DNA of 64,000 bases from Thalassospiraceae bacterium LMO-JJ14. Its GTDB lineage: Bacteria; Pseudomonadota; Alphaproteobacteria; Rhodospirillales; Casp-alpha2. Location of the stretch: NCBI GenBank assembly GCA_021555105.2, contig CP134604.1:620001-684000 (forward strand), in the 5' to 3' direction. Shown here piece by piece: positions 1 to 64,000 of the stretch (positions within the stretch are counted from its first letter, which is position 1; each line of letters starts with the position of its first letter). A program made the position numbers and the translations under genes. The notes beneath the pieces are model-generated. The model made no database searches, was not told the DNA's origin, and saw nothing but the letters and a program-made list of their open reading frames with translations.

Positions 1-18
1 GGCGGATTTATCATCCAT
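1..18 (-). CDS. Start of an unidentified gene downstream of kaiB (partial)
   Basis: On the minus strand an ATG at 16-18 opens a frame that leaves the window after six codons (M-D-D-K-S-A). An AGAGG sequence lies 6 bases upstream of it, 27 bases after the kaiB stop, so a second gene in the same transcript is likely. KaiC or a sensor kinase is the usual neighbour of KaiB, but nothing in six codons identifies it. Confidence 0.35.
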
Positions 19-45
19 AACGGGCCTCTGGGAATATCCGTGGAA

Positions 46-351
46 TCATGGGGTTATCAGACCCAATCCAATGATGGCTTCTTCGATGTCGTTCATGTCG
101 CCGGTTATCGACATAACGGGCTGGGGGGATCTGCGGACAATTGTCGGCGTTGCCATAATGTTATGCGCCTCTGCGGCTTTCGGGTTTTCATGAATATTTA
201 TGATTTTGATTTCATAAGCACCGACAACGCAGATCTCTTCACACATCTTGTGTATGTTGGCGATTGCCCGCTCACCTGCAGGTGTGTTCCCGGCGATGTA
301 AATCTCCAGTTGAAGATGGCCGCCGTTAAATCTTGGTGTATTGATTTGCAA
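46..351 (-). CDS. kaiB: KaiB-domain protein
   Basis: A 101-residue protein of the thioredoxin-like KaiB family. In cyanobacteria KaiB binds KaiC and resets its phosphorylation cycle; in proteobacteria KaiB/KaiC homologues act in less understood timing or stress signalling. Family marks are LEIYIAGNTP near residues 14-23, IINIHENP near 50-57, ATPT near 67-70, and the ITGDM...IGLGL C-terminus. Length is normal for the family. No ATG is available: the frame is closed by a TAG three codons upstream of CAA, so translation probably starts at TTG (349-351), with AAGG 11 bases upstream, or at the ATT before it. Another gene follows immediately downstream and leaves the window. The upstream 780 bases hold no recognisable gene. 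Confidence 0.85.
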   Translation of the reverse strand: MQINTPRFNGGHLQLEIYIAGNTPAGERAIANIHKMCEEICVVGAYEIKIINIHENPKAAEAHNIMATPTIVRRSPQPVMSITGDMNDIEEAIIGLGLITP

Positions 352-1129
352 AATCTATACAGCCTTAAAGCTTTACCGCTCTGGCGGCATATAAAAGTTG
401 CGAAAAATGTATCCGCATTCCAGTCCACGGCATCAGGAGATCGCGTAAGTTGCAAAGTACATCTATACGCGACCGTTCTTTTTTCATTGTACTGTACACA
501 TAGCGGTTTCTGAATTGCGTCATATACGTATGATCTGCAAAAGCAAAGGGAACCCATAAGCCCTTTGAAATGAAGGAATTAGAAGCACTTCCAGATGGTG
601 TTCGGTTGCCGTCCACGGTCTTTCGCGTTGTCTTGCATTCGTTATCGGTCGCCATGGCTGAGGTTCCAGTTTCAAGAGTCCGAGCCGGTCGTTGTCCGGA
701 CAGACCGCATCGGTCTGCCTTCGCTTCGCGAAACCTCGTCTTCCCTATTGAAACAACTGTCTGGGACCAGATAGCTGCAAGCGTGAGCACATTTATTCAC
801 GAAAGCTCATCGTCAGGCTGCCATTAATATCGTTTAGCTTGCAGGCTGATAAGAAGCCAATTGCGTGATATTATTTCGTAATTATAAATACACGAACAAA
901 ATAATGTCAATGCATGAGGTCTATTAGTTCAGTTAATATAAAAATATATTATAAAGAATTAGTATAATGATATTTTTTTATTGTAACGCAGTTTAGCCCT
1001 GCGCGTAAATTTCTTACTGTTGCATTCTTGAATAACAAGGCGGTTCCGATCAAGCGGCTTGTTGGTGTAATCGCTATTTTGTGAAGTGATGTTAGTCGTC
1101 ACAAGCAGGCATCCCGCCTAAGCTTCGCC
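352..1129. other. Gap of 778 bases without a recognisable gene
   Basis: Open frames exist here on both strands (365-790 minus, 570-827 plus), but their translations have no family signature, they overlap each other, and neither has a convincing ribosome binding site. A perfect 7-bp inverted repeat CAGACCG-CAT-CGGTCTG lies at 701-717. From about 830 to 1010 the sequence becomes strongly AT-rich, unlike the rest of the chromosome, with runs such as TATAAAAATATATTATAAAG. That is compatible with a promoter or protein-binding region for the divergent kaiB and receiver genes, or with an old insertion scar. Confidence 0.5.
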
Positions 1130-1510
1130 ATGTCTCATGATATGCCCCATGTTCTAATCATCGAAGACGATGAAGACCTGCGTCCTGTGCTGGCGGGTAT
1201 ATTGCGCGCGTCGGGTTTTAGCGTCACGGACGTCAACGAGGGTGTGGCGGGCCTGCAGGCGGCAGAGGCGCATCCCCCCGACATCGTCATCAGTGATATC
1301 GTCATGGAGGGGATGGAGGGTATCGCCGCCATCATGGCGTTGCGAAAGTTGATGAACGATGTGCCGATCATCGCCATTTCCGGGAGCCAGAGATATCTTG
1401 CCAGCAGCGAGAAGCTCGGTGCCGATGCGGTGCTCCTGAAACCCTTCACCCGCGAGACGATTCTGGATGCCGTGAACGGGTTGCTGGCACGAAGAACCCA
1501 GCCCGCTTGA
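1130..1510 (+). CDS. Single-domain response regulator (receiver only)
   Basis: A 126-residue CheY-like receiver with no output domain. The acidic pocket is E12-D13-D14, the phospho-acceptor is D56 (in SDIVM), the switch serine is S84 (AISGS) and the conserved lysine is K104 (LLKPF), so it should be phosphorylatable. Stand-alone receivers act by protein contact, for example on kinases, phosphatases or motors. It lies divergent from kaiB across an AT-rich gap. KaiBC systems often pair with kinases and receivers, but a link here is only inference. The ATG at 1130 has no strong Shine-Dalgarno. Confidence 0.85.
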   Translation: MSHDMPHVLIIEDDEDLRPVLAGILRASGFSVTDVNEGVAGLQAAEAHPPDIVISDIVMEGMEGIAAIMALRKLMNDVPIIAISGSQRYLASSEKLGADAVLLKPFTRETILDAVNGLLARRTQPA

Positions 1511-1561
1511 CGCATCCGTTAGCGTTCAGCACCCTTGTCAGGAGGCAGGGAGGAGATCGGG

Positions 1562-1852
1562 ATGGCCGACAAGTTGAGCGATGAAGGTCGGACCAAAGCA
1601 CTGCAAGAGTTGCAGGACTGGACCGAAGTTGAAGGCCGCGATGCGATTCAGCGGACATTTAAGTTCAAGAATTTCAATCAGGCTTTCGGTTTCATGAGCC
1701 GGGTTGCGATGCAGGCCGAGAAAATGGATCACCATCCGGAGTGGTTCAACGTCTATGCGACGGTCGAGGTGACCTTGTCGACGCACGATGCCGGCGGCTT
1801 GACGGAACTTGATGTGAAACTCGCCAAATTCATGGACCGGGCGGCCAGTTAG
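1562..1852 (+). CDS. phhB: Pterin-4a-carbinolamine dehydratase
   Basis: A 96-residue enzyme of the PCD/DCoH family that dehydrates 4a-hydroxytetrahydrobiopterin, recycling the cofactor of phenylalanine hydroxylase. The signature [11 protein letters not shown] carries the conserved histidine pair, and the family's [11 protein letters not shown] stretch follows. The ATG at 1562 is chosen because AGGAG lies 7 bases upstream; an upstream TTG at 1535 would add nine unlike residues. Its last 4 bases overlap the end of the convergent protease gene. No phenylalanine hydroxylase is visible nearby. Confidence 0.9.
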
Positions 1853-2667
1853 TTTACGCCGATTTTTTTGGACAGCTTTTCAAGCTCTTTCATGAATGCA
1901 GACGCTGGAACGGCAAAGCCCTTGCCGCCGATCCTGTTTTTTGTGTGTGCCGAATGGACGGCAGCTAGGCGGTATTCCTTGCCGTCGGAAAATATGATCG
2001 GCGAGCCGCTGTCGCCGGGGACGGCCTGGCAGCCGTGTTCGACGATTTGCCGCCCCTTGGTGAAGCCCCATAACTTGCAATCCGGATGTGCCGTCAGCAC
2101 CTGCCCCCGGTCGCCGGAATAACCGGCCTGGGTATAGATCGTCTTGGCCTTGCGCAGATCCCAAAATATCTTTTCGGTGAACATTGCCGGTTTGAGAATT
2201 CCGGTTGTTGGGCTCGGGTCCTCTTCAAGGACGATCAGTGCCCAGTCGTATGCAACGGCGGAGAGCGTTGCCGGGCGCAGCGGGTCGTGCCCGGGGGCAG
2301 GATGGATCTCCAGGGCGATGGAATGGAACAGATACTCTCCCCGATCCCAGCCGGCGACAAAATGTAGTTTGTCCGGTGCCATGTAGCCTTCTGTATAGCG
2401 GTCGATGACGCAATGTGCGGCGGTAACGATGATACGGGGGGCGACCACGGTTGCCGTGCAATGACCCCGGCCGGCCTTGTTGAAGCGGCCGACGGCTGTC
2501 CACGGATAGACACGGGAGTCCGCCTTGACGCGGATGTCACCGGCACCGAAGACGCTGTTGGGCTTGTATTTGTAATCGGCACTCTGCGCGCGCGACGGCA
2601 TGGCAAGCCCGATGCTGATTAAAAGGACGCTCAGCAGGGCCGTTAGCGTGCGCAACGCGAAGCTCAT
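1849..2667 (-). CDS. Secreted trypsin-like serine protease
   Basis: A 272-residue chymotrypsin-fold (S1/V8-like) protease. Residues 1-28 form a Sec signal peptide with an AxA-type end (SRAQSA), so the mature enzyme is periplasmic or secreted. The catalytic triad is H85 (VTAAHC), D141 (YDWAL) and S220 (PGDSGSP). Cysteines at 70 and 86 match the histidine-loop disulfide. The start codon overlaps the stop of the SDR gene by 4 bases (ATGA), so it is probably translated by coupling from that message. Substrate unknown. Confidence 0.88.
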
Positions 2668-3425
2668 TGCGCAGCCATGCGCAATGCCCCGTCAAGCCGC
2701 ACCACTTCGCCGTTCATCATCACGTTGTCGATCATGTGCAGGGCTAGCGATGCATATTCAGCCGGATCGCCAAGACGGGATGGAAACGGCACGCTTTCGC
2801 CCAGGGTTTTCTGTACGTCTTCGGGCAGGCCGAAGAGCATCGGTGTGCCGAAAATCCCAGGGGCGATGGCGAGGACACGAACGCCGCTTTTCGCCAGTTC
2901 GCGCGCCGCCGGCAGAGTCATTGAAGCAACTCCGCCTTTCGAAGCGGCATAGGCGGATTGACCGATCTGCCCGTCATAGGCGGCGACCGAGGCGGTATTG
3001 ATGATGACACCGCGCTCACCGGTTTCGAGTGCGTCCTGAGACAGCATGTCGGCGGCAGCAAGGCGCATCAGGTTAAAGGTGCCGATCAGGTTGACCTTGA
3101 TCACGCTGGCGAATGCGTCGAGCGGTTGCGGGCCATCGCGGCCGACTATGCGTTTCGGCGGCGCAATGCCGGCGCAACTGACGAGGATGCGTACCGGACC
3201 GTGTGCGGCGCGCGCCGCCGCAACGGCTTGTTCCGCGCTTTCGGCACTGCTGACGTCACAGCCGATGGCGAGACCGCCGATCCCGCTGGCGATCTTTTCC
3301 GCTTCCGCGGCATTCAGATCGAGAAGTGAGACCTTGGCGCCTTTTTCGGCAAGGGCTTTCGCCGTTGCCGCACCGAGGCCGGACGCCGCACCCGTAACGA
3401 TCGCCGCGTGACCTTTAACGTCCAT
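2664..3425 (-). CDS. SDR-family 3-hydroxyacyl-CoA dehydrogenase-like oxidoreductase
   Basis: A 253-residue short-chain dehydrogenase. The NAD-binding loop TGAASGLG is at 11-18, and the catalytic residues S146, Y159 and K163 (YAASK) are present; the structural NNAG motif reads SCAG at 83-86. Overall pattern, including the AIAPGIFGTPM stretch and the DGALRM end, matches the HSD17B10-like group that oxidises 3-hydroxy-2-methylacyl-CoA. Context supports acyl-CoA/ketone-body metabolism because an acetoacetyl-CoA synthetase lies 450 bases away on the other strand. A GGAGGATACGG sequence precedes the ATG. Confidence 0.85.
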   Translation of the reverse strand: MDVKGHAAIVTGAASGLGAATAKALAEKGAKVSLLDLNAAEAEKIASGIGGLAIGCDVSSAESAEQAVAAARAAHGPVRILVSCAGIAPPKRIVGRDGPQPLDAFASVIKVNLIGTFNLMRLAAADMLSQDALETGERGVIINTASVAAYDGQIGQSAYAASKGGVASMTLPAARELAKSGVRVLAIAPGIFGTPMLFGLPEDVQKTLGESVPFPSRLGDPAEYASLALHMIDNVMMNGEVVRLDGALRMAAQ

Positions 3426-3487
3426 AACCGTATCCTCCTGTTGGCCGAACCGTTATCTGTTTATCAAGAGAATGGGTAGGGGACAAC

Positions 3488-3847
3488 GTGAGCCGGACCC
3501 CGGAAGAAAACGAAAAAATCGTCGCCGAAGGTTTTGCCGACAAGGCACGCCGGACGCTGGGGCGCATCCCCTTCTCTCACGAAGCGGCTGCTGCCTATTA
3601 TTGTGCCATAGATCCAGCGACACCGACCCGGGTACGTATTACCCTGATGGCGGCGCTTGCCTATTTCGTCGTGCCTGTGGATATGGTACCGGATTTCATC
3701 GCACTGCTCGGTTTTACCGATGACGCTGCGGTTTTTTGGGCAGCGTGGCGATCGGTTTCGGGGCACGTGAGTGACAAGCACCGTGAACGTGCCCGGTCAT
3801 TTCTGGGCCAGACGGGCAAAAAGACAGACGACAATACGCCGGCCTGA
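3488..3847 (+). CDS. DUF1232 (YkvA-like) membrane protein
   Basis: A 119-residue protein with the DUF1232 core LMAALAYFVVPVDMVPDFI, a hydrophobic hairpin with the conserved P-x-D-x-x-P-D. The family is widespread and of unknown function. The GTG at 3488 is taken as the start; it lies close behind a GGGGACAAC sequence. It precedes the acetoacetyl-CoA synthetase by 26 bases in the same direction and may share its transcript. Confidence 0.8.
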   Translation: MSRTPEENEKIVAEGFADKARRTLGRIPFSHEAAAAYYCAIDPATPTRVRITLMAALAYFVVPVDMVPDFIALLGFTDDAAVFWAAWRSVSGHVSDKHRERARSFLGQTGKKTDDNTPA

Positions 3848-3873
3848 ACAAAGGCGTAAAATGGGAGGTTACA

Positions 3874-5822
<1,949 letters not shown>

Positions 5823-5826
<4 letters not shown>

Positions 5827-6014
5827 ATCTCGACGTTGGCGAGGGCGCGGTAAAGCGCCTGCAAGGCGCCGGGCGCGGCGCCATCGCCGGCTTTGGCGCG
5901 TTTTTCGAGCTGTGCGACGCAGGCTTCCGTAATGGCCTTCAACTCGCTGGTTTCAAGCTCGCCGAGAAACTGGTCCGGGCTGTTGCGGATGGCCATGATG
6001 AACGGGTTGCTCAT
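5823..6014 (-). CDS. Small hypothetical protein
   Basis: A 63-residue, mostly helical protein with no family I recognise. Its start overlaps the stop of the LysR gene by 4 bases (ATGA), and its end overlaps the aacS stop by 4 bases. The tight coupling and typical GC-rich codons make it likely to be translated. Confidence 0.6.
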
Positions 6015-6943
6015 GTCGTCTTCTCCTCGATGCGCTGCTTTTTGGACAGTTTGGATGCGGTTTCCTTGGCTTCGCGCATCAACCAGTCTCTGAAAACCCT
6101 GACTTTCGGCCGGTCGTAGTTGGTTTCGGTGCTGGCGACGTAATACCGGTACTCGGCCGTCAGCGCCAGATCAAATGGCGCAATCAGTTTGCCGGCATCG
6201 ATCGGATCGGCGACCAGCAGGCCGCGGCCCAGCGCCACACCTTCGCCGTTGATTGCCGCCTGGATGACCAGGTTGGAATGCGTGTACCCGGTGCCGCGGG
6301 TTGGATCGATATCGCGCAGTCCGGCAGCGTTCAGCCACATGTTCCAGTCTTCGGTCATATCGTCATGGATCAATGGATAATGCCTGAGATCGGCAAGGCT
6401 GTTGAGGCCGGGGCCGCGCTGCATCAATTCCGGCGCGCAGACAGGAAAGATATCTTCGTGCATCAGTTCTTCAGCGATCAGGCCGGGCCAGGTCCCGCGG
6501 CCATAACGGATGCCGATGTCTATGCCGTCCCGCTCGTAATCGGCGGCAACGTCGGAGGTTGCCAGGCGAATGTCGATCTCCGGGTTTTCGTCGCGAAACC
6601 GGCCAAGGCGGGGCATCAACCAGGCCGCCGCCAGACTGTCCATGGTGGCAACGGTCAGAATGCCTGCCTGATCGCGCCGTTTGACCCGGGCCAGAGCGGT
6701 GTCCATGGCGTCGAACGCTTCAATCAGATCGGGCAAAAGGGTCTGTCCTGCATCGGTCAGGATCAACTGCCGGTTACGGCGCAGGAAGAGCTGTATGCCG
6801 ATCTGGTCTTCCAGCGCCTTGACCTGATGTGAGATCGCCGCCTGTGTGACGTTGAGTTCGTCGGCGGCTTTGGTAAAGCTCAGATGGCGGGCCGCCGCTT
6901 CGAAAGCCCGCAATGCGTTCAAGGATGGCAGGCGACGTTGCAT
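6011..6943 (-). CDS. LysR-family regulator, GcvA type
   Basis: About 310 residues. The amino end RRLPSLNALRAFEAAARH and winged helix (NVTQAAISHQVKALEDQ) are those of GcvA-like LysR proteins, followed by a substrate-binding domain. The start at 6943 is chosen from the conserved family amino end; an ATG 42 bases upstream is possible and neither has a strong ribosome site. The gene is divergent from the DUF1127 gene across an AT-rich stretch (6990-7080), the natural place for its operator. Target genes cannot be read from sequence. Confidence 0.88.
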   Translation of the reverse strand: MQRRLPSLNALRAFEAAARHLSFTKAADELNVTQAAISHQVKALEDQIGIQLFLRRNRQLILTDAGQTLLPDLIEAFDAMDTALARVKRRDQAGILTVATMDSLAAAWLMPRLGRFRDENPEIDIRLATSDVAADYERDGIDIGIRYGRGTWPGLIAEELMHEDIFPVCAPELMQRGPGLNSLADLRHYPLIHDDMTEDWNMWLNAAGLRDIDPTRGTGYTHSNLVIQAAINGEGVALGRGLLVADPIDAGKLIAPFDLALTAEYRYYVASTETNYDRPKVRVFRDWLMREAKETASKLSKKQRIEEKTT

Positions 6944-7189
6944 GAGCGTGATATTTCCATGATTAAATTTTAGAATACTAGGCATGCGTTAAACGCGCGC
7001 CATATCTTAACTATATGATAATTATGAATTATATAATTGTTATCATAACATTCAAATAAGAAAACCTAATCCGAAAATAAGATAATGTCGTTTGTTCGCA
7101 GTGCCGAATGCGGGTATCAATCCGGACATCGACGGGCGCACGGAATAGGCCGTAGCCCCCGAAACCAAGGTAAGTATCGGAGAAGTACC

Positions 7190-7429
7190 ATGAACAGCAT
7201 CCTGAAATCGTTTCCCTTCGCTATGGGGTATGGCCGTGCCCTGATCAAATCGCTGGCAATTGCTGTATTTGTCATGCCTGAACGCGGGATGGATCTGCTT
7301 CTGGTATGGGAAACCCGTTTGCACCAACGGCAGCACTTGGCCCGCCTGAATTACAGTCAGTTGGAAGACATGGGCATGTCCCCTGAAGACGCGGCCCGCG
7401 AGAGCGCAAAACCGTTCTGGTTCGCCTGA
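7190..7429 (+). CDS. DUF1127 small protein
   Basis: A 79-residue protein ending in the DUF1127 motif: W-E-x-R-x-x-x-R-Q-x-L-A-R-L, then LEDMGMSPEDAARESAKPFW. Arginine-rich DUF1127 proteins in alphaproteobacteria are tied to RNA turnover and phosphate or stress responses. The ATG at 7190 follows GGAGAAGTACC. An intrinsic terminator lies 26 bases downstream, so it is probably a single-gene transcript. Confidence 0.85.
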   Translation: MNSILKSFPFAMGYGRALIKSLAIAVFVMPERGMDLLLVWETRLHQRQHLARLNYSQLEDMGMSPEDAARESAKPFWFA

Positions 7430-7454
7430 GCCCTTATTCCAGCTGTTTTGAAAT

Positions 7455-7500
7455 GGGCGGTCCCGGCTGTACATGGTCAGGGCCGCCCTTTTCATTTTCC
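7455..7500 (+). terminator. Rho-independent terminator after the DUF1127 gene
   Basis: GGGCGGTCC (7455-7463) pairs with GGGCCGCCC (7480-7488), nine pairs including one G-T, followed by TTTTCATTTT. Position directly after the DUF1127 stop supports the call. Confidence 0.75.
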
Positions 7501-7550
7501 AATCGTCGGCGCAGCATGGCGGATATGACAACGGAGTTGCAGAGGTCGCG

Positions 7551-8054
7551 ATGCTTGAGCATTTAAAATTGATGGCGCGCTATAACAAGTGGGCAAACGA
7601 CCGCATCAGTTCGGCCATCGCCGAAATCAGCGAAGCCGACTACATGGCGCCCCGTGAGGCGTTCTTCGGGTCGATCCACGGTGCCGCCAATCATCTTCTA
7701 TTGGTCGATCGATTGTGGCGCGGGCGGATGGAAGGCAAGCCGTATCCCGCGGAAAGCCTGGATCAGATCGTTTGTCAGGACCGTGAAGCCTTTATCCGCG
7801 AGCGTGCCCGCGAAGACGATAAACTGATTGATTTTGTCGACGGATTTGATGCCGTCGCTCTTGAAGAAGACTTCAGCTACAAGACGATGAACGGCATCGG
7901 CAGCACCGACAAGCGGCGCGCCGTGCTGGCGCATATATTTAACCATGCGACCCATCACAGAGGGCAGATGCACGCGCTGCTGTCGCAGGTGCCGAGCGAC
8001 CCCCCGCCACTTGATTTGATCCCTTATCTGCGTGAACGAAACGCAGAACCCTGA
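7551..8054 (+). CDS. DinB-family protein
   Basis: A 167-residue four-helix-bundle DinB/DUF664-type protein. The amino end YNKWANDRI and the metal-ligand histidines (HGAANHLLLVD near the middle; FNHATHHRGQ near the end) fit the family, whose members are metal-dependent thiol S-transferases or damage-related proteins. The ATG at 7551 is preferred because AGAGG lies 5 bases upstream; an upstream frame extension lies inside the preceding terminator. Confidence 0.85.
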   Translation: MLEHLKLMARYNKWANDRISSAIAEISEADYMAPREAFFGSIHGAANHLLLVDRLWRGRMEGKPYPAESLDQIVCQDREAFIRERAREDDKLIDFVDGFDAVALEEDFSYKTMNGIGSTDKRRAVLAHIFNHATHHRGQMHALLSQVPSDPPPLDLIPYLRERNAEP

Positions 8055-8060
8055 GAAGTC

Positions 8061-8240
8061 TTAAAGTACGCAGTGCTTGGCGAAATCAGCCGCCTCGTTG
8101 GCGCTCCAGTCGCCCTTCGGCTTTTCTTTCAGATCTTCGCACCATTCCTTGGAGCCGACTTCGGGAGAGCAGGCACTGAGCCCGCCGATGGCGATGATCG
8201 CGAACGCAAGGAATCCGAAACGGCGGGTTAATTTTAGCAT
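8061..8240 (-). CDS. DUF3012 lipoprotein
   Basis: A 59-residue protein with a lipoprotein signal: positive start (LKLTRRF), hydrophobic core and lipobox LSAC. The mature part EVGSKEWCEDLKEKPKGDW...AADFAKHC is the DUF3012 family, small membrane-anchored proteins of unknown function. The ATG at 8240 is supported by GGAGG 7 bases upstream. It converges on the DinB gene. Confidence 0.85.
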   Translation of the reverse strand: MLKLTRRFGFLAFAIIAIGGLSACSPEVGSKEWCEDLKEKPKGDWSANEAADFAKHCVL

Positions 8241-8398
8241 GTCTATACCTCCAAAAAACGCAGACATTGGTGATAGCTCAGAAGCGCACGAATGGGAAGT
8301 TTATAGCCAAGCACGTTGATTGCCCATGCCTGAGGTGCCTAGAGTTGAAAGTTCCGTCATGGTCTGGCGGAAAAGCCGAATAATGTTCGGAGGCATGA

Positions 8399-8896
8399 AT
8401 GTTCGGGCACAGCCCCGATATCTTTGACAGGATTGTGGAAAGCAATGAAATCGATTTGGATGACATTGCCGGTCTGCCGATCATGGCGGCATACGAATAT
8501 TGGGATGATCTTCGTGACGGCGCCATCGGGCCTTCGAGAAAGGCCTTCAGACTCGAAGAATTGCCGCCGAAACTTATCCCCTGCATGGCTATGGTCGACT
8601 TTATCGGGCCGCCTCTCGATTATTATTACCGATTTTTCGGGACGGCCATGGTCGAGGCGTCCGGGCGGGAACTGACCGGCAGATGCTATTATGCCGATAA
8701 CATCGAAGGGTATGGGTTCGTCAATGCGCGATTGTTCCCGATTCTGATCGAACGCAAGAAACCGATGGTGCACCGGACCATCTGGGAATCGGTGAAGCGG
8801 TTACAATTGCAAACAACATCCTTGAGACTGCCTTTGTCCGAGGACGGAGAGACCGTCAACGGCGCGGTCACCGCGAACGATTACCAGTATGCCTGA
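8399..8896 (+). CDS. PAS_5-family protein
   Basis: A 165-residue protein with the alphaproteobacterial PAS_5 pattern: LPxxxxFRLEELPPKLIPCMAM, then DYYYRFFGTAMVEASGRELTGR, and a paired C-terminal strand region. There is no output domain. These proteins are thought to sense small ligands, but no function is established. A second family member is at 24096-24620. Confidence 0.75.
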   Translation: MFGHSPDIFDRIVESNEIDLDDIAGLPIMAAYEYWDDLRDGAIGPSRKAFRLEELPPKLIPCMAMVDFIGPPLDYYYRFFGTAMVEASGRELTGRCYYADNIEGYGFVNARLFPILIERKKPMVHRTIWESVKRLQLQTTSLRLPLSEDGETVNGAVTANDYQYA

Positions 8897-8927
8897 AAAA
8901 GGATTCGTTAAGGCGCCAGAGTGTTGA

Positions 8928-11006
8928 TCACACGGCCTGCGTGAGCGGCTTGATGACAAGCACGGACACGTCATCGTGGGCTTCGGTGTTGCCGCGATAT
9001 GCCGCAAGGTCGCTGAGGATTGCATCAAGTATCGCAGCGCTACCGCGTGCATGGGATTTGCGGATAGCGCTTTTCAATCGGTCCAGGCCGAACTGCATGC
9101 CCTGTTCGTTCAGCGCCTCACGGAGGCCGTCTGTGTATGCGACAAGAAGCCCGCCATCGGGCAGCGCTGCGGTTTGTCCGCTGAAAGTCCACTCGGCGTC
9201 GACGCCGAGGGGGATGTCTTCGCCGTCAAGAAGCGAGAAAGTGTCCGCTTCTGGTTCATAAATCAACACCGGCTCATGGCCTGCGGAGATCCAGCTGAAA
9301 TCCCGTTTGCCGGCTTCGAGCTGCATATAAAAAAGTGTCAGCGATCTCCCGCCAGGGCTGTCTGCGCTCAGTTGACGATTGACGGCTGCAAGGACATCGG
9401 CGGCAGTCTTTTCGTGTGGGGCATTGGCGCGGAGTACTGCGCGTGCAGACGCCATCAGTAAGGCCGCACCGACTCCGTGGCCGGTGACGTCGCCAATGAC
9501 TATGGCATATCGATGATCGTCGAGGGGGACATAATCCTGATAATCGCCCCCGGTTTCATCACAATAAATCGTCTTGCCGGCAAGATCGAAGCCGTCGATG
9601 GCGGGTGCGGTTGCCGGAATCAGGTGTTGCTGGATTTCCTGCGCGGCATGCAGATCGCGTTTGACGCGGATCTGTTCTTCGAGCGCCGGAACCATCCGGT
9701 TGAAATCTCGGCCAAGGTCCCCTAGCTCATCGCCGCCGGGTTTCTGAATGCGCACCGAAAAATCACCGCGCGCCAGCCTTGCTGCCGCTTCATGCAGACG
9801 CCGCACGGGGCTTGTCAGGGTCTTGGCACCGAACACCGCCAGTGCAGCAGCTATCAGGCCGGCAATCAGGGCAAACACGATCGCTGTGCGTAACTGATCG
9901 CGGTATGATTGTTGAACGACGGCTTCAACTTTTTCGCTGGCCGCGTTGATGATTCCCGCCGGGAAGGAAACGGCAATATGGTAAACCGCGCCGTTGGTTG
10001 CCCCGACAGGCCCGAATGCCCAAACTTCGCGTCTACCGTCGAGTTCGACTTCTTCAAGGCCGGGCACACCGGAGCGGATATCGCTGACGACCTTGATCCA
10101 GAGATCATTACCGTTCAGAGAAATCGGCTGACGCTCTTTTAAAACCTCCCAGTGGCCGTTTTCGGGCGAGAAAACGGCGATTTTGTGGGGCATTAGTTCA
10201 GGGTCGTTATTGGGGACGGCAAACAGATGAGCACTGGCATCGGGCGGCAGGCGCGTCGCATCCAGTGATTGGGTCAGCAGAACATCCAGGCGGACCGAGA
10301 CGCGAACCGCCCCCGCTAGCTGCCCATCGTCAAGCTGAATAGGTGCTGTGGCAAACATCCGTCCTGTTATGCCGTCCGTACTGTCGAACCAGTCGGCTTG
10401 CGATGTTTCGAGGGTCCGGAGATACCAGTCCTGTTCGCGTGGGTCTTTGTCGAGGCGTGCCGCCATGCCCGGATATGAAATCGTCAGTCCGCTCTCGAAG
10501 GTAATGGTCAAAGTATCGATTGCGCCTCTGTTTCTGAGGTAAACCAAGCGCGCGACTTCATTGAAACCGGCAAGACGATTAAGTGAACTGGCAATCTGAT
10601 CGCGGCTGGCGTCAGGCGCTATGTGTACGCTCATGTGCTGCAGGTCGATGTGTTGCGCGACGCTCGGATCTGTCGGCATGGTTTGATCGGGCGCGAGGAG
10701 AAAACCGTTCACGCCATCCGCTAATTCGGCCACCGGACCTGGTGCCTCAAGCCGTGATGCGATATCGCCGGCAAGGAAGCGAACTTCACGAGCCACCTCG
10801 GTGCGGGTTTGTTCAATGCTAACGGCACCGGTTTCGGTGGCGCGCCTGATATCAAGGTGGACCCGTTCGGCCAGCAGGTTCTTGCCGCGCTCCGCCATAT
10901 CGGCGCCGAATTTCGAAGTCGCCCGCAAATAAACTACGGACGCCGCACCCAGTGGCAGGACGGCGAGGGCGATAAAGCAAATCGCAAGCTTGGTTCCAAT
11001 TTTCAT
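8928..11006 (-). CDS. Membrane-bound PP2C/SpoIIE-type phosphatase with dCache and HAMP domains
   Basis: A 692-residue RsbU-like sensor phosphatase. Membrane helix 1 is about residues 7-27, an extracytoplasmic dCache-like sensor spans 28-373, helix 2 is about 374-395, a HAMP linker is about 395-447, and the SpoIIE/PP2C phosphatase occupies about 455-690. Metal-binding aspartates lie in GGDYQDY (487-492) and IGDVTGHG (504-511). Such proteins dephosphorylate anti-sigma-antagonist (STAS) proteins in partner-switching control of stress responses. No STAS or anti-sigma gene is adjacent, so its target is unknown. Confidence 0.9.
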   Translation of the reverse strand: MKIGTKLAICFIALAVLPLGAASVVYLRATSKFGADMAERGKNLLAERVHLDIRRATETGAVSIEQTRTEVAREVRFLAGDIASRLEAPGPVAELADGVNGFLLAPDQTMPTDPSVAQHIDLQHMSVHIAPDASRDQIASSLNRLAGFNEVARLVYLRNRGAIDTLTITFESGLTISYPGMAARLDKDPREQDWYLRTLETSQADWFDSTDGITGRMFATAPIQLDDGQLAGAVRVSVRLDVLLTQSLDATRLPPDASAHLFAVPNNDPELMPHKIAVFSPENGHWEVLKERQPISLNGNDLWIKVVSDIRSGVPGLEEVELDGRREVWAFGPVGATNGAVYHIAVSFPAGIINAASEKVEAVVQQSYRDQLRTAIVFALIAGLIAAALAVFGAKTLTSPVRRLHEAAARLARGDFSVRIQKPGGDELGDLGRDFNRMVPALEEQIRVKRDLHAAQEIQQHLIPATAPAIDGFDLAGKTIYCDETGGDYQDYVPLDDHRYAIVIGDVTGHGVGAALLMASARAVLRANAPHEKTAADVLAAVNRQLSADSPGGRSLTLFYMQLEAGKRDFSWISAGHEPVLIYEPEADTFSLLDGEDIPLGVDAEWTFSGQTAALPDGGLLVAYTDGLREALNEQGMQFGLDRLKSAIRKSHARGSAAILDAILSDLAAYRGNTEAHDDVSVLVIKPLTQAV

Positions 11007-11066
11007 GACGTTATCTGCCCACGTGCAATCCCGCCTGTCATCCCGCCTGTTGCCCCCAGCGGTGAA

Positions 11067-12065
11067 TCACACTTTGTCCTTGGCCGGGTCTCCAGTCAGG
11101 ATTACGACCTTGCCGGTCGATTTGCGGCCAACAAGCGTTTCATGCGCAAGCCGGAAATCTTGCATTGGGAAGACATGTGACACATGCGGTTTCAGTTTGC
11201 CGGCTTCATACCATTGCAACAGCTCTTTGAAGGAATTGTCGATCAGTTCGGGATCAAGGACACGGTGCGCACCCCAGTAATAACCGATTACGGTGATATT
11301 CTTGACCAGCAGAATATTCGCCGGAATTTGCGGGACCGTGCCGCTGGCGAAGCCAACGACCAGAATCCGGCCACCCTGAACGATGGCGCGCAGGCTGGCA
11401 TCGAAAGCGGAACCGCCGACCGGATCATAGACGCAATCGGCACCGCGCCCGTCGGTCAGGGCCTTGACCCGTTCGCGAATATCTTCGGTCCGGTAGTCAA
11501 TCAAATCGTCGGCGCCGTATTTTTTGGCGACCTCAAGCTTATCCGCGCCGCCTGCCGTGGCGATGACGCGCGCACCCAGTGCCTTGCCGATTTCAACGGC
11601 CGTCAACCCGACGCCGCCGGCGGCGCCGTGAACCAGAAGCGTCTCGCCGGGCTGCACACGCAGTTTATGCACAAGCCCGATGTGCGAGGTGCCGTAAACG
11701 ATAGGGAACCCGGCGGCCTCGACAAAGGTCATCTTTGCCGGGATGACATAGACGTTCGAGGCTTTGGCGACCGCCTCTTCGGCATATGCGCCGTGTTCAA
11801 GGGTCGCCATCACCCGGTCGCCGACGCGGATGCCGTCGACGTCGCTCGAGACCTCGGTCACGAAACCGGCGGCTTCCAGGCCGGGTGCAAACGGCAGTTG
11901 CGGCTTGACCTGATACTGTCCCTTGACCATCAGGGTGTCGGCAAAATTGACACCGGCGGCGCGAACCGCAATGCGAACGTATCCCGCCGGCAAATCAGGT
12001 GACGGCAGATCGCCGACGCCGAGTTGCGATTCATCGTCAAAGTTTCCGCAAACAACGGCGCGCAT
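11067..12065 (-). CDS. NADPH:quinone oxidoreductase-like (zinc-independent MDR) enzyme
   Basis: A 332-residue medium-chain reductase of the QOR subgroup. An amino-terminal GroES-like domain is followed by a Rossmann domain with HGAAGGVG near residue 150. There are no zinc-site cysteines. Such enzymes reduce quinones or enoyl compounds with NADPH. The start at 12065 is preferred because GGAG lies 8 bases upstream. Confidence 0.87.
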   Translation of the reverse strand: MRAVVCGNFDDESQLGVGDLPSPDLPAGYVRIAVRAAGVNFADTLMVKGQYQVKPQLPFAPGLEAAGFVTEVSSDVDGIRVGDRVMATLEHGAYAEEAVAKASNVYVIPAKMTFVEAAGFPIVYGTSHIGLVHKLRVQPGETLLVHGAAGGVGLTAVEIGKALGARVIATAGGADKLEVAKKYGADDLIDYRTEDIRERVKALTDGRGADCVYDPVGGSAFDASLRAIVQGGRILVVGFASGTVPQIPANILLVKNITVIGYYWGAHRVLDPELIDNSFKELLQWYEAGKLKPHVSHVFPMQDFRLAHETLVGRKSTGKVVILTGDPAKDKV

Positions 12066-12247
12066 GTCTGGCTCCTTCTTGAAATGACCGGGTCCGTCTG
12101 GAATGTTAGGCAATGCTCATGTCATACCAGCAGGTAAGATAAAACCAAAACATTGTGAACCCAAGCCATGCAAATAAGTCAGGCAACATGCCGCTCTAAA
12201 AGGTGTGCGGCATCAAGCGGGACAAGATCCGGGAGATTGAAGCCGTC

Positions 12248-12817
12248 ATGAGAGGATTTTTCGGTATCGGCGTAGAAGGTATTTCCAAGGAGATGAACGT
12301 TGGAAACCTTTTTCGCTCTGCACATGCCTTCGACGCCAGTTTCGTCTTCACGGTGAATGCGAACTATAAGCGAAGGATTGGCAAACGTGCGGATACGTCG
12401 GACTCGCTGGCACATCTGCCGTTTTATGAATTCCCGGATATGGATGCGATGCTGCTGCCGGATGGTTGCAGCCTGGTCGGTGTCGAACTGATGGACGATT
12501 CCATCGATCTGCCGAGCTTCCGTCACCCACCCCAAGCTGCCTATATCCTGGGGCCGGAGCGGGGGGAGCTGTCCCCTGAAATGCTGCAGCGCTGTGACCA
12601 TGTCATCAAGATACCGACAAAATTCTGTATCAACGTCGGCGTTGCCGGTGCCCTTGTCATGTATGACAGGGTGTTGTCGATGTCGCGGCTTGCGCCGCGT
12701 CCGCTGATGCCTGGCGGGCCGGTCGAGGAAGCGGATCGGGGGCGGCACGGCGGCCCGAAATTCAGACGTGGCACAGAGGCTTTTCGCCAGCCGCCTCCGG
12801 CGGCATATAACAAATAA
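12248..12817 (+). CDS. SpoU/TrmH-family RNA methyltransferase
   Basis: A 189-residue SPOUT 2'-O-methyltransferase-like protein. Motif 1 is EMNVGNLFRSAHAF, motif 2 AYILGPERGELS and motif 3 IPTKFCINVGVAGALVMYDRV. The usual SLNVSVA of motif 3 is replaced by CINVGVA. The substrate RNA cannot be told. The last six codons run into a GC-rich repeat (12790-12838) that ends the frame, so the tail after about residue 160 is probably not part of the fold. Confidence 0.85.
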   Translation: MRGFFGIGVEGISKEMNVGNLFRSAHAFDASFVFTVNANYKRRIGKRADTSDSLAHLPFYEFPDMDAMLLPDGCSLVGVELMDDSIDLPSFRHPPQAAYILGPERGELSPEMLQRCDHVIKIPTKFCINVGVAGALVMYDRVLSMSRLAPRPLMPGGPVEEADRGRHGGPKFRRGTEAFRQPPPAAYNK

Positions 12818-12838
12818 GCCGCCTCCGGCGGTATATAA
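12790..12838. repeat. Tandem pair of 21-bp hairpin repeats at the SpoU gene end
   Basis: GCCGCCTCCGGCGG followed by CATATAA occurs at 12790-12810 and again, with C to T at one base, at 12818-12838. Each copy contains the inverted repeat CCGCC-TCC-GGCGG. The first copy supplies the stop region of the SpoU gene. It may serve as a terminator-like or REP-like element. Confidence 0.7.
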
Positions 12839-12858
12839 GGATCAAGCTGTCAGAAGAG

Positions 12859-13851
12859 TCAGTCAGCCATACGGATGGTCCCAACCGCATCGCCGGCGGC
12901 ATTGTAGACGATCGGCTGTAAATGTTTGGCCAACTTGCGGCTTTCTTCTTGCCCGATAATCCCGGCCTCGACCAGCAAATGCCCCATCACGACATCGGCG
13001 GCGCGTTTCTCGCCGTCCTCTGCCTTGAGGGCAATCCCCAGGCCCTTCCCCGGCAGAATGGCGATGTGAACGCCTTCTGCGCCGCCTTTCGTCGCGACTT
13101 TGCCGCCGAGGGCACCCATGATATCGGTATCGAAGCGGTCCGGGCCGCCGACCATGAACGGCTCCGCCATGACGGCGGCAAGGATGCGCCTGACAGCCGT
13201 GCCGCGCTCTTCGCCAAGACCCGCCGGGTCGGCCATTTTCTGCGCTGCATGGGCGAGCGCCGTCAGCGTCATGCCATATACCGGAATGCCGCAGCCATCC
13301 AGGCCACGGCCCGTATCTGCCAAATTCTGGCCACCAAGTGTGACGAGTATTTCATACAGCCGGCGTTGCACGGGGTGATCCGGGTCCAGGTATCCTTGCG
13401 TCGGCTCGCCGAGGTGCAGCGCCGTGGTCAGGAAACCTGTATGTTTTCCCGAGCAGTTATTGTTCAGCCGTGTCGGCGACTGGTCGGCGCGAATCAGTGC
13501 GTGCGCGGAAGTAATGTCATATGGCAGATGCGCGCCGCAGCCGAGATGATCAGCGCCGAGGCCTAATCGTTCCAGCCATGCCGCAACGGCGTCGACGTGC
13601 GTCGGCGTTCCTGAATGCGAAGCGGATGCAAGAGCCAGTTCCGCCACATTGACCCGCCGCGCGTCCGCTGCGCCGCTTTCGACCAGCGGCAGGGACTGCA
13701 TGAATTTGATGGCTGAGCGCGGATAAAACATCAGATCGGGATCGCCCCATGTTTTGACCGGGCCGGACGCGTCGCACACCATCGCATGCACCCTGTGTCG
13801 GCTTTCCACCATGGTGCCGCGGGTTACTTCACAAATCAGGGGGTCGGACAT
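12859..13851 (-). CDS. Asparaginase (PF06089 type)
   Basis: A 330-residue protein of the Asparaginase_II (PF06089) family, the Rhizobium etli AnsA-like group, unrelated in fold to E. coli AnsB. Family stretches are EVTRGTMVESRHR at the start, FYPRSAIKFMQ, NNCSGKHTGFL, GLDGCGIPVYG and the conserved GGPDRFDTDIM. It should hydrolyse L-asparagine to aspartate and ammonia in the cytoplasm. The start at 13851 is chosen from the family amino end. It stands alone, facing a divergent IalB-like gene. Confidence 0.9.
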   Translation of the reverse strand: MSDPLICEVTRGTMVESRHRVHAMVCDASGPVKTWGDPDLMFYPRSAIKFMQSLPLVESGAADARRVNVAELALASASHSGTPTHVDAVAAWLERLGLGADHLGCGAHLPYDITSAHALIRADQSPTRLNNNCSGKHTGFLTTALHLGEPTQGYLDPDHPVQRRLYEILVTLGGQNLADTGRGLDGCGIPVYGMTLTALAHAAQKMADPAGLGEERGTAVRRILAAVMAEPFMVGGPDRFDTDIMGALGGKVATKGGAEGVHIAILPGKGLGIALKAEDGEKRAADVVMGHLLVEAGIIGQEESRKLAKHLQPIVYNAAGDAVGTIRMAD

Positions 13852-13932
13852 GGGTAAGGACCTTGTGTTATCTGAGCGTAAGTATGTAACGGGACTTGCG
13901 AATCCGTGAGCGTCCGGTATATCACGTTGGGT

Positions 13933-14451
13933 ATGAAAACCACGCAGCTTTTCCATTTCACGGCCCTGTTTATAGCCGTTTCAGCCGCCCTTTTTTTCTG
14001 GACACCTGATGCGCGTGCAGAATTTCTTGGCAAGTTTCAGGACTGGGAGGCGCACACCCTCAAAGATGGTGGTACCAAAGTTTGTTATGCGGCCACCGTG
14101 CCGCGTAAATCGGAGGGTAAATACACCCGTCGCGGTGATGTATTCCTTCTGGTTTCGCATCGTCCAGGCGACAAGATGATCGGCTATGTCAGCATTGAAG
14201 CCGGCTATCCCTATGGCAGCAAAAGCAAGATCACGGCACGTATCGGCGGGGCTTCGTTTCCGATGTACCCCGGTGGCGAGCTGGCGTTTGCCCATGAGGA
14301 TCGCCCTCTGGTCGAAGCCATGATCCGGGGGCAGGAAATGGTCGTGACGGGGACGTCCAGCCGCGGGACGCTGACGACCGACACGTTTTCTCTAAGCGGT
14401 TTTACGGCGGCTTATAAGACGGCGTCGAAGGAATGTGGGGTGAATCCTTAA
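13933..14451 (+). CDS. IalB-like (invasion-associated locus B) secreted protein
   Basis: About 172 residues. A signal peptide covers roughly residues 1-29 (hydrophobic ALFIAVSAALFFW, then DARA). The mature part fits the IalB family: FQDWEAHT near its start, then CYAATVPRKSEG, and a C-terminal cysteine (KECGVNP) able to pair with the first. The family is periplasmic and common in alphaproteobacteria; the name comes from Bartonella and implies no virulence here. A GTG nine codons upstream is an alternative start. Confidence 0.75.
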   Translation: MKTTQLFHFTALFIAVSAALFFWTPDARAEFLGKFQDWEAHTLKDGGTKVCYAATVPRKSEGKYTRRGDVFLLVSHRPGDKMIGYVSIEAGYPYGSKSKITARIGGASFPMYPGGELAFAHEDRPLVEAMIRGQEMVVTGTSSRGTLTTDTFSLSGFTAAYKTASKECGVNP

Positions 14452-14455
14452 ATTC

Positions 14456-14683
14456 ATGGCCGGTTTTTCAGATGACATTTTAATGCGTACCGACATTCTT
14501 CCGGTGAGATGCCCGGGATGCGGTGAAGCACAGAACACCCTTGAAGGCGCTGCTGATCCGCTATCGCCCAAGGCACAGGTCGGCTGTATGGTGTGCGGCT
14601 ATGTTTTCGGTGCGGACGAATACCGCACGCTTCTTACCGAACGTCAGCGCGAGTTTCAGACGCTGCAACTCGGCGATCAGTAA
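14456..14683 (+). CDS. Small zinc-ribbon protein
   Basis: A 75-residue protein with two cysteine pairs, RCPGCGE and GCMVCGY, spaced as in a zinc ribbon. No specific family recognised. It starts 4 bases after the IalB-like stop and ends 51 bases before lepA. Confidence 0.6.
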   Translation: MAGFSDDILMRTDILPVRCPGCGEAQNTLEGAADPLSPKAQVGCMVCGYVFGADEYRTLLTERQREFQTLQLGDQ

Positions 14684-14734
14684 GCCGCCGATTAGGATGG
14701 TAATGACGCCCTCGGGGTGATACATAGCCGCGCC

Positions 14735-16537
14735 ATGACCGACACCGCACACATACGAAATTTTGCGATCATCGCACACATCGACCACGGGAAGTCGACC
14801 CTTGCCGACCGCCTGATTCAGGTGTGCGGCGGGCTGACGGCGCGCGAGATGAAAGAGCAGGTGCTCGACAACATGGATCTCGAGCGCGAGCGCGGGATTA
14901 CTATCAAGGCGCAGACCGTGCGTCTGAAATACACCGCCAAAAACGGCGAGGATTACATTCTCAACCTGATCGATACGCCGGGTCATGTGGATTTTTCTTA
15001 TGAAGTCAGCCGCTCGCTGGCTGCCTGCGAAGGCGCGCTTCTCGTTGTCGATGCGACGCAGGGAGTCGAGGCACAGACCCTGGCCAACGTCTATCTGGCC
15101 ATTGAAAACGACCTCGAGATCATTCCCATATTGAACAAAGCGGACTTGCCGGCGGCTGAGCCGGAACGGGTCAAGGAGCAGATTGAGGACGTCATCGGTC
15201 TGGATGCGTCCGAAGCGCTTCTGATTTCCGCCAAGACGGGCATGGGCGTGCCGGATGTTCTGGAAGCCATCGTCAACAAGGTGCCGCCACCCAAGGGCGA
15301 TCCCACGGCGCCGCTGAAAGCGCTGCTCGTCGACAGCTGGTACGATGCCTATCTGGGCGTGATGACGCTGGTGCGTGTCTATGAGGGTACGCTGAAGAAA
15401 GGCATGAAGCTTCGCCTGATGCAGGAAGATGCCATACACCAAGCCGACCAGGTCGGGGTCTTTACGCCGAAACCGACAAAGATCGAGGCGCTGGGCCCGG
15501 GGGACGTCGGTTATATGACGGCGGCCATTAAGGCTGTCGCGGAAACGTCGGTCGGCGACACGATTACCGAGGACAAGCGCCAGACGGCAACGCCGCTGGC
15601 GGGCTTTAAGCCGTCGATCCCCGTTGTTTTCTGCGGACTGTTTCCGACCGATGCATCCGAATACGAAGATCTGCGCGATGCCCTGGCAAAACTGCACCTG
15701 AACGACGCCAGCTTCCACTATGAGGCGGAAAGCTCGGCGGCGCTCGGTTTCGGATACCGGTGCGGATTTCTCGGCCTGTTGCATCTTGAAATCGTGCAGG
15801 AACGGCTTGAACGCGAATTCGATCTCGATCTTATCACCACCAGTCCAAGCGTGGTGTACAAGGTCTACCGCACCGACGGCACTATGAAGGAACTGCATAA
15901 CCCGGTCGATATGCCGGATCCGGTGCAGATCGATTATGTCGAAGAACCGCTGATCCGTGCTTCGGTCATGGTGCCGGACGAATTTCTCGGTTCAGTGCTG
16001 AGCCTGTGCGAAGAACGGCGCGGCGAGCAGATGGAGCTGACCTATGTCGGCAACCGCGCCATGGTCGTTTACAAGCTGCCGTTGAACGAAGTTGTGTTCG
16101 ATTTCTATGACCGGCTGAAGTCCGTCTCGCGCGGATACGCAAGCTTCGATTACGAGCTGATCGGTTACGAGCGCGGCGATCTGGTCAAGATCTCGATTCT
16201 GGTCAATGCCGAGCCGGTCGATGCCCTGGCCTTTATTGCGCATCGCAGCCATGCCGAATCGCGCGGCCGCCAGGTGTGCGAGAAATTGAAGGACCTGATC
16301 CCGCGCCAACTGTTCAAGATTGCCATTCAAGCGGCGATCGGCGGCAAGGTGATCGCGCGTGAAACCGTTAGCGCCATGCGCAAGGACGTCACCGCGAAAT
16401 GCTATGGCGGCGATATCACGCGAAAGAAAAAGCTTCTCGAAAAGCAGAAGAAGGGCAAAAAGCGGATGCGCCAGATCGGCAATGTGGAAATTCCGCAATC
16501 CGCGTTTTTGGCCGCACTCAAAACCAGCGGCGACTAG
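14735..16537 (+). CDS. lepA: Elongation factor 4 (LepA)
   Basis: A 600-residue translational GTPase that back-translocates or remodels stalled ribosomes. GTPase motifs are AHIDHGKST (14-22), DTPGHVDF and NKADLP. The LepA-specific C-terminal domain ends in [20 protein letters not shown] and [12 protein letters not shown]. The ATG at 14735 is chosen because homologues begin just before the NFAIIAH stretch; no strong Shine-Dalgarno is present. Confidence 0.97.
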
Positions 16538-16562
16538 CCTCGGATATATGGCCTAGCCGCTG

Positions 16563-17105
16563 TCAGCGGTCCCGAGGCTTGACGAATTCGGGAAACGGAT
16601 CGAATTCCGGGTCGAATGCTTCGTCATCGTCATCTCTTTCGAACAGGTCGATCAGATCATGCGTCGGCAAGCGGTCGTCGTCATTTGACGTATCGCCTTC
16701 TTCGCGGGCCCATTTGCGGGCTTCGCGGGCCAGTTCGTCGTAAAGGAACAGCGAGACTTCATGCTCGCGCAGTTCCTCTTCGGCCATCGGGCTCAGTTGC
16801 CGGTTCGGGCGGCAGGTCCATGCCAGGATGACACCGGGCAGGGCCAACAGAAACCATGCCGGCGGGGTCAGGAACCAGAGCATTACCGGATCCCAAATCC
16901 ACGGAAGCGTGGCATTCAGCCGCACCTCGGCCATCAGATAAGATCCCGGCCACAGGGATTGCCATAATTCATGCGCCGACAGCATCCAGCCGGTGCCGCC
17001 GGGCAGGGCCCGGGCAACGGTTTCCGCAGCGGCGACTGCGAAGGCGCCGAGCAGTAAAATCCAGCCGGTGATAAAGGATGCGCGCATCCGCTCATAGTTA
17101 CCCAA
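16563..17105 (-). CDS. Two-helix inner-membrane protein of unknown function
   Basis: A 180-residue protein. Hydrophobic segments at about residues 11-30 and 77-96 are separated by a periplasmic loop, followed by a charged cytoplasmic tail rich in acidic residues (NDDDRLPTHDLIDLFERDDDD). No function recognised. It converges on lepA; a compound hairpin (GCCTCGG...CCGAGGC) lies across their shared ends. Confidence 0.7.
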   Translation of the reverse strand: MGNYERMRASFITGWILLLGAFAVAAAETVARALPGGTGWMLSAHELWQSLWPGSYLMAEVRLNATLPWIWDPVMLWFLTPPAWFLLALPGVILAWTCRPNRQLSPMAEEELREHEVSLFLYDELAREARKWAREEGDTSNDDDRLPTHDLIDLFERDDDDEAFDPEFDPFPEFVKPRDR

Positions 17106-17219
17106 AATGGTTAATATTCCTTAACGAATATACTATGTGCGTTTCTGCGGCCCAATGATCAATCCCCCTTGCTCAGCGGGGGCTGCTCGGTTAGTTTCCC
17201 GCCGACTGTAAAGGTCGAT

Positions 17220-17309
17220 GGAGGGGTGGCCGAGTGGCTGAAGGCGCACGCTTGGAAAGCGTGTATGCGGGAAACCGTATCGAGGGTTCGAATCCCTCTC
17301 CCTCCGCCA
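17220..17309 (+). tRNA. tRNA-Ser (anticodon GGA)
   Basis: The 90-base cloverleaf has acceptor GGAGGGG paired with TCCCTCC, anticodon stem CACGC/GCGTG with loop TTGGAAA (anticodon GGA), a long variable arm as expected for serine, T-loop GGTTCGAATCC and an encoded CCA. Its last 19 bases are the outer end of the inverted repeat that encloses the following integrase gene. Confidence 0.97.
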
Positions 17310-17427
17310 TCACCCCCGAAGTCCACCCTGAGTAACCCTTTCAGTGCCACCTAAGGCTCCCCCAAGCGTCTTGCTACACCAGACGCTACACAGGAGTTGT
17401 CATGAAGTTGCACCAAAGGGGACAGGC
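17291..17427 (+). repeat. Left arm of a 137-bp inverted repeat around the integrase gene
   Basis: This segment is repeated in inverted orientation at 18680-18816 with only two mismatches by eye. It holds the final 19 bases of tRNA-Ser, about 90 bases of non-coding DNA with two GCTACAC copies (possible integrase sites), the integrase ribosome site and its first 9 codons. Confidence 0.95.
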
Positions 17428-18670
17428 GTATCACCTCCGGGTTCGCGTTCCAGCGGACCTTGTCGAGATCATCGGTCGTCGTGAAATCCACCAGTCACTA
17501 AGAACCAGCGATGGCCGTTCGGCACGCTCCAGAGCCTCCACCTTGAGAGCCACTATCGACGCTGGCTTCGACCGTCTTCGCTTGGCGCGGCTCGGGAACC
17601 AGAACCAAGAGCATCTGTCCGAGTTGGCGAATGCCTTCCTCGTGAGCCTTGGTAGCTCCCGCCGCAACGGCAGCAATAAGGCCACAACCAAGAAGCCGCT
17701 CCGTCTTCGTCAACTGATGGACCTCCACCTCGCAGAGAAGAAGCCCGCCCTTGATCCTCGCAGTTACGGCAAGATGGAACTCAGCTTCAAGATGGCGCTT
17801 CACCACATGGGCAACATTCCCCTCAAGGACTTGGACCGTTCCGTCTGCCGCGCCTACCGGGAAGCCTTGAGGGTGACGCCTCAGTTCCTCCTTCGGAACG
17901 ATACCGCTTCGGAGAACACCAAGAGAGTTCTCTCGGACAAGACGATCAACCATCACCTCCAGTATCTCTCCGGTCTTCTCCGGTGGGCCACGCGGGAAGA
18001 ACTGATCGGGGGCAACCCTGCCGAGGGCCTCTCCATCAGGAAGCGCCAACGAGATTGGGAGGAGCGGTTCGCCTTTGACGCCGATCAGTTGAAGACGCTT
18101 CTCGGGTCACTCTGGACGGATACCGACAGACAGGAACGTCGATGGGTCCCGTTGATCGCCCTCTGGTCCGGGATGCGTCAGGAGGAAGTCTGCCAACTGC
18201 GTCACTGTGACATCGTTGAGCGAGACGAGGGCCACTTCTTCGTTGTTACCATCGAAGCAGGGACACTCAAATCCGCTGCCGCCGAGAGGCTTGTCCCCGT
18301 CCATCCCCGTCTGGTGAAGATGGGACTCCTTGAGGAAGTCTGGAACCCCGAGTTGGGAGACCAGCGCCTCTGGCCCTCTCTCAAGAAGACGGCATTGGAT
18401 CGTTACGCCAACGCCCTCTGTAAATGGTTCAGCCGCTACAAGGCGTCGAAAGGGTTCAACGACCGCCGCTACTGCTTCCACTCACTCCGTCACACCTTCA
18501 TCAACGCCATGAAGCAGAACGAGGTCCCGGAGCCTGTCATTCGTCAGATCGTCGGACATCAGGAAGCATCCCTGACGTTGGGTCGATACGGGAAGGTCTA
18601 TGACTTGGAGAAGCTGGTCCGCTACATGGAAGTGATCGACTTCGACATCGATCTCACTCGGCCCACCTGA
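17402..18670 (+). CDS. Tyrosine recombinase / integrase
   Basis: A 422-residue phage-type integrase. An amino-terminal arm-binding part and SAM-like core-binding domain (about 95-210) precede the catalytic domain. Catalytic residues: arginine in SGMRQEEV, H-x-x-R in HSLRHTF, histidine in VGHQE and tyrosine in LGRYGK. It begins MKLHQRGQAYHLRVRVP, as in other integrases of this kind. Codon choice (many CTC, CTT, GTC) differs from the flanking core genes. The start codon and first codons lie inside the left inverted-repeat arm; AGGAG is 7 bases upstream. It probably integrates into the 3' end of tRNA-Ser. Confidence 0.92.
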   Translation: MKLHQRGQAYHLRVRVPADLVEIIGRREIHQSLRTSDGRSARSRASTLRATIDAGFDRLRLARLGNQNQEHLSELANAFLVSLGSSRRNGSNKATTKKPLRLRQLMDLHLAEKKPALDPRSYGKMELSFKMALHHMGNIPLKDLDRSVCRAYREALRVTPQFLLRNDTASENTKRVLSDKTINHHLQYLSGLLRWATREELIGGNPAEGLSIRKRQRDWEERFAFDADQLKTLLGSLWTDTDRQERRWVPLIALWSGMRQEEVCQLRHCDIVERDEGHFFVVTIEAGTLKSAAAERLVPVHPRLVKMGLLEEVWNPELGDQRLWPSLKKTALDRYANALCKWFSRYKASKGFNDRRYCFHSLRHTFINAMKQNEVPEPVIRQIVGHQEASLTLGRYGKVYDLEKLVRYMEVIDFDIDLTRPT

Positions 18671-18679
18671 GAAGACACT

Positions 18680-18816
18680 GCCTGTCCCCTTTGGTGCAAC
18701 TTCATGACAACTCCTGTGTAGCGTCTGGTGTAGCAAGACGCTTGGGGGAGCCTCAGGTGGCACTGAAAGTGTTACTCAGGGTGGACTTCGGGGGTGATGG
18801 CGGAGGGAGAGGGATT
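18680..18816 (-). repeat. Right arm of the 137-bp inverted repeat
   Basis: Reverse complement of 17291-17427 with two mismatches. It ends at GGGATT, the complement of the tRNA-Ser T-loop region, and begins 9 bases after the integrase stop. Confidence 0.95.
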
Positions 18817-19248
18817 GCCCCAAGCCTCCCTCTGTCGTTCTCAGCCCCTTATGTCTTCCTGTATCTGTCTTCGTGCGACCTCAGGTTCACCACCAAGCGC
18901 GGTGGAGCAACCTGTGTAGCATGGGGAACCCACCAAGTGAATCCCCTCAGTTACACCTAAGGCCTCTCCTAAGATCAACACGTGGTCGCACCAGAGTAGC
19001 TACCGTGCTGACCATGTTGATGATGATGGCAAAACGACCGGGGCTGACCCTAAGAAGACGACTTGGGAGCGCGGGGGGGGTAATCCGCCGAGGGCACTTC
19101 CTATTAAACCCCCTTCGGAAATCTCCAACGAAATGAGCACTCCACCGCTTCCCAGAAGACAGGGAGAGGAGTAGTAGAGTACTTCATCTCAAGCTGTGGA
19201 ATGGAGTGTAATAATAAACACTGTAAGACTCGCTCCTTTGGGTTTTCC
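18817..19248. other. Non-coding DNA beyond the integrase element
   Basis: No convincing gene. CCTGTGTAGC at 18911-18920 is another copy, inverted, of the GCTACACAGG found in the repeat arms. From about 18942 to 19003 there is a diverged direct copy of the left arm: CAGT-x-x-CACCTAAGGC, C-rich stretch and AAG, then CACCAGA and GCTAC, in the same order as at 17341-17391. This suggests debris of an older attachment region. Confidence 0.5.
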
Positions 19249-19641
19249 TCAGGGTAAGGCCACGTCGAAGCCGTAATATCTTGCCGAGCCGATCTCGGGT
19301 TGCACCTTGAAGGGGTGCATCTCACCAGCGATTTGCCGTTTCCTGTATTCGAGGTACCTGTAGACGAGGCTCTTACCGACCCCAATCCCCTTGGCAATGA
19401 TCTCAGCGGGAACTTCGCCGAAGTGATCGACAATCCAACAGACCTTCATCTGAGGGTCTAGCTTCGACATTCCCTCACCCTTTCTGAAGCCCTCGAAGTC
19501 CGACAAGGCATCGAATACTGGGGTCCACCGGGAGGGGCACTGGGAGGCGAGGAACGCCTTGAGGTCATCCTCGATGATCTCCCGACACAAGGGAGATAAG
19601 ACATCGAAGGGGCCGTGTTCGCCTATGATCCGATACCCCAA
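19249..19641 (-). CDS. Small helix-turn-helix protein, possibly mobile-element regulator
   Basis: A 130-residue protein not assigned to a named family. The stretch EIIAKGIGVGKSLVYRYLEYRKR near residues 80-102 resembles a helix-turn-helix. The start is TTG, with GGAGAAGAAGGGG just upstream; an internal ATG at 19470 would leave only the HTH half. Its neighbourhood (integrase element upstream, core antiporter downstream) suggests it belongs to foreign DNA. Confidence 0.5.
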   Translation of the reverse strand: MGYRIIGEHGPFDVLSPLCREIIEDDLKAFLASQCPSRWTPVFDALSDFEGFRKGEGMSKLDPQMKVCWIVDHFGEVPAEIIAKGIGVGKSLVYRYLEYRKRQIAGEMHPFKVQPEIGSARYYGFDVALP

Positions 19642-19726
19642 CCCCTTCTTCTCCGCTTAAACATGTTCGCAGTAAGCATGATGACGTGCTTTACTGGATG
19701 GCAATTATCAGCTGCGAGGCATATTC

Positions 19727-20920
19727 GTGGACATCGGGATTCACTTCATCACGATAGCAGCCGTTCTTGCTTCTGGGCTTGCCGTTGACAAGGTCGGCCG
19801 GGCCACACACTTGCCGAGGATTACGTTGTTGGTGATTTTCGGTGTGATTGTGGGACCTTCCGGTCTGGGCTTTTTGCCCGATGATATCAATGCATGGCGT
19901 GAGGTGATTTCTATTCTCGCCCTGACGATGATCGCGTTTCTGCTCGGTGAAGAGTTCTCGATAAAAGGACTCAAGGCTTATGGGCCGTGCATACTCAAAG
20001 TTTCCTTTTCGGTTGTTATGGCGTCGCTGTTTTGTATCGCCGGTGGATTGATTTTGCTTGGTGTTCCCGCCGCCTTGGCATTTTTGATGGCCGGCGTGGG
20101 GCTGGCCACGGATCCGGCGGCGACGCGTGATGTTATCGTTGAAAGCCATGCGGACGGGCCTGTGACAAAAACCGTACTTGGCGTGGTTGCTGTCGACGAT
20201 GCCTGGGCGGTGATCATATTCAGCATCATTTTAGGATTTGTCGCCGTGACCGATTCTGGACACAACGGTGGATTGTTGGCCGGCTTTTACGATGTTCTGA
20301 AAGCGGCTGCGGTCGGCATTGGTGTCGGAATCCCGGCGGCATTCCTTAGCGGTCGTCTGCGTGACGGCGAGCCGACGTTGCTGGAAGCGATCTCGATCGT
20401 CATGCTGTGCGCCGGCGTTGCGCTGGTGCTTGATGTCTCTTTCCTGCTGAGCGGGATGGTCGCGGGCGCTACGGTCGTCAATCTTGCCCGCCATCACGAT
20501 TATTCGTTTCACGAAATCGAACACATCAGTGCGCCGTTTCTGATCCTGTTCTTCGTACTCGCAGGTGCTGCCATCGATCTGGTCTCGATTTTTGACGCCG
20601 GTCTGATCGGCATAGCCTTTATCGTTCTGCGCCTTGCCGGCAGATTTGCCGGGGGCTGGGTTGGCGGCATTTTTGGGGGGATGACAGCGCAACAATCGAA
20701 GTGGATCGGCCTGGCGCTTACGCCACAGGCCGGTGTCGCACTGGGCATGGCGCTTGCCGCCGGCCACGCCGCCCCTGACATGGCCGAAGACCTGATGACC
20801 CTGACCGTGGCAACGGTCGTATTTTTCGAAATTACGGGGCCTGTGCTGACACGCTATGTGTTTAATCATCTTGGTGAGGCGCAAGCGGATTCAGATCCAC
20901 CAAATAAGCCAGGCAGATGA
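19727..20920 (+). CDS. CPA2-type cation:proton antiporter
   Basis: A 397-residue membrane protein with about 11-12 hydrophobic helices, in the Kef/NapA-like sodium/proton-exchanger family. The pattern GVVAVDDAWAVIIF carries the acidic pair of the ion site, and LALTPQAGVALGMALAAG matches the later half. There is no C-terminal RCK/TrkA domain. GTG start with GAGG 7 bases upstream. It should exchange sodium or potassium for protons across the inner membrane. Confidence 0.87.
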   Translation: MDIGIHFITIAAVLASGLAVDKVGRATHLPRITLLVIFGVIVGPSGLGFLPDDINAWREVISILALTMIAFLLGEEFSIKGLKAYGPCILKVSFSVVMASLFCIAGGLILLGVPAALAFLMAGVGLATDPAATRDVIVESHADGPVTKTVLGVVAVDDAWAVIIFSIILGFVAVTDSGHNGGLLAGFYDVLKAAAVGIGVGIPAAFLSGRLRDGEPTLLEAISIVMLCAGVALVLDVSFLLSGMVAGATVVNLARHHDYSFHEIEHISAPFLILFFVLAGAAIDLVSIFDAGLIGIAFIVLRLAGRFAGGWVGGIFGGMTAQQSKWIGLALTPQAGVALGMALAAGHAAPDMAEDLMTLTVATVVFFEITGPVLTRYVFNHLGEAQADSDPPNKPGR

Positions 20921-21015
20921 TTCATACGTGCATAGTCATAGCACATTCCGGATTTTGATCGACGGTACTTTCCTGAATGATGTGCCGGAAAGTCACCGCC
21001 ACAGCGGATTGACGG

Positions 21016-21540
21016 TTAGCCGGCTGTACGGTTCCAGGGCATCATCAGAACAATACGGGCCAGTGCACATGTCCCCGTCAGGCCTGCAAAAGCCAACCCG
21101 GCGCCGATTGCCATGGTCGCATAGGCGACTTGTGGCGGGCCCACCAGTGTCCACGCCGACAAGGCAAGGATCATGACGCCGACGATCAACTGTACCTGTC
21201 TGGCGATGCTCATGCCGGCACTGCCTACGTGGCCGGCGACAACAGGCAAGCCGTTGTCACGCCAGGCGTTGATGCCACCGGTCAGAATGCTGGTTTTACC
21301 AATGCCGGACTTATTGATGAGTGGCGTTGCATTTTCTGTGCGGATGCCGGACGAACAGTAAAAAACGGCATCCTTGTCGCCGACGATCAAGGGCAGGTTG
21401 TTGTCAATCTGGTCACTCGGCAACAATACGGCACCCGGAATGTGTTCCGCCGCAAATTCATCCTCGCCACGGATATCAAAAAGAATGACCTGTTGATGAT
21501 CGATCAGAGTTTTCAACTCCGGGGGACTAACGCTCTGCAT
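21016..21540 (-). CDS. Rhodanese with C-terminal DUF2892 membrane domain
   Basis: A 174-residue protein: a rhodanese domain (about 1-105) with active-site C62 in YCSSGIRTE, then two hydrophobic segments of the DUF2892 type (about 115-170). It should transfer sulfane sulfur at the membrane. The start at 21540 is supported by GGAG; the frame stays open far upstream but that part is antisense to the YeeE gene. It is divergent from a YeeE/YedE transporter, a known sulfide/thiosulfate-handling pairing. Confidence 0.88.
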   Translation of the reverse strand: MQSVSPPELKTLIDHQQVILFDIRGEDEFAAEHIPGAVLLPSDQIDNNLPLIVGDKDAVFYCSSGIRTENATPLINKSGIGKTSILTGGINAWRDNGLPVVAGHVGSAGMSIARQVQLIVGVMILALSAWTLVGPPQVAYATMAIGAGLAFAGLTGTCALARIVLMMPWNRTAG

Positions 21541-21703
21541 TGGGGAACTCCATAAAAGGGCTGTATAATATTCTTTGAATATAATATATAAAAATGGAAT
21601 ATGAAGTAGTCTTTTAAGAATATCTATTGTGCGTTGAACACATGCCTCGAAAGAGGCCTTGATTGCGTACGACCCGCATATGCGTTGCCGGAGAATGTCC
21701 CTG
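21541..21703. promoter_or_regulatory. AT-rich divergent promoter with a palindrome (21568-21582)
   Basis: The gap between the divergent rhodanese and YeeE genes is AT-rich and holds the perfect inverted repeat ATATTC-TTT-GAATAT at 21568-21582 followed by ATAATATATAAAAA and a further GGAATAT. A sulfide-responsive ArsR-type repressor would be a plausible binder by analogy with similar operons, but no such gene is in the window. Confidence 0.4.
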
Positions 21704-22780
21704 ATGGAAGCCTGGCTTGCCAACGATCTGATTTCCGACCCGGCCAAGGCCAGCCTCGGAGGTCTGCTTATCGGTCTGGCCTTCGGTGCATTTGCGCAGT
21801 CCAGCCGGTTTTGCCTGCGCAGTGCTTGTATTGAGTTCTGGAATGGCCGCCTTGGGCAGAACGTCGCGGTTTGGCTTTTCGTCTTCGGATCGGCTTTGTT
21901 CTTTGTGCAATTGCTGTTTGCCGAAGGTGGGCTGGCAGCGACGGAAGTCAGACAGATATCAACTGCCGGGACGATGTCGGGCGCCATTATCGGCGGGCTG
22001 ATCTTTGGCGTGGGCATGATCCTTGCCAGAGGCTGTGCAAGCCGTTTGCTGGTGCTTTCGGCCACCGGAAATTTACGCGCGCTTGTGGCGGGTCTTGTCG
22101 TGACCGTTGTCGCCCAGGCGGCTCTGTCAGGCGTATTGTCCCCGCTCAGGGGCATGTTGTCCGGTCTTTGGGTCGTCGATGCAAATGCACGCAATATGAT
22201 GATCTACTTTCCGGATGGTCTTGGCATCATGATCGGTGCGCTGATTCTGTTGTTGGCGCTCATTCTTGCTATTCGTGCAGGGCTTACGTGGCAGCGGGTT
22301 GTGCTCGCCGCAGGTGTCGGCATAACGGTTGCGCTTGGCTGGGAGTTTACGGCGGCATTGTCGCATGTGTCGTTTTCACAGATCCCCGTCGGCAGCGTCA
22401 CCTTTACAGGGCCTTCCGCAAATACTCTGATGGCGCTGATCACGTTGCCATCATTGCCGCTCGATTTCAGCATCGGCCTTGTCCCCGGCGTTTTCGCAGG
22501 GTCGTTTTTGTCCGCGATGATGCGGCGCGAGTTTCATATCCAGGTCTTCAGTATGGAAACAGGCACGTCCCGCTATTTGCTGGGCGCGGCGCTGATGGGT
22601 TTCGGCGGCATGCTGGCCGGTGGCTGTGCCGTCGGTGCCGGTGTTACCGGTGGGGCCGTATTGTCGATGACGGCCTGGGTGGCGCTGTTTTTCATGTGGA
22701 TCGGGGCGGGTATTACCGACCGGATACTCAGTGTGCAGGAAAACCGCACCAGCGGCCTGGCGGAAGTGGGCAGCCGCTAG
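21704..22780 (+). CDS. YeeE/YedE-family sulfur-compound transporter
   Basis: About 358 residues with 9-10 membrane helices and the two paired YeeE/YedE (DUF395) half-motifs: GAFAQSSRFCLRSA and GMILARGCASRLLV in the first half, GGMLAGGCAVGAGVTGG in the second. The cysteines are those used for thiosulfate or sulfide passage in characterised members. The start is uncertain: the ATG at 21704 has GGAG 10 bases upstream, while ATGs at 21680 and 21695 also fit. It works with the divergent rhodanese by context. Confidence 0.87.
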   Translation: MEAWLANDLISDPAKASLGGLLIGLAFGAFAQSSRFCLRSACIEFWNGRLGQNVAVWLFVFGSALFFVQLLFAEGGLAATEVRQISTAGTMSGAIIGGLIFGVGMILARGCASRLLVLSATGNLRALVAGLVVTVVAQAALSGVLSPLRGMLSGLWVVDANARNMMIYFPDGLGIMIGALILLLALILAIRAGLTWQRVVLAAGVGITVALGWEFTAALSHVSFSQIPVGSVTFTGPSANTLMALITLPSLPLDFSIGLVPGVFAGSFLSAMMRREFHIQVFSMETGTSRYLLGAALMGFGGMLAGGCAVGAGVTGGAVLSMTAWVALFFMWIGAGITDRILSVQENRTSGLAEVGSR

Positions 22781-24039
22781 AGCGCCCGCGCCGCCTCGGA
22801 AATCGCAACGACGGTTTGCGCCAAATCATCGTCGCTGAGCGCCAGCGAAATATAGGTCTTCCCCGGCGATTTAAGAATGCCGCGTGCACGAAGTACGGCA
22901 TTGAAGCGTGCAACCTTGTCGTGATCGCTGTTCAGGACATCGCGATAGGTGCGGACCGGCTTGTCCGTAAAAACGATATCGAACATCGGTGGATGCCCCG
23001 AAACGACATGGGCGTGCCCAGCGGCGCCGAGGTGTTCTTCAATGGCCTTGATGATGACGTCGCCGTTGGCGAAAAGCTTTTTGTACTGATCGGGCCGGCG
23101 AAGGATTTCCATGGTTTTCAGGCCTGCGACTGCGGCGATCGGATTGCCGCTCAGCGTGCCTATCTGCATCAGGAAACCGCCGTTACCCGCCTTGCCTTTG
23201 TCGAAGTGTGCCATGATTTCTGCCTTGCCGGCAATGGCGGCGAGTGGAAAACCACCACCGATGATTTTGCCCAGCGTGCAGACATCCGGCGTCACCACAT
23301 AGAATTCCTGCGCGCCGCCATAAGCAAGCCGGAAACCGGTGACCACTTCATCGAAAATCAGCACCACGTCTTTTTCTGTGCATAAATCGCGAAGTGCCTG
23401 CAGGAAGCCGGGTGCGGGCGGGATAATCCGCTGCAGCGGCTCAACAATGATTGCCGCAACTTCACCGGCATATTCATCTATCAGTGAGCGGGCAAAGTCG
23501 GCGTCGTTATAGGGTGCGATCAGCATCTGCTCGGCAACCGTCTCGGGGATGCCTGCTGAATCGGGGACAGCGCGTGGAAAGTTGCCGGGTTTTTCGGGGG
23601 CGAGGCTCATTTGCGCTTCGGCCGACATGCCATGATAGCCACCTTCGAACTTGATGATTTTGTCGCGGCCGGTGAACGCACGCGCAAGGCGCATCGCGTA
23701 CATGTCGGCCTCGCCGCCGGTGGAGACAAAGCGGACCTGATCGGCGCAGGGAACGGCGCGGCAAATCTCCTCTGCCAATTCAATGCCGTGTTCATTATTA
23801 GCGAAGAAAGTCATGCCCTGGTCCAGCTGCGCGCGAACGGCATCGAGGACTTCCGGATGCCCATGACCCAATACCATGGGCCCGGACCCGATCAGGTAAT
23901 CGATATATTCTTTCCCGTCGGCGTCCCAGACGTGCGCACCGCTCCCGCGCTGAATGAAGATATCCGCGTCGAAATTCCCGAATCCGCCGGCCGGCATGAC
24001 ATTTCGGGCGCGATCGATAAGTTGTTGCTGAACGGTCAT
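22777..24039 (-). CDS. Class III aminotransferase (glutamate-1-semialdehyde mutase-like)
   Basis: A 420-residue PLP enzyme. Cofactor residues are D230 (LIFDEV) and the Schiff-base lysine K258 (TLGKIIGGGFP). The amino part with GSGPMVLGHGHPEV resembles HemL, but the enzyme is not clearly HemL and such paralogues act on other amino compounds. The substrate is unknown. The stop overlaps the YeeE stop convergently. A PAS_5 gene lies 57 bases upstream in the same direction. Confidence 0.85.
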   Translation of the reverse strand: MTVQQQLIDRARNVMPAGGFGNFDADIFIQRGSGAHVWDADGKEYIDYLIGSGPMVLGHGHPEVLDAVRAQLDQGMTFFANNEHGIELAEEICRAVPCADQVRFVSTGGEADMYAMRLARAFTGRDKIIKFEGGYHGMSAEAQMSLAPEKPGNFPRAVPDSAGIPETVAEQMLIAPYNDADFARSLIDEYAGEVAAIIVEPLQRIIPPAPGFLQALRDLCTEKDVVLIFDEVVTGFRLAYGGAQEFYVVTPDVCTLGKIIGGGFPLAAIAGKAEIMAHFDKGKAGNGGFLMQIGTLSGNPIAAVAGLKTMEILRRPDQYKKLFANGDVIIKAIEEHLGAAGHAHVVSGHPPMFDIVFTDKPVRTYRDVLNSDHDKVARFNAVLRARGILKSPGKTYISLALSDDDLAQTVVAISEAARAL

Positions 24040-24095
24040 GCTGCGGAGCTCCTTTGAGATATCTGATGATTGGCGGTTTACAATAGCAAGGTTGG

Positions 24096-24620
24096 TCAGT
24101 CGACTTGTTTGCCAAGGTCTTCTATCAGTTGTTGCGCTTGGTGGTTGTTTATCAGGAATTCAACAAGCGATACCACCTGCTTTACGTTGCCGGTCTCATC
24201 GACAAGCGGAAACCGGATAAAGCGTTGAAAGCCTTGGCGCGGCAGGTTCCCGCCGCGGGCGAATTCCGACAACATCGCAAGCGGTGCCCGTGCCCTGACG
24301 ACGTCGGCATAGGCTTTGCGAACCGGTTCCCTGATTTCAACAGGCAAAAGGGTCTCCGTCGATATGCCGGTGCCGTCATAACCAAGGTATGCCCGGAAAC
24401 CGCTGCCCCAGAAGCGGTACCGGAAATCCTGTCCGTTATTGATGACGTCCACGATGTGTGTCGTCGGCAGTATGGTCGCGGGCAACCGCATCAGATCGAA
24501 ACTGGATGTCAGCGGAATGCCGGTGTTCTTATAGGCAGGCAGGCTGCGCCAGTATTCAAGACCGGACAGCTGCAGTTCAGAAAGCTCGGACCCGGCGATT
24601 TCCCATTGCCTGTAACTCAT
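24096..24620 (-). CDS. PAS_5-family protein
   Basis: A 174-residue protein with the PAS_5 pattern (YWRSLPAYKNTGIPLTSSFD; FRYRFWGSGFRAYLGYDGTG). No output domain. Second family member in this window. It may be transcribed with the aminotransferase downstream; ligand unknown. Confidence 0.75.
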   Translation of the reverse strand: MSYRQWEIAGSELSELQLSGLEYWRSLPAYKNTGIPLTSSFDLMRLPATILPTTHIVDVINNGQDFRYRFWGSGFRAYLGYDGTGISTETLLPVEIREPVRKAYADVVRARAPLAMLSEFARGGNLPRQGFQRFIRFPLVDETGNVKQVVSLVEFLINNHQAQQLIEDLGKQVD

Positions 24621-24661
24621 TTGAGATCAGGGTTCTTATGTTGTTTCATCTCTATGAGAGA

Positions 24662-25537
24662 TTAGTCCCCTCCGGTGAGGGAGAGCAATTCCTGATATAA
24701 AATGGCCGCAAGGTCGGAACGCTGGTTGTTGGTGCGTTCGATCAAGACAACGCTGCGCCGTACCTGCGGCGTGCCGAACGGTACAGTCTTGAGACGGTCC
24801 ACACTTTCGCCACGTAACCTGCCGCTGGGGACCACGCCGACGCCGAGCCCGGCCATGACAAGGCCGACAATCGATTCGGAGCTGTCCAGCTCCATGGCTT
24901 CGGTTACCGCAATGCCGGAGGTGCGAAGTGTCACATCGATCAACGCGCCGACACCGGACTTGCGGTTGAGGCGCAGGAAGGGGCGTGCCCGCAGGATGTT
25001 CTTCCAGCCGCGTTCAGAAACCGATTTCGGCGCGACGACGATCAGAGGCTCAGTGGTGATCGGCAATATCTGCATGTCCGGCGATGGCACAAGCGGCTGG
25101 GTGATCAGTGCGCCATCCAGGGCGCGGCGGCGGACACGGTTGATCAGGTCATCCGTGAGACCTTCCTCAATGCGGATCTGCAGTCGGGGATGGCGATCGC
25201 GCAAGGCGGACAATGCACGGGGTATAAGTGAGCTGGTGATCCCGGTTGCCGAACCGATGGTCAGTGTGCCGGCAATCTCACCCGCTGAGCGCGCCCGCTC
25301 GGCCAGGGCATTGAAGCGTTCCAGAACATCGCGCGCCTGTGTGACGATATTGACGCCATGCGGATTCAGCCTTGGCGGACGGGTGGTGCGATCGAACAGC
25401 GTGACCTGCAGGTCATCCTCAAGATTACGCATCTGTTGTGAAACCGCCGCCGGTGTCAGAAACAGCGAATCCGCTGCGTCGGCAAAGCTGGCATGGTCGT
25501 GGACCGCGATCAGGGTTTTGAGATGCTGGATGTTCAT
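24662..25537 (-). CDS. LysR-family regulator
   Basis: A 291-residue LysR regulator with an amino-terminal winged helix (FADAADSLFLTPAAVSQQMRNLEDDL) and a substrate-binding domain. It lies upstream of the PAS_5 and aminotransferase genes in the same direction and divergent from a 27-codon gene. AT-rich DNA at 25540-25600 is the likely autoregulatory region. Confidence 0.88.
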   Translation of the reverse strand: MNIQHLKTLIAVHDHASFADAADSLFLTPAAVSQQMRNLEDDLQVTLFDRTTRPPRLNPHGVNIVTQARDVLERFNALAERARSAGEIAGTLTIGSATGITSSLIPRALSALRDRHPRLQIRIEEGLTDDLINRVRRRALDGALITQPLVPSPDMQILPITTEPLIVVAPKSVSERGWKNILRARPFLRLNRKSGVGALIDVTLRTSGIAVTEAMELDSSESIVGLVMAGLGVGVVPSGRLRGESVDRLKTVPFGTPQVRRSVVLIERTNNQRSDLAAILYQELLSLTGGD

Positions 25538-25659
25538 GTTATTAACTTAAGATAAAATTAATCTAATAACAAATATATATCATTTGAGTAATTTTAATCC
25601 GCAAACTAGATTCCCCCTGACCGTAGACATGGCGGTCGGCTTTATAAGGAGTAAGACCA

Positions 25660-25743
25660 ATGGAACGCGCAATTGACAGTCTTCTGATCAGCGCCATGGT
25701 GGGGATCGCTTTTCTCGCCAACTATTCCTATCTGATGTCCTGA
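25660..25743 (+). CDS. 27-residue single-helix membrane peptide
   Basis: ATG at 25660 follows TAAGGAG (spacing 8) and opens a 27-codon frame: a short polar start (MERAIDS), a hydrophobic helix of about 15 residues (LLISAMVGIAFLANY) and a short tail. A strong intrinsic terminator follows 21 bases after the stop, and an AT-rich promoter-like region precedes it. The fit of ribosome site, frame and terminator argues for a real small protein. No family recognised. Confidence 0.6.
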   Translation: MERAIDSLLISAMVGIAFLANYSYLMS

Positions 25744-25763
25744 ACATGAAGGCCATCGCACAG

Positions 25764-25800
25764 AACGCCCCTGGCGCCTGAAACGCCGGGGGCGTTTTCA
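25764..25800 (+). terminator. Strong rho-independent terminator
   Basis: AACGCCCCTGGCG (25764-25776) pairs with CGCCGGGGGCGTT (25784-25796), 13 pairs with one G-T, loop of 7, followed by TTTTCATTTG. It ends the transcript of the 27-codon gene. Confidence 0.88.
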
Positions 25801-25864
25801 TTTGTCCCCAGCATAAAGCTTTTACATTCCCCACAGCCTGCCGAATGCCTTATCATCTCTCGGC

Positions 25865-26938
25865 ATGACCGTCATTTTACGATACCTTTTCATCCCTTCC
25901 TTTTGTGCGTTCGTTCTGCTGTTCGCCCCGTCTGGCAAAGCGCAGGCTGAAACGCTTGAAATCACGGTTGCAACATGGGGCGGATTTTATGGTGAGGCGC
26001 TGCAAAATGCGGTGTTCAAGCCGTTCACCCGCGCGACCGGGATCGGCGTCCGCATTCATCACCATGGCAGTAATTATCTGCCGCTGATGGAGCGGGCGAG
26101 TAACCGCCGCCCGCCGTGGCATGTGGTCGATATCGAGCGCGCGCCGCTGACGCGCGGTTGTGCGGAAGGCGTTTTCGAGAAACTCGATCCCGAACTTTTG
26201 CTGGGTAATGCGGCGCGGCAAGATTTTATTCCAGGTACCCTGCACCCTTGCGGGATCGGCGGCATGATCTGGTCACAGGCCATTGCCTACGATGCGACAT
26301 TGTTCAAGAAACGTCTGCCGAGGACGCTTGCCGATTTTTTCGACCTTGAAGCCTTTCCCGGCAATCGCGGCCTGTTTGCCGGCGCTGAGGGAAATCTTGA
26401 GATTGCCCTTATGTCCGATGGCATTCCGCCCGAAGATGTATATGACATCTTGCGCAAGCCCGGCGGTGTCGATCAGGCATTGGCGATCCTCGATAGAATC
26501 CGCCCTGTCGCCATTTTCTGGAAAGGCGGCGACGAGCCGGAACAGATACTGAATGACGGGCGCGTCGTGATGAGTACGGCCTATGCAGCGCGGTTTCTAC
26601 GTCCCAGAGAGGGCGCCCGCCGCCCCATCGGGCTGCTATGGTCGCATCAGTTGTGGCGGTCGACTTATTGGGCGATTCCCGCAGGCCAGGACAAGCCTGT
26701 CGATGCGCAGCGTTTCGTCAGTTTCGCCACGGACGCCGTCCGGCTTGGTGAACTTGCGGCCAGACTCTGGTTCGGTCCCGCACGCAAAAGCGGATACGAC
26801 GCAGCCCCCCCCAACATTCGCGAGGCTTTACCGACGGCGCGCCGTCAGTTTCATGACGCACTACAGATCGACAGCGGTTTTTGGGATGAATTCGGCTCCC
26901 GGATCGAACCGCGCTTCCAGGCATGGCGGGGCGGTTAA
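25865..26938 (+). CDS. Periplasmic solute-binding protein (PotD/spermidine-putrescine type)
   Basis: A 357-residue protein. The signal peptide is about residues 1-28 (ending KAQAE). The mature start LEITVATWGGFYGEAL and the GGMIWSQAIAYD stretch match extracellular solute-binding proteins of the polyamine/iron ABC importer group. No permease or ATPase gene is adjacent, so it is an orphan and the ligand is unknown. Confidence 0.82.
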   Translation: MTVILRYLFIPSFCAFVLLFAPSGKAQAETLEITVATWGGFYGEALQNAVFKPFTRATGIGVRIHHHGSNYLPLMERASNRRPPWHVVDIERAPLTRGCAEGVFEKLDPELLLGNAARQDFIPGTLHPCGIGGMIWSQAIAYDATLFKKRLPRTLADFFDLEAFPGNRGLFAGAEGNLEIALMSDGIPPEDVYDILRKPGGVDQALAILDRIRPVAIFWKGGDEPEQILNDGRVVMSTAYAARFLRPREGARRPIGLLWSHQLWRSTYWAIPAGQDKPVDAQRFVSFATDAVRLGELAARLWFGPARKSGYDAAPPNIREALPTARRQFHDALQIDSGFWDEFGSRIEPRFQAWRGG

Positions 26939-27189
26939 ATATGCCGGCCCATGTACAGGCATTGCCGGAGGAAAGCCGCACTCGCGCGGCATCGCATAAA
27001 GCCGAAATTATCCGACAACTCGTCAGGCAGGCATTTCTGACGCATTTGTGTCCGCTGTGATTGGCTCTTTGGGGCGTCCAAGAGGTTTATTTTTCAATGG
27101 CCTCACGGATTAACCTTTCCTTTGCCCTTTTTTGGCCTTAATGGCGGTGCCTAATCGTGACAGAAGCCGATTTCGTGACGGAGTAGAAA

Positions 27190-27387
27190 ATGACCGATAT
27201 AGCAGAAAGCCAACGCGCATACGCTCAAGCAGGCCCTTGGGACAGACTGGGTGCGATGTTGAGAATAGGTGTGGCCGTATTATTTGTGGCGATCACCGTG
27301 GTGTTTTTCGCCACGGCAAAGAACGGTCTGGTCAGCGCTTCTGATGCGCACCTGAGTCCGGCTGCTCCGGCGGCAGTTCAGAACTAA
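27190..27387 (+). CDS. Small single-helix membrane protein
   Basis: A 65-residue protein with one hydrophobic segment (GVAVLFVAITVVFFATA, about 37-53), a polar amino end and an alanine/proline-rich tail. GGAG lies 6 bases upstream of the ATG. No family recognised. Its stop overlaps the convergent downstream gene by 4 bases. Confidence 0.6.
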   Translation: MTDIAESQRAYAQAGPWDRLGAMLRIGVAVLFVAITVVFFATAKNGLVSASDAHLSPAAPAAVQN

Positions 27388-27800
27388 GCTTCATCTCTGT
27401 TGCTTTCCGAATCGCCGGTTTCTTCGGCCGGTTCCCATTTTTCCATGAATCCATCGATGGCGTTTCTGGCCGGGAGTCCATGCTCGCCAAGAATCTCTGC
27501 CTTGATGTAAATAATCGCGAGGGTAATTCCCGACCATGCGATGTTGTCGCGGCGGCTGCGTGCAGCGCGGTTCAGTTCGGTCAGCGCGGCAACCCCGCGC
27601 CCATAAAACTGAACATCATCCAGCCCGCGGCGATGAACTTCCGAAATGTTGTATTTAATCTCGCCGGAAATCTTGCGGAGCGAATCCGGGCCGTGCTGGC
27701 CGTGCACCATTTCGATCATGGCACGCGCGTCACGGATCAGAATACGTGCGTCGTTTTCAGGTCCGCCCAGTCCGAAAAAAGCTTTCAAGTCCGATAGCAT
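27384..27800 (-). CDS. Hypothetical protein
   Basis: A 138-residue, soluble, mainly helical protein not assigned to a family. Good GC-rich codon use and a GGAGAGAA ribosome site just before the ATG support translation. It is divergent from the RraA-like gene. Confidence 0.6.
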   Translation of the reverse strand: MLSDLKAFFGLGGPENDARILIRDARAMIEMVHGQHGPDSLRKISGEIKYNISEVHRRGLDDVQFYGRGVAALTELNRAARSRRDNIAWSGITLAIIYIKAEILGEHGLPARNAIDGFMEKWEPAEETGDSESNRDEA

Positions 27801-27939
27801 TCAATTCTCTCCGTTGCTTACCCCATTGTTTCTGACGAGCCATGCGACTGCAAGCCGGGTGAACGCGTCAAGCTTGAGCGGGCCTGCCTGCTGACATACC
27901 CTCGCGGTCAATGAAAATCCGGGAGAGAAGGAAATCACC

Positions 27940-28602
27940 ATGGCCCTGCAAAAATACGACGTCGAGTTTGAACAGCTTTCCGAAGAAGCTCTTGCCCAAT
28001 GGCGGGATATCCCGGCGGCCGTGGTCTCTGACATGATGAACCGTTCGCAAGTGATGGGCGGGCGGATCAAACCGGTTGGCGAGGGCATGAAACTCTGCGG
28101 TCAGGCCCGCACCGTGAACTGCATGTCCGGCGACAATTCCGGCCCGCACCGGCTGATTGGCATGTGCCGTCCGGGCGAGGTGATGGTGATCGACGCGCGC
28201 GGCTCGGAAAACGTTGCCATTTGGGGCGGCATCATGACGGAAGCGGCAATTGCCCGCGGCATTGCCGGTATTGTCGTCGAAGGGGCAATCAGGGATGTTG
28301 CGGAAATTCGCGCGCGCGGCTTCGCCGCGTTTTCCAGCGCCGTGGTACCGGCGGGACCTCATAAAAATTTTGGCGGGATCATTGACGGAACGATTTCCGT
28401 TGGTGATTGCCCGGTTAAATCGGGCGATCTGATTATCGGTGATGACGATGGCGTTGCCGTGGTCCCGTTGGCGTGGGCCGAACGCATGCTGGCGGCTTCT
28501 CAGCAGAAGATCAAAGACGAAGCGGACGTGATTCGTAAAATCCACGAAGGCGCCAATCAGGCAGATCTGATGGGGCTGCCGGAGCCGGAACTGATCGCCT
28601 GA
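27940..28602 (+). CDS. RraA-like / 4-hydroxy-4-methyl-2-oxoglutarate aldolase family protein
   Basis: A 220-residue protein of the RraA/HMG aldolase fold. The central GIVVEGAIRDVAEIRARGF holds the arginine and aspartate that bind metal and 2-oxo acid in aldolases, and DLIIGDDDGVAVVP is typical. Catalytic HMG/CHA aldolases and RNase-E inhibitor RraA share this fold; the intact R-D pair favours an aldolase. GGGAGAGAAGGAA precedes the ATG. Confidence 0.85.
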   Translation: MALQKYDVEFEQLSEEALAQWRDIPAAVVSDMMNRSQVMGGRIKPVGEGMKLCGQARTVNCMSGDNSGPHRLIGMCRPGEVMVIDARGSENVAIWGGIMTEAAIARGIAGIVVEGAIRDVAEIRARGFAAFSSAVVPAGPHKNFGGIIDGTISVGDCPVKSGDLIIGDDDGVAVVPLAWAERMLAASQQKIKDEADVIRKIHEGANQADLMGLPEPELIA

Positions 28603-28773
28603 AGACTTAAAACATCTTGATTACGTAAGACTCCTTTTCAGCCGCGGCAATCCACGCGGCCATGTCCGGCTGCGGCTATGCTGCCAGGCCTTTCGTCTGT
28701 ATCGGAGAGTTTAGGGTTTTCGTTTTCCATGCGCCAAGTAAGATCGAGCCTTCACCCGACCAAGGAGCATGCC

Positions 28774-30141
28774 GTGAGCGAGAAGTCCACGGGCGCGACG
28801 CCCGTCCATCTGATAGCTGAAACCGCATTCGAAGAATGGTGTGCCGGCGCGCCGGCCTCTGCCAAGGCCTGGGCGGCGGCCAATGCCTTCAAAGGGGCTG
28901 CGGGCAAACACCTTGTGGTGCCGGATGAAGGCGGAACGATCGGGGCGGTGCTTGTGGGCACCTCCGATCCTGTTTCACTTTGGGACACCGGGGCTCTGGC
29001 CAAGGCGTTGCCGGCGGGAAATTACGCGCTCGCGGATGATCTGAGTGCTGACGTTGCCGGACAGGCGATGCTCGGCTGGCTTTTGGGATCGTATGAGTTC
29101 GACCGCTATAAACCGCCGGCACCGGTGCCCGCCACCCTGCGGCATCCGCAAGGGATCGACGCGGCCCGCATCACGGCAATTGCCGATGCGACCAGATTGG
29201 TGCGTGATCTCGTGAACACGCCGGCCAACGATATGGGGCCGGCAGCACTGGCCGATGCGGCAAAGGCCCTTGCCGATCAATTCGGCGCAGATTGCCATGT
29301 CACCGTTGGCGAAGATCTTTTGCGCGAAAACTACCCGGCCATTCATGCTGTCGGCCGCGCCGCTACCGATGCGCCGAGGCTGATCGAATTAACCTGGGGC
29401 GATCCAGCAAATCCGACCGTTGCCCTGGTCGGCAAGGGTGTGTGCTTCGATTCCGGTGGCCTCGACATCAAGCCGGCTGCGGGCATGAAGCTGATGAAAA
29501 AGGATATGGGAGGATCCGCGCACGTGCTTGGCATCGCGCACTGCATCATGGCGCTGGGGATCAAGGTACATTTGAAGGTTTTGGTGCCGGCCGTCGAAAA
29601 TGCGATCTCGGGGAATGCCATGCGGCCATTGGATGTGGTCCGGACCCGGGCGGGGATAACGATTGAAATCGGCAATACGGACGCCGAGGGCCGGGTCATT
29701 CTTGCCGACGCCCTGACCCGCGCCGGTGAGGCAAATCCCGATCTGGTGATCGATTTCGCGACGCTCACGGGGGCGGCGCGTGTCGCGCTGGGGACCGAAC
29801 TGCCGGCACTTTTCTGCAACGACGATGCTTTCGCGGCCGAGATTCTTGATGCCGGGACAGAAGTCTCCGACCCGTTGTGGCGCATGCCGCTTTGGCCCGG
29901 TTACCGGAAAATGATTGAAGGCAAGGTTGCCGACATCACCAACTCACCTGAAGGCGGTTATGCCGGCGCCATTACGGCGGCATTGTTCCTTGAGCGGTTT
30001 GCCCCGTCAGCATCGAAGTGGGCGCATATTGACGTTATGGCATGGAACGTATCGTCGAAACCCGGGCGTCCCGAGGGTGGTGAGGCGATGGGCATGCGCG
30101 CCTTCGCCGAAATGCTTGAGCGGAAATACGGGCGGGCCTGA
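28774..30141 (+). CDS. Leucyl aminopeptidase family protein (M17)
   Basis: A 455-residue cytosolic metallo-aminopeptidase. The M17 signatures are KGVCFDSGGLDIKP (metal lysine and aspartate) and NTDAEGR. GTG at 28774 is chosen because AAGGAG lies 6 bases upstream. It releases amino-terminal residues from peptides. A MarR regulator starts 26 bases downstream. Confidence 0.93.
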   Translation: MSEKSTGATPVHLIAETAFEEWCAGAPASAKAWAAANAFKGAAGKHLVVPDEGGTIGAVLVGTSDPVSLWDTGALAKALPAGNYALADDLSADVAGQAMLGWLLGSYEFDRYKPPAPVPATLRHPQGIDAARITAIADATRLVRDLVNTPANDMGPAALADAAKALADQFGADCHVTVGEDLLRENYPAIHAVGRAATDAPRLIELTWGDPANPTVALVGKGVCFDSGGLDIKPAAGMKLMKKDMGGSAHVLGIAHCIMALGIKVHLKVLVPAVENAISGNAMRPLDVVRTRAGITIEIGNTDAEGRVILADALTRAGEANPDLVIDFATLTGAARVALGTELPALFCNDDAFAAEILDAGTEVSDPLWRMPLWPGYRKMIEGKVADITNSPEGGYAGAITAALFLERFAPSASKWAHIDVMAWNVSSKPGRPEGGEAMGMRAFAEMLERKYGRA

Positions 30142-30167
30142 GCGGTTGCGGAGGCCAGTGAAGCGCG

Positions 30168-30548
30168 ATGAGCCTTGAGCTTTCAGATTTGCAGGCACTC
30201 GACATCTGGCGCCGTGCTCTCGTTGCCAGTGTCCGGCACGATGCGCCGGATCTCTCGGCGCGGCAAATGTCGCTTTTGTTGAGCGTTTACCTGACACCGC
30301 CACCGCATACCATCCGCGGGCTGGCGGCGCACCTTAATGTAACCAAGCCGGTCATCACCCGCGCCGTTGACCGTCTCGCAGAGCTGGGAATGGTGCGTCG
30401 TAAAACCGATACTCTGGACCGGCGCAGCGTGCTGTTGCAGCGGACAGTCAAAGGGTCGGTATTCTTAAGGGAATATGCGGAACTGATCGTCGCCGCGGCA
30501 AACGGCAAAACCGAAGGCGACGCCAGCGGCCTGCCGCCCCGGTATTGA
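30168..30548 (+). CDS. MarR-family regulator
   Basis: A 126-residue winged-helix protein. The DNA-binding segment is IRGLAAHLNVTKPVITRAVDRLAELGMVRRK, followed by the wing DTLDRRSVLLQRT. It is shorter than typical MarR proteins. It follows the aminopeptidase in the same direction. Confidence 0.85.
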   Translation: MSLELSDLQALDIWRRALVASVRHDAPDLSARQMSLLLSVYLTPPPHTIRGLAAHLNVTKPVITRAVDRLAELGMVRRKTDTLDRRSVLLQRTVKGSVFLREYAELIVAAANGKTEGDASGLPPRY

Positions 30549-30552
30549 GCCG

Positions 30553-31575
30553 TTAGCCTGCGGTGCGGGTCTGCGCCAATGGCGTCCGGTAGCGCCTCAG
30601 ATACGTCGGCAAGATGGCTTCTGCGGGCGTCGCGGCAATCCCGAGGTCCGTAAGCCCCGGCAGCGTGCCGCCGGCGACGTTGTCGGTCTGCATGAGGCGT
30701 ATTTGATCGGTGGTCAGCAACGGTTTAGGCAGCTTTTCCAGAAAAAAGGCCTCAATTTCCGCGACCCAGAACGGCACCGGTAAAAGCGCGCGTTTGCGGC
30801 AGGTCGTCTTGAGCACAAGCCGCATGATGTCGGCGAACGAATAGACACTCGGTCCCGTTAGCTCATACGTCTTTCCGGCCGTGCTGTCGACATTCAGGCA
30901 CATGACGATGGCGTCAGCGACGTCGCCGACATATACGGGCTGAAATTTGGGCCCGCCGTCGCCAAGGAAATTAATGCTGAACGGTTTGCCGCCGCCGATG
31001 CTGACGTCTGGAAACGTCGGCGCGCCGATGACCGGCAGAAACGGCGAAATACGGCACAGGCCGGCAAAGGTGTTGAAGAAACTGTCCTCGGGTCCGAAGA
31101 CAACGCTCGGGCGGACGATACGGGCCTGCGGCAATGCCGCCATGACGGCTTCTTCACCCATGGCCTTGGTCCGGGCATATTCGGCGTCGGCATGCTTATT
31201 CGCGCCAAGCGCCGACATATGGACATAGCGTGTGATACCCAGAGAAGCTGCTGTTTCCGCCGCCAGTTTGGCACAATCCACGTGCATCTTCTGGAAAGTG
31301 GACTTGCCGCTCTCATACAGAATGCCGACGAGGTTTACAGCGGCTTCGGCGCCTTCAAGGGCAGCATGTACGCTTTTCGCATCGCCGATATCGGCACCCC
31401 AGGGAATGACCTGGCCGACATCGCCCATGGTACGGAGATATTGGGCTTTTTCCGGATCGCGGCAGGCGGCGCGAACAGTCCAGCCGTTTTTCGCCAGACG
31501 GCGTACAAGATGGCGGCCGATAAAACCGGAAGCCCCGAATACGGTGATGATGCGTCGCTGCGTACTGTTGGCCAT
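30553..31575 (-). CDS. Complex I NDUFA9-like NAD(P)-binding protein
   Basis: A 340-residue extended/atypical SDR. The dinucleotide loop GASGFIGRHLVRRL is at 14-27. The pattern including NLVGILYESGKSTFQKMHVD and YVGDVADAI matches the NDUFA9 subfamily, linked in mitochondria and alphaproteobacteria to respiratory complex I or quinone biosynthesis. It converges on the MarR gene. Confidence 0.9.
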   Translation of the reverse strand: MANSTQRRIITVFGASGFIGRHLVRRLAKNGWTVRAACRDPEKAQYLRTMGDVGQVIPWGADIGDAKSVHAALEGAEAAVNLVGILYESGKSTFQKMHVDCAKLAAETAASLGITRYVHMSALGANKHADAEYARTKAMGEEAVMAALPQARIVRPSVVFGPEDSFFNTFAGLCRISPFLPVIGAPTFPDVSIGGGKPFSINFLGDGGPKFQPVYVGDVADAIVMCLNVDSTAGKTYELTGPSVYSFADIMRLVLKTTCRKRALLPVPFWVAEIEAFFLEKLPKPLLTTDQIRLMQTDNVAGGTLPGLTDLGIAATPAEAILPTYLRRYRTPLAQTRTAG

Positions 31576-31767
31576 GCTTGCATCCTTCTTGATACACTTC
31601 TTGTGCGCTGGAAAAAGAATCAGCTTAATATGGCTTATACCGAGCTTTGCCCATGGTCAACCGGGCCATTTCAAACGATGGGACGGAAACAGGAGACAAC
31701 ATATTGACAAGGTGCCCTGTGAGGACTAATCCCTCCACTTCCGACGCGTGCTTCGGCGCGCACAGGA

Positions 31768-31854
<87 letters not shown>

Positions 31855-31894
31855 TCACCCTCCCGCCTCACGGCACAGGACGGAAGGCAGTCTC

Positions 31895-32536
31895 TTGAGC
31901 CGTCAGACTTACTCAACACCCGTAGAAGTTCATGTCCACCATGGCGATATACCGGCGGACATTGATTTCGGCAGTGCGGTTGCCGTTGATACGGAAACCC
32001 AGGGTCTGAATCTGCAGCGCGATCGGCTTTGCGTTGTGCAGCTTTCAGCGGGGGATGGGGTCTGTCATCTCGTTCAGCTTGCCGCTGATGATTATGCCGC
32101 ACCGAATCTCAAGGCCCTGATGACCGATCCCGCGTTGACCAAGATTTTTCATTTTGCGCGCTTCGATGTCGCGATCATGAAGCGCTGGCTCGGCATCACG
32201 ATCAATCCGGTGTACTGCACCAAGATCGCTTCTAAGCTGGTCCGCACCTACACCGACCGTCACGGCCTCAAGGATGTCACCCGCGAACTGATCGGTATCG
32301 AATTGTCCAAGGCGCAGCAGTCATCCGACTGGGCCGCAGCGGAACTGAGCGAAGCGCAACAGACGTATGCGGCATCGGACGTTCTCAATCTGCATGCTAT
32401 CAGTGAAAAACTCCAGGAGATGCTGGTCCGCGAAGGCCGCGCCGAACTGGCGCAGGCATGCTTCGATTTCCTTGCAACCCGTGCCGATCTGGACCTTTCA
32501 GGCTGGGCCGAGGCGGATATCTTTGCCCACATGTGA
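31895..32536 (+). CDS. Short ribonuclease D-like 3'-5' exonuclease
   Basis: A 213-residue DEDD exonuclease with VAVDTETQGL (Exo I), HFARFDVAIM (Exo II) and YAASDVLNLHAI (Exo III, DEDDy type). It stops after the exonuclease domain and lacks the HRDC domain of E. coli RNase D. TTG at 31895 is chosen with GGAAGG just upstream. It lies 40 bases behind tRNA-Leu, which fits a role in RNA 3' trimming but does not prove it. Confidence 0.88.
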   Translation: MSRQTYSTPVEVHVHHGDIPADIDFGSAVAVDTETQGLNLQRDRLCVVQLSAGDGVCHLVQLAADDYAAPNLKALMTDPALTKIFHFARFDVAIMKRWLGITINPVYCTKIASKLVRTYTDRHGLKDVTRELIGIELSKAQQSSDWAAAELSEAQQTYAASDVLNLHAISEKLQEMLVREGRAELAQACFDFLATRADLDLSGWAEADIFAHM

Positions 32537-32623
32537 TGACGGCCTTCTGTTGAACGATCGTGGTTTGAAGCGCATACTTAGCGAAACCGGCGAACCTTTT
32601 TCAGCGCTGCGTTGGGAGCATTC

Positions 32624-33616
32624 ATGAACGGGATTCCCGCCGAGAAAATCGAAAATGACGATACGCGCCGCGATATAGATGCGGCACGGCAGGTTATTGA
32701 AACCGAAATCAAGGGTCTTAAAATTCTTGCCGATACCATCGGCACGGATGTTGCCCATGCAATTGAAATTCTTGCCTCCGTAACGGGGCGTGTTGTCGTC
32801 ACCGGGATGGGCAAAAGCGGCCATGTTGCGCGCAAGATCGCATCGACGCTGGCGTCGACCGGCACGCCTGCCTTATTTGTGCATCCGGCGGAAGCGTCGC
32901 ATGGCGATCTTGGCATGATTACGCAGGCTGATGCCGTGTTTGCACTTTCCAATTCCGGCGAAACGACGGAATTGGCGGATCTCGTCGATTACTGCAAGCG
33001 CTTTGAAATCCCGCTGATATCCATGACCGGCCGCGCCGACAGCACCCTTTCTGCCGCCGCTGATGCGTCGCTGGTTATACCGCCTGCCGCCGAAGCCTGC
33101 CCGATGGGTCTGGCGCCGACCACGTCGACGACGGTGATGCTGGCGCTTGGCGATGGCATAGCCGTCGCACTACTGGCCAGAAAAGGTTTTTCGAGTGACG
33201 ATTTCCACGCGCTTCATCCGGGCGGCAAGCTTGGCAGGCGGTTGCTCAAGGTCCGCGACATCATGCATGGCGGTGACGAACTACCGGTTATCGGAACGGA
33301 CACGGTGATGTCGGAAGCACTGATCGAAATGACGACGAAAGGTTTTGGCTGCGTCGGGGTCATTGATACCAAGGGCAATCTGGCCGGCATCCTTACCGAC
33401 GGGGATTTGCGCCGCCATATGAGCGACGACCTGACGATGAAACCGGTGACCGAGGTCATGACGGTCGGTGCCAAGACGCTGCAGCCGGAAATACTGGCCA
33501 GCGAAGCGCTGCATTTCATGAATGAATACAAGATCACCAACGTTTTCGTGGTGGCGGATAAGAAGCCCGTCGGCGTTCTGCATATCCACGACTGCTTGAG
33601 GGCCGGGGTCGCTTGA
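32624..33616 (+). CDS. kdsD: Arabinose-5-phosphate isomerase (KdsD/KpsF)
   Basis: A 330-residue enzyme converting ribulose-5-phosphate to arabinose-5-phosphate, the first step to Kdo of lipopolysaccharide. A SIS domain (TGMGKSGHVARKIA; EASHGDLGM; the ALSNSGETTEL loop) is followed by two CBS motifs. ATG at 32624 has GGGAG 6 bases upstream. It heads a run of LPS export genes (lptC, lptA, lptB). Confidence 0.95.
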   Translation: MNGIPAEKIENDDTRRDIDAARQVIETEIKGLKILADTIGTDVAHAIEILASVTGRVVVTGMGKSGHVARKIASTLASTGTPALFVHPAEASHGDLGMITQADAVFALSNSGETTELADLVDYCKRFEIPLISMTGRADSTLSAAADASLVIPPAAEACPMGLAPTTSTTVMLALGDGIAVALLARKGFSSDDFHALHPGGKLGRRLLKVRDIMHGGDELPVIGTDTVMSEALIEMTTKGFGCVGVIDTKGNLAGILTDGDLRRHMSDDLTMKPVTEVMTVGAKTLQPEILASEALHFMNEYKITNVFVVADKKPVGVLHIHDCLRAGVA

Positions 33617-33645
33617 TGCGGCACTTTTGATTGAGCAGAGGCACA

Positions 33646-34335
33646 ATGGCTCCTGCGACACAAAACGGTCTGGAATTGGAAGGACGCAAGCGCGGCGGAG
33701 ATTTAGGATTCGAATCCCGCGGGCCAAGGCGTCATACGGCATCGTATTCCCATTTTGTCCGGGCCATGAAGTTTCTGTTGCCGGCCATCGCGCTGTTGCT
33801 GATCGGACTGATCATCGCCTGGCCGCACATTCAGGTATCGAACAGCAAGTTCCGGATCGGTTTTGCCGATCTGACGGTCAAGGAAGCAGACGATCCGAGC
33901 ATGCTGAATCCGCGCTATATTGGCGCCGATGACGATGACCAGCCTTATTCCGTGACGGCTGAAATTGCCCGACGCCTGTCGGCGACAGGCAGCGTCATCG
34001 AATTGGACAGTCCGAAAGCGGATATTCTTCTTGAAGACGGGACCTGGCTGGTTTTGACGGCGCGGCGGGGGATCTATGGCCGTGATGCGGAATCCCTCAA
34101 TCTTGTGGGCTCGGTCGTGCTTTATCACGACACCGGTTACGAATTCTTAACCGAGAAGGCGAAGATTGACCTTGAGAAGAGCTCTGCCGAGGGCGACCAA
34201 CCGATTCGGGGGCAGGGGCCGTTCGGCAATCTGCAGGCCGAAGGCTTCCGCCTTGTGGACAAGGGCAAGACAATATACTTCACCGGCAAAAGCAAACTTG
34301 TGATTTACCCGGGGGCGGGACAAAGGGACCCATGA
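33646..34335 (+). CDS. lptC: LPS export protein LptC
   Basis: A 229-residue bitopic protein. One membrane helix is at about residues 43-60 (LLPAIALLLIGLIIAWP), followed by a periplasmic beta-jellyroll of the LptC type that passes LPS from LptBFG to LptA. The sequence is divergent, as usual in alphaproteobacteria; position between kdsD and lptA supports the call. The stop overlaps the lptA start. Confidence 0.87.
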   Translation: MAPATQNGLELEGRKRGGDLGFESRGPRRHTASYSHFVRAMKFLLPAIALLLIGLIIAWPHIQVSNSKFRIGFADLTVKEADDPSMLNPRYIGADDDDQPYSVTAEIARRLSATGSVIELDSPKADILLEDGTWLVLTARRGIYGRDAESLNLVGSVVLYHDTGYEFLTEKAKIDLEKSSAEGDQPIRGQGPFGNLQAEGFRLVDKGKTIYFTGKSKLVIYPGAGQRDP

Positions 34336-35225
34336 AAGCACCCATGAAGCGCAGCTTTTACAGAAACGGATCCGGTCGTGAAAATCACGGGCGTCGACGC
34401 ACCATGCCGCTGATGGATTTTGCATGCGTTATCGTTTGTATGACCGCCCTGCTAAATACCCCTGATGCGCTTGCCCAAAGCCTGAGCCTGGGAGGTGTCG
34501 CCGGGGATCAACCGATTGAGGTGTATGCCCAGGACGGCATCGAATGGCAACAGGACGGCAATCTTTTTGTGGCCCGTGGCGATGCCCGGGCTGTGCGCGG
34601 TGAAGTGGAAGTGCTAAGCGACGAGTTGCGCGCGCATTACCGCGAGACCGCATCCGGTCAATCCGAGGTCTGGCGCCTCGATGCGCTCGGTAACGTCCGT
34701 ATCGTGTCGAACAGCGAAACCGCTTACGGTGACCGGGCCATCTATAATGCCGATCAGAAGGTTCTGGTCGTCGATGGCAAGAGCCCCCGGCTTGTGTCCG
34801 GTCAGGACACGCTCAGTGCGTCACAGCAGCTTGAGTACTGGGAGTTGAAGAAATACGCCGTGGCGCGCGGAGATGCAGTGGCGTCGCGTGACAAGAAGAA
34901 GGTCTTCGCCGACGTTCTGGTGGCTCATCTTCGACCCGATGATAAAGGGAATACCCGCGTCTACCGGGTTGATGCTTACGACAATGTCCGTATCCGCACC
35001 GAGCGTGAAACAGCGACGGGAGACCGTGGCGTTTATAATGTGGAAAGTGGTATCGCAACCCTGACCGGTCGGGTTAGACTGGTGCGTGACGATAATGTAC
35101 TGCGGGGCTGTCGCGCCCAGGTCAATCTCAACACGGGCATCAGCCAGCTGTTTGCCTGCTCGAGCGATCAAGGAACAGGACGTGTTCAGGGGAGTTTCAT
35201 CCCCAAAAACCGCAGCAACAACTGA
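34332..35225 (+). CDS. lptA: LPS transport periplasmic protein LptA
   Basis: A 297-residue OstA-like protein with signal sequence (about 1-48, ending ALAQS; the long amino end suggests an internal start may be used, for example the M at residue 25). Repeating strands (QPIEVYAQDGIEW; TATGDRGVYNVESGIATLTG) form the jellyroll that bridges the periplasm. It overlaps lptC by 4 bases. Confidence 0.9.
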   Translation: MKAPMKRSFYRNGSGRENHGRRRTMPLMDFACVIVCMTALLNTPDALAQSLSLGGVAGDQPIEVYAQDGIEWQQDGNLFVARGDARAVRGEVEVLSDELRAHYRETASGQSEVWRLDALGNVRIVSNSETAYGDRAIYNADQKVLVVDGKSPRLVSGQDTLSASQQLEYWELKKYAVARGDAVASRDKKKVFADVLVAHLRPDDKGNTRVYRVDAYDNVRIRTERETATGDRGVYNVESGIATLTGRVRLVRDDNVLRGCRAQVNLNTGISQLFACSSDQGTGRVQGSFIPKNRSNN

Positions 35226-35265
35226 TAACGGTGCAAGCAAAGCACCGGCGCCTGGAAGGAAGATA

Positions 35266-36084
35266 ATGAGCGACGACTTCGAACGGATCGGAAGAGAACT
35301 CTCGGACGGTGGGGGTGCGCAAATGCATAAGCGCAAGAAACCCCGTCTGATCGCAGAGAGTGAACGCGGTCTTTATGCCCTCAATATTGGCAAGCGCTTC
35401 AAGAAGCGCCCGGTCGTCCGCAGTGTCAGCCTTGAGGTCCATCGCGGTGAGGTCGTCGGTCTTCTGGGCCCCAACGGTGCCGGCAAGACAACCTGCTTTT
35501 ACATGATTACCGGCCTGATTCAGCCCGACATGGGCAATATTGTACTCGACGGCAACGACATCACGGACTTGCCCATGTATCGGCGTGCCCGGCTGGGCAT
35601 CGGGTATCTGCCGCAGGAAGCATCCATTTTCCGGGGCCTCAGCGTTGAGAGCAATATCCGCGCCGTGCTTGAAGTGGTGGAAAAAAGCCGTGAACGTCGC
35701 GAAGCGATCCTGGATGCGTTGCTGGCGGAATTCTCGATTACTCACTTGCGCCGGGCGCCTGCCCTCGCCCTTTCGGGCGGTGAGCGACGCCGTGTCGAAA
35801 TCGCCCGCGCGCTCGCATCCAACCCGCATTTTGTACTGCTCGACGAGCCCTTCGCCGGTATCGACCCGATAGCTGTCGGCGATATCCGCGAACTTGTAGC
35901 GCATCTCAAGGATCGCGGTATTGGGGTTTTGATTACCGATCACAATGTTCGCGAAACACTGGATGTGATCGACCGGGCCTATATCATTCATGATGGGATG
36001 ATGCTGATGGAAGGGGTGCCATCGGATATCGTCGGCAATGCGGACGTGCGGCGCGTCTATCTGGGTGACCGCTTCTCTCTTTGA
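35266..36084 (+). CDS. lptB: LPS export ABC transporter ATPase LptB
   Basis: A 272-residue ABC ATPase powering LPS extraction. Walker A GPNGAGKTT, signature LSGGERRR, Walker B VLLDEPFAGID and the switch histidine in ITDHNVRET are all intact. It carries about 30 extra amino-terminal residues compared with E. coli LptB. ATG at 35266 has GGAAGGA just upstream; the open frame before it overlaps lptA and is not used. Confidence 0.96.
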   Translation: MSDDFERIGRELSDGGGAQMHKRKKPRLIAESERGLYALNIGKRFKKRPVVRSVSLEVHRGEVVGLLGPNGAGKTTCFYMITGLIQPDMGNIVLDGNDITDLPMYRRARLGIGYLPQEASIFRGLSVESNIRAVLEVVEKSRERREAILDALLAEFSITHLRRAPALALSGGERRRVEIARALASNPHFVLLDEPFAGIDPIAVGDIRELVAHLKDRGIGVLITDHNVRETLDVIDRAYIIHDGMMLMEGVPSDIVGNADVRRVYLGDRFSL

Positions 36085-36105
36085 CGTCATGGACAGGAGG
36101 CGCCC

Positions 36106-37596
36106 ATGGTGATGTCGCCTCGCCTTGAACAGCGGCTAGGCCAGTCGCTGGTCATGACGCCGCAATTGCAGCAGGCCATCAAGCTGCTGCAACTTTCCAA
36201 TCTGGAACTCTCTGAGTTTGTCGAAAGCGAGTTGGAGACAAATCCGCTATTGGAGCGCGATGAAGCCGCGCCGGCGGATACGCCTGAGCGTGAAAATGAC
36301 AGCGATGGCGATTTCGAGGATGCGCCTGGCCTGGATGATCTGAATCTCGGCGAGCCGGCTGAAAGTGAAATGACGACGGTCGGTGAACTGGATGCCGACT
36401 TGGGTGGCGCCTTTGAAGACGGGCTGGTTACGGTCGGAGAGTATTCCAGTCTTCCCGAATCCGGTGGCTATGATCCTGATCTGCCGGGCCTGGAGGAAAC
36501 CCTGGCCGAGACCCAGACGCTTCGCGGCTATCTCGACCAGCAACTGGGAATGGCGCACTTGTCCGCCGAGGATACACTGATCGCGGCTTACTTGATCGAT
36601 CAGGTCGAAGACAGCGGATACCTGGGAGCGCCGCTTGAAGAGGCCGCGGAAGTGCTGGGTGCCCCGTTTGCAGACATTGAAAGGGTGCTGGCTGTTTTGC
36701 AGGGCTTCGAGCCGACAGGCGTGTTCGCTCGCGATCTTGCGGAATGCCTTGCGCTACAACTTAAGGAGAAGGACCGCTTCGATCCGGCGATGCAGACGTT
36801 CGTTGAAAACCTCGATCTTGTTGCTGCCAGGGAATTCTCAAAACTGGCAAACCTGTGCGGCGTCGATGCCGAGGACATCACCGACATGCTCGCCGAGCTT
36901 CGTGAGCTTGATCCGAAGCCCGGTCTGTCGTTCGCCGTGCAGACGGCGGAACCGATCATTCCTGACGTGATCATGGTCCGGCATCCGAAAGGCGGCTGGA
37001 TGGTCGAACTGAATTCGGAAACCCTGCCGCGTGTTCTGGTGAATTCCACCTATCATGCCCGGGTCCAGAAAACACCGATGAGCAAGGAAGACCGCAAGTA
37101 TCTGGCGGAACAGTTTCAGTCCGCGAACTGGCTGGTGCGGGCCCTGCATCAGCGCGCCACGACGATTCTCAAGGTATCTTCGGAAATCGTGCGCCGTCAG
37201 GATGCTTTCTTCAAAAAAGGCATCGCACACCTGAAACCGATGGTATTGCGCGACGTCGCCGATGAAATCGAAATGCACGAAAGCACCGTCAGTCGTGTGA
37301 CGTCGAACAAGTACATCGTCACGCCGCGCGGCATTTTCGAGCTCAAGTATTTTTTCTCGTCCTCGATCGGCGCTACCGATGGCGGCGATGCGCATTCCGC
37401 CGAATCGGTGCGCTATCGCATCAAGGAATTGATCGATGCGGAGGATCCGAAAAAGATTCTTTCCGATGATAAACTGGTTAAGCTGCTGGTTGCCGACGGC
37501 TATGACATCGCCCGGCGCACGGTGGCTAAGTACCGGGAATCCCTCAAAATAGGCTCATCCGTTGAACGGCGCCGGCAAAAAGCACCGCCAAAGTGA
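36106..37596 (+). CDS. rpoN: RNA polymerase sigma-54 factor
   Basis: A 496-residue sigma-54. Region I is glutamine/leucine-rich (LVMTPQLQQAIKLLQLSNLEL), an acidic linker follows (about 50-130), then the core-binding part and the RpoN box ARRTVAKYRESLKI near the end that reads the -24 element. It sits 21 bases after lptB, the usual order, and is followed by a terminator. Confidence 0.97.
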   Translation: MVMSPRLEQRLGQSLVMTPQLQQAIKLLQLSNLELSEFVESELETNPLLERDEAAPADTPERENDSDGDFEDAPGLDDLNLGEPAESEMTTVGELDADLGGAFEDGLVTVGEYSSLPESGGYDPDLPGLEETLAETQTLRGYLDQQLGMAHLSAEDTLIAAYLIDQVEDSGYLGAPLEEAAEVLGAPFADIERVLAVLQGFEPTGVFARDLAECLALQLKEKDRFDPAMQTFVENLDLVAAREFSKLANLCGVDAEDITDMLAELRELDPKPGLSFAVQTAEPIIPDVIMVRHPKGGWMVELNSETLPRVLVNSTYHARVQKTPMSKEDRKYLAEQFQSANWLVRALHQRATTILKVSSEIVRRQDAFFKKGIAHLKPMVLRDVADEIEMHESTVSRVTSNKYIVTPRGIFELKYFFSSSIGATDGGDAHSAESVRYRIKELIDAEDPKKILSDDKLVKLLVADGYDIARRTVAKYRESLKIGSSVERRRQKAPPK

Positions 37597-37605
37597 TCCG
37601 TGAAT

Positions 37606-37634
37606 AGGTCCGGAACCGGACCTCTTGTTTTATT
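37606..37634 (+). terminator. Rho-independent terminator after rpoN
   Basis: AGGTCCGG-AA-CCGGACCT is a perfect palindrome at 37606-37623 followed by CTTGTTTTATT, 9 bases after the rpoN stop. Confidence 0.8.
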
Positions 37635-37694
37635 CCTTGTGATGACATTTTACACGAACCGCAGTATCATCGGCCAATGATACAGCTTCACGTA

Positions 37695-37723
37695 TTGACT
37701 TCGCGGGGCCATCTCACTAGGGT
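37695..37723 (+). promoter_or_regulatory. Possible sigma-70 promoter for hpf
   Basis: TTGACT (37695-37700), a 17-base spacer and TAGGGT (37718-37723) lie about 100 bases before hpf, after the rpoN terminator. The -10 match is modest. Confidence 0.35.
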
Positions 37724-37824
37724 CCGCCCACCGTCTGCTGAGGGGCCGTTTGGCGCACCATTCTGTTCCATGGACTGGTTGGAAGAAATTAAAAAAATCA
37801 AACACTTAGAGGCATAATCCAGAC

Positions 37825-38409
37825 ATGGAAATCTCCGTTTCCGGTAAGCATGTTGATGTTGGTGATGCGTTTCGCGAGTACGCTGAAGATCAGCTGACAG
37901 ATTCAGTCACTAAATATTTCGATCAGGCGATAGATGCGCATGTCACGGTTTCTCGTGAGGGATCGATGATGCATGTGGATATCTCGGTCCACCCCGGACC
38001 GCGCGGTATGGTCGTGCAGGGCCGTGGTGAAGCCGCCGAAGCCTATCCGGCATTTGATGCCGCACTTGCGCGGATTGCCAAGCAGCTGCGCCGATACAAA
38101 CGCCGACTTATCGGTGATCAGCGCCGCCGTGCGGCCAATGACGATGTGGTCCTGGCTCAGCAGTATGTGATTCAGGCGGACAGTGGCGAGGAAGAGGTTG
38201 CGGTTGACGAACAACCGATCATCGTCGCTGAAATGCAGACCGATATCGCGACCCTTTCCGTCAGTGAAGCGGTCATGCACATGGATCTGGCAGACCTGCC
38301 CGTTTTGATGTTCCGCAACGTCAAAACCAATGCTTTGAGTGTGGTTTACCACAGAAAAGACGGAAATATCGGCTGGATTGATCCATCGCCGAGCGGTGAG
38401 TCGGACTAG
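37825..38409 (+). CDS. hpf: Long ribosome hibernation-promoting factor
   Basis: A 194-residue long-form HPF/RaiA. The amino-terminal sigma-54-modulation domain (ISVSGKHVDVGDAFREYAEDQL) binds the 30S decoding centre, and the C-terminal dimerisation domain (LPVLMFRNVKTNALSVVYHRKDG) makes 100S ribosomes. Its place between rpoN and ptsN is conserved in proteobacteria. Confidence 0.95.
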   Translation: MEISVSGKHVDVGDAFREYAEDQLTDSVTKYFDQAIDAHVTVSREGSMMHVDISVHPGPRGMVVQGRGEAAEAYPAFDAALARIAKQLRRYKRRLIGDQRRRAANDDVVLAQQYVIQADSGEEEVAVDEQPIIVAEMQTDIATLSVSEAVMHMDLADLPVLMFRNVKTNALSVVYHRKDGNIGWIDPSPSGESD

Positions 38410-38479
38410 AAGCAAGCAAGGCCCATAAGAGGGCCGGCCTGAAGGCCAGTGAATAGCAAGTGTTGGACAGGAAGAGACA

Positions 38480-38944
38480 ATGGAACTCAGTGATCTCCTA
38501 GACAGCGATAGCATCGTTGCCAATCTTCGCGCGACCAGCAAAAAGCAGGCGCTGCAGGAATTGGCGCGCAAGGCAGCTGACGTGACCGGTCTCGATGAAC
38601 GCAAGGTTTTCGGTGTGCTGATGGACCGCGAACGGTTAGGGACCACCGGCGTTGGATCAGGAATCGCGATCCCGCACGGCAAGTTGGCCGATCTTGATCG
38701 CCTGCACGGCATTTTTGCGCGGCTTGAAAAGCCGGTCGATTTTCAGTCCATAGACGACCGTCCGGTCGATCTGATTTTCGTGCTTCTGGCACCGGAAGAA
38801 GCGGGCGCCGATCACCTGAAAGCGCTGGCGCGTGTCTCCAGGCTGCTGCGTGATCACAATATCTGCGACAAATTGCGCGCGACCGGTGAAGGCGATGCGC
38901 TTTTCGCCATCATGACGGAGTCTCAGGAGACCCGTGCAGCCTGA
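38480..38944 (+). CDS. ptsN: PTS IIA-Ntr protein PtsN
   Basis: A 154-residue EIIA-Ntr with the phosphorylated H66 in GIAIPHGKL. It is the end of the regulatory nitrogen PTS and adjusts potassium, carbon and nitrogen responses by phosphorylation state. It follows hpf by 70 bases in the conserved cluster. Confidence 0.95.
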   Translation: MELSDLLDSDSIVANLRATSKKQALQELARKAADVTGLDERKVFGVLMDRERLGTTGVGSGIAIPHGKLADLDRLHGIFARLEKPVDFQSIDDRPVDLIFVLLAPEEAGADHLKALARVSRLLRDHNICDKLRATGEGDALFAIMTESQETRAA

Positions 38945-39388
38945 TTAATTGTCAGGCTCCATGTCGATGGTCTGAGACCCGCCCTTGGCGCTTTCAATCT
39001 TGATGGTTTTGACTTCAGGCTCGGGCACTTCGCGGTGCAGGTCGACATGCAGCAAGCCGTTGTCGAGCGTGGCGCCGGTGACATCGATTCCTTCCGCCAG
39101 AACAAACGAACGTTGAAACTGCCGCGCGGCAATGCCCCGGTGGATAAAGATGCGCTCGGCTGTGTCATCAACCTGTTTGCCGCGGATGACGAGTTGATTG
39201 TCCTCCGTGGCGACCGACAGGTCGTCCATGGTAAAACCGGCAACCGCCAGCGTTATGCGGATATCGTGTTCACCCGTCTGTTCGATATTATAAGGGGGGT
39301 ACCCCTCGCCGGACGCCTTGGCGGCACGATCGAGAATCCTCTCGATATGGTCGAACCCGAGCAGGTGCGGATTGTTAAAAATCGTCAT
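38945..39388 (-). CDS. Small heat shock protein (Hsp20/IbpA)
   Basis: A 147-residue alpha-crystallin-type chaperone. The amino end (LLGFDHIERILDRA) and core domain (YPPYNIEQTGEHDIRITLAVAGF, IHRGIAARQFQRSFVLAEGI) match alphaproteobacterial IbpA/HspA. It holds unfolding proteins for refolding by DnaK. A hairpin lies directly upstream of its ribosome site (see 39395-39420). Confidence 0.93.
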   Translation of the reverse strand: MTIFNNPHLLGFDHIERILDRAAKASGEGYPPYNIEQTGEHDIRITLAVAGFTMDDLSVATEDNQLVIRGKQVDDTAERIFIHRGIAARQFQRSFVLAEGIDVTGATLDNGLLHVDLHREVPEPEVKTIKIESAKGGSQTIDMEPDN

Positions 39389-39394
39389 TGGTTT

Positions 39395-39420
39395 CTCCCA
39401 GCCTCCCCGAAGGGCGAGGC
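39395..39420 (-). promoter_or_regulatory. Leader hairpin next to the hsp20 ribosome site, possible RNA thermometer
   Basis: On the minus strand GCCTCGCCC-TTCG-GGG-GAGGC folds into a hairpin (39401-39420) immediately before T-GGGAG and the ATG at 39388. Small heat shock genes of alphaproteobacteria commonly carry ROSE-type thermosensors; this stem abuts rather than clearly masks the Shine-Dalgarno, and its own GGGGAGG could compete. It is an inference. Confidence 0.35.
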
Positions 39421-39629
39421 ATTTATTGGATCCATGGAATTATTTTTAACCATTCCCGGCATCCGTCACCGGCATCCCCCCATGGGCCAGCCAGTATATT
39501 CGTATAGATTTGGATCAGCGGACGGCCAAGTCAAGACCATGACGTTCGAGCACAACCCTCTGCCAAGGCGTGACAAGCCCGTCGGTGCCCAAGTAAGCTC
39601 GGGCCCGGCATGAATTCTGGAAACATATA

Positions 39630-40754
39630 ATGATGCAACCGCCCCCCGCCGAAATCGGCGACGACATGCAGGATGTCGATACCCCGGCCTTGATGATCGA
39701 CCTCGACGCGTTCGAGGCGAATATATCGGCGCTCGCGAAAACCGTCAGTGATTTCGGTGTGCGGCTGCGGGCCCATTCGAAAACCCACAAGTGCCCGGAA
39801 ATCGCCCGGCGGCAGATTGCCGCCGGTGCGGTCGGTATTTGCTGCCAGAAAGTGGGCGAGGCCGAAGCTATGGTCGCGGGTGGTATTGAGGACGTTCTGG
39901 TGACCAACCAGATCTGGGGCGAACGCAAGCTGGCCCGGCTGGCGGCGCTGGCGGACAGAGCACGCATCAGTGTTCTTGCCGACGATGCGGGAAATATCCG
40001 CGATCTCGCACAGGCGGCACGTGACGCCGAGGTGACGCTGCATGTTTATGTCGAGATCGATGTCGGCGCCGGTCGTTGTGGTGTCGATCCGGGCTTGCCG
40101 GCTGTTGAGCTGGCCCGTCTCGTGAATGAAGAGGATGGTCTTCATTTCGCCGGTCTGCAGGCGTATCACGGTTCAGCCCAGCACATCAGGACCGCTAACG
40201 AGCGGGGGGCGGCCATTGGTGCTGCCTGTGACAAGGTGCGCGAAACACTGGCGGCGATGCAGGCCGCCGGGATAGAGGTGCCGATCGTGACCGGCGCCGG
40301 CACCGGCAGCTTCCGCTTTGAAGCGGCCAGCGGCTTGTATCAGGAAATGCAATGCGGCTCTTATATTTTCATGGACGCGGACTATGCACAGAACATGGAC
40401 CAGCGTGGCGATCCGTTTACGGAATTCCGCCACAGCCTTTATGTGCTGGTGACCGTCATGAGTGCGACCAAGCCCGGACGCGCCGTCGTCGATGCCGGCC
40501 ACAAGGCGCTCGGCAACGATCAGGGGATGCCATGGGTCGCGGACATTCCCGGCGCGCGATATCAGGGCCCTTCGGACGATCACGGCACACTTGTTCTCGA
40601 TGATGCCGCCAGGGACGTCATGTTGGGGGAGAAAATCCGCCTTATCCCGGGTCACTGCGATCCGACCGTGAATTTATATGACTGGTTCGTGGTGATTCAG
40701 GGCGGCCGAGTCGTCGATCTGTGGGAAATCAGCGGGCGCGGGGCGATCCGCTAG
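39630..40754 (+). CDS. DSD1-family PLP enzyme (D-threonine aldolase / D-serine dehydratase-like)
   Basis: A 374-residue fold-type III PLP protein. The amino-terminal alanine-racemase-like barrel has the PLP lysine in RAHSKTHKCPEIA (near residue 54). The C-terminal domain ends with a zinc site H-C-D in PGHCDPTVNLYDW. Family members are D-threonine aldolases or D-3-hydroxyaspartate aldolases. Weak ribosome site; ATG at 39633 is equally possible. Confidence 0.87.
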   Translation: MMQPPPAEIGDDMQDVDTPALMIDLDAFEANISALAKTVSDFGVRLRAHSKTHKCPEIARRQIAAGAVGICCQKVGEAEAMVAGGIEDVLVTNQIWGERKLARLAALADRARISVLADDAGNIRDLAQAARDAEVTLHVYVEIDVGAGRCGVDPGLPAVELARLVNEEDGLHFAGLQAYHGSAQHIRTANERGAAIGAACDKVRETLAAMQAAGIEVPIVTGAGTGSFRFEAASGLYQEMQCGSYIFMDADYAQNMDQRGDPFTEFRHSLYVLVTVMSATKPGRAVVDAGHKALGNDQGMPWVADIPGARYQGPSDDHGTLVLDDAARDVMLGEKIRLIPGHCDPTVNLYDWFVVIQGGRVVDLWEISGRGAIR

Positions 40755-40777
40755 GGCGGATGACCAGGACTGGAAAA

Positions 40778-40981
40778 ATGAGCAACGATACGGAACAAAG
40801 ACTGACCGCCCTCGAGATGACGGTGACGCATCACGAGCAGACGATCCACGAACTCAGCGACGTCATTACCGAACAGTGGACGCAGATTGAAAAGCTGAAA
40901 CTTGAACTTGGCCGGCTTGACGAAACCAAGGCCGATATCGAGCCCGAGGAAGATGCAACGCGCCGCCCTCCACATTACTGA
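40778..40981 (+). CDS. slyX: SlyX-family protein
   Basis: A 67-residue coiled-coil protein (EQRLTALEMTVTHHEQTIHELSDVI) with the short PPHY end typical of SlyX. The family's function is unknown. Starts 24 bases after the DSD1 gene, probably co-transcribed. Confidence 0.85.
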   Translation: MSNDTEQRLTALEMTVTHHEQTIHELSDVITEQWTQIEKLKLELGRLDETKADIEPEEDATRRPPHY

Positions 40982-41044
40982 AAATCCTGCTATCATAATC
41001 CGTTAAGGCAGAAAGCCGGGGGCTAACCTCGGGGGAACAATAGG

Positions 41045-41773
41045 GTGGCACTCGATATTCCATCGGGGCTCGCAGTTTCTTTTGCAGTGACGGGCTCAAC
41101 AGCTGCCCGCCGACTCGCAAGCGTGCCGTCGGTTTCGCTGGATGCGGCACGGGGACGCGGGCTTGGCGAGGGGAGTGTTGCCGGCCGTTTTGTCGAGCGA
41201 ACGGTTGAGATCAATACCGAGGCCGCACGTCAGGCGTTGAATCAGTCGGTGTATGCCGGTGCGGCGATCCGCTCGGCGGTCCGTGAATTGTCAGGCCTTG
41301 CCCAGCTTGCGGAAAACGGCGGGCTTGTTTCGGACAGCACGTATCTTTTGTCCAATGACGGGTCCCGGGTCTCGCGCGGCAACATACAGACACAAATCAA
41401 CCGCGCCATCGGTCTCATCGACAATCTGGTCGGCGCCAGCGCCAGTGGCAGCGCCAATTTCATCAACGGCCGGGGTCCGGCGATCCGTGTGCAGACAAGC
41501 AGCTACGGTGGCGCCATCAACATTCTGCCGCAGGGATTGGACAGCCGCTCGCTCGGCCTTGCCGGTCTGGATGTTTCGACGAGTGCAGACGCACGAGAGG
41601 CCAGGGCGCGGCTCGACAATGCCGTTTTGACTGCCGGAAACCGGCTGGACAGGCTCAGGCAGTTGCAAACGGCGCTTGGTCAGGGCAGCGCCTTCAACCA
41701 ATCGGTGGTCTCGGCGACCGCCGATATTTCAGGCGCCCTGCCGGTCGGAGCGTTCGTCAATCTGTCCGCTTGA
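41045..41773 (+). CDS. Flagellin-like helical protein
   Basis: A 242-residue protein without a clear family name. Residues 50-145 and 175-225 are long amphipathic helices, and the C-terminal part (LAGLDVSTSADAREARARLDNAVLTAG) resembles flagellin D0/D1 helices, with GVSA-like turns in between. No signal peptide. GTG start, preceded by GGGGGAAC. No flagellar genes are near, so it is an isolated flagellin-fold candidate. Confidence 0.5.
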   Translation: MALDIPSGLAVSFAVTGSTAARRLASVPSVSLDAARGRGLGEGSVAGRFVERTVEINTEAARQALNQSVYAGAAIRSAVRELSGLAQLAENGGLVSDSTYLLSNDGSRVSRGNIQTQINRAIGLIDNLVGASASGSANFINGRGPAIRVQTSSYGGAINILPQGLDSRSLGLAGLDVSTSADAREARARLDNAVLTAGNRLDRLRQLQTALGQGSAFNQSVVSATADISGALPVGAFVNLSA

Positions 41774-41779
41774 GCCGCC

Positions 41780-43873
41780 TTAATTCATGATCCCGAACGA
41801 TTTCAGGATGAACGCGTAATTGAACGCGAGTTCTTCCAGTCTGTCGAAACGGCCGGCGGCGCCGGCATGCCCGGCGCTCATATTTGTCTTGAGTAACAGC
41901 GGATTGTCGTCGGTCTTCAGGTCGCGCAGTTTCGCCACCCACTTCGCCGGCTCCCAGTACGTGACGCGCGGATCGGTCAGGCCTGCCGTCGCCAATAGCG
42001 CGGGATAAGCCTTGGCCTCGACATTGTCATAAGGCGAGTAACTGAGGATGTAGTCGTACGCCGTCTTGTCTTCGATGGGGTTGCCCCATTCCGGCCATTC
42101 GATCGGCGTCAGCGGCAGCGACGTGTCGCACATGGTATTCAGGACATCGACAAAAGGGACATCCGCGGCCACGGCACGCCAAAGACCGGGCGCCATGTTG
42201 GCGCAGGCACCCATCAACATGCCGCCTGCCGATCCGCCGTGGATCGCGATACCACCCGGACGTGCCATGTTTTGCGCGATCAACGCGTCGGCCGCGGCAA
42301 TGAAATCGGTGAACGTGTTGCGTTTCCTGTCACGCTTGCCGTCCGTATACCAGCGATAGCCCTTCTCCATGCCACCCCGGATATGGGCGATGGCATAGAT
42401 GAAGCCCCGGTCGACAAGGCTCAGACGTGGCGTCACGAACGATGCCGGCATGGTCATACCGTAGCTGCCGTAACCGTATAGTAAAACCGGCGCACTGCCG
42501 TCCAGAATGCAATCGGCGCGGTGCAAGACCGTGACGGGGACCAACTCACCATCAGCGGCAACGGCCTGAATGCGGCGGGTTACGTAATCCGCCGGGTTGT
42601 GGCCGGACGGGACCTCGTCCTGTTTCAGCAATGCACGTGCGCCGCTCGCCATGTTGAATTCAATGACCTGACGTGGCGTGGTCGGCGATGAATATGAAAA
42701 GCGCAGGTTCTGCGTTGCGTATTCATACCCGCCTTCGAGACCCAGGGCATAAGCCTCTTCCTCGAAGCGGATGGTCGTTTCCTGCAGACTCTCCCAATTG
42801 CGGATGACGATCCGGGGCAGTGCCGCGACACGTTCCAGCCGGACAAGATAATCGGCAAACACTTCGCAGCCGACGATCAGCGTTCCCGGCATGTGAGCGA
42901 CGAGATCGGTCCAGTTTTCACGCCCGGGGGTTTCGATCGGGACGGTGACGATCTTGAAATCCTCGGCGCCATCGGCATTGGTCAGAATGACCAGCCGGTC
43001 GGCATGATCGGAAACGCTGTATTCCACACCGTTCGCACGGGGCGCAATCAGCCGGGGCTGGGTTTCCGGCTTATCGGCATCGACAAGATAAACTTCCGAC
43101 GTTTCATGATCGTGGGCATCGACCAGAATGAAGCGGTTGCTCTCGGTCTTGGAAAGACCGACGAAAAAACCTGGATCGGGTTCTTCATAAATCATCACAT
43201 CCGCATCGGCGGGCGTTCCGAGAACATGGCGCATGACTTTCGATGGGCGATGATTGTCGTCGAGCACGGTATAGAAAAGCGTTTTGCCGTCTTCCGCCCA
43301 TTCCATGTCGCCGCTGGCGTTGCCGATTTCATCTGCAAGGTTGTTGCCGCTTTCGAGATCGCGGAATCGAATGCGGAAAATTTCAGATCCGTTCCGGTCC
43401 TCTGCATAAGCCCCGTAACGGTGATCGGAGGCGTGTACGAATGCGCCGATTTTATAATAGCTTTGCCCTTCGGCTTCGGCGTCGCCGTCGAGCAGGACCG
43501 TTTCGCCGGGCGTGCCGGACGTCGGGATACGGCAGAATATCGGATGCTGCCCGCCTTCGACGTAGCGGACATAATAGGCGTACTTGCCGTCTGGAGCGGG
43601 GACTGTCGAGTCGTCTTCCTTGATGCGGCCGCGCATCTCGGCGACCAGCTTTTGTTGAAGTGCTGCCGTGTCGGACATCCAATCCAGCGTGTAGGCGTTC
43701 TCAGCTTCCAGATAAGCACGGATATCGGCGTGCAGCAGGTCCGGTTCGTGCATCACCCGTTGCCAGTTCTCATCCTTAAGCCATGCATAATCATCGGTCC
43801 GTGTGTGGCCGTGCCAGGTGGTCTCGTGAGGATGTTTGTCGGCGATCGGCGGGCGGATGTCGGCCTGTGTCAT
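41780..43873 (-). CDS. S9-family oligopeptidase (oligopeptidase B-like)
   Basis: A 697-residue prolyl-oligopeptidase-family enzyme. A seven-blade propeller (about 70-410) covers an alpha/beta-hydrolase domain. The nucleophile serine is in IHGGSAGGMLMG, and the C-terminal histidine in MSAGHAGAAGRF; the GYGSYG stretch supports PtrB. It cleaves short peptides, usually after basic residues. Cytoplasmic (no signal). Confidence 0.93.
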   Translation of the reverse strand: MTQADIRPPIADKHPHETTWHGHTRTDDYAWLKDENWQRVMHEPDLLHADIRAYLEAENAYTLDWMSDTAALQQKLVAEMRGRIKEDDSTVPAPDGKYAYYVRYVEGGQHPIFCRIPTSGTPGETVLLDGDAEAEGQSYYKIGAFVHASDHRYGAYAEDRNGSEIFRIRFRDLESGNNLADEIGNASGDMEWAEDGKTLFYTVLDDNHRPSKVMRHVLGTPADADVMIYEEPDPGFFVGLSKTESNRFILVDAHDHETSEVYLVDADKPETQPRLIAPRANGVEYSVSDHADRLVILTNADGAEDFKIVTVPIETPGRENWTDLVAHMPGTLIVGCEVFADYLVRLERVAALPRIVIRNWESLQETTIRFEEEAYALGLEGGYEYATQNLRFSYSSPTTPRQVIEFNMASGARALLKQDEVPSGHNPADYVTRRIQAVAADGELVPVTVLHRADCILDGSAPVLLYGYGSYGMTMPASFVTPRLSLVDRGFIYAIAHIRGGMEKGYRWYTDGKRDRKRNTFTDFIAAADALIAQNMARPGGIAIHGGSAGGMLMGACANMAPGLWRAVAADVPFVDVLNTMCDTSLPLTPIEWPEWGNPIEDKTAYDYILSYSPYDNVEAKAYPALLATAGLTDPRVTYWEPAKWVAKLRDLKTDDNPLLLKTNMSAGHAGAAGRFDRLEELAFNYAFILKSFGIMN

Positions 43874-43945
43874 ATTCTTGCCTTCTGGTCGTGACAGAGT
43901 AATTCTTGCGTCGAGTTATCCCCTATGTAGTCAGGAATACCCCGG

Positions 43946-44776
43946 ATGTCGAACAAGGTCATTCTGGTCGTCGTCGACGGCCTCAAATATGAAACAGCTC
44001 TGGGCCACTGCGGTTTCCTGGAAGGTCAGGTTGAATCCGGCAAGGCGCGGCGCTGGCGTATGCGCGCCTCGCTGCCGAGCATGTCGGCACCATGTTACGA
44101 AAGCCTGCATACCGGACTGGACCCGGCGCACCACGGGATCACGGCGAACAGCGTTCTGCGGCCGTCCAGCGTCGACAATATATTTTCGCTGGCAACGGCA
44201 GCGGGGAAAACGACCGCGGCTGTGGCGTACAGCTGGTTTTCGGTTCTGTATAACTCGGCCCCCTATGACCCGGTACGCGATCTTGAAACGGACGATACGT
44301 CAAAGCCGATCCAGCATGGTCGTTTTTACGACGATACGAGCCGCACCGATTTTCATCTGGCAATACCGTCGGATAATGATCTGTGTGCGCAGGTCGATCG
44401 CATGATCGTGCGACATGCGCCGGATTACCTGCTGTTTCATACCCTGAGCTGCGACAGCGTCGGCCATGTGTTCGGCGGCAATTCATGGCAATATCAGCGT
44501 TCGGCGACGGTCGTCGACAGCATGCTGGCAAAGCATGTCGGCGGATGGCGCGATGCCGGTTACCGAGTCCTGGTGACGGCCGATCATGGCTTTACCGACT
44601 GCGGTTATCATGGCGGCACCAATGACGAAGTGCGCGATGTCGCGTTTTATGATATCGGCCACGCCGCCCCCGGAAAGTGCGATGATGTTGTCTCGCAACG
44701 TGCCGTGGCGCCGACGGTCCTGACACTGATGGGACTGGATGTCCCGGCGCAAATGACGGAAGCGCCCTTGGTATGA
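43946..44776 (+). CDS. Alkaline-phosphatase-superfamily phosphodiesterase
   Basis: A 276-residue type I phosphodiesterase/nucleotide pyrophosphatase-like protein. Metal ligands are in VVVDGLKY at the start, HTLSCDSVGHVFG and VTADHGFTDCGYHGG near the end; the nucleophile is probably a serine in RASLPSMSAPCYES. It has no signal peptide. Substrate unknown. Divergent from the S9 peptidase, convergent with the deacetylase. Confidence 0.82.
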   Translation: MSNKVILVVVDGLKYETALGHCGFLEGQVESGKARRWRMRASLPSMSAPCYESLHTGLDPAHHGITANSVLRPSSVDNIFSLATAAGKTTAAVAYSWFSVLYNSAPYDPVRDLETDDTSKPIQHGRFYDDTSRTDFHLAIPSDNDLCAQVDRMIVRHAPDYLLFHTLSCDSVGHVFGGNSWQYQRSATVVDSMLAKHVGGWRDAGYRVLVTADHGFTDCGYHGGTNDEVRDVAFYDIGHAAPGKCDDVVSQRAVAPTVLTLMGLDVPAQMTEAPLV

Positions 44777-44779
44777 TCC

Positions 44780-45907
44780 TTACGCAGTGACGGACCGGAT
44801 CAGTGCGCGGATTTCCTCGCGGATCGGCCCGTGATTGGCGGGGTCGGCCAACGTTGTGAACCAGCGTTCCGGCGCATCGGCGGCGCGCCGGTGGCGCCAG
44901 GTCACTTCTCGCAGCAATTTTTCGGCCGCAGGCGGCAGCCTGTCCGGCACATCCAGTCCTGCCAGTACACCCCATATGCCGGCCCAGCCACGCGCAACGC
45001 TGAACGGATTATAGCCGCCGCCCCCGGATGCGATGACACGGGGGGCCATGTCTCTGACCGATGCCAGGGCGCGCCAAAGCGCGGTGTTTGAAACAGCCAG
45101 GCGGCTTTGCGGGTCGTCGGCCAGTGCATCGACGCCGCATTGCACGAAGACCGCTTCCGGTTCGTGCGTCTGGATCAACGGCAGCACGGCACCTTCTATT
45201 ATGGCTTCCAGTTCGTCATCGTTGAGGTCCGCCGGTACCGGAATATTGCGGGCCATGCCACCGGCCCGGTCCTTGACGCCGCCCGGTCCGGCCGGATCGG
45301 CATTGCGCCGATCCATGGGCCAGCGTCCGGCTTCGTGGATGGACAGGGTGAAGACGCGGGGATCATCGTGAAAAGCGTCCTGCACACCGTCACCATGATG
45401 CGCATCGAGATCGAGATAAAAGACACGCTCGATCCCGCGCTCCAGCAACGCCCCAATCGTCAGCGCCGGTTCGTTGAAATAACAAAATCCGCTGGCCCGG
45501 TCCGGCCTGCCGTGATGCTGACCGCCACCCAGATTGAAAATTCTTCCGCCGTTTGCGGCTAGCTCGGCTGCTTTGGCACCGCCGCCGGCGGCGGTCGCCG
45601 GGCGGCGGAACATCTCGGGGAAAATCGGGTTGCCGTTGATGCCGATGTTGTGTCGCGCTCGAACAGCCGGTGGGGCATCCTGTTCACGTTCGGCCTGCAT
45701 AACAGCTGCGACGTATTCGGGCGTATGAAAACGTTCAAGATAAGCCGCATCGGCACGCGGACTATCTACGTAAGCACTGTCCCTGAACCAATCCAGCGTC
45801 CGGATCAGATCGATGGCTAAAGATACGCGCGGGATCGCCAGTGGATGGCCGCGCCCGTATGTGCTGTCACGATATATCTCGCTGCCGATGAAGTATGCGC
45901 CTGTCAT
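44780..45907 (-). CDS. Class II histone-deacetylase-like amidohydrolase
   Basis: A 375-residue zinc amidohydrolase of the HDAC/acetylpolyamine family. Zinc ligands lie in LDLDAHHGDGVQDAF and the later QCGVDALADD; the tandem histidine pair is in LGGGQHHGRPDRASGFCYFN. The start overlaps the LysR stop by ATGA (45904-45907), so the two are translationally coupled. Bacterial members deacetylate polyamines, acetoin-related proteins or lysines; the substrate is not known. Confidence 0.9.
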   Translation of the reverse strand: MTGAYFIGSEIYRDSTYGRGHPLAIPRVSLAIDLIRTLDWFRDSAYVDSPRADAAYLERFHTPEYVAAVMQAEREQDAPPAVRARHNIGINGNPIFPEMFRRPATAAGGGAKAAELAANGGRIFNLGGGQHHGRPDRASGFCYFNEPALTIGALLERGIERVFYLDLDAHHGDGVQDAFHDDPRVFTLSIHEAGRWPMDRRNADPAGPGGVKDRAGGMARNIPVPADLNDDELEAIIEGAVLPLIQTHEPEAVFVQCGVDALADDPQSRLAVSNTALWRALASVRDMAPRVIASGGGGYNPFSVARGWAGIWGVLAGLDVPDRLPPAAEKLLREVTWRHRRAADAPERWFTTLADPANHGPIREEIRALIRSVTA

Positions 45908-46797
45908 GCGCCGGGCCCGGCGTCCAATAGCCATGCACGAAAGGCGGCGACGCGGGGCAGCGTCGCGGCGGCTCGCGGCGCGACCAGATAGAAACTCTCG
46001 GACTCTATGATCTGTTCGTCAAAGGGGGCAACAAGTCTGCCTGTCTGCAGATCGCTTTCGACGAACGGCGTATGTGCGATGGCGATGCCGAGGCCAGCCG
46101 CGGCCGCTTCAAGCGCCTGTGCCGAAGACGCGAACGTCAGCCGGCCTTGCGGCTTCAGTCCTTCAAGACCGGCATGGGTGAGCCAGCGTGGCCAATCATC
46201 GTGGCGCGGCGAGGCGTCGACGGAAATAAAGACGTGGCGGGCAAGGTCTTGCGGCGTGCCGATCGGCACGCGTTCCAGTAAGGACGGGCTGGCGACCGGG
46301 AACAGGGCGTTTTCAAACAGGAAATCGCTGCGGCAGCCGGGCCATTTCCCCTCGCCGACGCGGATTGCCAGATCGACATCCTCGCGCTGCAGATCGACGA
46401 GACGCGACGTGGTCAGCAATCGCACTTCGATTTCCGGGTGAGCCGCCTGAAACGACGGCAGGCGGGGGATCAGCCAGCGCTGCGCCAACGTTGCCAACAG
46501 TGCCAGCGTCAGGGGGGCGGCACTGCCGGACAGACCGGCAGCATCGCCCAGCGCATCGCGCATATCATCGAAAGAGCGGACTAGCCGGGTCGCCAATGCG
46601 GCGCCGGTCGCGGTCAGATCAACGCCACGCCGGTCGGTGCGCACAAGCCGTGTGCCGAGATGCCGTTCCAGCAGTCTGAGTTGCTGCGTGACGGCGGGTT
46701 GGCTGACGCCCAGCTCCTTTGCGGCAAGCGTGACGTTGCGATGGCGCGCAACGGCCTCGAAGGCACGCAGACACCGAAGAGAGGGAGGAAGGTCCAT
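45904..46797 (-). CDS. LysR-family regulator, GcvA type
   Basis: A 297-residue regulator with amino end LPPSLRCLRAFEAVARHRNVTLAAKELGVSQP typical of GcvA-like proteins. It overlaps the deacetylase start and is divergent from the EamA transporter, so either could be its target. TAAGGTGTTCTTATG-type sequence near 46801-46818 (ACACCTTATG) lies in the shared promoter. Confidence 0.88.
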   Translation of the reverse strand: MDLPPSLRCLRAFEAVARHRNVTLAAKELGVSQPAVTQQLRLLERHLGTRLVRTDRRGVDLTATGAALATRLVRSFDDMRDALGDAAGLSGSAAPLTLALLATLAQRWLIPRLPSFQAAHPEIEVRLLTTSRLVDLQREDVDLAIRVGEGKWPGCRSDFLFENALFPVASPSLLERVPIGTPQDLARHVFISVDASPRHDDWPRWLTHAGLEGLKPQGRLTFASSAQALEAAAAGLGIAIAHTPFVESDLQTGRLVAPFDEQIIESESFYLVAPRAAATLPRVAAFRAWLLDAGPGA

Positions 46798-46897
46798 TTA
46801 GTCATAAGAACACCTTATGTCTAAATCAGAAAGAACTGATTGCAGGCATGAGCAAATGCAGTGCTATGGTGCGGCATAATTATTAGATGGAACACCC

Positions 46898-47803
46898 ATG
46901 GAACTCTGGATCCCGATTACGATCGTCGCCGCATTTTGTCAGAATCTGCGTTCTGCGCTGCAAAAGCATTTAAAAGGCAAGCTGTCGACCGGCGGGGCAA
47001 CATATGTCCGGTTCTTTTATGCATGGCCGTTTGCAATTGTGTATGTCTGGGGACTCAACACGTGGGGCGGCATGCCGTACCCCGAGATAAAGGGGTATTT
47101 CCTGCTCTATTGTCTGCTGGGCGGATTGTCTCAGATTATCTTCACGGGTCTTCTGGTGTGGCTGTTCTCATTCAGGAATTTTGCCGTCGGCACCACGTTC
47201 TCTAAAACCGAGACCGTACAGGTGGCATTGCTCGGATTTCTGTTGCTGGGCGATACGCTGTCGACCGGCGCGATTCTGGCGATCGTCATCAGCGTTGTCG
47301 GTGTGATGTCGATGTCGCTGGCACAAACAAATATCACTTTGCGGACTCTGTTTTCCGGTCTGGTCGAGAAATCGACATTGATCGGTTTGGCGTCGGGGCT
47401 TTTCCTGGGTGGCTCCGTGGTGTTTTTTCGGGGCGCATCGCTGGAGCTGGGCTACGACGGCTTCATTATGCCGGCCGCCTTTACGCTCGCCGTTTCAGTG
47501 GTCATCCAAACGGTTTTGATGGGGATCTATCTGCTGGTGCGCGAGCCGGGGCAGATGAAGGCGGTGTTGGTCAATTGGAAATGGTCACTCGCGGTCGGTG
47601 TTGCCGGGGTTCTGGGCTCGGTCGCCTGGTTTACCGCGTTTACACTTGAAAACGCGGCACTGGTGCGCGCTGTCGGCCAGATTGAGCTGGTCTTTACCTT
47701 CATCGCGTCGGCGATGTTTTTCCGCGAGAAAAGCACACCGCTCGAAATCGCCGGTATCTTGCTGGTCATCGCCGGGATTTTGCTGATTCTGTTCGTGCGC
47801 TGA
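46898..47803 (+). CDS. EamA/DMT-family transporter
   Basis: A 301-residue membrane protein with about 10 helices in two EamA repeats (first helix WIPITIVAAFCQNLRSALQ, last helix EIAGILLVIAGILLILFVR). Drug/metabolite exporter group; substrate unknown. Confidence 0.88.
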   Translation: MELWIPITIVAAFCQNLRSALQKHLKGKLSTGGATYVRFFYAWPFAIVYVWGLNTWGGMPYPEIKGYFLLYCLLGGLSQIIFTGLLVWLFSFRNFAVGTTFSKTETVQVALLGFLLLGDTLSTGAILAIVISVVGVMSMSLAQTNITLRTLFSGLVEKSTLIGLASGLFLGGSVVFFRGASLELGYDGFIMPAAFTLAVSVVIQTVLMGIYLLVREPGQMKAVLVNWKWSLAVGVAGVLGSVAWFTAFTLENAALVRAVGQIELVFTFIASAMFFREKSTPLEIAGILLVIAGILLILFVR

Positions 47804-47888
47804 GCCATGTTGCGGTCTGCGCCTGATGCAGAGGCCCATGCGTATATGGGTCTGGTCAGCGGCGCTTGCCTCTTTATACTCTCGGGCC

Positions 47889-48875
47889 ATGACACTGAAT
47901 GAACTCGATCAATGGCGGCTGCAGCATGTGCTGACCGACGCCGAATTCAAGGAACTTCCCGGTCACCAGACCGGCAAGGTGCGCGAAAGCTATAACCTGC
48001 CCGACGGGCGCCGCGTGATGATCGCGACGGATCGCCAATCGGCTTTCGATCATGTATTGGCGGCGGTTCCGGACAAGGGCCATGTGCTGACGGCGACCGC
48101 GCAATTCTGGTTCGAGCAAACCGCCGATGTCTGCCCCAACCATGTGATCGCGCACCCCGATCCAAACGTGATCATTGCCAAGCGGTTGCAGATGCTGCCG
48201 GTCGAAATGGTGGTCCGCGATTACATTACCGGCACCACGGATACCAGCATCTGGACCATGTATGCGAACGGTGAACGCACGGTTTATGGCCACACGCTGC
48301 CGGAAGGGCTGAAGAAAAACGACAAGCTGCCCGGCGTACTGATCACACCGACCACCAAGGGTGCCGTCGGTGCGCACGATCATCCGATCACGGCAGAAGA
48401 CATCGTTGCTCAGGGATTGCTGAGCCAGGCGCAGTGGAACGAGGCGGCACAAAAAAGCCTCGATCTGTTTGCCCGCGGCCGGGCGATTGCGAAACGGAAC
48501 GGCCTGATCCTGGTCGACACCAAGTACGAATTCGGCCTTGACGAGAACGGCGTCGTCACCATCGCCGACGAAATTCACACCCCCGATTCTAGCCGTTACT
48601 GGGATGCCGTCAGCTATCCGGAACGGCATGCGGCGGGCGAGGAGCCGGTCAATCTGGACAAGGAATTTCTGCGGCTGTGGATCAGGGCGCGTTGCAACCC
48701 CTACACCGATCCGCTACCGGAAATACCACCGGAAACCCTGATCGAATTTTCCAACAAATATGTTTCGCTATATGAGCGGATTACCGGTCACACGTTCGTG
48801 CGAACTGACCCCAAGATGCCGGTGCGGGCACGTATTCATGCCGCCCTCGCCAAGACACTTCCCGAATATTTCTGA
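47889..48875 (+). CDS. purC: SAICAR synthase
   Basis: A 328-residue phosphoribosylaminoimidazole-succinocarboxamide synthase (purine biosynthesis), of the long type found in alphaproteobacteria that carry a second purC. GKVRESYNLPDG, ATDRQSAFDHVLA and the VVRDYITGT stretch are family motifs. The ATG at 47889 fits homologues; the open frame upstream overlaps non-coding DNA. Confidence 0.95.
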   Translation: MTLNELDQWRLQHVLTDAEFKELPGHQTGKVRESYNLPDGRRVMIATDRQSAFDHVLAAVPDKGHVLTATAQFWFEQTADVCPNHVIAHPDPNVIIAKRLQMLPVEMVVRDYITGTTDTSIWTMYANGERTVYGHTLPEGLKKNDKLPGVLITPTTKGAVGAHDHPITAEDIVAQGLLSQAQWNEAAQKSLDLFARGRAIAKRNGLILVDTKYEFGLDENGVVTIADEIHTPDSSRYWDAVSYPERHAAGEEPVNLDKEFLRLWIRARCNPYTDPLPEIPPETLIEFSNKYVSLYERITGHTFVRTDPKMPVRARIHAALAKTLPEYF

Positions 48876-48890
48876 CCCGCGGAGATAACA

Positions 48891-49487
48891 ATGGCCAAAA
48901 CGCTGCTTGAAATGTCCGGCGCCGATCTGACGCCGAATGCGGTTTCCGACTCCGTGCTAATTCTGATCGATTGCCAAAACGAATACGTGAGCGGCGCTTT
49001 ACCTTTGGTCGGGATCGATCAGGCAATGGAAAATGCGCGGGTCTTGCTCGAGCTGTTTCGAGCCGCCGGTTCCCCCGTCATTCACATCCAGCATGAAGGC
49101 AAGCCCGGTGGGGCTTTCGATCTGAGTGATCCACGAGGTGCCATTGATGCGCGTGTTGCACCGGTGGACGGCGAGACTGTTATCCGCAAGGGTCTGCCGA
49201 ACAGCTTCGCCGACACGGCGCTTCAGGAAACGCTTGTGGGGATCGGCCGCCAGAAGCTGGTCATCGCCGGTTTCCAGACACACATGTGCGTCAGCGCCAC
49301 AACCCGTGCCGCATTGGACCTGGGTTACCGCAACACGCTGGTCGCCGATGCCATCGCCACGCGGGACCTGCCGTCCGCACTGGGTGAGGGGGTGGTTTCC
49401 GCTGATACCGTTCATGCGGCAACACTGGCTGCATTGAGTGACCGGTTTGCCATTATTGCAGGTACCGCAAACGACCTGCCGGATTAA
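48891..49487 (+). CDS. Isochorismatase-like cysteine hydrolase
   Basis: A 198-residue cysteine hydrolase with catalytic triad D27 (LIDCQNEY), K100 (VIRKGLPNSF) and C133 (TQTHMCV-type FQTHMCVSAT). Acts on small amides such as nicotinamide or similar. Starts 15 bases after purC; GGAG precedes the ATG. Confidence 0.9.
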   Translation: MAKTLLEMSGADLTPNAVSDSVLILIDCQNEYVSGALPLVGIDQAMENARVLLELFRAAGSPVIHIQHEGKPGGAFDLSDPRGAIDARVAPVDGETVIRKGLPNSFADTALQETLVGIGRQKLVIAGFQTHMCVSATTRAALDLGYRNTLVADAIATRDLPSALGEGVVSADTVHAATLAALSDRFAIIAGTANDLPD

Positions 49488-49560
49488 TACCGTTTTCAGG
49501 CCGCTTTAAGCGAAGATGGCAGCGAGATTTGATGAGATGGTTGTCTTACCGTAGCCCCCC

Positions 49561-49596
49561 TTGGCGTTTGGGATGGCATTGGCGTTTGGGATGGCA
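49561..49596. repeat. Perfect 18-bp tandem duplication
   Basis: TTGGCGTTTGGGATGGCA occurs twice head to tail at 49561-49578 and 49579-49596, in the gap between the cysteine hydrolase and the CYTH-CHAD gene. Probably replication slippage. Confidence 0.9.
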
Positions 49597-49609
49597 ACGG
49601 ACTTCATGC

Positions 49610-51223
49610 TCACGCCTTGTTTTTTCCATGGCCGGACGGCGATTTTTCGCTGCGTGGCTTCCAGAACGGCGGCACGCCGGCAAAGGCTTTCCAGTCCTTG
49701 ATCAGGGCCGGTTCGGTTTCATGTAAAGCCAGGGCGTACCAACCCTGAACGATACCGCCTGCATGCCGCAGTTTGGCCGTGTCGGCGTCTGTCTGGCCGC
49801 TGGTCATCAACTCACCGGTCAGCTTGAGTGCCTGTGCAACATCATTCAGATGCCCGAACTGGTCCTGCAGGGCTTGCAGGGACTTGATGTATTTACGGGT
49901 CCCCGGACCGGGATAAACGCCGCGCAGGAAATCGACGGCATAGCGTAGTTTCTTGAGGCGGATACGAACCTCATGACGGGCCTCCATATCCTGACCGGCC
50001 AGGCCCTTGGCCTGCCTGATCAGCTTGCGGTGCGGCTTGGCAAGAATGTCGCCGGCGGTATCCCCAAGGGGTTTCAAAAGCGGATCAGACGTATCCAGGG
50101 GCATGGCGAGCCAGCCTTCGACGGCGACAAAGGCTGTCAGCCGGAACATCATCTTGGCATAACGGGCCGAACGCAGGGTCCGGCGAACGGTGCCATAGGC
50201 ACGTGCGCGTTTCTCTTCCGCAGCGGCGGTGAGCGTCTGCATCGCGGTATCGTTGACGCCGTACCCGGAGACCTGCGCCAGCATCTCGGTGATATAGACA
50301 TCCCAGTCACGTGCGGGGCCCAGCTTGCTACCCAGCCATTTCAGTTCGTCGGCCATCCATGTGACGCGTGCCGGGTCAATGACATCGCTGAAAACCTTGA
50401 GGGACGTCCGCAGACGACGCACGGATACACGCATCTGGTGCACCCCTTCGGGGTCCGTGCCGTCAAGGCAGGCTTCTTCGTTATCGACCATATTGGATAC
50501 ACAGGCGGGATAAATTTCTGCCAATGCCTGATGGATACTTTGGTCGGACCGCAGTTGAAATTTTGCCAGCCGTTTGGGGGCAGGGCCTTCGCCGGCAAGC
50601 AGGCGGTACCCTCGTGCGGCTTTGGTCAGGCTCGACAATGCGAGCGGGCAAGCGGTGTGTATTTCCGATACGACATGGAAGAATGCGTTGATGTCGCCTT
50701 CGATCAGTTCCAGTTCGCATTCGTGAAAGGGTTCGCTTTTGTCCCCGGCCACGGCCAAGCCCTTGTCGGCTACGGCCTCAATGACCAGATCCGGGCCAAG
50801 CGGGTTCGCACGTCGCACCATCATAACCTGGCGTTCGATGTGGACTTCCATGACCGGGATTAATGCACCCTCCGTGAGCGCCCCCATGGCGCGCTGGGCT
50901 TCGATCGGCAGACGGTCAAGATCAAGGGTATCGCCCTCGACGGGAAACTCCCATTCGTGCCGGTCCATCAGGCCGCCGCTGCCGCCCCTCTTTGCCTTGA
51001 CGGTCTGTACTGTTTTCCCGGCGTTACTGCGCAACCGGATGGATACGCCACGGTCCTGCAGGCATAAATCCTGTGTGTCGAAATAACGGCTGACGAGGCT
51101 CTTCTTGGGCCATGCGCGGCGATTGCCGCTGGCCGCATTGACCGCTTTCTTGAAGCGCTGGAGATCGCGCGGCGCGGCTTTGAATTTTAGCTCAAGTTCG
51201 CGGTTTTGCTGGGTGCTCGTCAT
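49610..51223 (-). CDS. CYTH-CHAD domain protein (inorganic triphosphatase type)
   Basis: A 537-residue protein. The amino-terminal CYTH domain begins with the E-x-E-x-K motif (ELELKF) and hydrolyses triphosphate; the C-terminal CHAD domain (about 230-500) has the conserved histidines (GVHQMRVSVRRLRTSLKVF; ARHEVRIRLKKLRYAVDFL) that bind polyphosphate. ATG at 51223 is preferred since CYTH starts immediately; an ATG 48 bases upstream is possible. Adjacent to divergent SixA, both phosphate-related. Confidence 0.92.
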   Translation of the reverse strand: MTSTQQNRELELKFKAAPRDLQRFKKAVNAASGNRRAWPKKSLVSRYFDTQDLCLQDRGVSIRLRSNAGKTVQTVKAKRGGSGGLMDRHEWEFPVEGDTLDLDRLPIEAQRAMGALTEGALIPVMEVHIERQVMMVRRANPLGPDLVIEAVADKGLAVAGDKSEPFHECELELIEGDINAFFHVVSEIHTACPLALSSLTKAARGYRLLAGEGPAPKRLAKFQLRSDQSIHQALAEIYPACVSNMVDNEEACLDGTDPEGVHQMRVSVRRLRTSLKVFSDVIDPARVTWMADELKWLGSKLGPARDWDVYITEMLAQVSGYGVNDTAMQTLTAAAEEKRARAYGTVRRTLRSARYAKMMFRLTAFVAVEGWLAMPLDTSDPLLKPLGDTAGDILAKPHRKLIRQAKGLAGQDMEARHEVRIRLKKLRYAVDFLRGVYPGPGTRKYIKSLQALQDQFGHLNDVAQALKLTGELMTSGQTDADTAKLRHAGGIVQGWYALALHETEPALIKDWKAFAGVPPFWKPRSEKSPSGHGKNKA

Positions 51224-51346
51224 GAATTTGGCCGGTTTCGCCTCATAAGCCTGATGCCCTAGTTGTGGCATCTTACCCGACTTGCGCCGCGTGTCATTGC
51301 TTTGAAAGCGCTGGCGCTGTGGCGGCGATCATACAAATATGTGGGT

Positions 51347-51847
51347 ATGAGCCGTGAAATACTTTTTATGCGCCATGGCAAAGCGGCGAACCCTGGTGGT
51401 GTCGGTGATTTCGATCGACCGCTGACAGAGCGCGGCATGTGTCAGGCACGGCACGTTGGCGTGTGGCTGTCGGCCAACGACGCGCTGCCAGATGCCGCGT
51501 TGTCGTCGCCGGCGTTACGCGCATTGCAGACGGTGCAAGAAGTTGTGCAAGCGGCGGGCCTCGACGCCGAAGTTATCCGTACGGATACCCGGCTTTATTT
51601 CGACACGCGCACGAATTTGATGGCGGCGCTGGCCGAAGCGGCGAGCGTCGGTTCGCGTCTGCTGGTGGTCGGGCACAACCCGCGGCTGGAAGAACTGGTA
51701 CTGGAAATCGCTGCTGAACCGGTGCCGCATCCGGGCGGTAATTGGTGCATGAAAACCGGCGCAATGATACGTTTCGACGTGACGGGCTTGGCGCCGGGGG
51801 CGGGAAGGCTGCTTGATTATATATTGCCGGATGGGCGCGGCGGTTAG
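51347..51847 (+). CDS. SixA-like phosphohistidine phosphatase
   Basis: A 166-residue histidine phosphatase with RHG motif FMRHGKA and the second histidine in VVGHNPRLEEL. SixA dephosphorylates histidine phosphoproteins such as NPr of the nitrogen PTS; the PtsN gene at 38.5 kb shows that pathway is present. Last core gene before the tRNA-Ala island. Confidence 0.9.
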   Translation: MSREILFMRHGKAANPGGVGDFDRPLTERGMCQARHVGVWLSANDALPDAALSSPALRALQTVQEVVQAAGLDAEVIRTDTRLYFDTRTNLMAALAEAASVGSRLLVVGHNPRLEELVLEIAAEPVPHPGGNWCMKTGAMIRFDVTGLAPGAGRLLDYILPDGRGG

Positions 51848-51889
51848 CGCCTTATATTGGCAATGCGCGACATCGGTGTTTGGGAAGGA

Positions 51890-51940
<51 letters not shown>

Positions 51941-52001
51941 CGCCGGGATATTCTGAAAACCTAAGCATTATCAATAACTTGTTTGGGCGCTGTCGCAACT
52001 T

Positions 52002-52065
52002 TGTGCCCATTTTGTGCCAGATAAGGCCTGATAAGACGGAAGGGCACTGGCACGGTTTGGGCACA
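52002..52065. repeat. Pair of inverted integrase arm-type sites near attL
   Basis: CTGGCAC-N4-TGGGCACA occurs on the plus strand at 52047-52065 and on the minus strand at 52002-52020. The same motif occurs near attR at 60870-60888. The placement at both ends suggests binding sites for the integrase amino-terminal domain. Confidence 0.6.
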
Positions 52066-52133
52066 ACCCACTTGCAACTCGGATGAGTCAAACTCCACCA
52101 ACTCAATTGGTTGCTCACGCTCAGGAGCAAGAG

Positions 52134-52319
52134 TTACGCTTCTGACAAAACTTTCTTGTTGTTGCCAGAAATATCAATGCGGTTTTGATCTCTTTGAACA
52201 TAACCCGCTGTCAATAACGCTCTTTCCATCGCAGTTCGTTTGCCCACGCTCCAACCTTCAATGGTTTTTGAGGCGTCATCTATCGCTTGGTTAACCCAAC
52301 CATTTTCTTTGTTTGTCAT
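52134..52319 (-). CDS. 61-residue protein coupled to the dCTP deaminase gene
   Basis: A small, helical, charged protein (NGWVNQAIDDASKTIEGWSVGKRTAMERALLTAGYVQ). Its ATG overlaps the deaminase stop (ATGA), so it is translated by coupling. No known family recognised. It is the last gene before attL. It could be a partner, regulator or passenger of the deaminase. Confidence 0.65.
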   Translation of the reverse strand: MTNKENGWVNQAIDDASKTIEGWSVGKRTAMERALLTAGYVQRDQNRIDISGNNKKVLSEA

Positions 52320-53851
52320 CCGCCAGTGCTCCCGGTGTTTTGGTTTGGAAACAAGCCTTCGATACTCTTAATTACAAGGCTTTCGTTATCAAGGTATGAA
52401 GGAAAAATATCTACTCGTGGATTTGCTTTGTCTGCATGCCATTCAATAGTGTTCCCCTTTTTATCTTTTCTTTCTGGGGCTTTGAAAAATCCCATGAATT
52501 TTCTAGGTGCCACACCCATAAATGGTTCAAAGGCAACAGCTCCATCTAACGCAGTCGTATCTTGGTCCACGCGGACTGCATTTGGGTACAGCTCTTTTGC
52601 AAGCGATTTAGGATATGGTTCAATGTAAACCACACGTAAAATCCCACTCGAAATTATATGCCTAGCGCACATGTGACACGGAAACACGGTTGTATAAAGT
52701 GTCGCCTTATCGATTTGCAGGCCTCTGCGGGCTGCATCGCAAATTGCATTCATTTCTGCATGAACTATTCGGCCAAATTCGAGGATTGAAGAAACACGGC
52801 TACCTTTTAAAGGAGGGTTTGGGCCCTGAAATAAAGCGGCTTCAACTCTTTCATCACGACTCATCGCCAAAAAATCTGAGCTAAACCAACTATCCGGTAG
52901 CTGATCAAAAACCTCATTTACTAGCTCTTTTTTCATTTTAACGCTGGAATCATAACCGATGGCGTGATCTCGGCTATCAGGCAATTCGTCTCCGATATCC
53001 TCTGCCCAAATTGACCCTCCGCCAGCTTCAGGAACTTCATTACATCCAGTTGTAATAATCTCGCCAGTTTTGGTGGTGATCACAGCTCCAACCTGTCGAG
53101 ACAAATCAGCAGAACGCAAAGCTGTTGCTTGGGCGTGAAACATTCCATATTCATCGCGCGTAGGTGTGACAAACGGATTTTCGAACAAAAGATCTATAAA
53201 CCGGACGATTTGGGGGGCGACATCATCTTTTTGTGAAAGGTCTAAAAAATAATCTGCAAGTGGGAACGTATCTCTGACGTTCTGGCCGAAGTTGTTATCC
53301 TTCTCTTTTTCGTCCTTTTCGATCAAATCGTGAGATTGAGTCTGGAAATCATCATAATTGTGGGAATCGCGGGACCTGGCGATCTTCATACGCAAAGCTG
53401 CGTCTCGTTGTGCCACGGGAGCATAAGCAGAAATGACAAAGAGATGATTGCGATAAACATCTCTCAACATACTTATTTCTTTAGGATGTTTTAGTGAATT
53501 GAAGATGTATGCGGTTCCGTCAACACCGGCGTCAGAACTTCCGGTAGTGTCCAACCGAAATTGTAGAACCTTCATTACGCCTAGAATGGCTACCGCGGCT
53601 CCGTTCGCTGCTTTGGATCGGAAATCATCACCAGCGTCCATCGATTGATTAATGCGCTCATCTTCAGAACCGTTCTTTAACTCTTCTAAATGAGGATAAA
53701 GCCCGCATTCAGTTATAGCTTGGCTTAACCGAATTGGGACAGGGTTGTATTTTACCCTTCGAAGTTCTTGCTCGAGCCGCTCCTGAACAAGTGATAGGTC
53801 GCCGCCGACGGCTCCCACCAAAGCAAAAAATAATTCCGGTTTGTCTGCCAC
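52316..53851 (-). CDS. Anti-phage dCTP deaminase (AvcD/DcdV type)
   Basis: About 511 residues. The amino part has a degenerate P-loop-kinase-like start (ELFFALVGAVGGDL) as in AvcD/DcdV, and the C-terminal part is a zinc cytidine-deaminase domain with HAE (364-366, VHAEMN) and PCxxC (391-395, PCHMC). Known members turn on after infection and drain dCTP/dCMP, starving phage DNA synthesis. GTG at 53851 is preferred because GGGG lies 7 bases upstream; a TTG nine codons earlier is possible and no ATG exists in frame. The codons are AT-richer than the core. A 61-codon gene is coupled downstream. Confidence 0.88.
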   Translation of the reverse strand: MADKPELFFALVGAVGGDLSLVQERLEQELRRVKYNPVPIRLSQAITECGLYPHLEELKNGSEDERINQSMDAGDDFRSKAANGAAVAILGVMKVLQFRLDTTGSSDAGVDGTAYIFNSLKHPKEISMLRDVYRNHLFVISAYAPVAQRDAALRMKIARSRDSHNYDDFQTQSHDLIEKDEKEKDNNFGQNVRDTFPLADYFLDLSQKDDVAPQIVRFIDLLFENPFVTPTRDEYGMFHAQATALRSADLSRQVGAVITTKTGEIITTGCNEVPEAGGGSIWAEDIGDELPDSRDHAIGYDSSVKMKKELVNEVFDQLPDSWFSSDFLAMSRDERVEAALFQGPNPPLKGSRVSSILEFGRIVHAEMNAICDAARRGLQIDKATLYTTVFPCHMCARHIISSGILRVVYIEPYPKSLAKELYPNAVRVDQDTTALDGAVAFEPFMGVAPRKFMGFFKAPERKDKKGNTIEWHADKANPRVDIFPSYLDNESLVIKSIEGLFPNQNTGSTGG

Positions 53852-54178
53852 GAAATCCCCAAAGCATCGACCATTCAAGAAACGGCCAATATGTCGCGCG
53901 CATGATGAATACTGAGGAGACAGTGAATCAGAATTCGGATTCTATGGGAAGTAACCCAAGGCAAAAACCTGTTGATGCTTTTCCGATTATGTATATTGCA
54001 GATGAATGCCGAGCGAATAGAAAATAGTATAACTACTTGATAATGCGATAATTATTGCAGGTTTCTACCTGCAAACGTTAGCAAGGGCACATCCCACAGC
54101 ATTTAAAAACAAACCTGCAAAACCCTGCGGTAGCGTCTATTGATCACCTGCTTCTCATGCTTTTCGCGAATCGCAATT
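53852..54178 (-). other. Leader region of the deaminase with a hairpin; possible AvcI-like RNA
   Basis: No convincing gene in about 325 bases. TTGCAGGT-TTCT-ACCTGCAA (54055-54074) is a perfect 8-bp stem with a 4-base loop, and ACCTGCAA recurs at 54112-54119. In Vibrio AvcID a non-coding RNA made upstream of avcD inhibits the deaminase; this leader occupies the same position, but no sequence identity is claimed. Confidence 0.4.
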
Positions 54179-54586
54179 TCATTTGCAAATTGCGTCGGTA
54201 ACTAGTTTCCACAACATTTCAAGCGGATTTAACTTGCGCTTAGAACTGGATGAAGTAATCCGAATGGTTTTTTTCTGGCCCCGAAAAGCGGCAACACGCT
54301 CCGGCGACCAATCCTCTGCCCAGCTAATGCGATCATTCTTGATCCAGTAATGTGACCGGCATTTTAGGCTCCAGTTGCCGATGGACGGGTGCAACGAAAC
54401 GGACCGGCCATCGAACATTAACTTCCAGTCCGTTGGCGAAATCGGGGTCACCACCTCTGCGCCGCAACCGCATGCGCACTTATGTGTTGCCGTTGCGTAG
54501 TTGATCGACACGTAGATTGTACGTTCCGCCAATTTTTCGGGAATGAATTCTACGAATTCATGGTTAAACGCGATTGGACGTTTCAT
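54179..54586 (-). CDS. DUF6527-family zinc-binding protein
   Basis: A 135-residue protein with likely zinc ligands C37, C39, C41 (HKCACGCG) and C76/H79 (KCRSHYWI), and the family's PTDWKLMFDG...SLHPSIGNWSLKC stretch. DUF6527 genes repeatedly neighbour bacterial ThiF/ubiquitin-like genes; function unknown. ATG at 54586 overlaps the ThiF stop (ATGA). The frame extends upstream into ThiF but that part is not family-like. Confidence 0.8.
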   Translation of the reverse strand: MKRPIAFNHEFVEFIPEKLAERTIYVSINYATATHKCACGCGAEVVTPISPTDWKLMFDGRSVSLHPSIGNWSLKCRSHYWIKNDRISWAEDWSPERVAAFRGQKKTIRITSSSSKRKLNPLEMLWKLVTDAICK

Positions 54587-55773
54587 GACTCGTCGTCCTC
54601 GTCTTCCCCGATCAATTCGCTGCCATCGATCATGAAGATTAGGTTGTGTTCGTGATCCGAGTCGGCATAGAAACCGAACAATTTCTTCCACGTGATCACA
54701 GCCAAATTGGCGTTTAACGAGTTCAAATCCGAAATTTGGATGTTGGTGGCATACACGTCGTTTCCGTGCCCGCCGGTGAACGGAATACGGTTCTTAGCGC
54801 GAACATGGTCCCGCTTCGACGGCGTACTCAGAGTGACGCGCAAGAGGCCCGCAAGCGCATCGTTGACCACGTCAATGCCCATGCCGACGTCGATGAAGGG
54901 GATGTCGTGGGCTTCAAGCCATTCAACGATCGGTTTCTTGGCCGGGCCGTTGTCGATGCATATGAAAACGAAATCTGTTCCCTGCAGCAGGTCAACATTG
55001 CTTGCGTCGATGCGGTGCGTATGGGGGAAAATAAAGTTCCGCATCCGGCCATAGTAGCGGCCGTAATAATCAACCTTCTTCATCTTGCGTCCAAGAATCC
55101 TGGGCGGGATCGCGCCGGGTGTCCGAAAAGCATTGTGCTGCAGAAGGTCGTCGTCGTCGTAGATGTGAATGTCATGCACGTGCGTTTTGCATACGTGATC
55201 CAGAATATAGGCTCCGGTGCCACCCAAGCCGATGATGTCGATACGAAGTCCGCGAAGCTTGTGCGACATCGTATTGATGCCGACGCGGCTGGATGCCGTG
55301 TCCTCATATTTGAAAACGCTGTCCGGATTGGAAGACATGATAACGTTTCCGGTCCTCGCCGTTGCGGCAGGGTCAATCTGCCGCGCGTGCCGGGAAATCA
55401 TGTCCTCGTATGTTGTCATTTTTGCGTAATAGTCGGGATAGCCTTCAGTCGGCTTGCTCGAGAAAGAATGCTTCGCTGTAATCGAATCCGAGATACGCTC
55501 GGTGTTGCCGGAGTGCTCCATGTGGCGCAGTTTCTCACCGTCGGCGTTACACGGATGATCGCCAGCAAACAGGGCGATATGCGTGCTCGGCGTCACGGTC
55601 TTGTCACCAGCTAGGTCGAGCTTTGAGATTAGAATCCCACGGCGGACTTGTTTTGCGGAATCGACATACGGCACGTTGTGGATAAGCAGGTAACCGCCTT
55701 CCACAGAAACCTCAAAGCCCTCGTCTGTGAGGGCTTTGAGATCAGCGTTAAGCTTTATCAGTGTATTTGACAT
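54583..55773 (-). CDS. ThiF/E1-like adenylating protein with DUF6791-type amino end
   Basis: A 396-residue protein. Residues 1-130 match the amino-terminal domain seen with multiubiquitin operons. Residues 175-370 are a ThiF/E1 fold with nucleotide loop GLGGTG (182-187), an acidic/asparagine stretch (YDDDDLLQHNAFR, 205-217) and CIDNG (272-276). Only three cysteines exist (75, 195, 272) and none lies after the crossover region where an E1 thioester cysteine is expected. The start lies 26 bases inside the upstream ubiquitin-like gene. It should adenylate the ubiquitin-like partner or another C-terminus. Confidence 0.85.
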   Translation of the reverse strand: MSNTLIKLNADLKALTDEGFEVSVEGGYLLIHNVPYVDSAKQVRRGILISKLDLAGDKTVTPSTHIALFAGDHPCNADGEKLRHMEHSGNTERISDSITAKHSFSSKPTEGYPDYYAKMTTYEDMISRHARQIDPAATARTGNVIMSSNPDSVFKYEDTASSRVGINTMSHKLRGLRIDIIGLGGTGAYILDHVCKTHVHDIHIYDDDDLLQHNAFRTPGAIPPRILGRKMKKVDYYGRYYGRMRNFIFPHTHRIDASNVDLLQGTDFVFICIDNGPAKKPIVEWLEAHDIPFIDVGMGIDVVNDALAGLLRVTLSTPSKRDHVRAKNRIPFTGGHGNDVYATNIQISDLNSLNANLAVITWKKLFGFYADSDHEHNLIFMIDGSELIGEDEDDES

Positions 55774-56020
55774 CGAAGATCATCCCCTTTTTGACTTTGA
55801 TGGCTTCGCCGTCCGAGAGCGTCCCCGACTGATTCGGAGAAGGTCCCTTGCGATAGGCGACCGTGAAGCAGATGAATTCGCCGGTGGGCGGGTCATCAAA
55901 TGCCAGCTGGATAAGTTCGTTAAACGTGATCTCGCCTTTGGGCACGGATTTCTCGCGGCCATTAACGATGATCGTTACCTCTTTGGATTTACCGGGCTTC
56001 AACGCCTCAAGAGCACCCAT
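55748..56020 (-). CDS. Multiubiquitin-domain (ubiquitin-like) protein
   Basis: A 90-residue protein holding one ubiquitin-like domain of the Multi_ubiq family (PF14452): EVTIIVNGREKSVPKGEITFNELIQLAF, then FTVAYRKGP and GEAIKVKKGMIFDV. It has one domain copy, not the tandem copies of some members. It ends YTDKA without a visible glycine pair. Overlaps the ThiF gene by 26 bases; translation is likely coupled. Confidence 0.87.
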   Translation of the reverse strand: MGALEALKPGKSKEVTIIVNGREKSVPKGEITFNELIQLAFDDPPTGEFICFTVAYRKGPSPNQSGTLSDGEAIKVKKGMIFDVKYTDKA

Positions 56021-56022
56021 TA

Positions 56023-56196
56023 TTATTTCTCCTTTCTGACGCCCTTGAAGGGCTGTTTGGAGGACGTTTTCACGTCCATGAAGCGACCGGAATCAGTGTC
56101 GCGCTTGACCCAGTTTCCGGCCGGTGTTTGGGTTTGCGAGCGACCTTTGACTGCGCCGTTGCGGCGGTTGTCGCCAGTTGGGGGATTGGTAGCCAT
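56023..56196 (-). CDS. 57-residue conserved small protein of the ubiquitin-like operon
   Basis: A basic, low-complexity protein with the recurring pattern GxxxxGAVKGRSQTQTP...GNWVKRDTDSGRFMDVK and C-terminal PFKGVRKEK. I recognise this pattern as common beside mobile cargo, with no known function. ATG at 56196 is preferred over an upstream start. It is the first gene of the operon, 3 bases before the ubiquitin-like gene. Confidence 0.7.
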   Translation of the reverse strand: MATNPPTGDNRRNGAVKGRSQTQTPAGNWVKRDTDSGRFMDVKTSSKQPFKGVRKEK

Positions 56197-56228
56197 GTAC
56201 TTTAAAACCTTTCCTATAAATCGATACA

Positions 56229-56254
56229 AAAAGTATTGCTATAACGATACTTTT
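56229..56254. promoter_or_regulatory. 26-bp palindrome, probable XRE operator 1
   Basis: AAAAGTATTGCTATAACG followed by ATACTTTT is a palindrome with 24 of 26 positions paired. It lies just upstream of the 57-aa gene. A related site is at 56292-56317. Confidence 0.65.
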
Positions 56255-56291
56255 CAAATGCTGACTCTGCGTGTTACATTTGTCAATAATA

Positions 56292-56317
56292 AAAAGTATC
56301 GCTATAGCGAACTTCCC
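56292..56317. promoter_or_regulatory. Related palindrome, probable XRE operator 2
   Basis: AAAAGTATCGCTATAGCGAA carries the same AAAAGTATYGCTATARCG core as operator 1 with a perfect CGCTATAGCG centre; its right outer arm is degenerate. Centre-to-centre distance to site 1 is 63 bases. It lies 32 bases before the XRE start. Confidence 0.6.
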
Positions 56318-56348
56318 ATAAGATATTGAATTTGAAGGGAGATATCAG

Positions 56349-56669
56349 GTGCCGAGCCCACTTGGTGTGCGAATTAAAGAACTAAGAAAGTCCAAAAAAT
56401 TCACACTTGAACAATTGGCAGAGAGAATCGGATCGAGCAAAGGGTATGTATGGGAGCTAGAAAATAAGGATGATATTCGACCATCGGCAGAAAAATTAGA
56501 CAAGATAGCAGTCACGCTTGATACTACATCTGAGTTCCTTCTGACTGGAAAGGACGCCGACTCAGCTGTTGAAGAGGACAAAGCGTTTTTCCGCAAGTAT
56601 CAGGAAATGCCGCCTGAAACGAAGGAGAAAATCCGCAGAATGTTGCATATCTGGGATTCTGACGATTGA
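56349..56669 (+). CDS. XRE-family helix-turn-helix regulator
   Basis: A 106-residue Cro/CI-type repressor: IKELRKSKKFTLEQLAERIGSSKGYVWELENK is the DNA-binding domain. The tail (about 75-106) may contact the partner ImmA/IrrE. GTG start with GGGAG upstream. Divergent from the ubiquitin-like operon with two palindromes between them, and overlaps the ImmA gene by 4 bases. Confidence 0.9.
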   Translation: MPSPLGVRIKELRKSKKFTLEQLAERIGSSKGYVWELENKDDIRPSAEKLDKIAVTLDTTSEFLLTGKDADSAVEEDKAFFRKYQEMPPETKEKIRRMLHIWDSDD

Positions 56670-57472
56670 ACGAAACTTACGCACTGTCAGCCAAACGTGA
56701 AGCAATCAATTTATCGAATCTTCTTAAGCTCACGCTTGGCGAAGAGCGTTTTCCAGTGGATGTGAAATTAATTGCCAAAGAGCGCTCAAAAAACGAAGCA
56801 GACCCAATTACTCTAATAAAAGGAGACAAATTGGACGGGTTTGAAGGTGCGCTTTACCCAAGCCCGTCAGGCAAACCAGAATGGGCAATCTTGTATAATT
56901 CATCAATTCGAGAGGCTGGGAGGGTGCGGTTTACGTTAGCTCATGAGTTAGGGCACTACATTTTGCATCGTTCCGTGTTAGACCCGGTAGCAATACAGTG
57001 TGATCGCCGAGATATGACAAGATGGAGTGATGGCGATCTCATTGAGGCAGAAGCAAATGAATTTGCATCGTACTTGTTGATGCCCCTGGACGATTACCGC
57101 GTGCAAGTCGGTAACGCACAAATGACTTTTGATCTAGCACGACACTGTGGGGACCGTTACGGAGTGTCGCTTACAGCGGTGTTGTTAAAATGGGTTGAAT
57201 TTACAGACGCCGCAGTCGTGTTGGTAGCTTCTGATAAAGGCGAAATTGCTTGGTCCAAGTCTAGTGCCAAAGCATTTAAGCGGGGTATTTTTTTCCGCAA
57301 AGGCTCACGCTTGCCAGAATGTTCAGTGGCGGCAATTGGTGCCGGATCAATTTTTGATTCTGGAGATGTAGCAGAGCTTCCGAAAGGTGTCTGGCACGCG
57401 AATAGCGCCGCTAGAGAATGGTCCGTGTTCTCGAAGCGATACAACGATTTGTCGTTGGTTGAGTTCCTCTAG
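56666..57472 (+). CDS. ImmA/IrrE-family metallopeptidase
   Basis: A 268-residue protein with zinc motif HELGH (93-97) and the downstream glutamate in EAEANEFASYLLMP (about 127-140). ImmA/IrrE proteases relieve repression by cutting their partner XRE repressor, as in ICEBs1 and the Deinococcus DdrO system. TTG start overlapping the XRE stop (TTGA). So the pair is probably the signal-responsive switch of the divergent operon. Codon use is AT-rich. Confidence 0.9.
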   Translation: MNETYALSAKREAINLSNLLKLTLGEERFPVDVKLIAKERSKNEADPITLIKGDKLDGFEGALYPSPSGKPEWAILYNSSIREAGRVRFTLAHELGHYILHRSVLDPVAIQCDRRDMTRWSDGDLIEAEANEFASYLLMPLDDYRVQVGNAQMTFDLARHCGDRYGVSLTAVLLKWVEFTDAAVVLVASDKGEIAWSKSSAKAFKRGIFFRKGSRLPECSVAAIGAGSIFDSGDVAELPKGVWHANSAAREWSVFSKRYNDLSLVEFL

Positions 57473-57863
57473 TTCGTCTAGAGAGACTATCCTCAAAATT
57501 TTTATCACATCGTGATATTGCGCCAAAATAACTATATAATGCCCGAGGAATCTCCGAAGCCTTAAGGCTCCGGATGCGCCTTGGAAGCCTTAAGGCTTCC
57601 GAGTCCTTAGGCCTACCCCTTAAGGCTTCTTGGGCGTTCAATGAGCGCACCGCCTCCGTAAGGCCCCGCGTTAACCTCTGAGACGGAACCAAGGCCTTAT
57701 GCCGATGCGCGTAGATTTATTCCGAATTACAGTCGATTCCGCCTCGGAGGCCTAAGGCCTCCGAAGCCTTAGGCCTCCAGTACAAACCGGCTGAAAACCC
57801 CGCAGACTGCTAAAGAGGTCGGGCATTGTGCCGTTGACCCTTTAAGGGCAAGGCTCATTCACT
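57473..57863. other. Gap rich in CTTAAG/CCTAAGG palindromes
   Basis: No gene. The gap holds palindromic units including GGAAGCCTTAAGGCTTCC (57583-57600, perfect 18-bp) and GGAGGCCTAAGGCCTCC (57746-57762), plus GAAGCCTTAAGGCTCC, TCCTTAGGCCT, CCCTTAAGGCTTC and GAAGCCTTAGGCCTCC. Related units recur at 58900-58922 and 59037-59054. Confidence 0.7.
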
Positions 57864-58220
57864 TTGACGGCAGAAACCACCATACCGGAACGAATCTACC
57901 TCACGCGAGCGGAGGCCGCCGCCTGGCTATCTGTGTCCGTCGACACATTTGCGTTCCTCGGCATCCCTTATTGCGACCTTGGCCCCCGTATACGGCGCTG
58001 GAGCGTCATCGACATCATTGCCTTCATGGATGATACTCGGAACTGCGACAGCGCCCGAACCTCGACAACGAGGAGAAGGCAACAATGCGCATCTTCAAAC
58101 GCGACGGCTCACCGCTCCGGCGGTCCCAGTTCGTCCAGCAAGGCCGTCACGGCTGTTCGTAGCTCCGGCAACGTGGTCTCTACGGTGCGCCATACGCGGG
58201 CATTTTCGATCATCGCATAG
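57864..58220 (+). CDS. Excisionase-like HTH protein, duplicate copy with altered tail
   Basis: The first 75 residues are an AlpA/Xis-like MerR-type helix-turn-helix (IYLTRAEAAAWLSVSVDTFAFLGIPYCDL, RRWSVIDIIAFMDD), nearly identical in its second half to the protein at 59630-59956. After about residue 82 the DNA switches to unrelated sequence and the tail to 118 residues is accidental. TTG start. Similarity increases toward the 3' end. Confidence 0.65.
   Translation: MTAETTIPERIYLTRAEAAAWLSVSVDTFAFLGIPYCDLGPRIRRWSVIDIIAFMDDTRNCDSARTSTTRRRQQCASSNATAHRSGGPSSSSKAVTAVRSSGNVVSTVRHTRAFSIIA
58085..58162 (+). pseudogene. Truncated integrase start
   Basis: ATGCGCATCTTCAAACG (58085-) copies the first ten codons of the island integrase (MRIFKRDGSP) including the GAGGAGAAGG ribosome site. 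Homology to 59851 onward stops at about 58112; an unrelated frame then ends at TAG (58160-58162). Confidence 0.85.
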
Positions 58221-58465
58221 CCGTGAATCAACATGTTGCGAAAGCCGACGATGGCCGACAGGTCGGGGACGCGTGCGGCGATCTCGGGCGCGGTTTTCGA
58301 CAGGCGGTTGAGCGCCTCGCCGATGATCTCGAACTTGCGTTCGACTGCCGCGCGGACAAGCGGGTTTGCGATATATTCCGCCTCCGTCATGCCGTCGGTG
58401 AATGCGGCGATGGCTTGGGCTGCTTCCTGCGCATCCCACAGGAATGCGCGTGGATCATGCGGCAT
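58109..58465 (-). CDS. hepT: HepT-like HEPN ribonuclease toxin (DUF86)
   Basis: A 118-residue HEPN-domain protein with the catalytic R-x4-H-x-Y as R76, H81, Y83 (RNMLIHGY). MntA-type partners adenylylate the tyrosine to inactivate it. Starts inside the 3' end of mntA. The stop codon lies exactly at the junction with the truncated integrase copy. GC-rich codons unlike the neighbouring XRE/ImmA genes. Confidence 0.9.
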   Translation of the reverse strand: MPHDPRAFLWDAQEAAQAIAAFTDGMTEAEYIANPLVRAAVERKFEIIGEALNRLSKTAPEIAARVPDLSAIVGFRNMLIHGYAMIENARVWRTVETTLPELRTAVTALLDELGPPER

Positions 58466-58778
58466 ACAGCACCTCGCGCGCACGGTCGATTTCGGCCAGG
58501 ATATAGGGGTTGCTGACCGCCCCGGCCTCGATCAGGTCGACCGGGCGACTAAGCAGTTTTTCCAGTTCGGCGCGCAGGCCGAACACCTGTTCCAGCGGCG
58601 TGAACCCGCCACCGTCCACGAACTCGACGAGGAAATCGGCGTCACTTCGCATCGGGTCGAAATCATGCCCGCGCGCGGCGGAGCCGAAAACCTCCAGCCG
58701 TGCCACGTGATGACGGCGGCAAAGATCGGCGATCCTGTCACGGTGGCGGGCGAGTTCGGTCAGCATAGTGCGGTTCAT
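58455..58778 (-). CDS. mntA: MntA-like minimal nucleotidyltransferase antitoxin
   Basis: A 107-residue MNT-fold protein with intact motif GS at 32-33 (FGSAARG) and D-x-D at 46-48 (SDADFLVEF). These transfer AMP to HepT tyrosine. ATG at 58778 chosen as the family amino end. The stop overlaps hepT start by 11 bases; order antitoxin-toxin. Confidence 0.9.
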   Translation of the reverse strand: MNRTMLTELARHRDRIADLCRRHHVARLEVFGSAARGHDFDPMRSDADFLVEFVDGGGFTPLEQVFGLRAELEKLLSRPVDLIEAGAVSNPYILAEIDRAREVLYAA

Positions 58779-59219
58779 CCTCGTTCGCGGCGGCGTTTCG
58801 CAACGCCATGACATGCAGGATAGGCAATATTTACGGCTCTGGCATATGATTTTTGCCCGTGAACGGCGAAACCTCAAATGACGCCTCGATATCGACATTC
58901 CCTTAAGCTTAAAGCTTAAGGGCAGTCCCCTTAAGGCCTCATTTCAGTACCTGACAGCACACCGCCCCTAACCTCATAAGACCATCTGGCTGGGTCCGAA
59001 TCGCTTCCGCTGCACATTCTTTTCATCCTGTCTACGAGGCCTAAGGCCTCCGATACACGACCCAGTTTTTTCTGCTCTGATTAATGTCAGAAAACGGATC
59101 GATTCATCACGTCCGTATCGATGTGAAACTTAGACAGGGAGAATTTCCAATGTGCCCGATGCCTTCCTTTATGCCTTTCCAAATACAATCATACACTCGC
59201 AATTTTCCTGCTTCGCTAC

Positions 59220-59380
59220 GTATACGTAACGTATACGTGCGAGACGTCATTCCCCCATGCCCGTTACGTATACGCGAATCCCCGTATACGGAATCGGCCC
59301 CCTGAATGCGGCCTTGAAACAGTCATTTCCGTATACGTATACGGAAACGCGACATCAGAGGCGCGGCGTGTTCCGTATAC
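59220..59380. repeat. Cluster of seven GTATAC palindromes
   Basis: GTATAC occurs at 59220, 59231, 59268, 59284, 59331, 59337 and 59375, mostly as CGTATACG. Two occur side by side as CCGTATACGTATACGG. Single copies lie in both xis-like genes (57988, 59754). Probable binding sites. Confidence 0.8.
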
Positions 59381-59510
59381 GGGAGAATCATTGCCAACGG
59401 TTTCACGGTTATACGGTTCAAGGATTGGCATGGATGGTGATGCAAATGACAGGTTTAACGGAAAAATTCCCTTTAAAAGAAAAATCTCAAAACGAAATAA
59501 AATTGCTCTT

Positions 59511-59541
59511 TGCCTTTAAAAGAACCGGTTTCTTTTAAAGG
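59511..59541. repeat. Inverted repeat CCTTTAAAAGA / TCTTTTAAAGG
   Basis: CCTTTAAAAGA-ACCGGTT-TCTTTTAAAGG forms 11-bp arms around a 7-base spacer (59513-59541). Further half-sites are CCCTTTAAAAGA (59469-59480) and TCTTTTAAAGGC (59549-59560). Confidence 0.7.
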
Positions 59542-59850
59542 AACGTTTTCTTTTAAAGGCATTCGACTGGCGGGAGCAAAGCGGTTTATGCCGGTCCCCT
59601 GTTGATAATCATTCGGAGGTTCAAGGACGTTGAAGATCGAGGCACCTATTCCGGAAAGGCGCTACCTCACTCGCGAGGAAGCCGCCATCTGGCTATCCGT
59701 GTCCGTCGATACATTCGCGTCCCTCGGCATTCCCTATTGCGATCTTGGCCCCCGTATACGGCGCTGGAGCGTTATCGACATCATTGCCTTCATGGATGAT
59801 ACTCGGAACTGCGACAGCGCCCGAACCTCGACAACGAGGAGAAGGCAACA

Positions 59851-61034
<1,184 letters not shown>

Positions 61035-61198
61035 ACACGTGCCCGCCGTGATATTGCCGGTTCGGGGCCGGCGTTTAGGCGAACGGGCCGGAACATACGA
61101 ATGCGCCTCCGGCCTAGCAAGCGAAAAATGACTGACGGTTTACGTCTCTACGGCGAGGAGCCAGGTGAGGCGCCCTCATTTACGGCAGACAGCCCCGC

Positions 61199-61558
61199 TT
61201 AGCGTTCCTCGTCGTCGACTTCGATGTGTTCCTTGACCTCGGCTACGTCGTCATCTTCATCAAGATCGGACGTATCCTCGATCAGATCCTCATCGTCGTC
61301 GTCGTCGATGTCAATGTCATCGTCGTCATCGTCCAGCAATGGATCGTCTTCATCATCCTCGATCTCGTCCACGACAACAGCCTCTTTCTTGGGTTTCGGC
61401 TTCGGCGCTTCGGCGGGCTGGCGTCTTGGTTTAAGGATCGGTTGTGCCTCGACCTTCGTTTCGCATTTCGGGCAGGTCGCGGGGTCCTTGTTCATGTTGT
61501 AGAACTTGGCGCCACAGCTCGGGCACGTCAGCTTCTTTCCCCAATCTGGTTTCACCAC
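61199..61558 (-). CDS. TIGR02300-family acidic zinc-ribbon protein
   Basis: A 119-residue protein. A zinc ribbon (CPSCGAKFYNMNKDPATCPKC) is followed by a basic proline-rich linker and a tail made almost only of aspartate and glutamate. Matches TIGR02300 (FYDLN acid family), of unknown function, normally next to aroA in alphaproteobacteria. Confidence 0.9.
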   Translation of the reverse strand: MVKPDWGKKLTCPSCGAKFYNMNKDPATCPKCETKVEAQPILKPRRQPAEAPKPKPKKEAVVVDEIEDDEDDPLLDDDDDDIDIDDDDDEDLIEDTSDLDEDDDVAEVKEHIEVDDEER

Positions 61559-61742
61559 GGTTTAACTCCTGCAGGTCTGTATTAAAGCTCGTCTGAACGG
61601 GCATTTGCCATGATCCTTGTCGCCTGTCAAAGTCTAAGTTCAACAGCTTTTCCCGGTTTTCCCGAAGCACGGCAATCGGGGCTTTATATCAGGGCCCTGC
61701 GCGGTGTATGACACCCACATAAAAACCGTGCTTTAAGCGAAA

Positions 61743-63095
61743 ATGACAACGAGGTTTACATCCGTGACAACGCTTCGTGCCAAGCCAGCCAAAGGCCTCA
61801 GGGGCATGGTCCGTGTCCCCGGCGACAAGTCCGTTTCACACCGTTCCCTGATGCTTTCCGCACTGGCCATCGGTGAGACGCGGATCACCGGCCTGCTCGA
61901 AGGTGAAGACGTTTTGGCGACGGCCGGTGCGATGCGCGCGATGGGGGCCGGTATCGTCCGCGACGAGGATGGGATCTGGACAGTATCGGGTGTCGGAGTT
62001 GGCGGTCTGATCGAACCCGAAAACGCAATTGATATGGGGAACGCCGGAACCGGTGTGCGGTTGTTGATGGGACTGGTGGCGACACATCCTATCACGTGTA
62101 CGTTTACCGGCGACGCATCCTTGTCGCGCCGCCCAATGGAACGCGTCATGGGGCCGTTGCGCCGCTTCGGTACCCGCTTTACTTCGCGTGAAGGCGGCCT
62201 GTTGCCGATAACGGTGATCGGTGCCGAAAGCCCGGTTCCGGTCCGAGCCGAAATGACGGTGCCGTCCGCACAGGTAAAATCGGCCGTATTGCTGGCCGGC
62301 CTGAATACGCCGGGTGAAACCAGCGTGATCGAAAAAGAAGCGACGCGCGATCATACCGAGAACATGCTGCGGCATTTCGGCGCCGAGGTGAACAGCGAAC
62401 CCTGGCCTGCCGGAGGCGTCCTGATCCGCCTCAAGGGGCAGCCGACCCTTAAGGCGACGGATGTAAAAGTGCCCGCCGATATCTCGTCGGCGGCTTTCCC
62501 GATTGTTGCCGCGCTGATTACGCCGGGCAGCGATGTGGTGATCGAAGCCGTCGGTCTTAACCCGCTGCGTGCCGGTTTGCTGGAAACGTTAAAGGACATG
62601 GGGGCGGATCTGAAGATTGAGGACGAACGCGTCGAAGGCGGAGAGCCGGTCGGCGATATCCGCGTCAAGGCAGGGCCGCTGAAAGGCATCGATGTGCCCC
62701 CTGAACGCGCGCCGTCGATGATCGATGAATATCCCGTTCTCTCCGTATGTGCCGCATTTGCCGAAGGGACAACGCGGATGACCGGCCTGGCCGAACTTCG
62801 GGTCAAGGAGTCCGACCGCCTGGCGGCTATGGTCGAGGGCCTCTCGGCATGCGGAGTGACGGTGCGCGCCGGTGAAGACTGGATGGAAGTTGACGGTGCC
62901 AGCGTGCCGCCGAAAGGCGGCGCCATGATCGCTGTCGACCTGGATCACCGTATTGCCATGAGCTTTCTGGTCCTCGGATGTGCTTGTGAAGATGCGGTTG
63001 CCATTGACGATGCCCAGGCGATTGCGACAAGCTTCCCCGGGTTCGCAGGACTGATGAACGGTCTTGGCGCCGATATCGAGGAGTTTGAGGCATGA
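61743..63095 (+). CDS. aroA: 3-phosphoshikimate 1-carboxyvinyltransferase (EPSP synthase, class II-like)
   Basis: A 450-residue enzyme of the shikimate pathway joining PEP to shikimate-3-phosphate. Motifs [31 protein letters not shown]-type [27 protein letters not shown] and LRVKESDRL. The overall pattern ([21 protein letters not shown]) resembles the class II Agrobacterium CP4 enzyme, but the glyphosate-site residue is Gly in NAGTG rather than CP4's Ala. An internal GTG at 61764 is another possible start. Stop overlaps cmk by 4 bases. Confidence 0.96.
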
Positions 63096-63727
63096 TCATC
63101 GCCATCGACGGTCCGGCAGCTGCCGGCAAAGGCACGCTGGCCAGGCGCATCGCCGCCGCCTTCGACTTTGCCTATATGGATACGGGATCGCTTTACCGTG
63201 CCACGGCAAAAAAAGTGCTGGATCAGGCGATAAACCCGGAAGATGCCCAGGGCTGTACGGTGGTGGCGCTTAATCTGACGCCGGAAGATCTGGTGGTCGA
63301 TGGCCTCAGAACAGAAGAAGTCGGCCAGGCGGCATCCGTTGTGTCCGTTATTCCGGATGTGCGCGCCGCCCTTTTGAGGTTCCAGCGCGATGTCGCGGCC
63401 AGTCCGCCGGGCGGGAAGGCCGGGGCCGTTTTGGATGGCCGGGACGTCGGAACCGTTGTCTGTCCGGACGCCGATGTGAAATTTTTCATCACGGCCTCGG
63501 CCGAGGTGCGCGCAGAGCGGCGCTTTAAAGAGTTGCGTGAAGCGGGCGATGACGCTATATACGCCCGCGTTTTGGAGGAAATGAGAGAACGCGACGAACG
63601 CGATACCAACCGCGCCGTGGCACCTCTCAAACCGGCCGAAGATGCGACGGTCATCGATACGTCCGGGCTGGATGCCGATCAGGTATTCGAACAGGCCCGT
63701 CGGATCGTTGCCGCGAAACAGGCCTGA
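63092..63727 (+). CDS. cmk: Cytidylate kinase
   Basis: A 211-residue CMP/dCMP kinase. P-loop [26 protein letters not shown] and [18 protein letters not shown] motifs are intact. It starts within the aroA stop (ATGA) and precedes rpsA, the standard order. Confidence 0.96.
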
Positions 63728-63869
63728 ACTTCCCAATTGACCAGAACCGTCCGCAAAGGACGGCGCCACTGAACCGCCCAGGGATGCAAAAATCCCGTGG
63801 GTATATGTTGTTTGAAGACCGCCGGAACCAACCGGTCGGCCGGAAACGAAACTGAAGGATAATATACTT

Positions 63870-64000
63870 ATGGCCAACACTGACGCCTCGAGCGAGGCTC
63901 CCGTAATTACTGAAGATTTCGCTGCCCTTTTGGATGAACAACTGGGCACAGAAGACGACGGCTTCGAAGGCCGCGTTCTTAAAGGCACCGTTATTTCCAT
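63870..64000 (+). CDS. rpsA: Ribosomal protein S1 (partial)
   Basis: The first 43 codons are present before the window ends. The start ANTDASSEAPVITEDFAALL followed by FEGRVLKGTVIS is the entry to the first S1 domain. AAGGA lies 10 bases upstream. Order cmk-rpsA confirms it. Confidence 0.93.
   Translation, partial: MANTDASSEAPVITEDFAALLDEQLGTEDDGFEGRVLKGTVIS

What the first reader, a model, noticed from the sequence alone, without database searches (positions are those of the whole stretch)
17291..18816. Integrase gene enclosed by a 137-bp inverted repeat carrying the tRNA-Ser tail
Ordinary tRNA-integrated elements end in direct repeats. Here both flanks of the integrase are inverted copies (two mismatches), each with the tRNA 3' 19 bases, regulatory DNA and the first integrase codons. 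Two att-like sites therefore face each other, which would allow inversion of the gene or two-way integration. The two mismatches argue against a simple assembly artefact.
Basis: partly seen in the sequence, partly recalled or inferred. Interest (0 to 1): 0.75.

Follow-up and report, generated by a model that had tools for sequence, protein, structure and literature searches.

The report
Integrase between two facing attachment sites
A gene that inserts mobile DNA next to a transfer-RNA gene is enclosed by two facing copies of its own attachment site, and the same unusual layout recurs next to at least thirteen kinds of transfer-RNA gene in other alphaproteobacteria, so it is a conserved and, as far as I could find, undescribed design rather than an accident or a sequencing error.

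Summary
The repeat is real: arms 17291-17427 and 18680-18816, 137 nt, two mismatches, enclosing an intact 422-aa DUF6538 tyrosine recombinase beside tRNA-Ser(GGA). It is not unique. A 60%-identical integrase in Kordiimonadales IMCC3096 sits at another tRNA (Ser-GCT) with a 160-nt perfect repeat. A survey of DUF6538 integrases gave 23 loci (window included) with an inverted second tRNA-tail core behind the gene, at 13 tRNA isoacceptors in eight families; 30 integrases of another family gave none. The right arm is a second attP: core, the leader between core and int (P'), and beyond the core a P arm. In seven relatives a third, direct core closes the element, with an inverted P-arm copy beside it. 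So the right arm lies inside a larger element with ordinary direct-repeat ends. The window keeps the int module; its genome has no third core, so the cargo half is probably lost. Routine inversion of int is not supported: where a tRNA is seen, int starts at it in 18/18 loci. In about half the relatives a cargo gene starts behind the second attP, facing int. I favour a double-attP element whose second attP heads another gene and bounds a cargo module. No recombination was tested.

The parts
17220..17309 (+). tRNA-Ser(GGA), the integration target; its 3' tail is core 1
   Evidence: ARAGORN
17291..17427 (+). Left arm: core 1 (17291-17309), P' region, first 26 nt of int; attL
17373..17394 (+). Two GCTACAC motifs in the left P' arm (17373-17379, 17385-17391), candidate arm-type Int sites
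   Evidence: role inferred
17402..18670 (+). int, 422-aa tyrosine recombinase, DUF6538 + Phage_integrase
18680..18816 (-). Right arm: inverted copy of the left arm (P' region and core 2)
18713..18734 (-). Two GCTACAC motifs in the right P' arm
18798..18816 (-). Core 2: inverted copy of the tRNA-Ser tail
18817..18965 (-). Putative P arm of the second attP, with GCTACACAGG at 18911-18920; outer limit uncertain
   Evidence: (D5); by analogy with relatives
19249..19641 (-). ORF of 130 aa, no family match, possibly a remnant of the cargo side; membership uncertain

Best explanation
The window holds the integrase module of a tRNA-Ser-integrated element of a kind that carries two complete attP-type sites in inverted orientation. 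In the full form seen in relatives the order is: tRNA, core 1, P', int, inverted P', inverted core 2, inverted P, cargo, P, core 3. Core 1 and core 3 are direct repeats (attL and attR), so the element can integrate and excise in the ordinary way (inferred). Core 2 stays behind as a second, unrecombined attP. It repeats the leader DNA that stands in front of int, so it heads a second gene facing int or, where there is none as in the window, could give transcription against int (inferred). It also divides the element into an int module and a cargo module, each bounded by facing cores, which Int could in principle exchange or invert (inferred). In the window core 3 and its P arm are missing, so the cargo half appears deleted and the module stranded. 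Shown by sequence: the layout, its recurrence, the autonomy of core 2, the fixed orientation of int, and the second gene in about half of the relatives. Not shown: any recombination, promoter activity or advantage.
For: Same layout with a 60%-identical int at tRNA-Ser(GCT), 160-nt perfect repeat, and a second 705-nt perfect repeat ending in a direct third core (cores 7888+, 9403-, 15122+ of L044). Inverted second core in 23 loci. Third direct core with inverted P-arm copy in L044, L086, L089, L091, L087, L078, L085. Core 2 is autonomous: L084 is integrated at tRNA-Gly but its core 2 keeps the Arg-type core of its relatives. GCTACAC occurs 5 times in the 64-kb window, all in this element, one in the P arm. 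A cargo gene directly behind P' of core 2, facing int, in about half the loci, e.g. methyltransferase, DUF1330. Control: 0 of 30 PF13356 integrase loci against 7 of 30 DUF6538 loci.
Against: No recombination, excision or expression data. The window genome has no third core, so its own full form is inferred from relatives. Core 3 was also not found in the roughly 30-50 kb fetched downstream for L121, L083, L116 and L084. The sigma-70-like motif conserved in P arms of the larger clade is not recognisable in the window or in IMCC3096. In L086 and L085 the P' part of the repeat is short (18 and 37 nt), so a full second attP is not kept everywhere.
Confidence: 0.68

Rival explanations
1. Invertible integrase: Int recombines the two facing cores and flips its own gene, as a switch or to integrate in either orientation.
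For: Facing near-identical cores with arms; the start codons are included so the gene would be intact in both orientations.
Against: int start faces the tRNA in 18 of 18 loci with a tRNA in view; both attP sites being used would give a mixture.
Confidence: 0.12
2. Expression head only: the second copy is kept for its promoter and leader, which drive a cargo gene or RNA against int; core 2 is a passive passenger and not a recombination site.
For: Second gene starts behind P' of core 2 at about the same distance as int from core 1 in about half the loci; sigma-70-like motif 54-58 bp before the core in most P arms of the larger clade.
Against: The tRNA core and whole P arm are kept too, and the core of core 2 is of a tRNA type recognised by the element; half the loci have no second gene; no such motif in the window.
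Confidence: 0.12
3. Recurrent by-product: fold-back or template-switch copying of the att region during replication or failed recombination, without function.
For: Arms are near-identical within each locus and unrelated between loci; inner ends vary and in L040 and L081 run over the int stop codon.
Against: Always the att region, always behind int, in one integrase clade plus one pair, absent in 30 control loci; core 2 in L084 is older than its current integration.
Confidence: 0.07
4. Assembly or sequencing artefact.
For: None beyond the palindromic look.
Against: Two mismatches; single-contig genome; same layout in many independent assemblies, including closed genomes.
Confidence: 0.01

Closest known systems
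tRNA-integrated genomic islands with a tyrosine integrase (ordinary attL/attR)
   Same: int beside the tRNA 3' end, tail kept, direct-repeat ends in the complete relatives
   Different: An extra inverted attP lies between int and cargo; both halves are bounded by inverted repeats
Yeast 2-micron plasmid (Flp/FRT)
   Same: The circle predicted from L044 (about 7.2 kb) would hold an inverted repeat of about 845 nt with the recombination core inside, dividing it into two unique parts; 2-micron has 599-nt repeats with FRT (PMC3147054)
   Different: Integrates at a tRNA gene; no replication origin, circle or isomer mixture shown
Invertible segments with their own recombinase (Hin, shufflon; own knowledge)
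   Same: Recombinase gene inside or beside facing recombination sites
   Different: One orientation only in 18 of 18 loci; the sites are att sites with arms, one of them in a tRNA gene
ICEclc (IntB13)
   Same: A promoter at the far end of the element (Pcirc) is listed for the integrase transcript (PMC2892462), as proposed here for the P arm
   Different: No inverted internal attP known to me

Membership tests
Tyrosine recombinase (PF00589) | Pfam domain above curated cut-off | tested here: met
   50.7 bits against 27.1; DUF6538 71.4 against 27
Tyrosine recombinase (PF00589) | Catalytic R, K, HxxR, H, Y | tested here: met
   R259, K290, H360/R363, H386, Y396 present and invariant with the 60% relative; roles assigned from own knowledge
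tRNA-integrated genomic island | Integrase next to a tRNA gene whose 3' tail is kept | tested here: met
tRNA-integrated genomic island | Direct-repeat attR at the other end | tested here: not met
   No direct second tail near the window element; other genome hits have 2-3 mismatches and lie elsewhere. Met in relatives L044, L086, L089, L085, L078
tRNA-integrated genomic island | Empty site in relatives | tested here: met
   G043 and G046: tRNA-Ser followed by a short gene and the YeeE-type gene, no integrase
Invertible recombinase segment | Facing recombination sites around the segment | tested here: met
Invertible recombinase segment | Both orientations occur | tested here: not met
   18 of 18 loci one way; variation within a population not testable
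2-micron-like amplifying circle | Circle with two inverted recombination sites | tested here: inconclusive
   Predicted from L044, not observed
2-micron-like amplifying circle | Own replication and double rolling-circle amplification | not testable with these tools
   No replication origin or circle data

The most novel reading that the evidence does not exclude
The excised circle, with its two identical inverted attP sites, is a bacterial counterpart of the 2-micron plasmid: Int flips one half against the other during replication and so amplifies the circle or shuffles integrase and cargo modules, while integration at a tRNA locks int in one orientation because the promoter in its P arm is cut off.
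Probability: 0.1. Interest if true: 0.88.

Novelty: new variant of a known kind. Interest (0 to 1): 0.7.

Why it matters
Methods that delimit genomic islands look for direct tRNA repeats; elements with an internal inverted attP may be cut at the wrong place or taken for artefacts. If core 2 is active, these elements are natural two-module cassettes in which integrase and cargo can be exchanged or inverted at defined sites. The fixed orientation of int despite near-identical facing sites poses a clear, testable question: how does an integrase choose between two identical attP sites?

Tried and rejected
Close relatives in GTDB contigs and IMG/VR with the single protein: none; with the two-row profile: only IMCC3096. 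Relatives at about 38% identity or less (G614, G255, G029, G032, G008) show no inverted core; G614 has ordinary direct repeats. An inverted P-arm copy in the window: none. Shared cargo in opposite orientation as proof of inversion: one small gene only (L121 against L087), too weak. A promoter in the window P arm: none by two scans. The 524-aa cargo protein of IMCC3096: PHROG of unknown function, no solved relative by sequence. Literature searches for inverted or second attP, DUF6538, and integrases flanked by inverted repeats: nothing matching; the library is open-access only, so absence is weak evidence.

Full report
OBSERVATION. The left arm is the last 19 nt of tRNA-Ser(GGA), 92 nt of leader and the first 26 nt of int; the right arm is the same in reverse and begins 9 nt after the int stop codon. 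int is an open 422-aa frame with DUF6538 and the phage integrase domain. The genome is one 3.89-Mb contig with no further copy. The exact tail occurs only at these two places; the next nearest sequences have two or three mismatches and lie elsewhere.

CONSERVATION. The closest integrase found, 60% identical, is in Kordiimonadales bacterium IMCC3096 (CP018227.1, Alphaproteobacteria), at a different tRNA, Ser-GCT. It too is enclosed by an inverted repeat: 160 nt, 100%. That element shows what the window lacks. A second inverted repeat of 705 nt, 100%, starts at the same core and ends at a third tRNA tail. The cores are 7888-7907 (+, at the tRNA), 9403-9422 (-) and 15122-15141 (+) of L044. Between the second and third core lie an extensin-like gene, a 524-aa protein of a phage family of unknown function and two unknown genes. 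The outer cores are therefore ordinary direct repeats; the inverted core is internal. A circle closed at the outer cores would have about 7.2 kb and two complete attP sites facing each other (derived).

SURVEY. DUF6538 (PF20172) occurs in 47 of 385 genomes of the class at E <= 1e-10. Loci of up to 20 kb were taken around nearly all matches. An inverted second core behind int, with the P' arm usually repeated to within a few bases of the start codon, was found in 23 loci including the window: L078, L079, L081, L082, L083, L084, L085, L086, L087 (two), L089, L090, L091, L093, L108, L116, L121, L137, L185, L222, L223, L040/L044 and the window. Where a tRNA is in view (18 loci) there are 13 isoacceptors, including selenocysteine tRNA, in eight families by the genome labels. 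In L116 the integrase is broken; in L084 the second core is of another tRNA type (below). Of 30 loci of another integrase family (PF13356) none had such a repeat, against 7 of 30 DUF6538 loci tested in the same way. On a quick tree the trait falls mainly into one clade plus the window/IMCC3096 pair: five changes against a shuffled mean of 15.8 (the careful tree did not finish, and L084 and the first L087 integrase were not yet labelled as carriers in it). Two origins, or one with losses, are both open.

WHAT THE RIGHT ARM IS. Beyond core 2, on the side away from int, lies a P arm. In the window GCTACAC occurs five times in 64 kb: twice in each P' arm and once in the P arm at 18914-18920; GCTACACAGG is found exactly three times, all in the element. 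The counts themselves are only mildly above chance; their placement is the point. In the larger clade the P arm has a conserved TTGAC-N16-TAAACT-like stretch ending 54-58 bp before the core. In seven elements the same P arm stands, inverted, beside the third core. So core 2 is P-core-P', a complete attP by layout; core 1 is tRNA-core-P' (attL); core 3 is P-core-chromosome (attR). That core 2 belongs to the element and is not copied from the tRNA is shown by L084: int DNA 87% identical to that of L085, integrated at tRNA-Gly(TCC), yet core 2 still carries the Arg-type core TCTTCCCGAGCGCACCA. In L087 the first integrase has an Arg-type core 1 and a Phe-type core 2, so cores do change; how is unexplained.

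THE WINDOW. In genus relatives G043 and G046 the tRNA-Ser is followed by a short gene and then by the YeeE-type gene that lies at 21659 in the window, with no integrase. The window has instead the int module, an unmatched ORF, an antiporter and a rhodanese-type gene. No third core and no inverted P arm were found. The simplest reading is that the cargo half with core 3 was lost. How much of 18966-21640 came with the element is not known.

ORIENTATION. If Int flipped the module between the facing cores, the int 3' end should face the tRNA in about half the loci. In all 18 loci with a tRNA in view the start faces it. Under independence this would have a two-sided probability of about 8e-6, but the loci are related, so it is a guide only. 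Either core 2 is not used for integration, or the reverse orientation does not last. One possible reason is that a complete attP in front of int carries a promoter that integration cuts off; this is inference, and the promoter-like motif is not seen in the window or in IMCC3096. A precedent for an integrase promoter at the far end of an island is Pcirc of ICEclc (PMC2892462).

SECOND GENE. In about half of the loci a frame begins just behind the P' arm of core 2 and runs towards int: a methyltransferase in L084 and L087, DUF1330 in L121 and L087, others of unknown family. In the rest, window included, the arm abuts the end of int and would, if active, transcribe against int.

MECHANISM. Shown: layout, recurrence, autonomy of core 2, fixed int orientation, second gene. 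Inferred: excision by core 1 x core 3; use of core 2 as a second expression head; possible exchange or inversion of modules. The near-identity of arms within each locus, while arms differ wholly between most loci, calls for recent copying or regular conversion. Recombination in a circle with inverted repeats, as in the 2-micron plasmid where double rolling-circle replication is recombinogenic (PMC3147054), would do it, but nothing here shows replication.

COMPARISON. Searches of an open-access library found no description of such elements. The individual parts are known; the combination appears to be a new variant of the tRNA-integrated island.

Noticed in passing
L044 12258-13829: 524-aa cargo protein, PHROG 4756 of unknown function, relatives in large Vibrio and Aeromonas phages; the stretches LDYNALHPRLLY and HDSF recall family-A polymerase motifs A and C (own knowledge, not tested).
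   Followed up: partly
L089 9726-19813 and L087 (both integrases): Tandem arrays of such elements, with cores alternating +,-,+,-,+ in L089.
   Followed up: partly
L091 4518-18164: Array with tRNA-Leu(GAG)-type cores holding one complete and several broken integrases among transporter-like genes.
   Followed up: no
L086 14671-15601 / 17703-18633 (locus read in reverse): Separate 931-nt perfect inverted repeat formed by two facing copies of one gene (584 and 468 aa frames with the same start).
   Followed up: no
window 17310-21640 against L036, L037, L038: The 3' side of tRNA-Ser(GGA) is an insertion hotspot: G044 carries an unrelated insert of about 4.6 kb there, and a cyclic-nucleotide-binding-like gene of the relatives is missing at this place in the window.
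   Followed up: partly
G000:C1:1321610 (L111): A second DUF6538 integrase (512 aa) in the window's genome, at tRNA-Phe, without an inverted core in the 20 kb seen.
   Followed up: partly
L088 9608-11900: Tiny element at tRNA-Thr: int between two direct cores 1.3 kb apart, with an inverted core about 0.9 kb further on.
   Followed up: no
L087 core 1 and core 2 of the first integrase: The two cores are of different tRNA type (Arg and Phe) although the arms are of one family: an unexplained core change.
   Followed up: partly

Follow-up and report, generated by a model that had tools for sequence, protein, structure and literature searches.

Organisation of the operon and its mobile element

The window analysed here, a stretch of 64,000 nucleotides corresponding to bases 620001–684000 of the single 3.9-Mb contig of Thalassospiraceae bacterium LMO-JJ14 (positions below are those of the window), carries four consecutive genes on its minus strand. 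The promoter-proximal one is an accessory gene, a 57-aa ORF (56196–56023) recognised by PADLOC as PDC-S38. It is followed by a gene for a ubiquitin-like protein (Ubl) of 90 aa with one beta-grasp domain (56020–55748; Multi_ubiq, PF14452, E 3.1e-17), a gene for a 396-aa E1 in which DUF6791 is fused to a ThiF domain (55773–54583; PF20590 and PF00899), and a gene for a DUF6527 protein of 135 aa, counted from the ATG overlapping the E1 stop (54586–54179; PF20137, E 7.5e-26). The gap between the 57-aa ORF and the Ubl gene is 2 nt, the Ubl 3′ end and the E1 5′ end overlap by 26 nt (55748–55773), and the E1 and DUF6527 genes overlap by 4 nt, in agreement with the first-pass annotation, which regarded four overlapping or nearly touching genes as one unit. 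Pfam likewise confirmed its Ubl (PF14452) and E1-like enzyme (PF00899); the DUF6791 half of the E1, now found as PF20590, was missing from its gene naming. Its statement that the island lacks an E2 or JAB gene holds for all scanned island proteins, and Pfam profile searches of the four operon proteins detected neither domain.

The operon resides in a complete integrative element of 9.1 kb (51892–61005) located at tRNA-Ala (60959–61034, minus strand). The element is bounded by attL, an exact 49-bp copy of the tRNA-Ala 3′ end (51892–51940), and by attR within tRNA-Ala (60957–61005), and encodes a tyrosine integrase (59851–61008, plus strand; PF00589, E 9.6e-34) whose gene ends inside the tRNA gene. 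Its GC content, 0.506, is below that of the flanking regions (0.578 and 0.592). The element holds three or more defence-type modules: apart from the Ubl operon, these include an adjoining but separate anti-phage dCTP deaminase (52316–53878, minus strand; NF041025, 437.6 bits against a cut-off of 400; PADLOC E 1.8e-152) and a HepT-like/MNT toxin–antitoxin pair (58109–58898, minus strand; PF01934 and PF01909; PDC-S09).

Conservation and distribution of the cassette

To follow the gene order across genomes, as the first-pass annotation had proposed, 58 loci were collected from the window, 21 GTDB genome contigs, 17 sampled genomes and 19 plasmids; these loci are not independent, and 48 are left at less than 85% E1 identity. 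The DUF6527 gene directly follows the E1 gene in 58/58 loci, and the Ubl gene precedes E1 in 56, the exceptions being L029, which lies at a contig end, and L077, in which E1 is truncated. Since the order Ubl–E1–DUF6527 recurs in every intact locus found, it is not a matter of chance, and these three genes constitute the core cassette. The out-of-frame overlap of 26 nt between Ubl and E1 is kept at an identical offset in 53 of 56 cassettes, across phyla.

The cassette was found in at least six phyla, with hosts among Pseudomonadota, Bacteroidota, Bacillota, Actinomycetota, Cyanobacteriota, Halanaerobium, Omnitrophota and Patescibacteria. Its spread is patchy: it occurs in 8 of 398 genomes of the phylum and 3 of 100 relatives (the window's own genome being counted in both), in one of eight genomes of the genus, and in 6/296, 2/296 and 2/199 genomes of three other phyla (each count including the search-centre genome). 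A homologue is present on 115 plasmid records, 83 of them mobilizable or conjugative. No DUF6791-E1 was detected among 50,697 phage records, or in IMG/VR by a pattern scan.

The previously assumed four-gene unit thus stands for its last three members but not for the 57-aa gene, which was rejected as a core component, being present in only 2/58 loci, the window and L074. The 57-aa protein matches PDC-S38 over 57/57 residues (PDLC05010, E 2.5e-31). This Lys/Arg-rich 57-aa family appears repeatedly as the small leading gene of unlike defence operons: besides the window copy (56023–56196), it heads the cassette of the Novosphingobium plasmid pCAR3 (L074, 4466–4654), leads a CBASS operon (L081, 4001–4174), lies opposite a WYL gene (L082), and precedes a retron nuclease (L084). 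Whether PDC-S38 is a common accessory of damage-induced defence promoters is a question raised by this distribution. Elsewhere the first slot is occupied by DUF2188 (PDC-S16), as at 6497–6730 in L032–L034 (4429–4662 in L033) and at 4535–4756 in L076, or, in L068 (4334–4504), by DUF1508. By hhalign, the PDC-S38, DUF2188 and DUF1508 proteins of this slot showed no homology to one another.

Homologues of the dCTP deaminase are located near the cassette in 3/58 loci from two phyla (the window; L012, 7805–9403; L028, 1828–3441). Like PDC-S38 and PDC-S16 in the first slot, they are defence genes in the neighbourhood of the cassette.

The DUF6791–ThiF protein

In the E1, DUF6791 spans residues 10–159 (PF20590, E 1.3e-56) and the ThiF domain residues 170–298 (PF00899, E 5.6e-10); all 32 members scanned with Pfam have DUF6791 at the N-terminus. 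NCBIfam places the fusion in PRK06153, labelled merely hypothetical. The adenylation motifs are invariant (G182-x-G-G-x-G, D206, D208, R217 and K233), with D274 conserved in 96% of sequences. The predicted structure has a pLDDT of 90.1, and the nearest solved protein by both sequence and predicted fold is Citrobacter BubCD: the E1 domain matches BubD with E 2.9e-12 in hmmsearch, the model superimposes on BubCD with a VIA-align Z of 24.3 and an rmsd of 2.6 over 223 residues, and hhalign against a Bub alignment gives E 8.8e-18. The PADLOC E1–E2 models match weakly, and only in the ThiF part.

No invariant Cys was found in DUF6791-E1, the most frequent being C75 (48/56) and C272 (42/56). The invariant residues of DUF6791 are H65, P74, G79, S105, K107, K118 and Y122. 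An invariant Tyr, Y341, lies ahead of the last conserved E1 block; the Bub locus L112 has a Tyr at 370 (compare Y370 of BubCD), in a part of the alignment that is gapped.

The predicted order of elements in DUF6791, helix-helix-4 strands-strand-helix, would fit a UBC fold, a comparison concerning element order alone. Searches with Pfam, hhalign and PDB profiles detected no relatives of the domain. A hidden E2 was sought with Pfam (32 members) and a PDB profile search, and by hhalign against five Prok-E2_B, one Prok-E2_E and three approximate eukaryotic UBC sequences, with no match in any case. Neither here nor in DUF6527 did profile searches reveal a concealed E2 or JAB domain, a finding that the first-pass annotation had named as one that would refute its view.

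MccB, PaaA, ThiF and MoeB are also among the fold and sequence matches of the E1, and both an E2 and a conserved Cys are absent, as would be expected if the enzyme modified the Ubl C-terminus by MccB-like nucleotide attachment or thiocarboxylate formation, the Ubl then being a carrier or effector and not a tag. We consider this unlikely, since the best match of the E1 in sequence and fold is BubD, E2- and JAB-containing Bub operons encode DUF6527 as well, and sulphur carriers end in Gly-Gly (PMC12355090), whereas the cassette Ubls do not.

The Ubl C-terminus

The Ubl of the window matches the solved multi-ubiquitin protein PDB 9cd2 (E 1.4e-9). An alignment of the tails showed that 55 of 56 cassette Ubls terminate in Ser and that of the window alone in Ala: the window Ubl ends in TDKA, while relatives end in xT-x-x-S, typically within the pattern [ND]-V-T-x-T-x-[KRQE]-S, and the tail of 9cd2, TQTDKS, has the same ending as the relatives. 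All four TCN codons are used for the terminal Ser (25, 17, 10 and 3 times), and in the E1 frame these bases specify H, R, L or P; the Ser is therefore constrained in the Ubl frame. The Ala in the window means that the hydroxyl of the last residue is not strictly required, or that this copy is altered.

Because nothing follows the terminal Ser, a maturation cut would be unnecessary. The Ubl tails of JAB-bearing Bub operons differ from those of the cassettes (..QINPGQN, ..GKKTTTEG and ..PPATFGL) in a comparison of six Bub loci, a small sample in which one Ubl is fused to E2. From these sequences we infer that the loss of JAB may be tied to a Ubl end that is fixed and needs no processing.

Cassette Ubls consist of one to three tandem domains and range from 81 to 258 aa. 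Such proteins could suit a different outcome, in which Ubls activated by the E1 are linked to one another or assembled in an ordered way, giving a polymer or filament instead of a tagged target. This seems improbable to us, as assembly by itself would not call for an invariant free C-terminus that is activated at the expense of ATP.

The DUF6527 protein

The C-x-C-x-C plus C-x-x-H zinc site noticed in the first-pass annotation was recovered as C37-x-C39-G-C41 and C76-x-x-H79. Among these residues, C37, C39, C41 and H79 are invariant, and C76, together with S68, S78 and H35, is nearly so. The P-S and C-x-[SC]-H motifs, or close variants of them, occur in both DUF6791-type and Bub operons, a conservation that would be compatible with a Ser/His hydrolase held together by zinc, or with an adaptor. 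The predicted fold consists of strands followed by two C-terminal helices, for which Foldseek and VIA-align found no convincing structural match. A JAB or E2 hidden in DUF6527 was rejected, with no credible match from Pfam (34 members), a PDB profile search, Foldseek or VIA-align.

In Bub operons, DUF6527 follows the JAB-E1 gene, as identified by Pfam in L097, L110 and L112 and by annotation in L111 and L113; the Bub locus L114 has no annotated DUF6527. Presumably, DUF6527 is the fifth product of Bub operons, BubE. BubE may be a serine protease. The earlier suggestion that DUF6527 could take the E2 or deubiquitinase role is unlikely to be correct, because the protein co-occurs with both E2 and JAB in Bub operons (L097, L110–L113) and thus does not replace them; its presence in both operon types implies a role common to both. 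The Bub operon of L097 (3548–7875) is accompanied by HTH/M78 genes and has an extra APH-like kinase gene between JAB-E1 and DUF6527.

Probable control by CapH and CapP

Divergently from the operon, on the plus strand, lie two genes matching curated models: capH, encoding an HTH repressor (56349–56669; PADLOC E 8.3e-28), and capP, encoding an M78/IrrE-like metallopeptidase (56666–57472; PADLOC E 1.2e-62; PF06114), the member of the CapH/CapP pair that senses DNA damage. A palindrome of 26 nt (56229–56254) is a candidate CapH operator, and a second operator-like copy, 90% identical over 20 nt, is located at 56291–56310. Of the other capH-like genes compared, that of L073 has a corresponding palindrome nearby, and those of L032, L034, L037 and L075 do not.

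An M78 peptidase gene is located upstream of the cassette in 28/58 loci and downstream in 0/58, a WYL gene occurs in 4/58, and sigma-70 with UvrD in 6/58, the models used for these counts having been seeded from some of the same loci. The last six (L035, L038, L040, L041, L046 and L070) show a second architecture, in which a cassette with a multi-domain Ubl lies next to sigma-70, an unknown gene and a UvrD helicase. Among Bub operons, 219 of 544 have CapW or CapH with CapP (PMC13373217).

A 2016 paper found COG2856/DUF955 loci next to 70% of PF14452 genes and interpreted them as toxin–antitoxin pairs (PMC4963859). By analogy with that proposal for multiubiquitin cassettes, the HTH/M78 pair could be a toxin–antitoxin module stabilising the cassette; however, the PADLOC matches to capH and capP extend over nearly the full length, and CapP is reported to be activated by ssDNA binding and then to cut CapH (PMC13373217), making a stabilising module very improbable here.

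Most likely, the cassette responds to viruses or to stress and is turned on by DNA damage. The controllers sense DNA damage in general, and the plasmid records described above, with their large mobilizable or conjugative fraction, would accord with ligation serving DNA-damage or stress responses at large, or the upkeep of the mobile element, and not anti-phage defence; the same doubt has been raised for Bub (EMBO J. 2026, PMC13373217), for which phage protection has not been demonstrated. The defence neighbours, namely the dCTP deaminases of the window, L012 and L028 and the first-slot PDC-S38 and PDC-S16 proteins, argue against a role outside defence, which we hold to be rather unlikely.

Relation to known systems

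The closest characterised system is Bub, composed of a Ubl, the E2-like BubB, the JAB-E1 BubCD and DUF6527. Both have a Multi_ubiq Ubl (the Bub Ubl of L097 also matches PF14452), E1 domains that are homologous, a DUF6527 gene placed immediately after the E1 gene, and divergent damage-responsive controllers. The cassette differs in having no Prok-E2 gene in place of BubB, in an E1 that carries DUF6791 where the Bub E1 has JAB, and in a Ubl ending bluntly in Ser, whereas Bub Ubls have variable tails. No match to Prok-E2_E or Prok-E2_B was found anywhere in the host genome. A Prok-JAB gene is present on the host chromosome (contig C1, 1422762–1423091; E 2.3e-21). Bub may use oxyester intermediates.

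Bil (BilABCD) likewise combines a Ubl and an E1 in a defence context, but its E2 is a Cys enzyme, it carries a JAB, and its E1 has a catalytic Cys (PMC11354881); the cassette has none of these. CBASS Cap2/Cap3 resembles it in an E1-like enzyme with an extra N-terminal domain; the cassette differs in lacking JAB, E2 (by profile) and the CD-NTase that accompanies the Cap2 E2–E1 in type II CBASS, no CD-NTase being present in the genes scanned around the operon.

The view that the function of this operon type is not worked out was accurate in that no published mechanism for DUF6791 operons was found in the literature consulted, which included part of the recent work on Bub. The type itself had already been tabulated, and its sister system Bub has been characterised, as cited in PMC13373217, and structurally solved, according to the PDB titles of 9ea4, 9ea5, 9ea8, 9eae and 9eav. 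Row 6e, footnote b, of Iyer et al. 2006 lists a polyUbl, an E1 with an uncharacterised domain X and a metal-binding protein Y, and the paper guesses at a JAB-like activity for the extra domain (PMC1779556). Gene content and order there are the same as in the cassette, and DUF6791 and DUF6527 are, by gene content, very probably domain X and protein Y. The paper gives no mechanism, and the Ser terminus, the missing invariant Cys and the controller do not figure in that entry. What is new here, at the level of sequence, is a Ser-ended Ubl (55/56) that would not need trimming and the absence of an invariant Cys from the E1 and DUF6791.

Proposed mechanism

The fixed cassette, the conserved adenylation motifs, the proximity of the E1 to BubD and the fixed Ubl tail suggest a minimal inducible Bub-related Ubl ligation system with DUF6791 responsible for transfer and DUF6527 acting after activation, an interpretation to which we give about an even chance. 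By the published CapH/CapP mechanism, DNA damage would yield ssDNA, CapP would cut CapH, and the operon would be expressed, with translation of Ubl and E1 probably coupled. The Ubl would emerge from translation with its C-terminus already in final form (Ser in relatives, Ala in the window), making a maturation protease unnecessary, and the ThiF domain would adenylate its C-terminal carboxylate. Transfer to a target would proceed without a dedicated Cys, DUF6791 performing the E2-like job by chemistry that conservation suggests could be an oxygen-ester or direct aminolysis. DUF6527, kept from Bub, may serve as a substrate adaptor or as a Ser/His hydrolase removing the tag, and the tagged targets may be phage or host proteins during infection.

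Several points weigh against this interpretation: DUF6791 is, on sequence comparison, without profile similarity to E2/UBC families, the window's own Ubl ends in Ala, the chromosomal Prok-JAB gene product could act in trans on the Ubl, and, as mentioned above, even Bub has no demonstrated phage protection. The more specific proposal, that ligation occurs without E2, JAB or catalytic Cys, through a genetically fixed Ser end of the Ubl (Ala here) and DUF6791 as a new E1-fused transfer domain, is put forward as a possible but tentative one.

If the cassette does ligate, Ubl conjugation would be seen to dispense with an E2 gene, a Cys relay and a maturation protease alike, and functions would be gained for two large families, DUF6791 and DUF6527. 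It would also be, to our knowledge, the smallest Ubl system with a dedicated controller, consisting of one Ubl, one fused activating enzyme and one partner.
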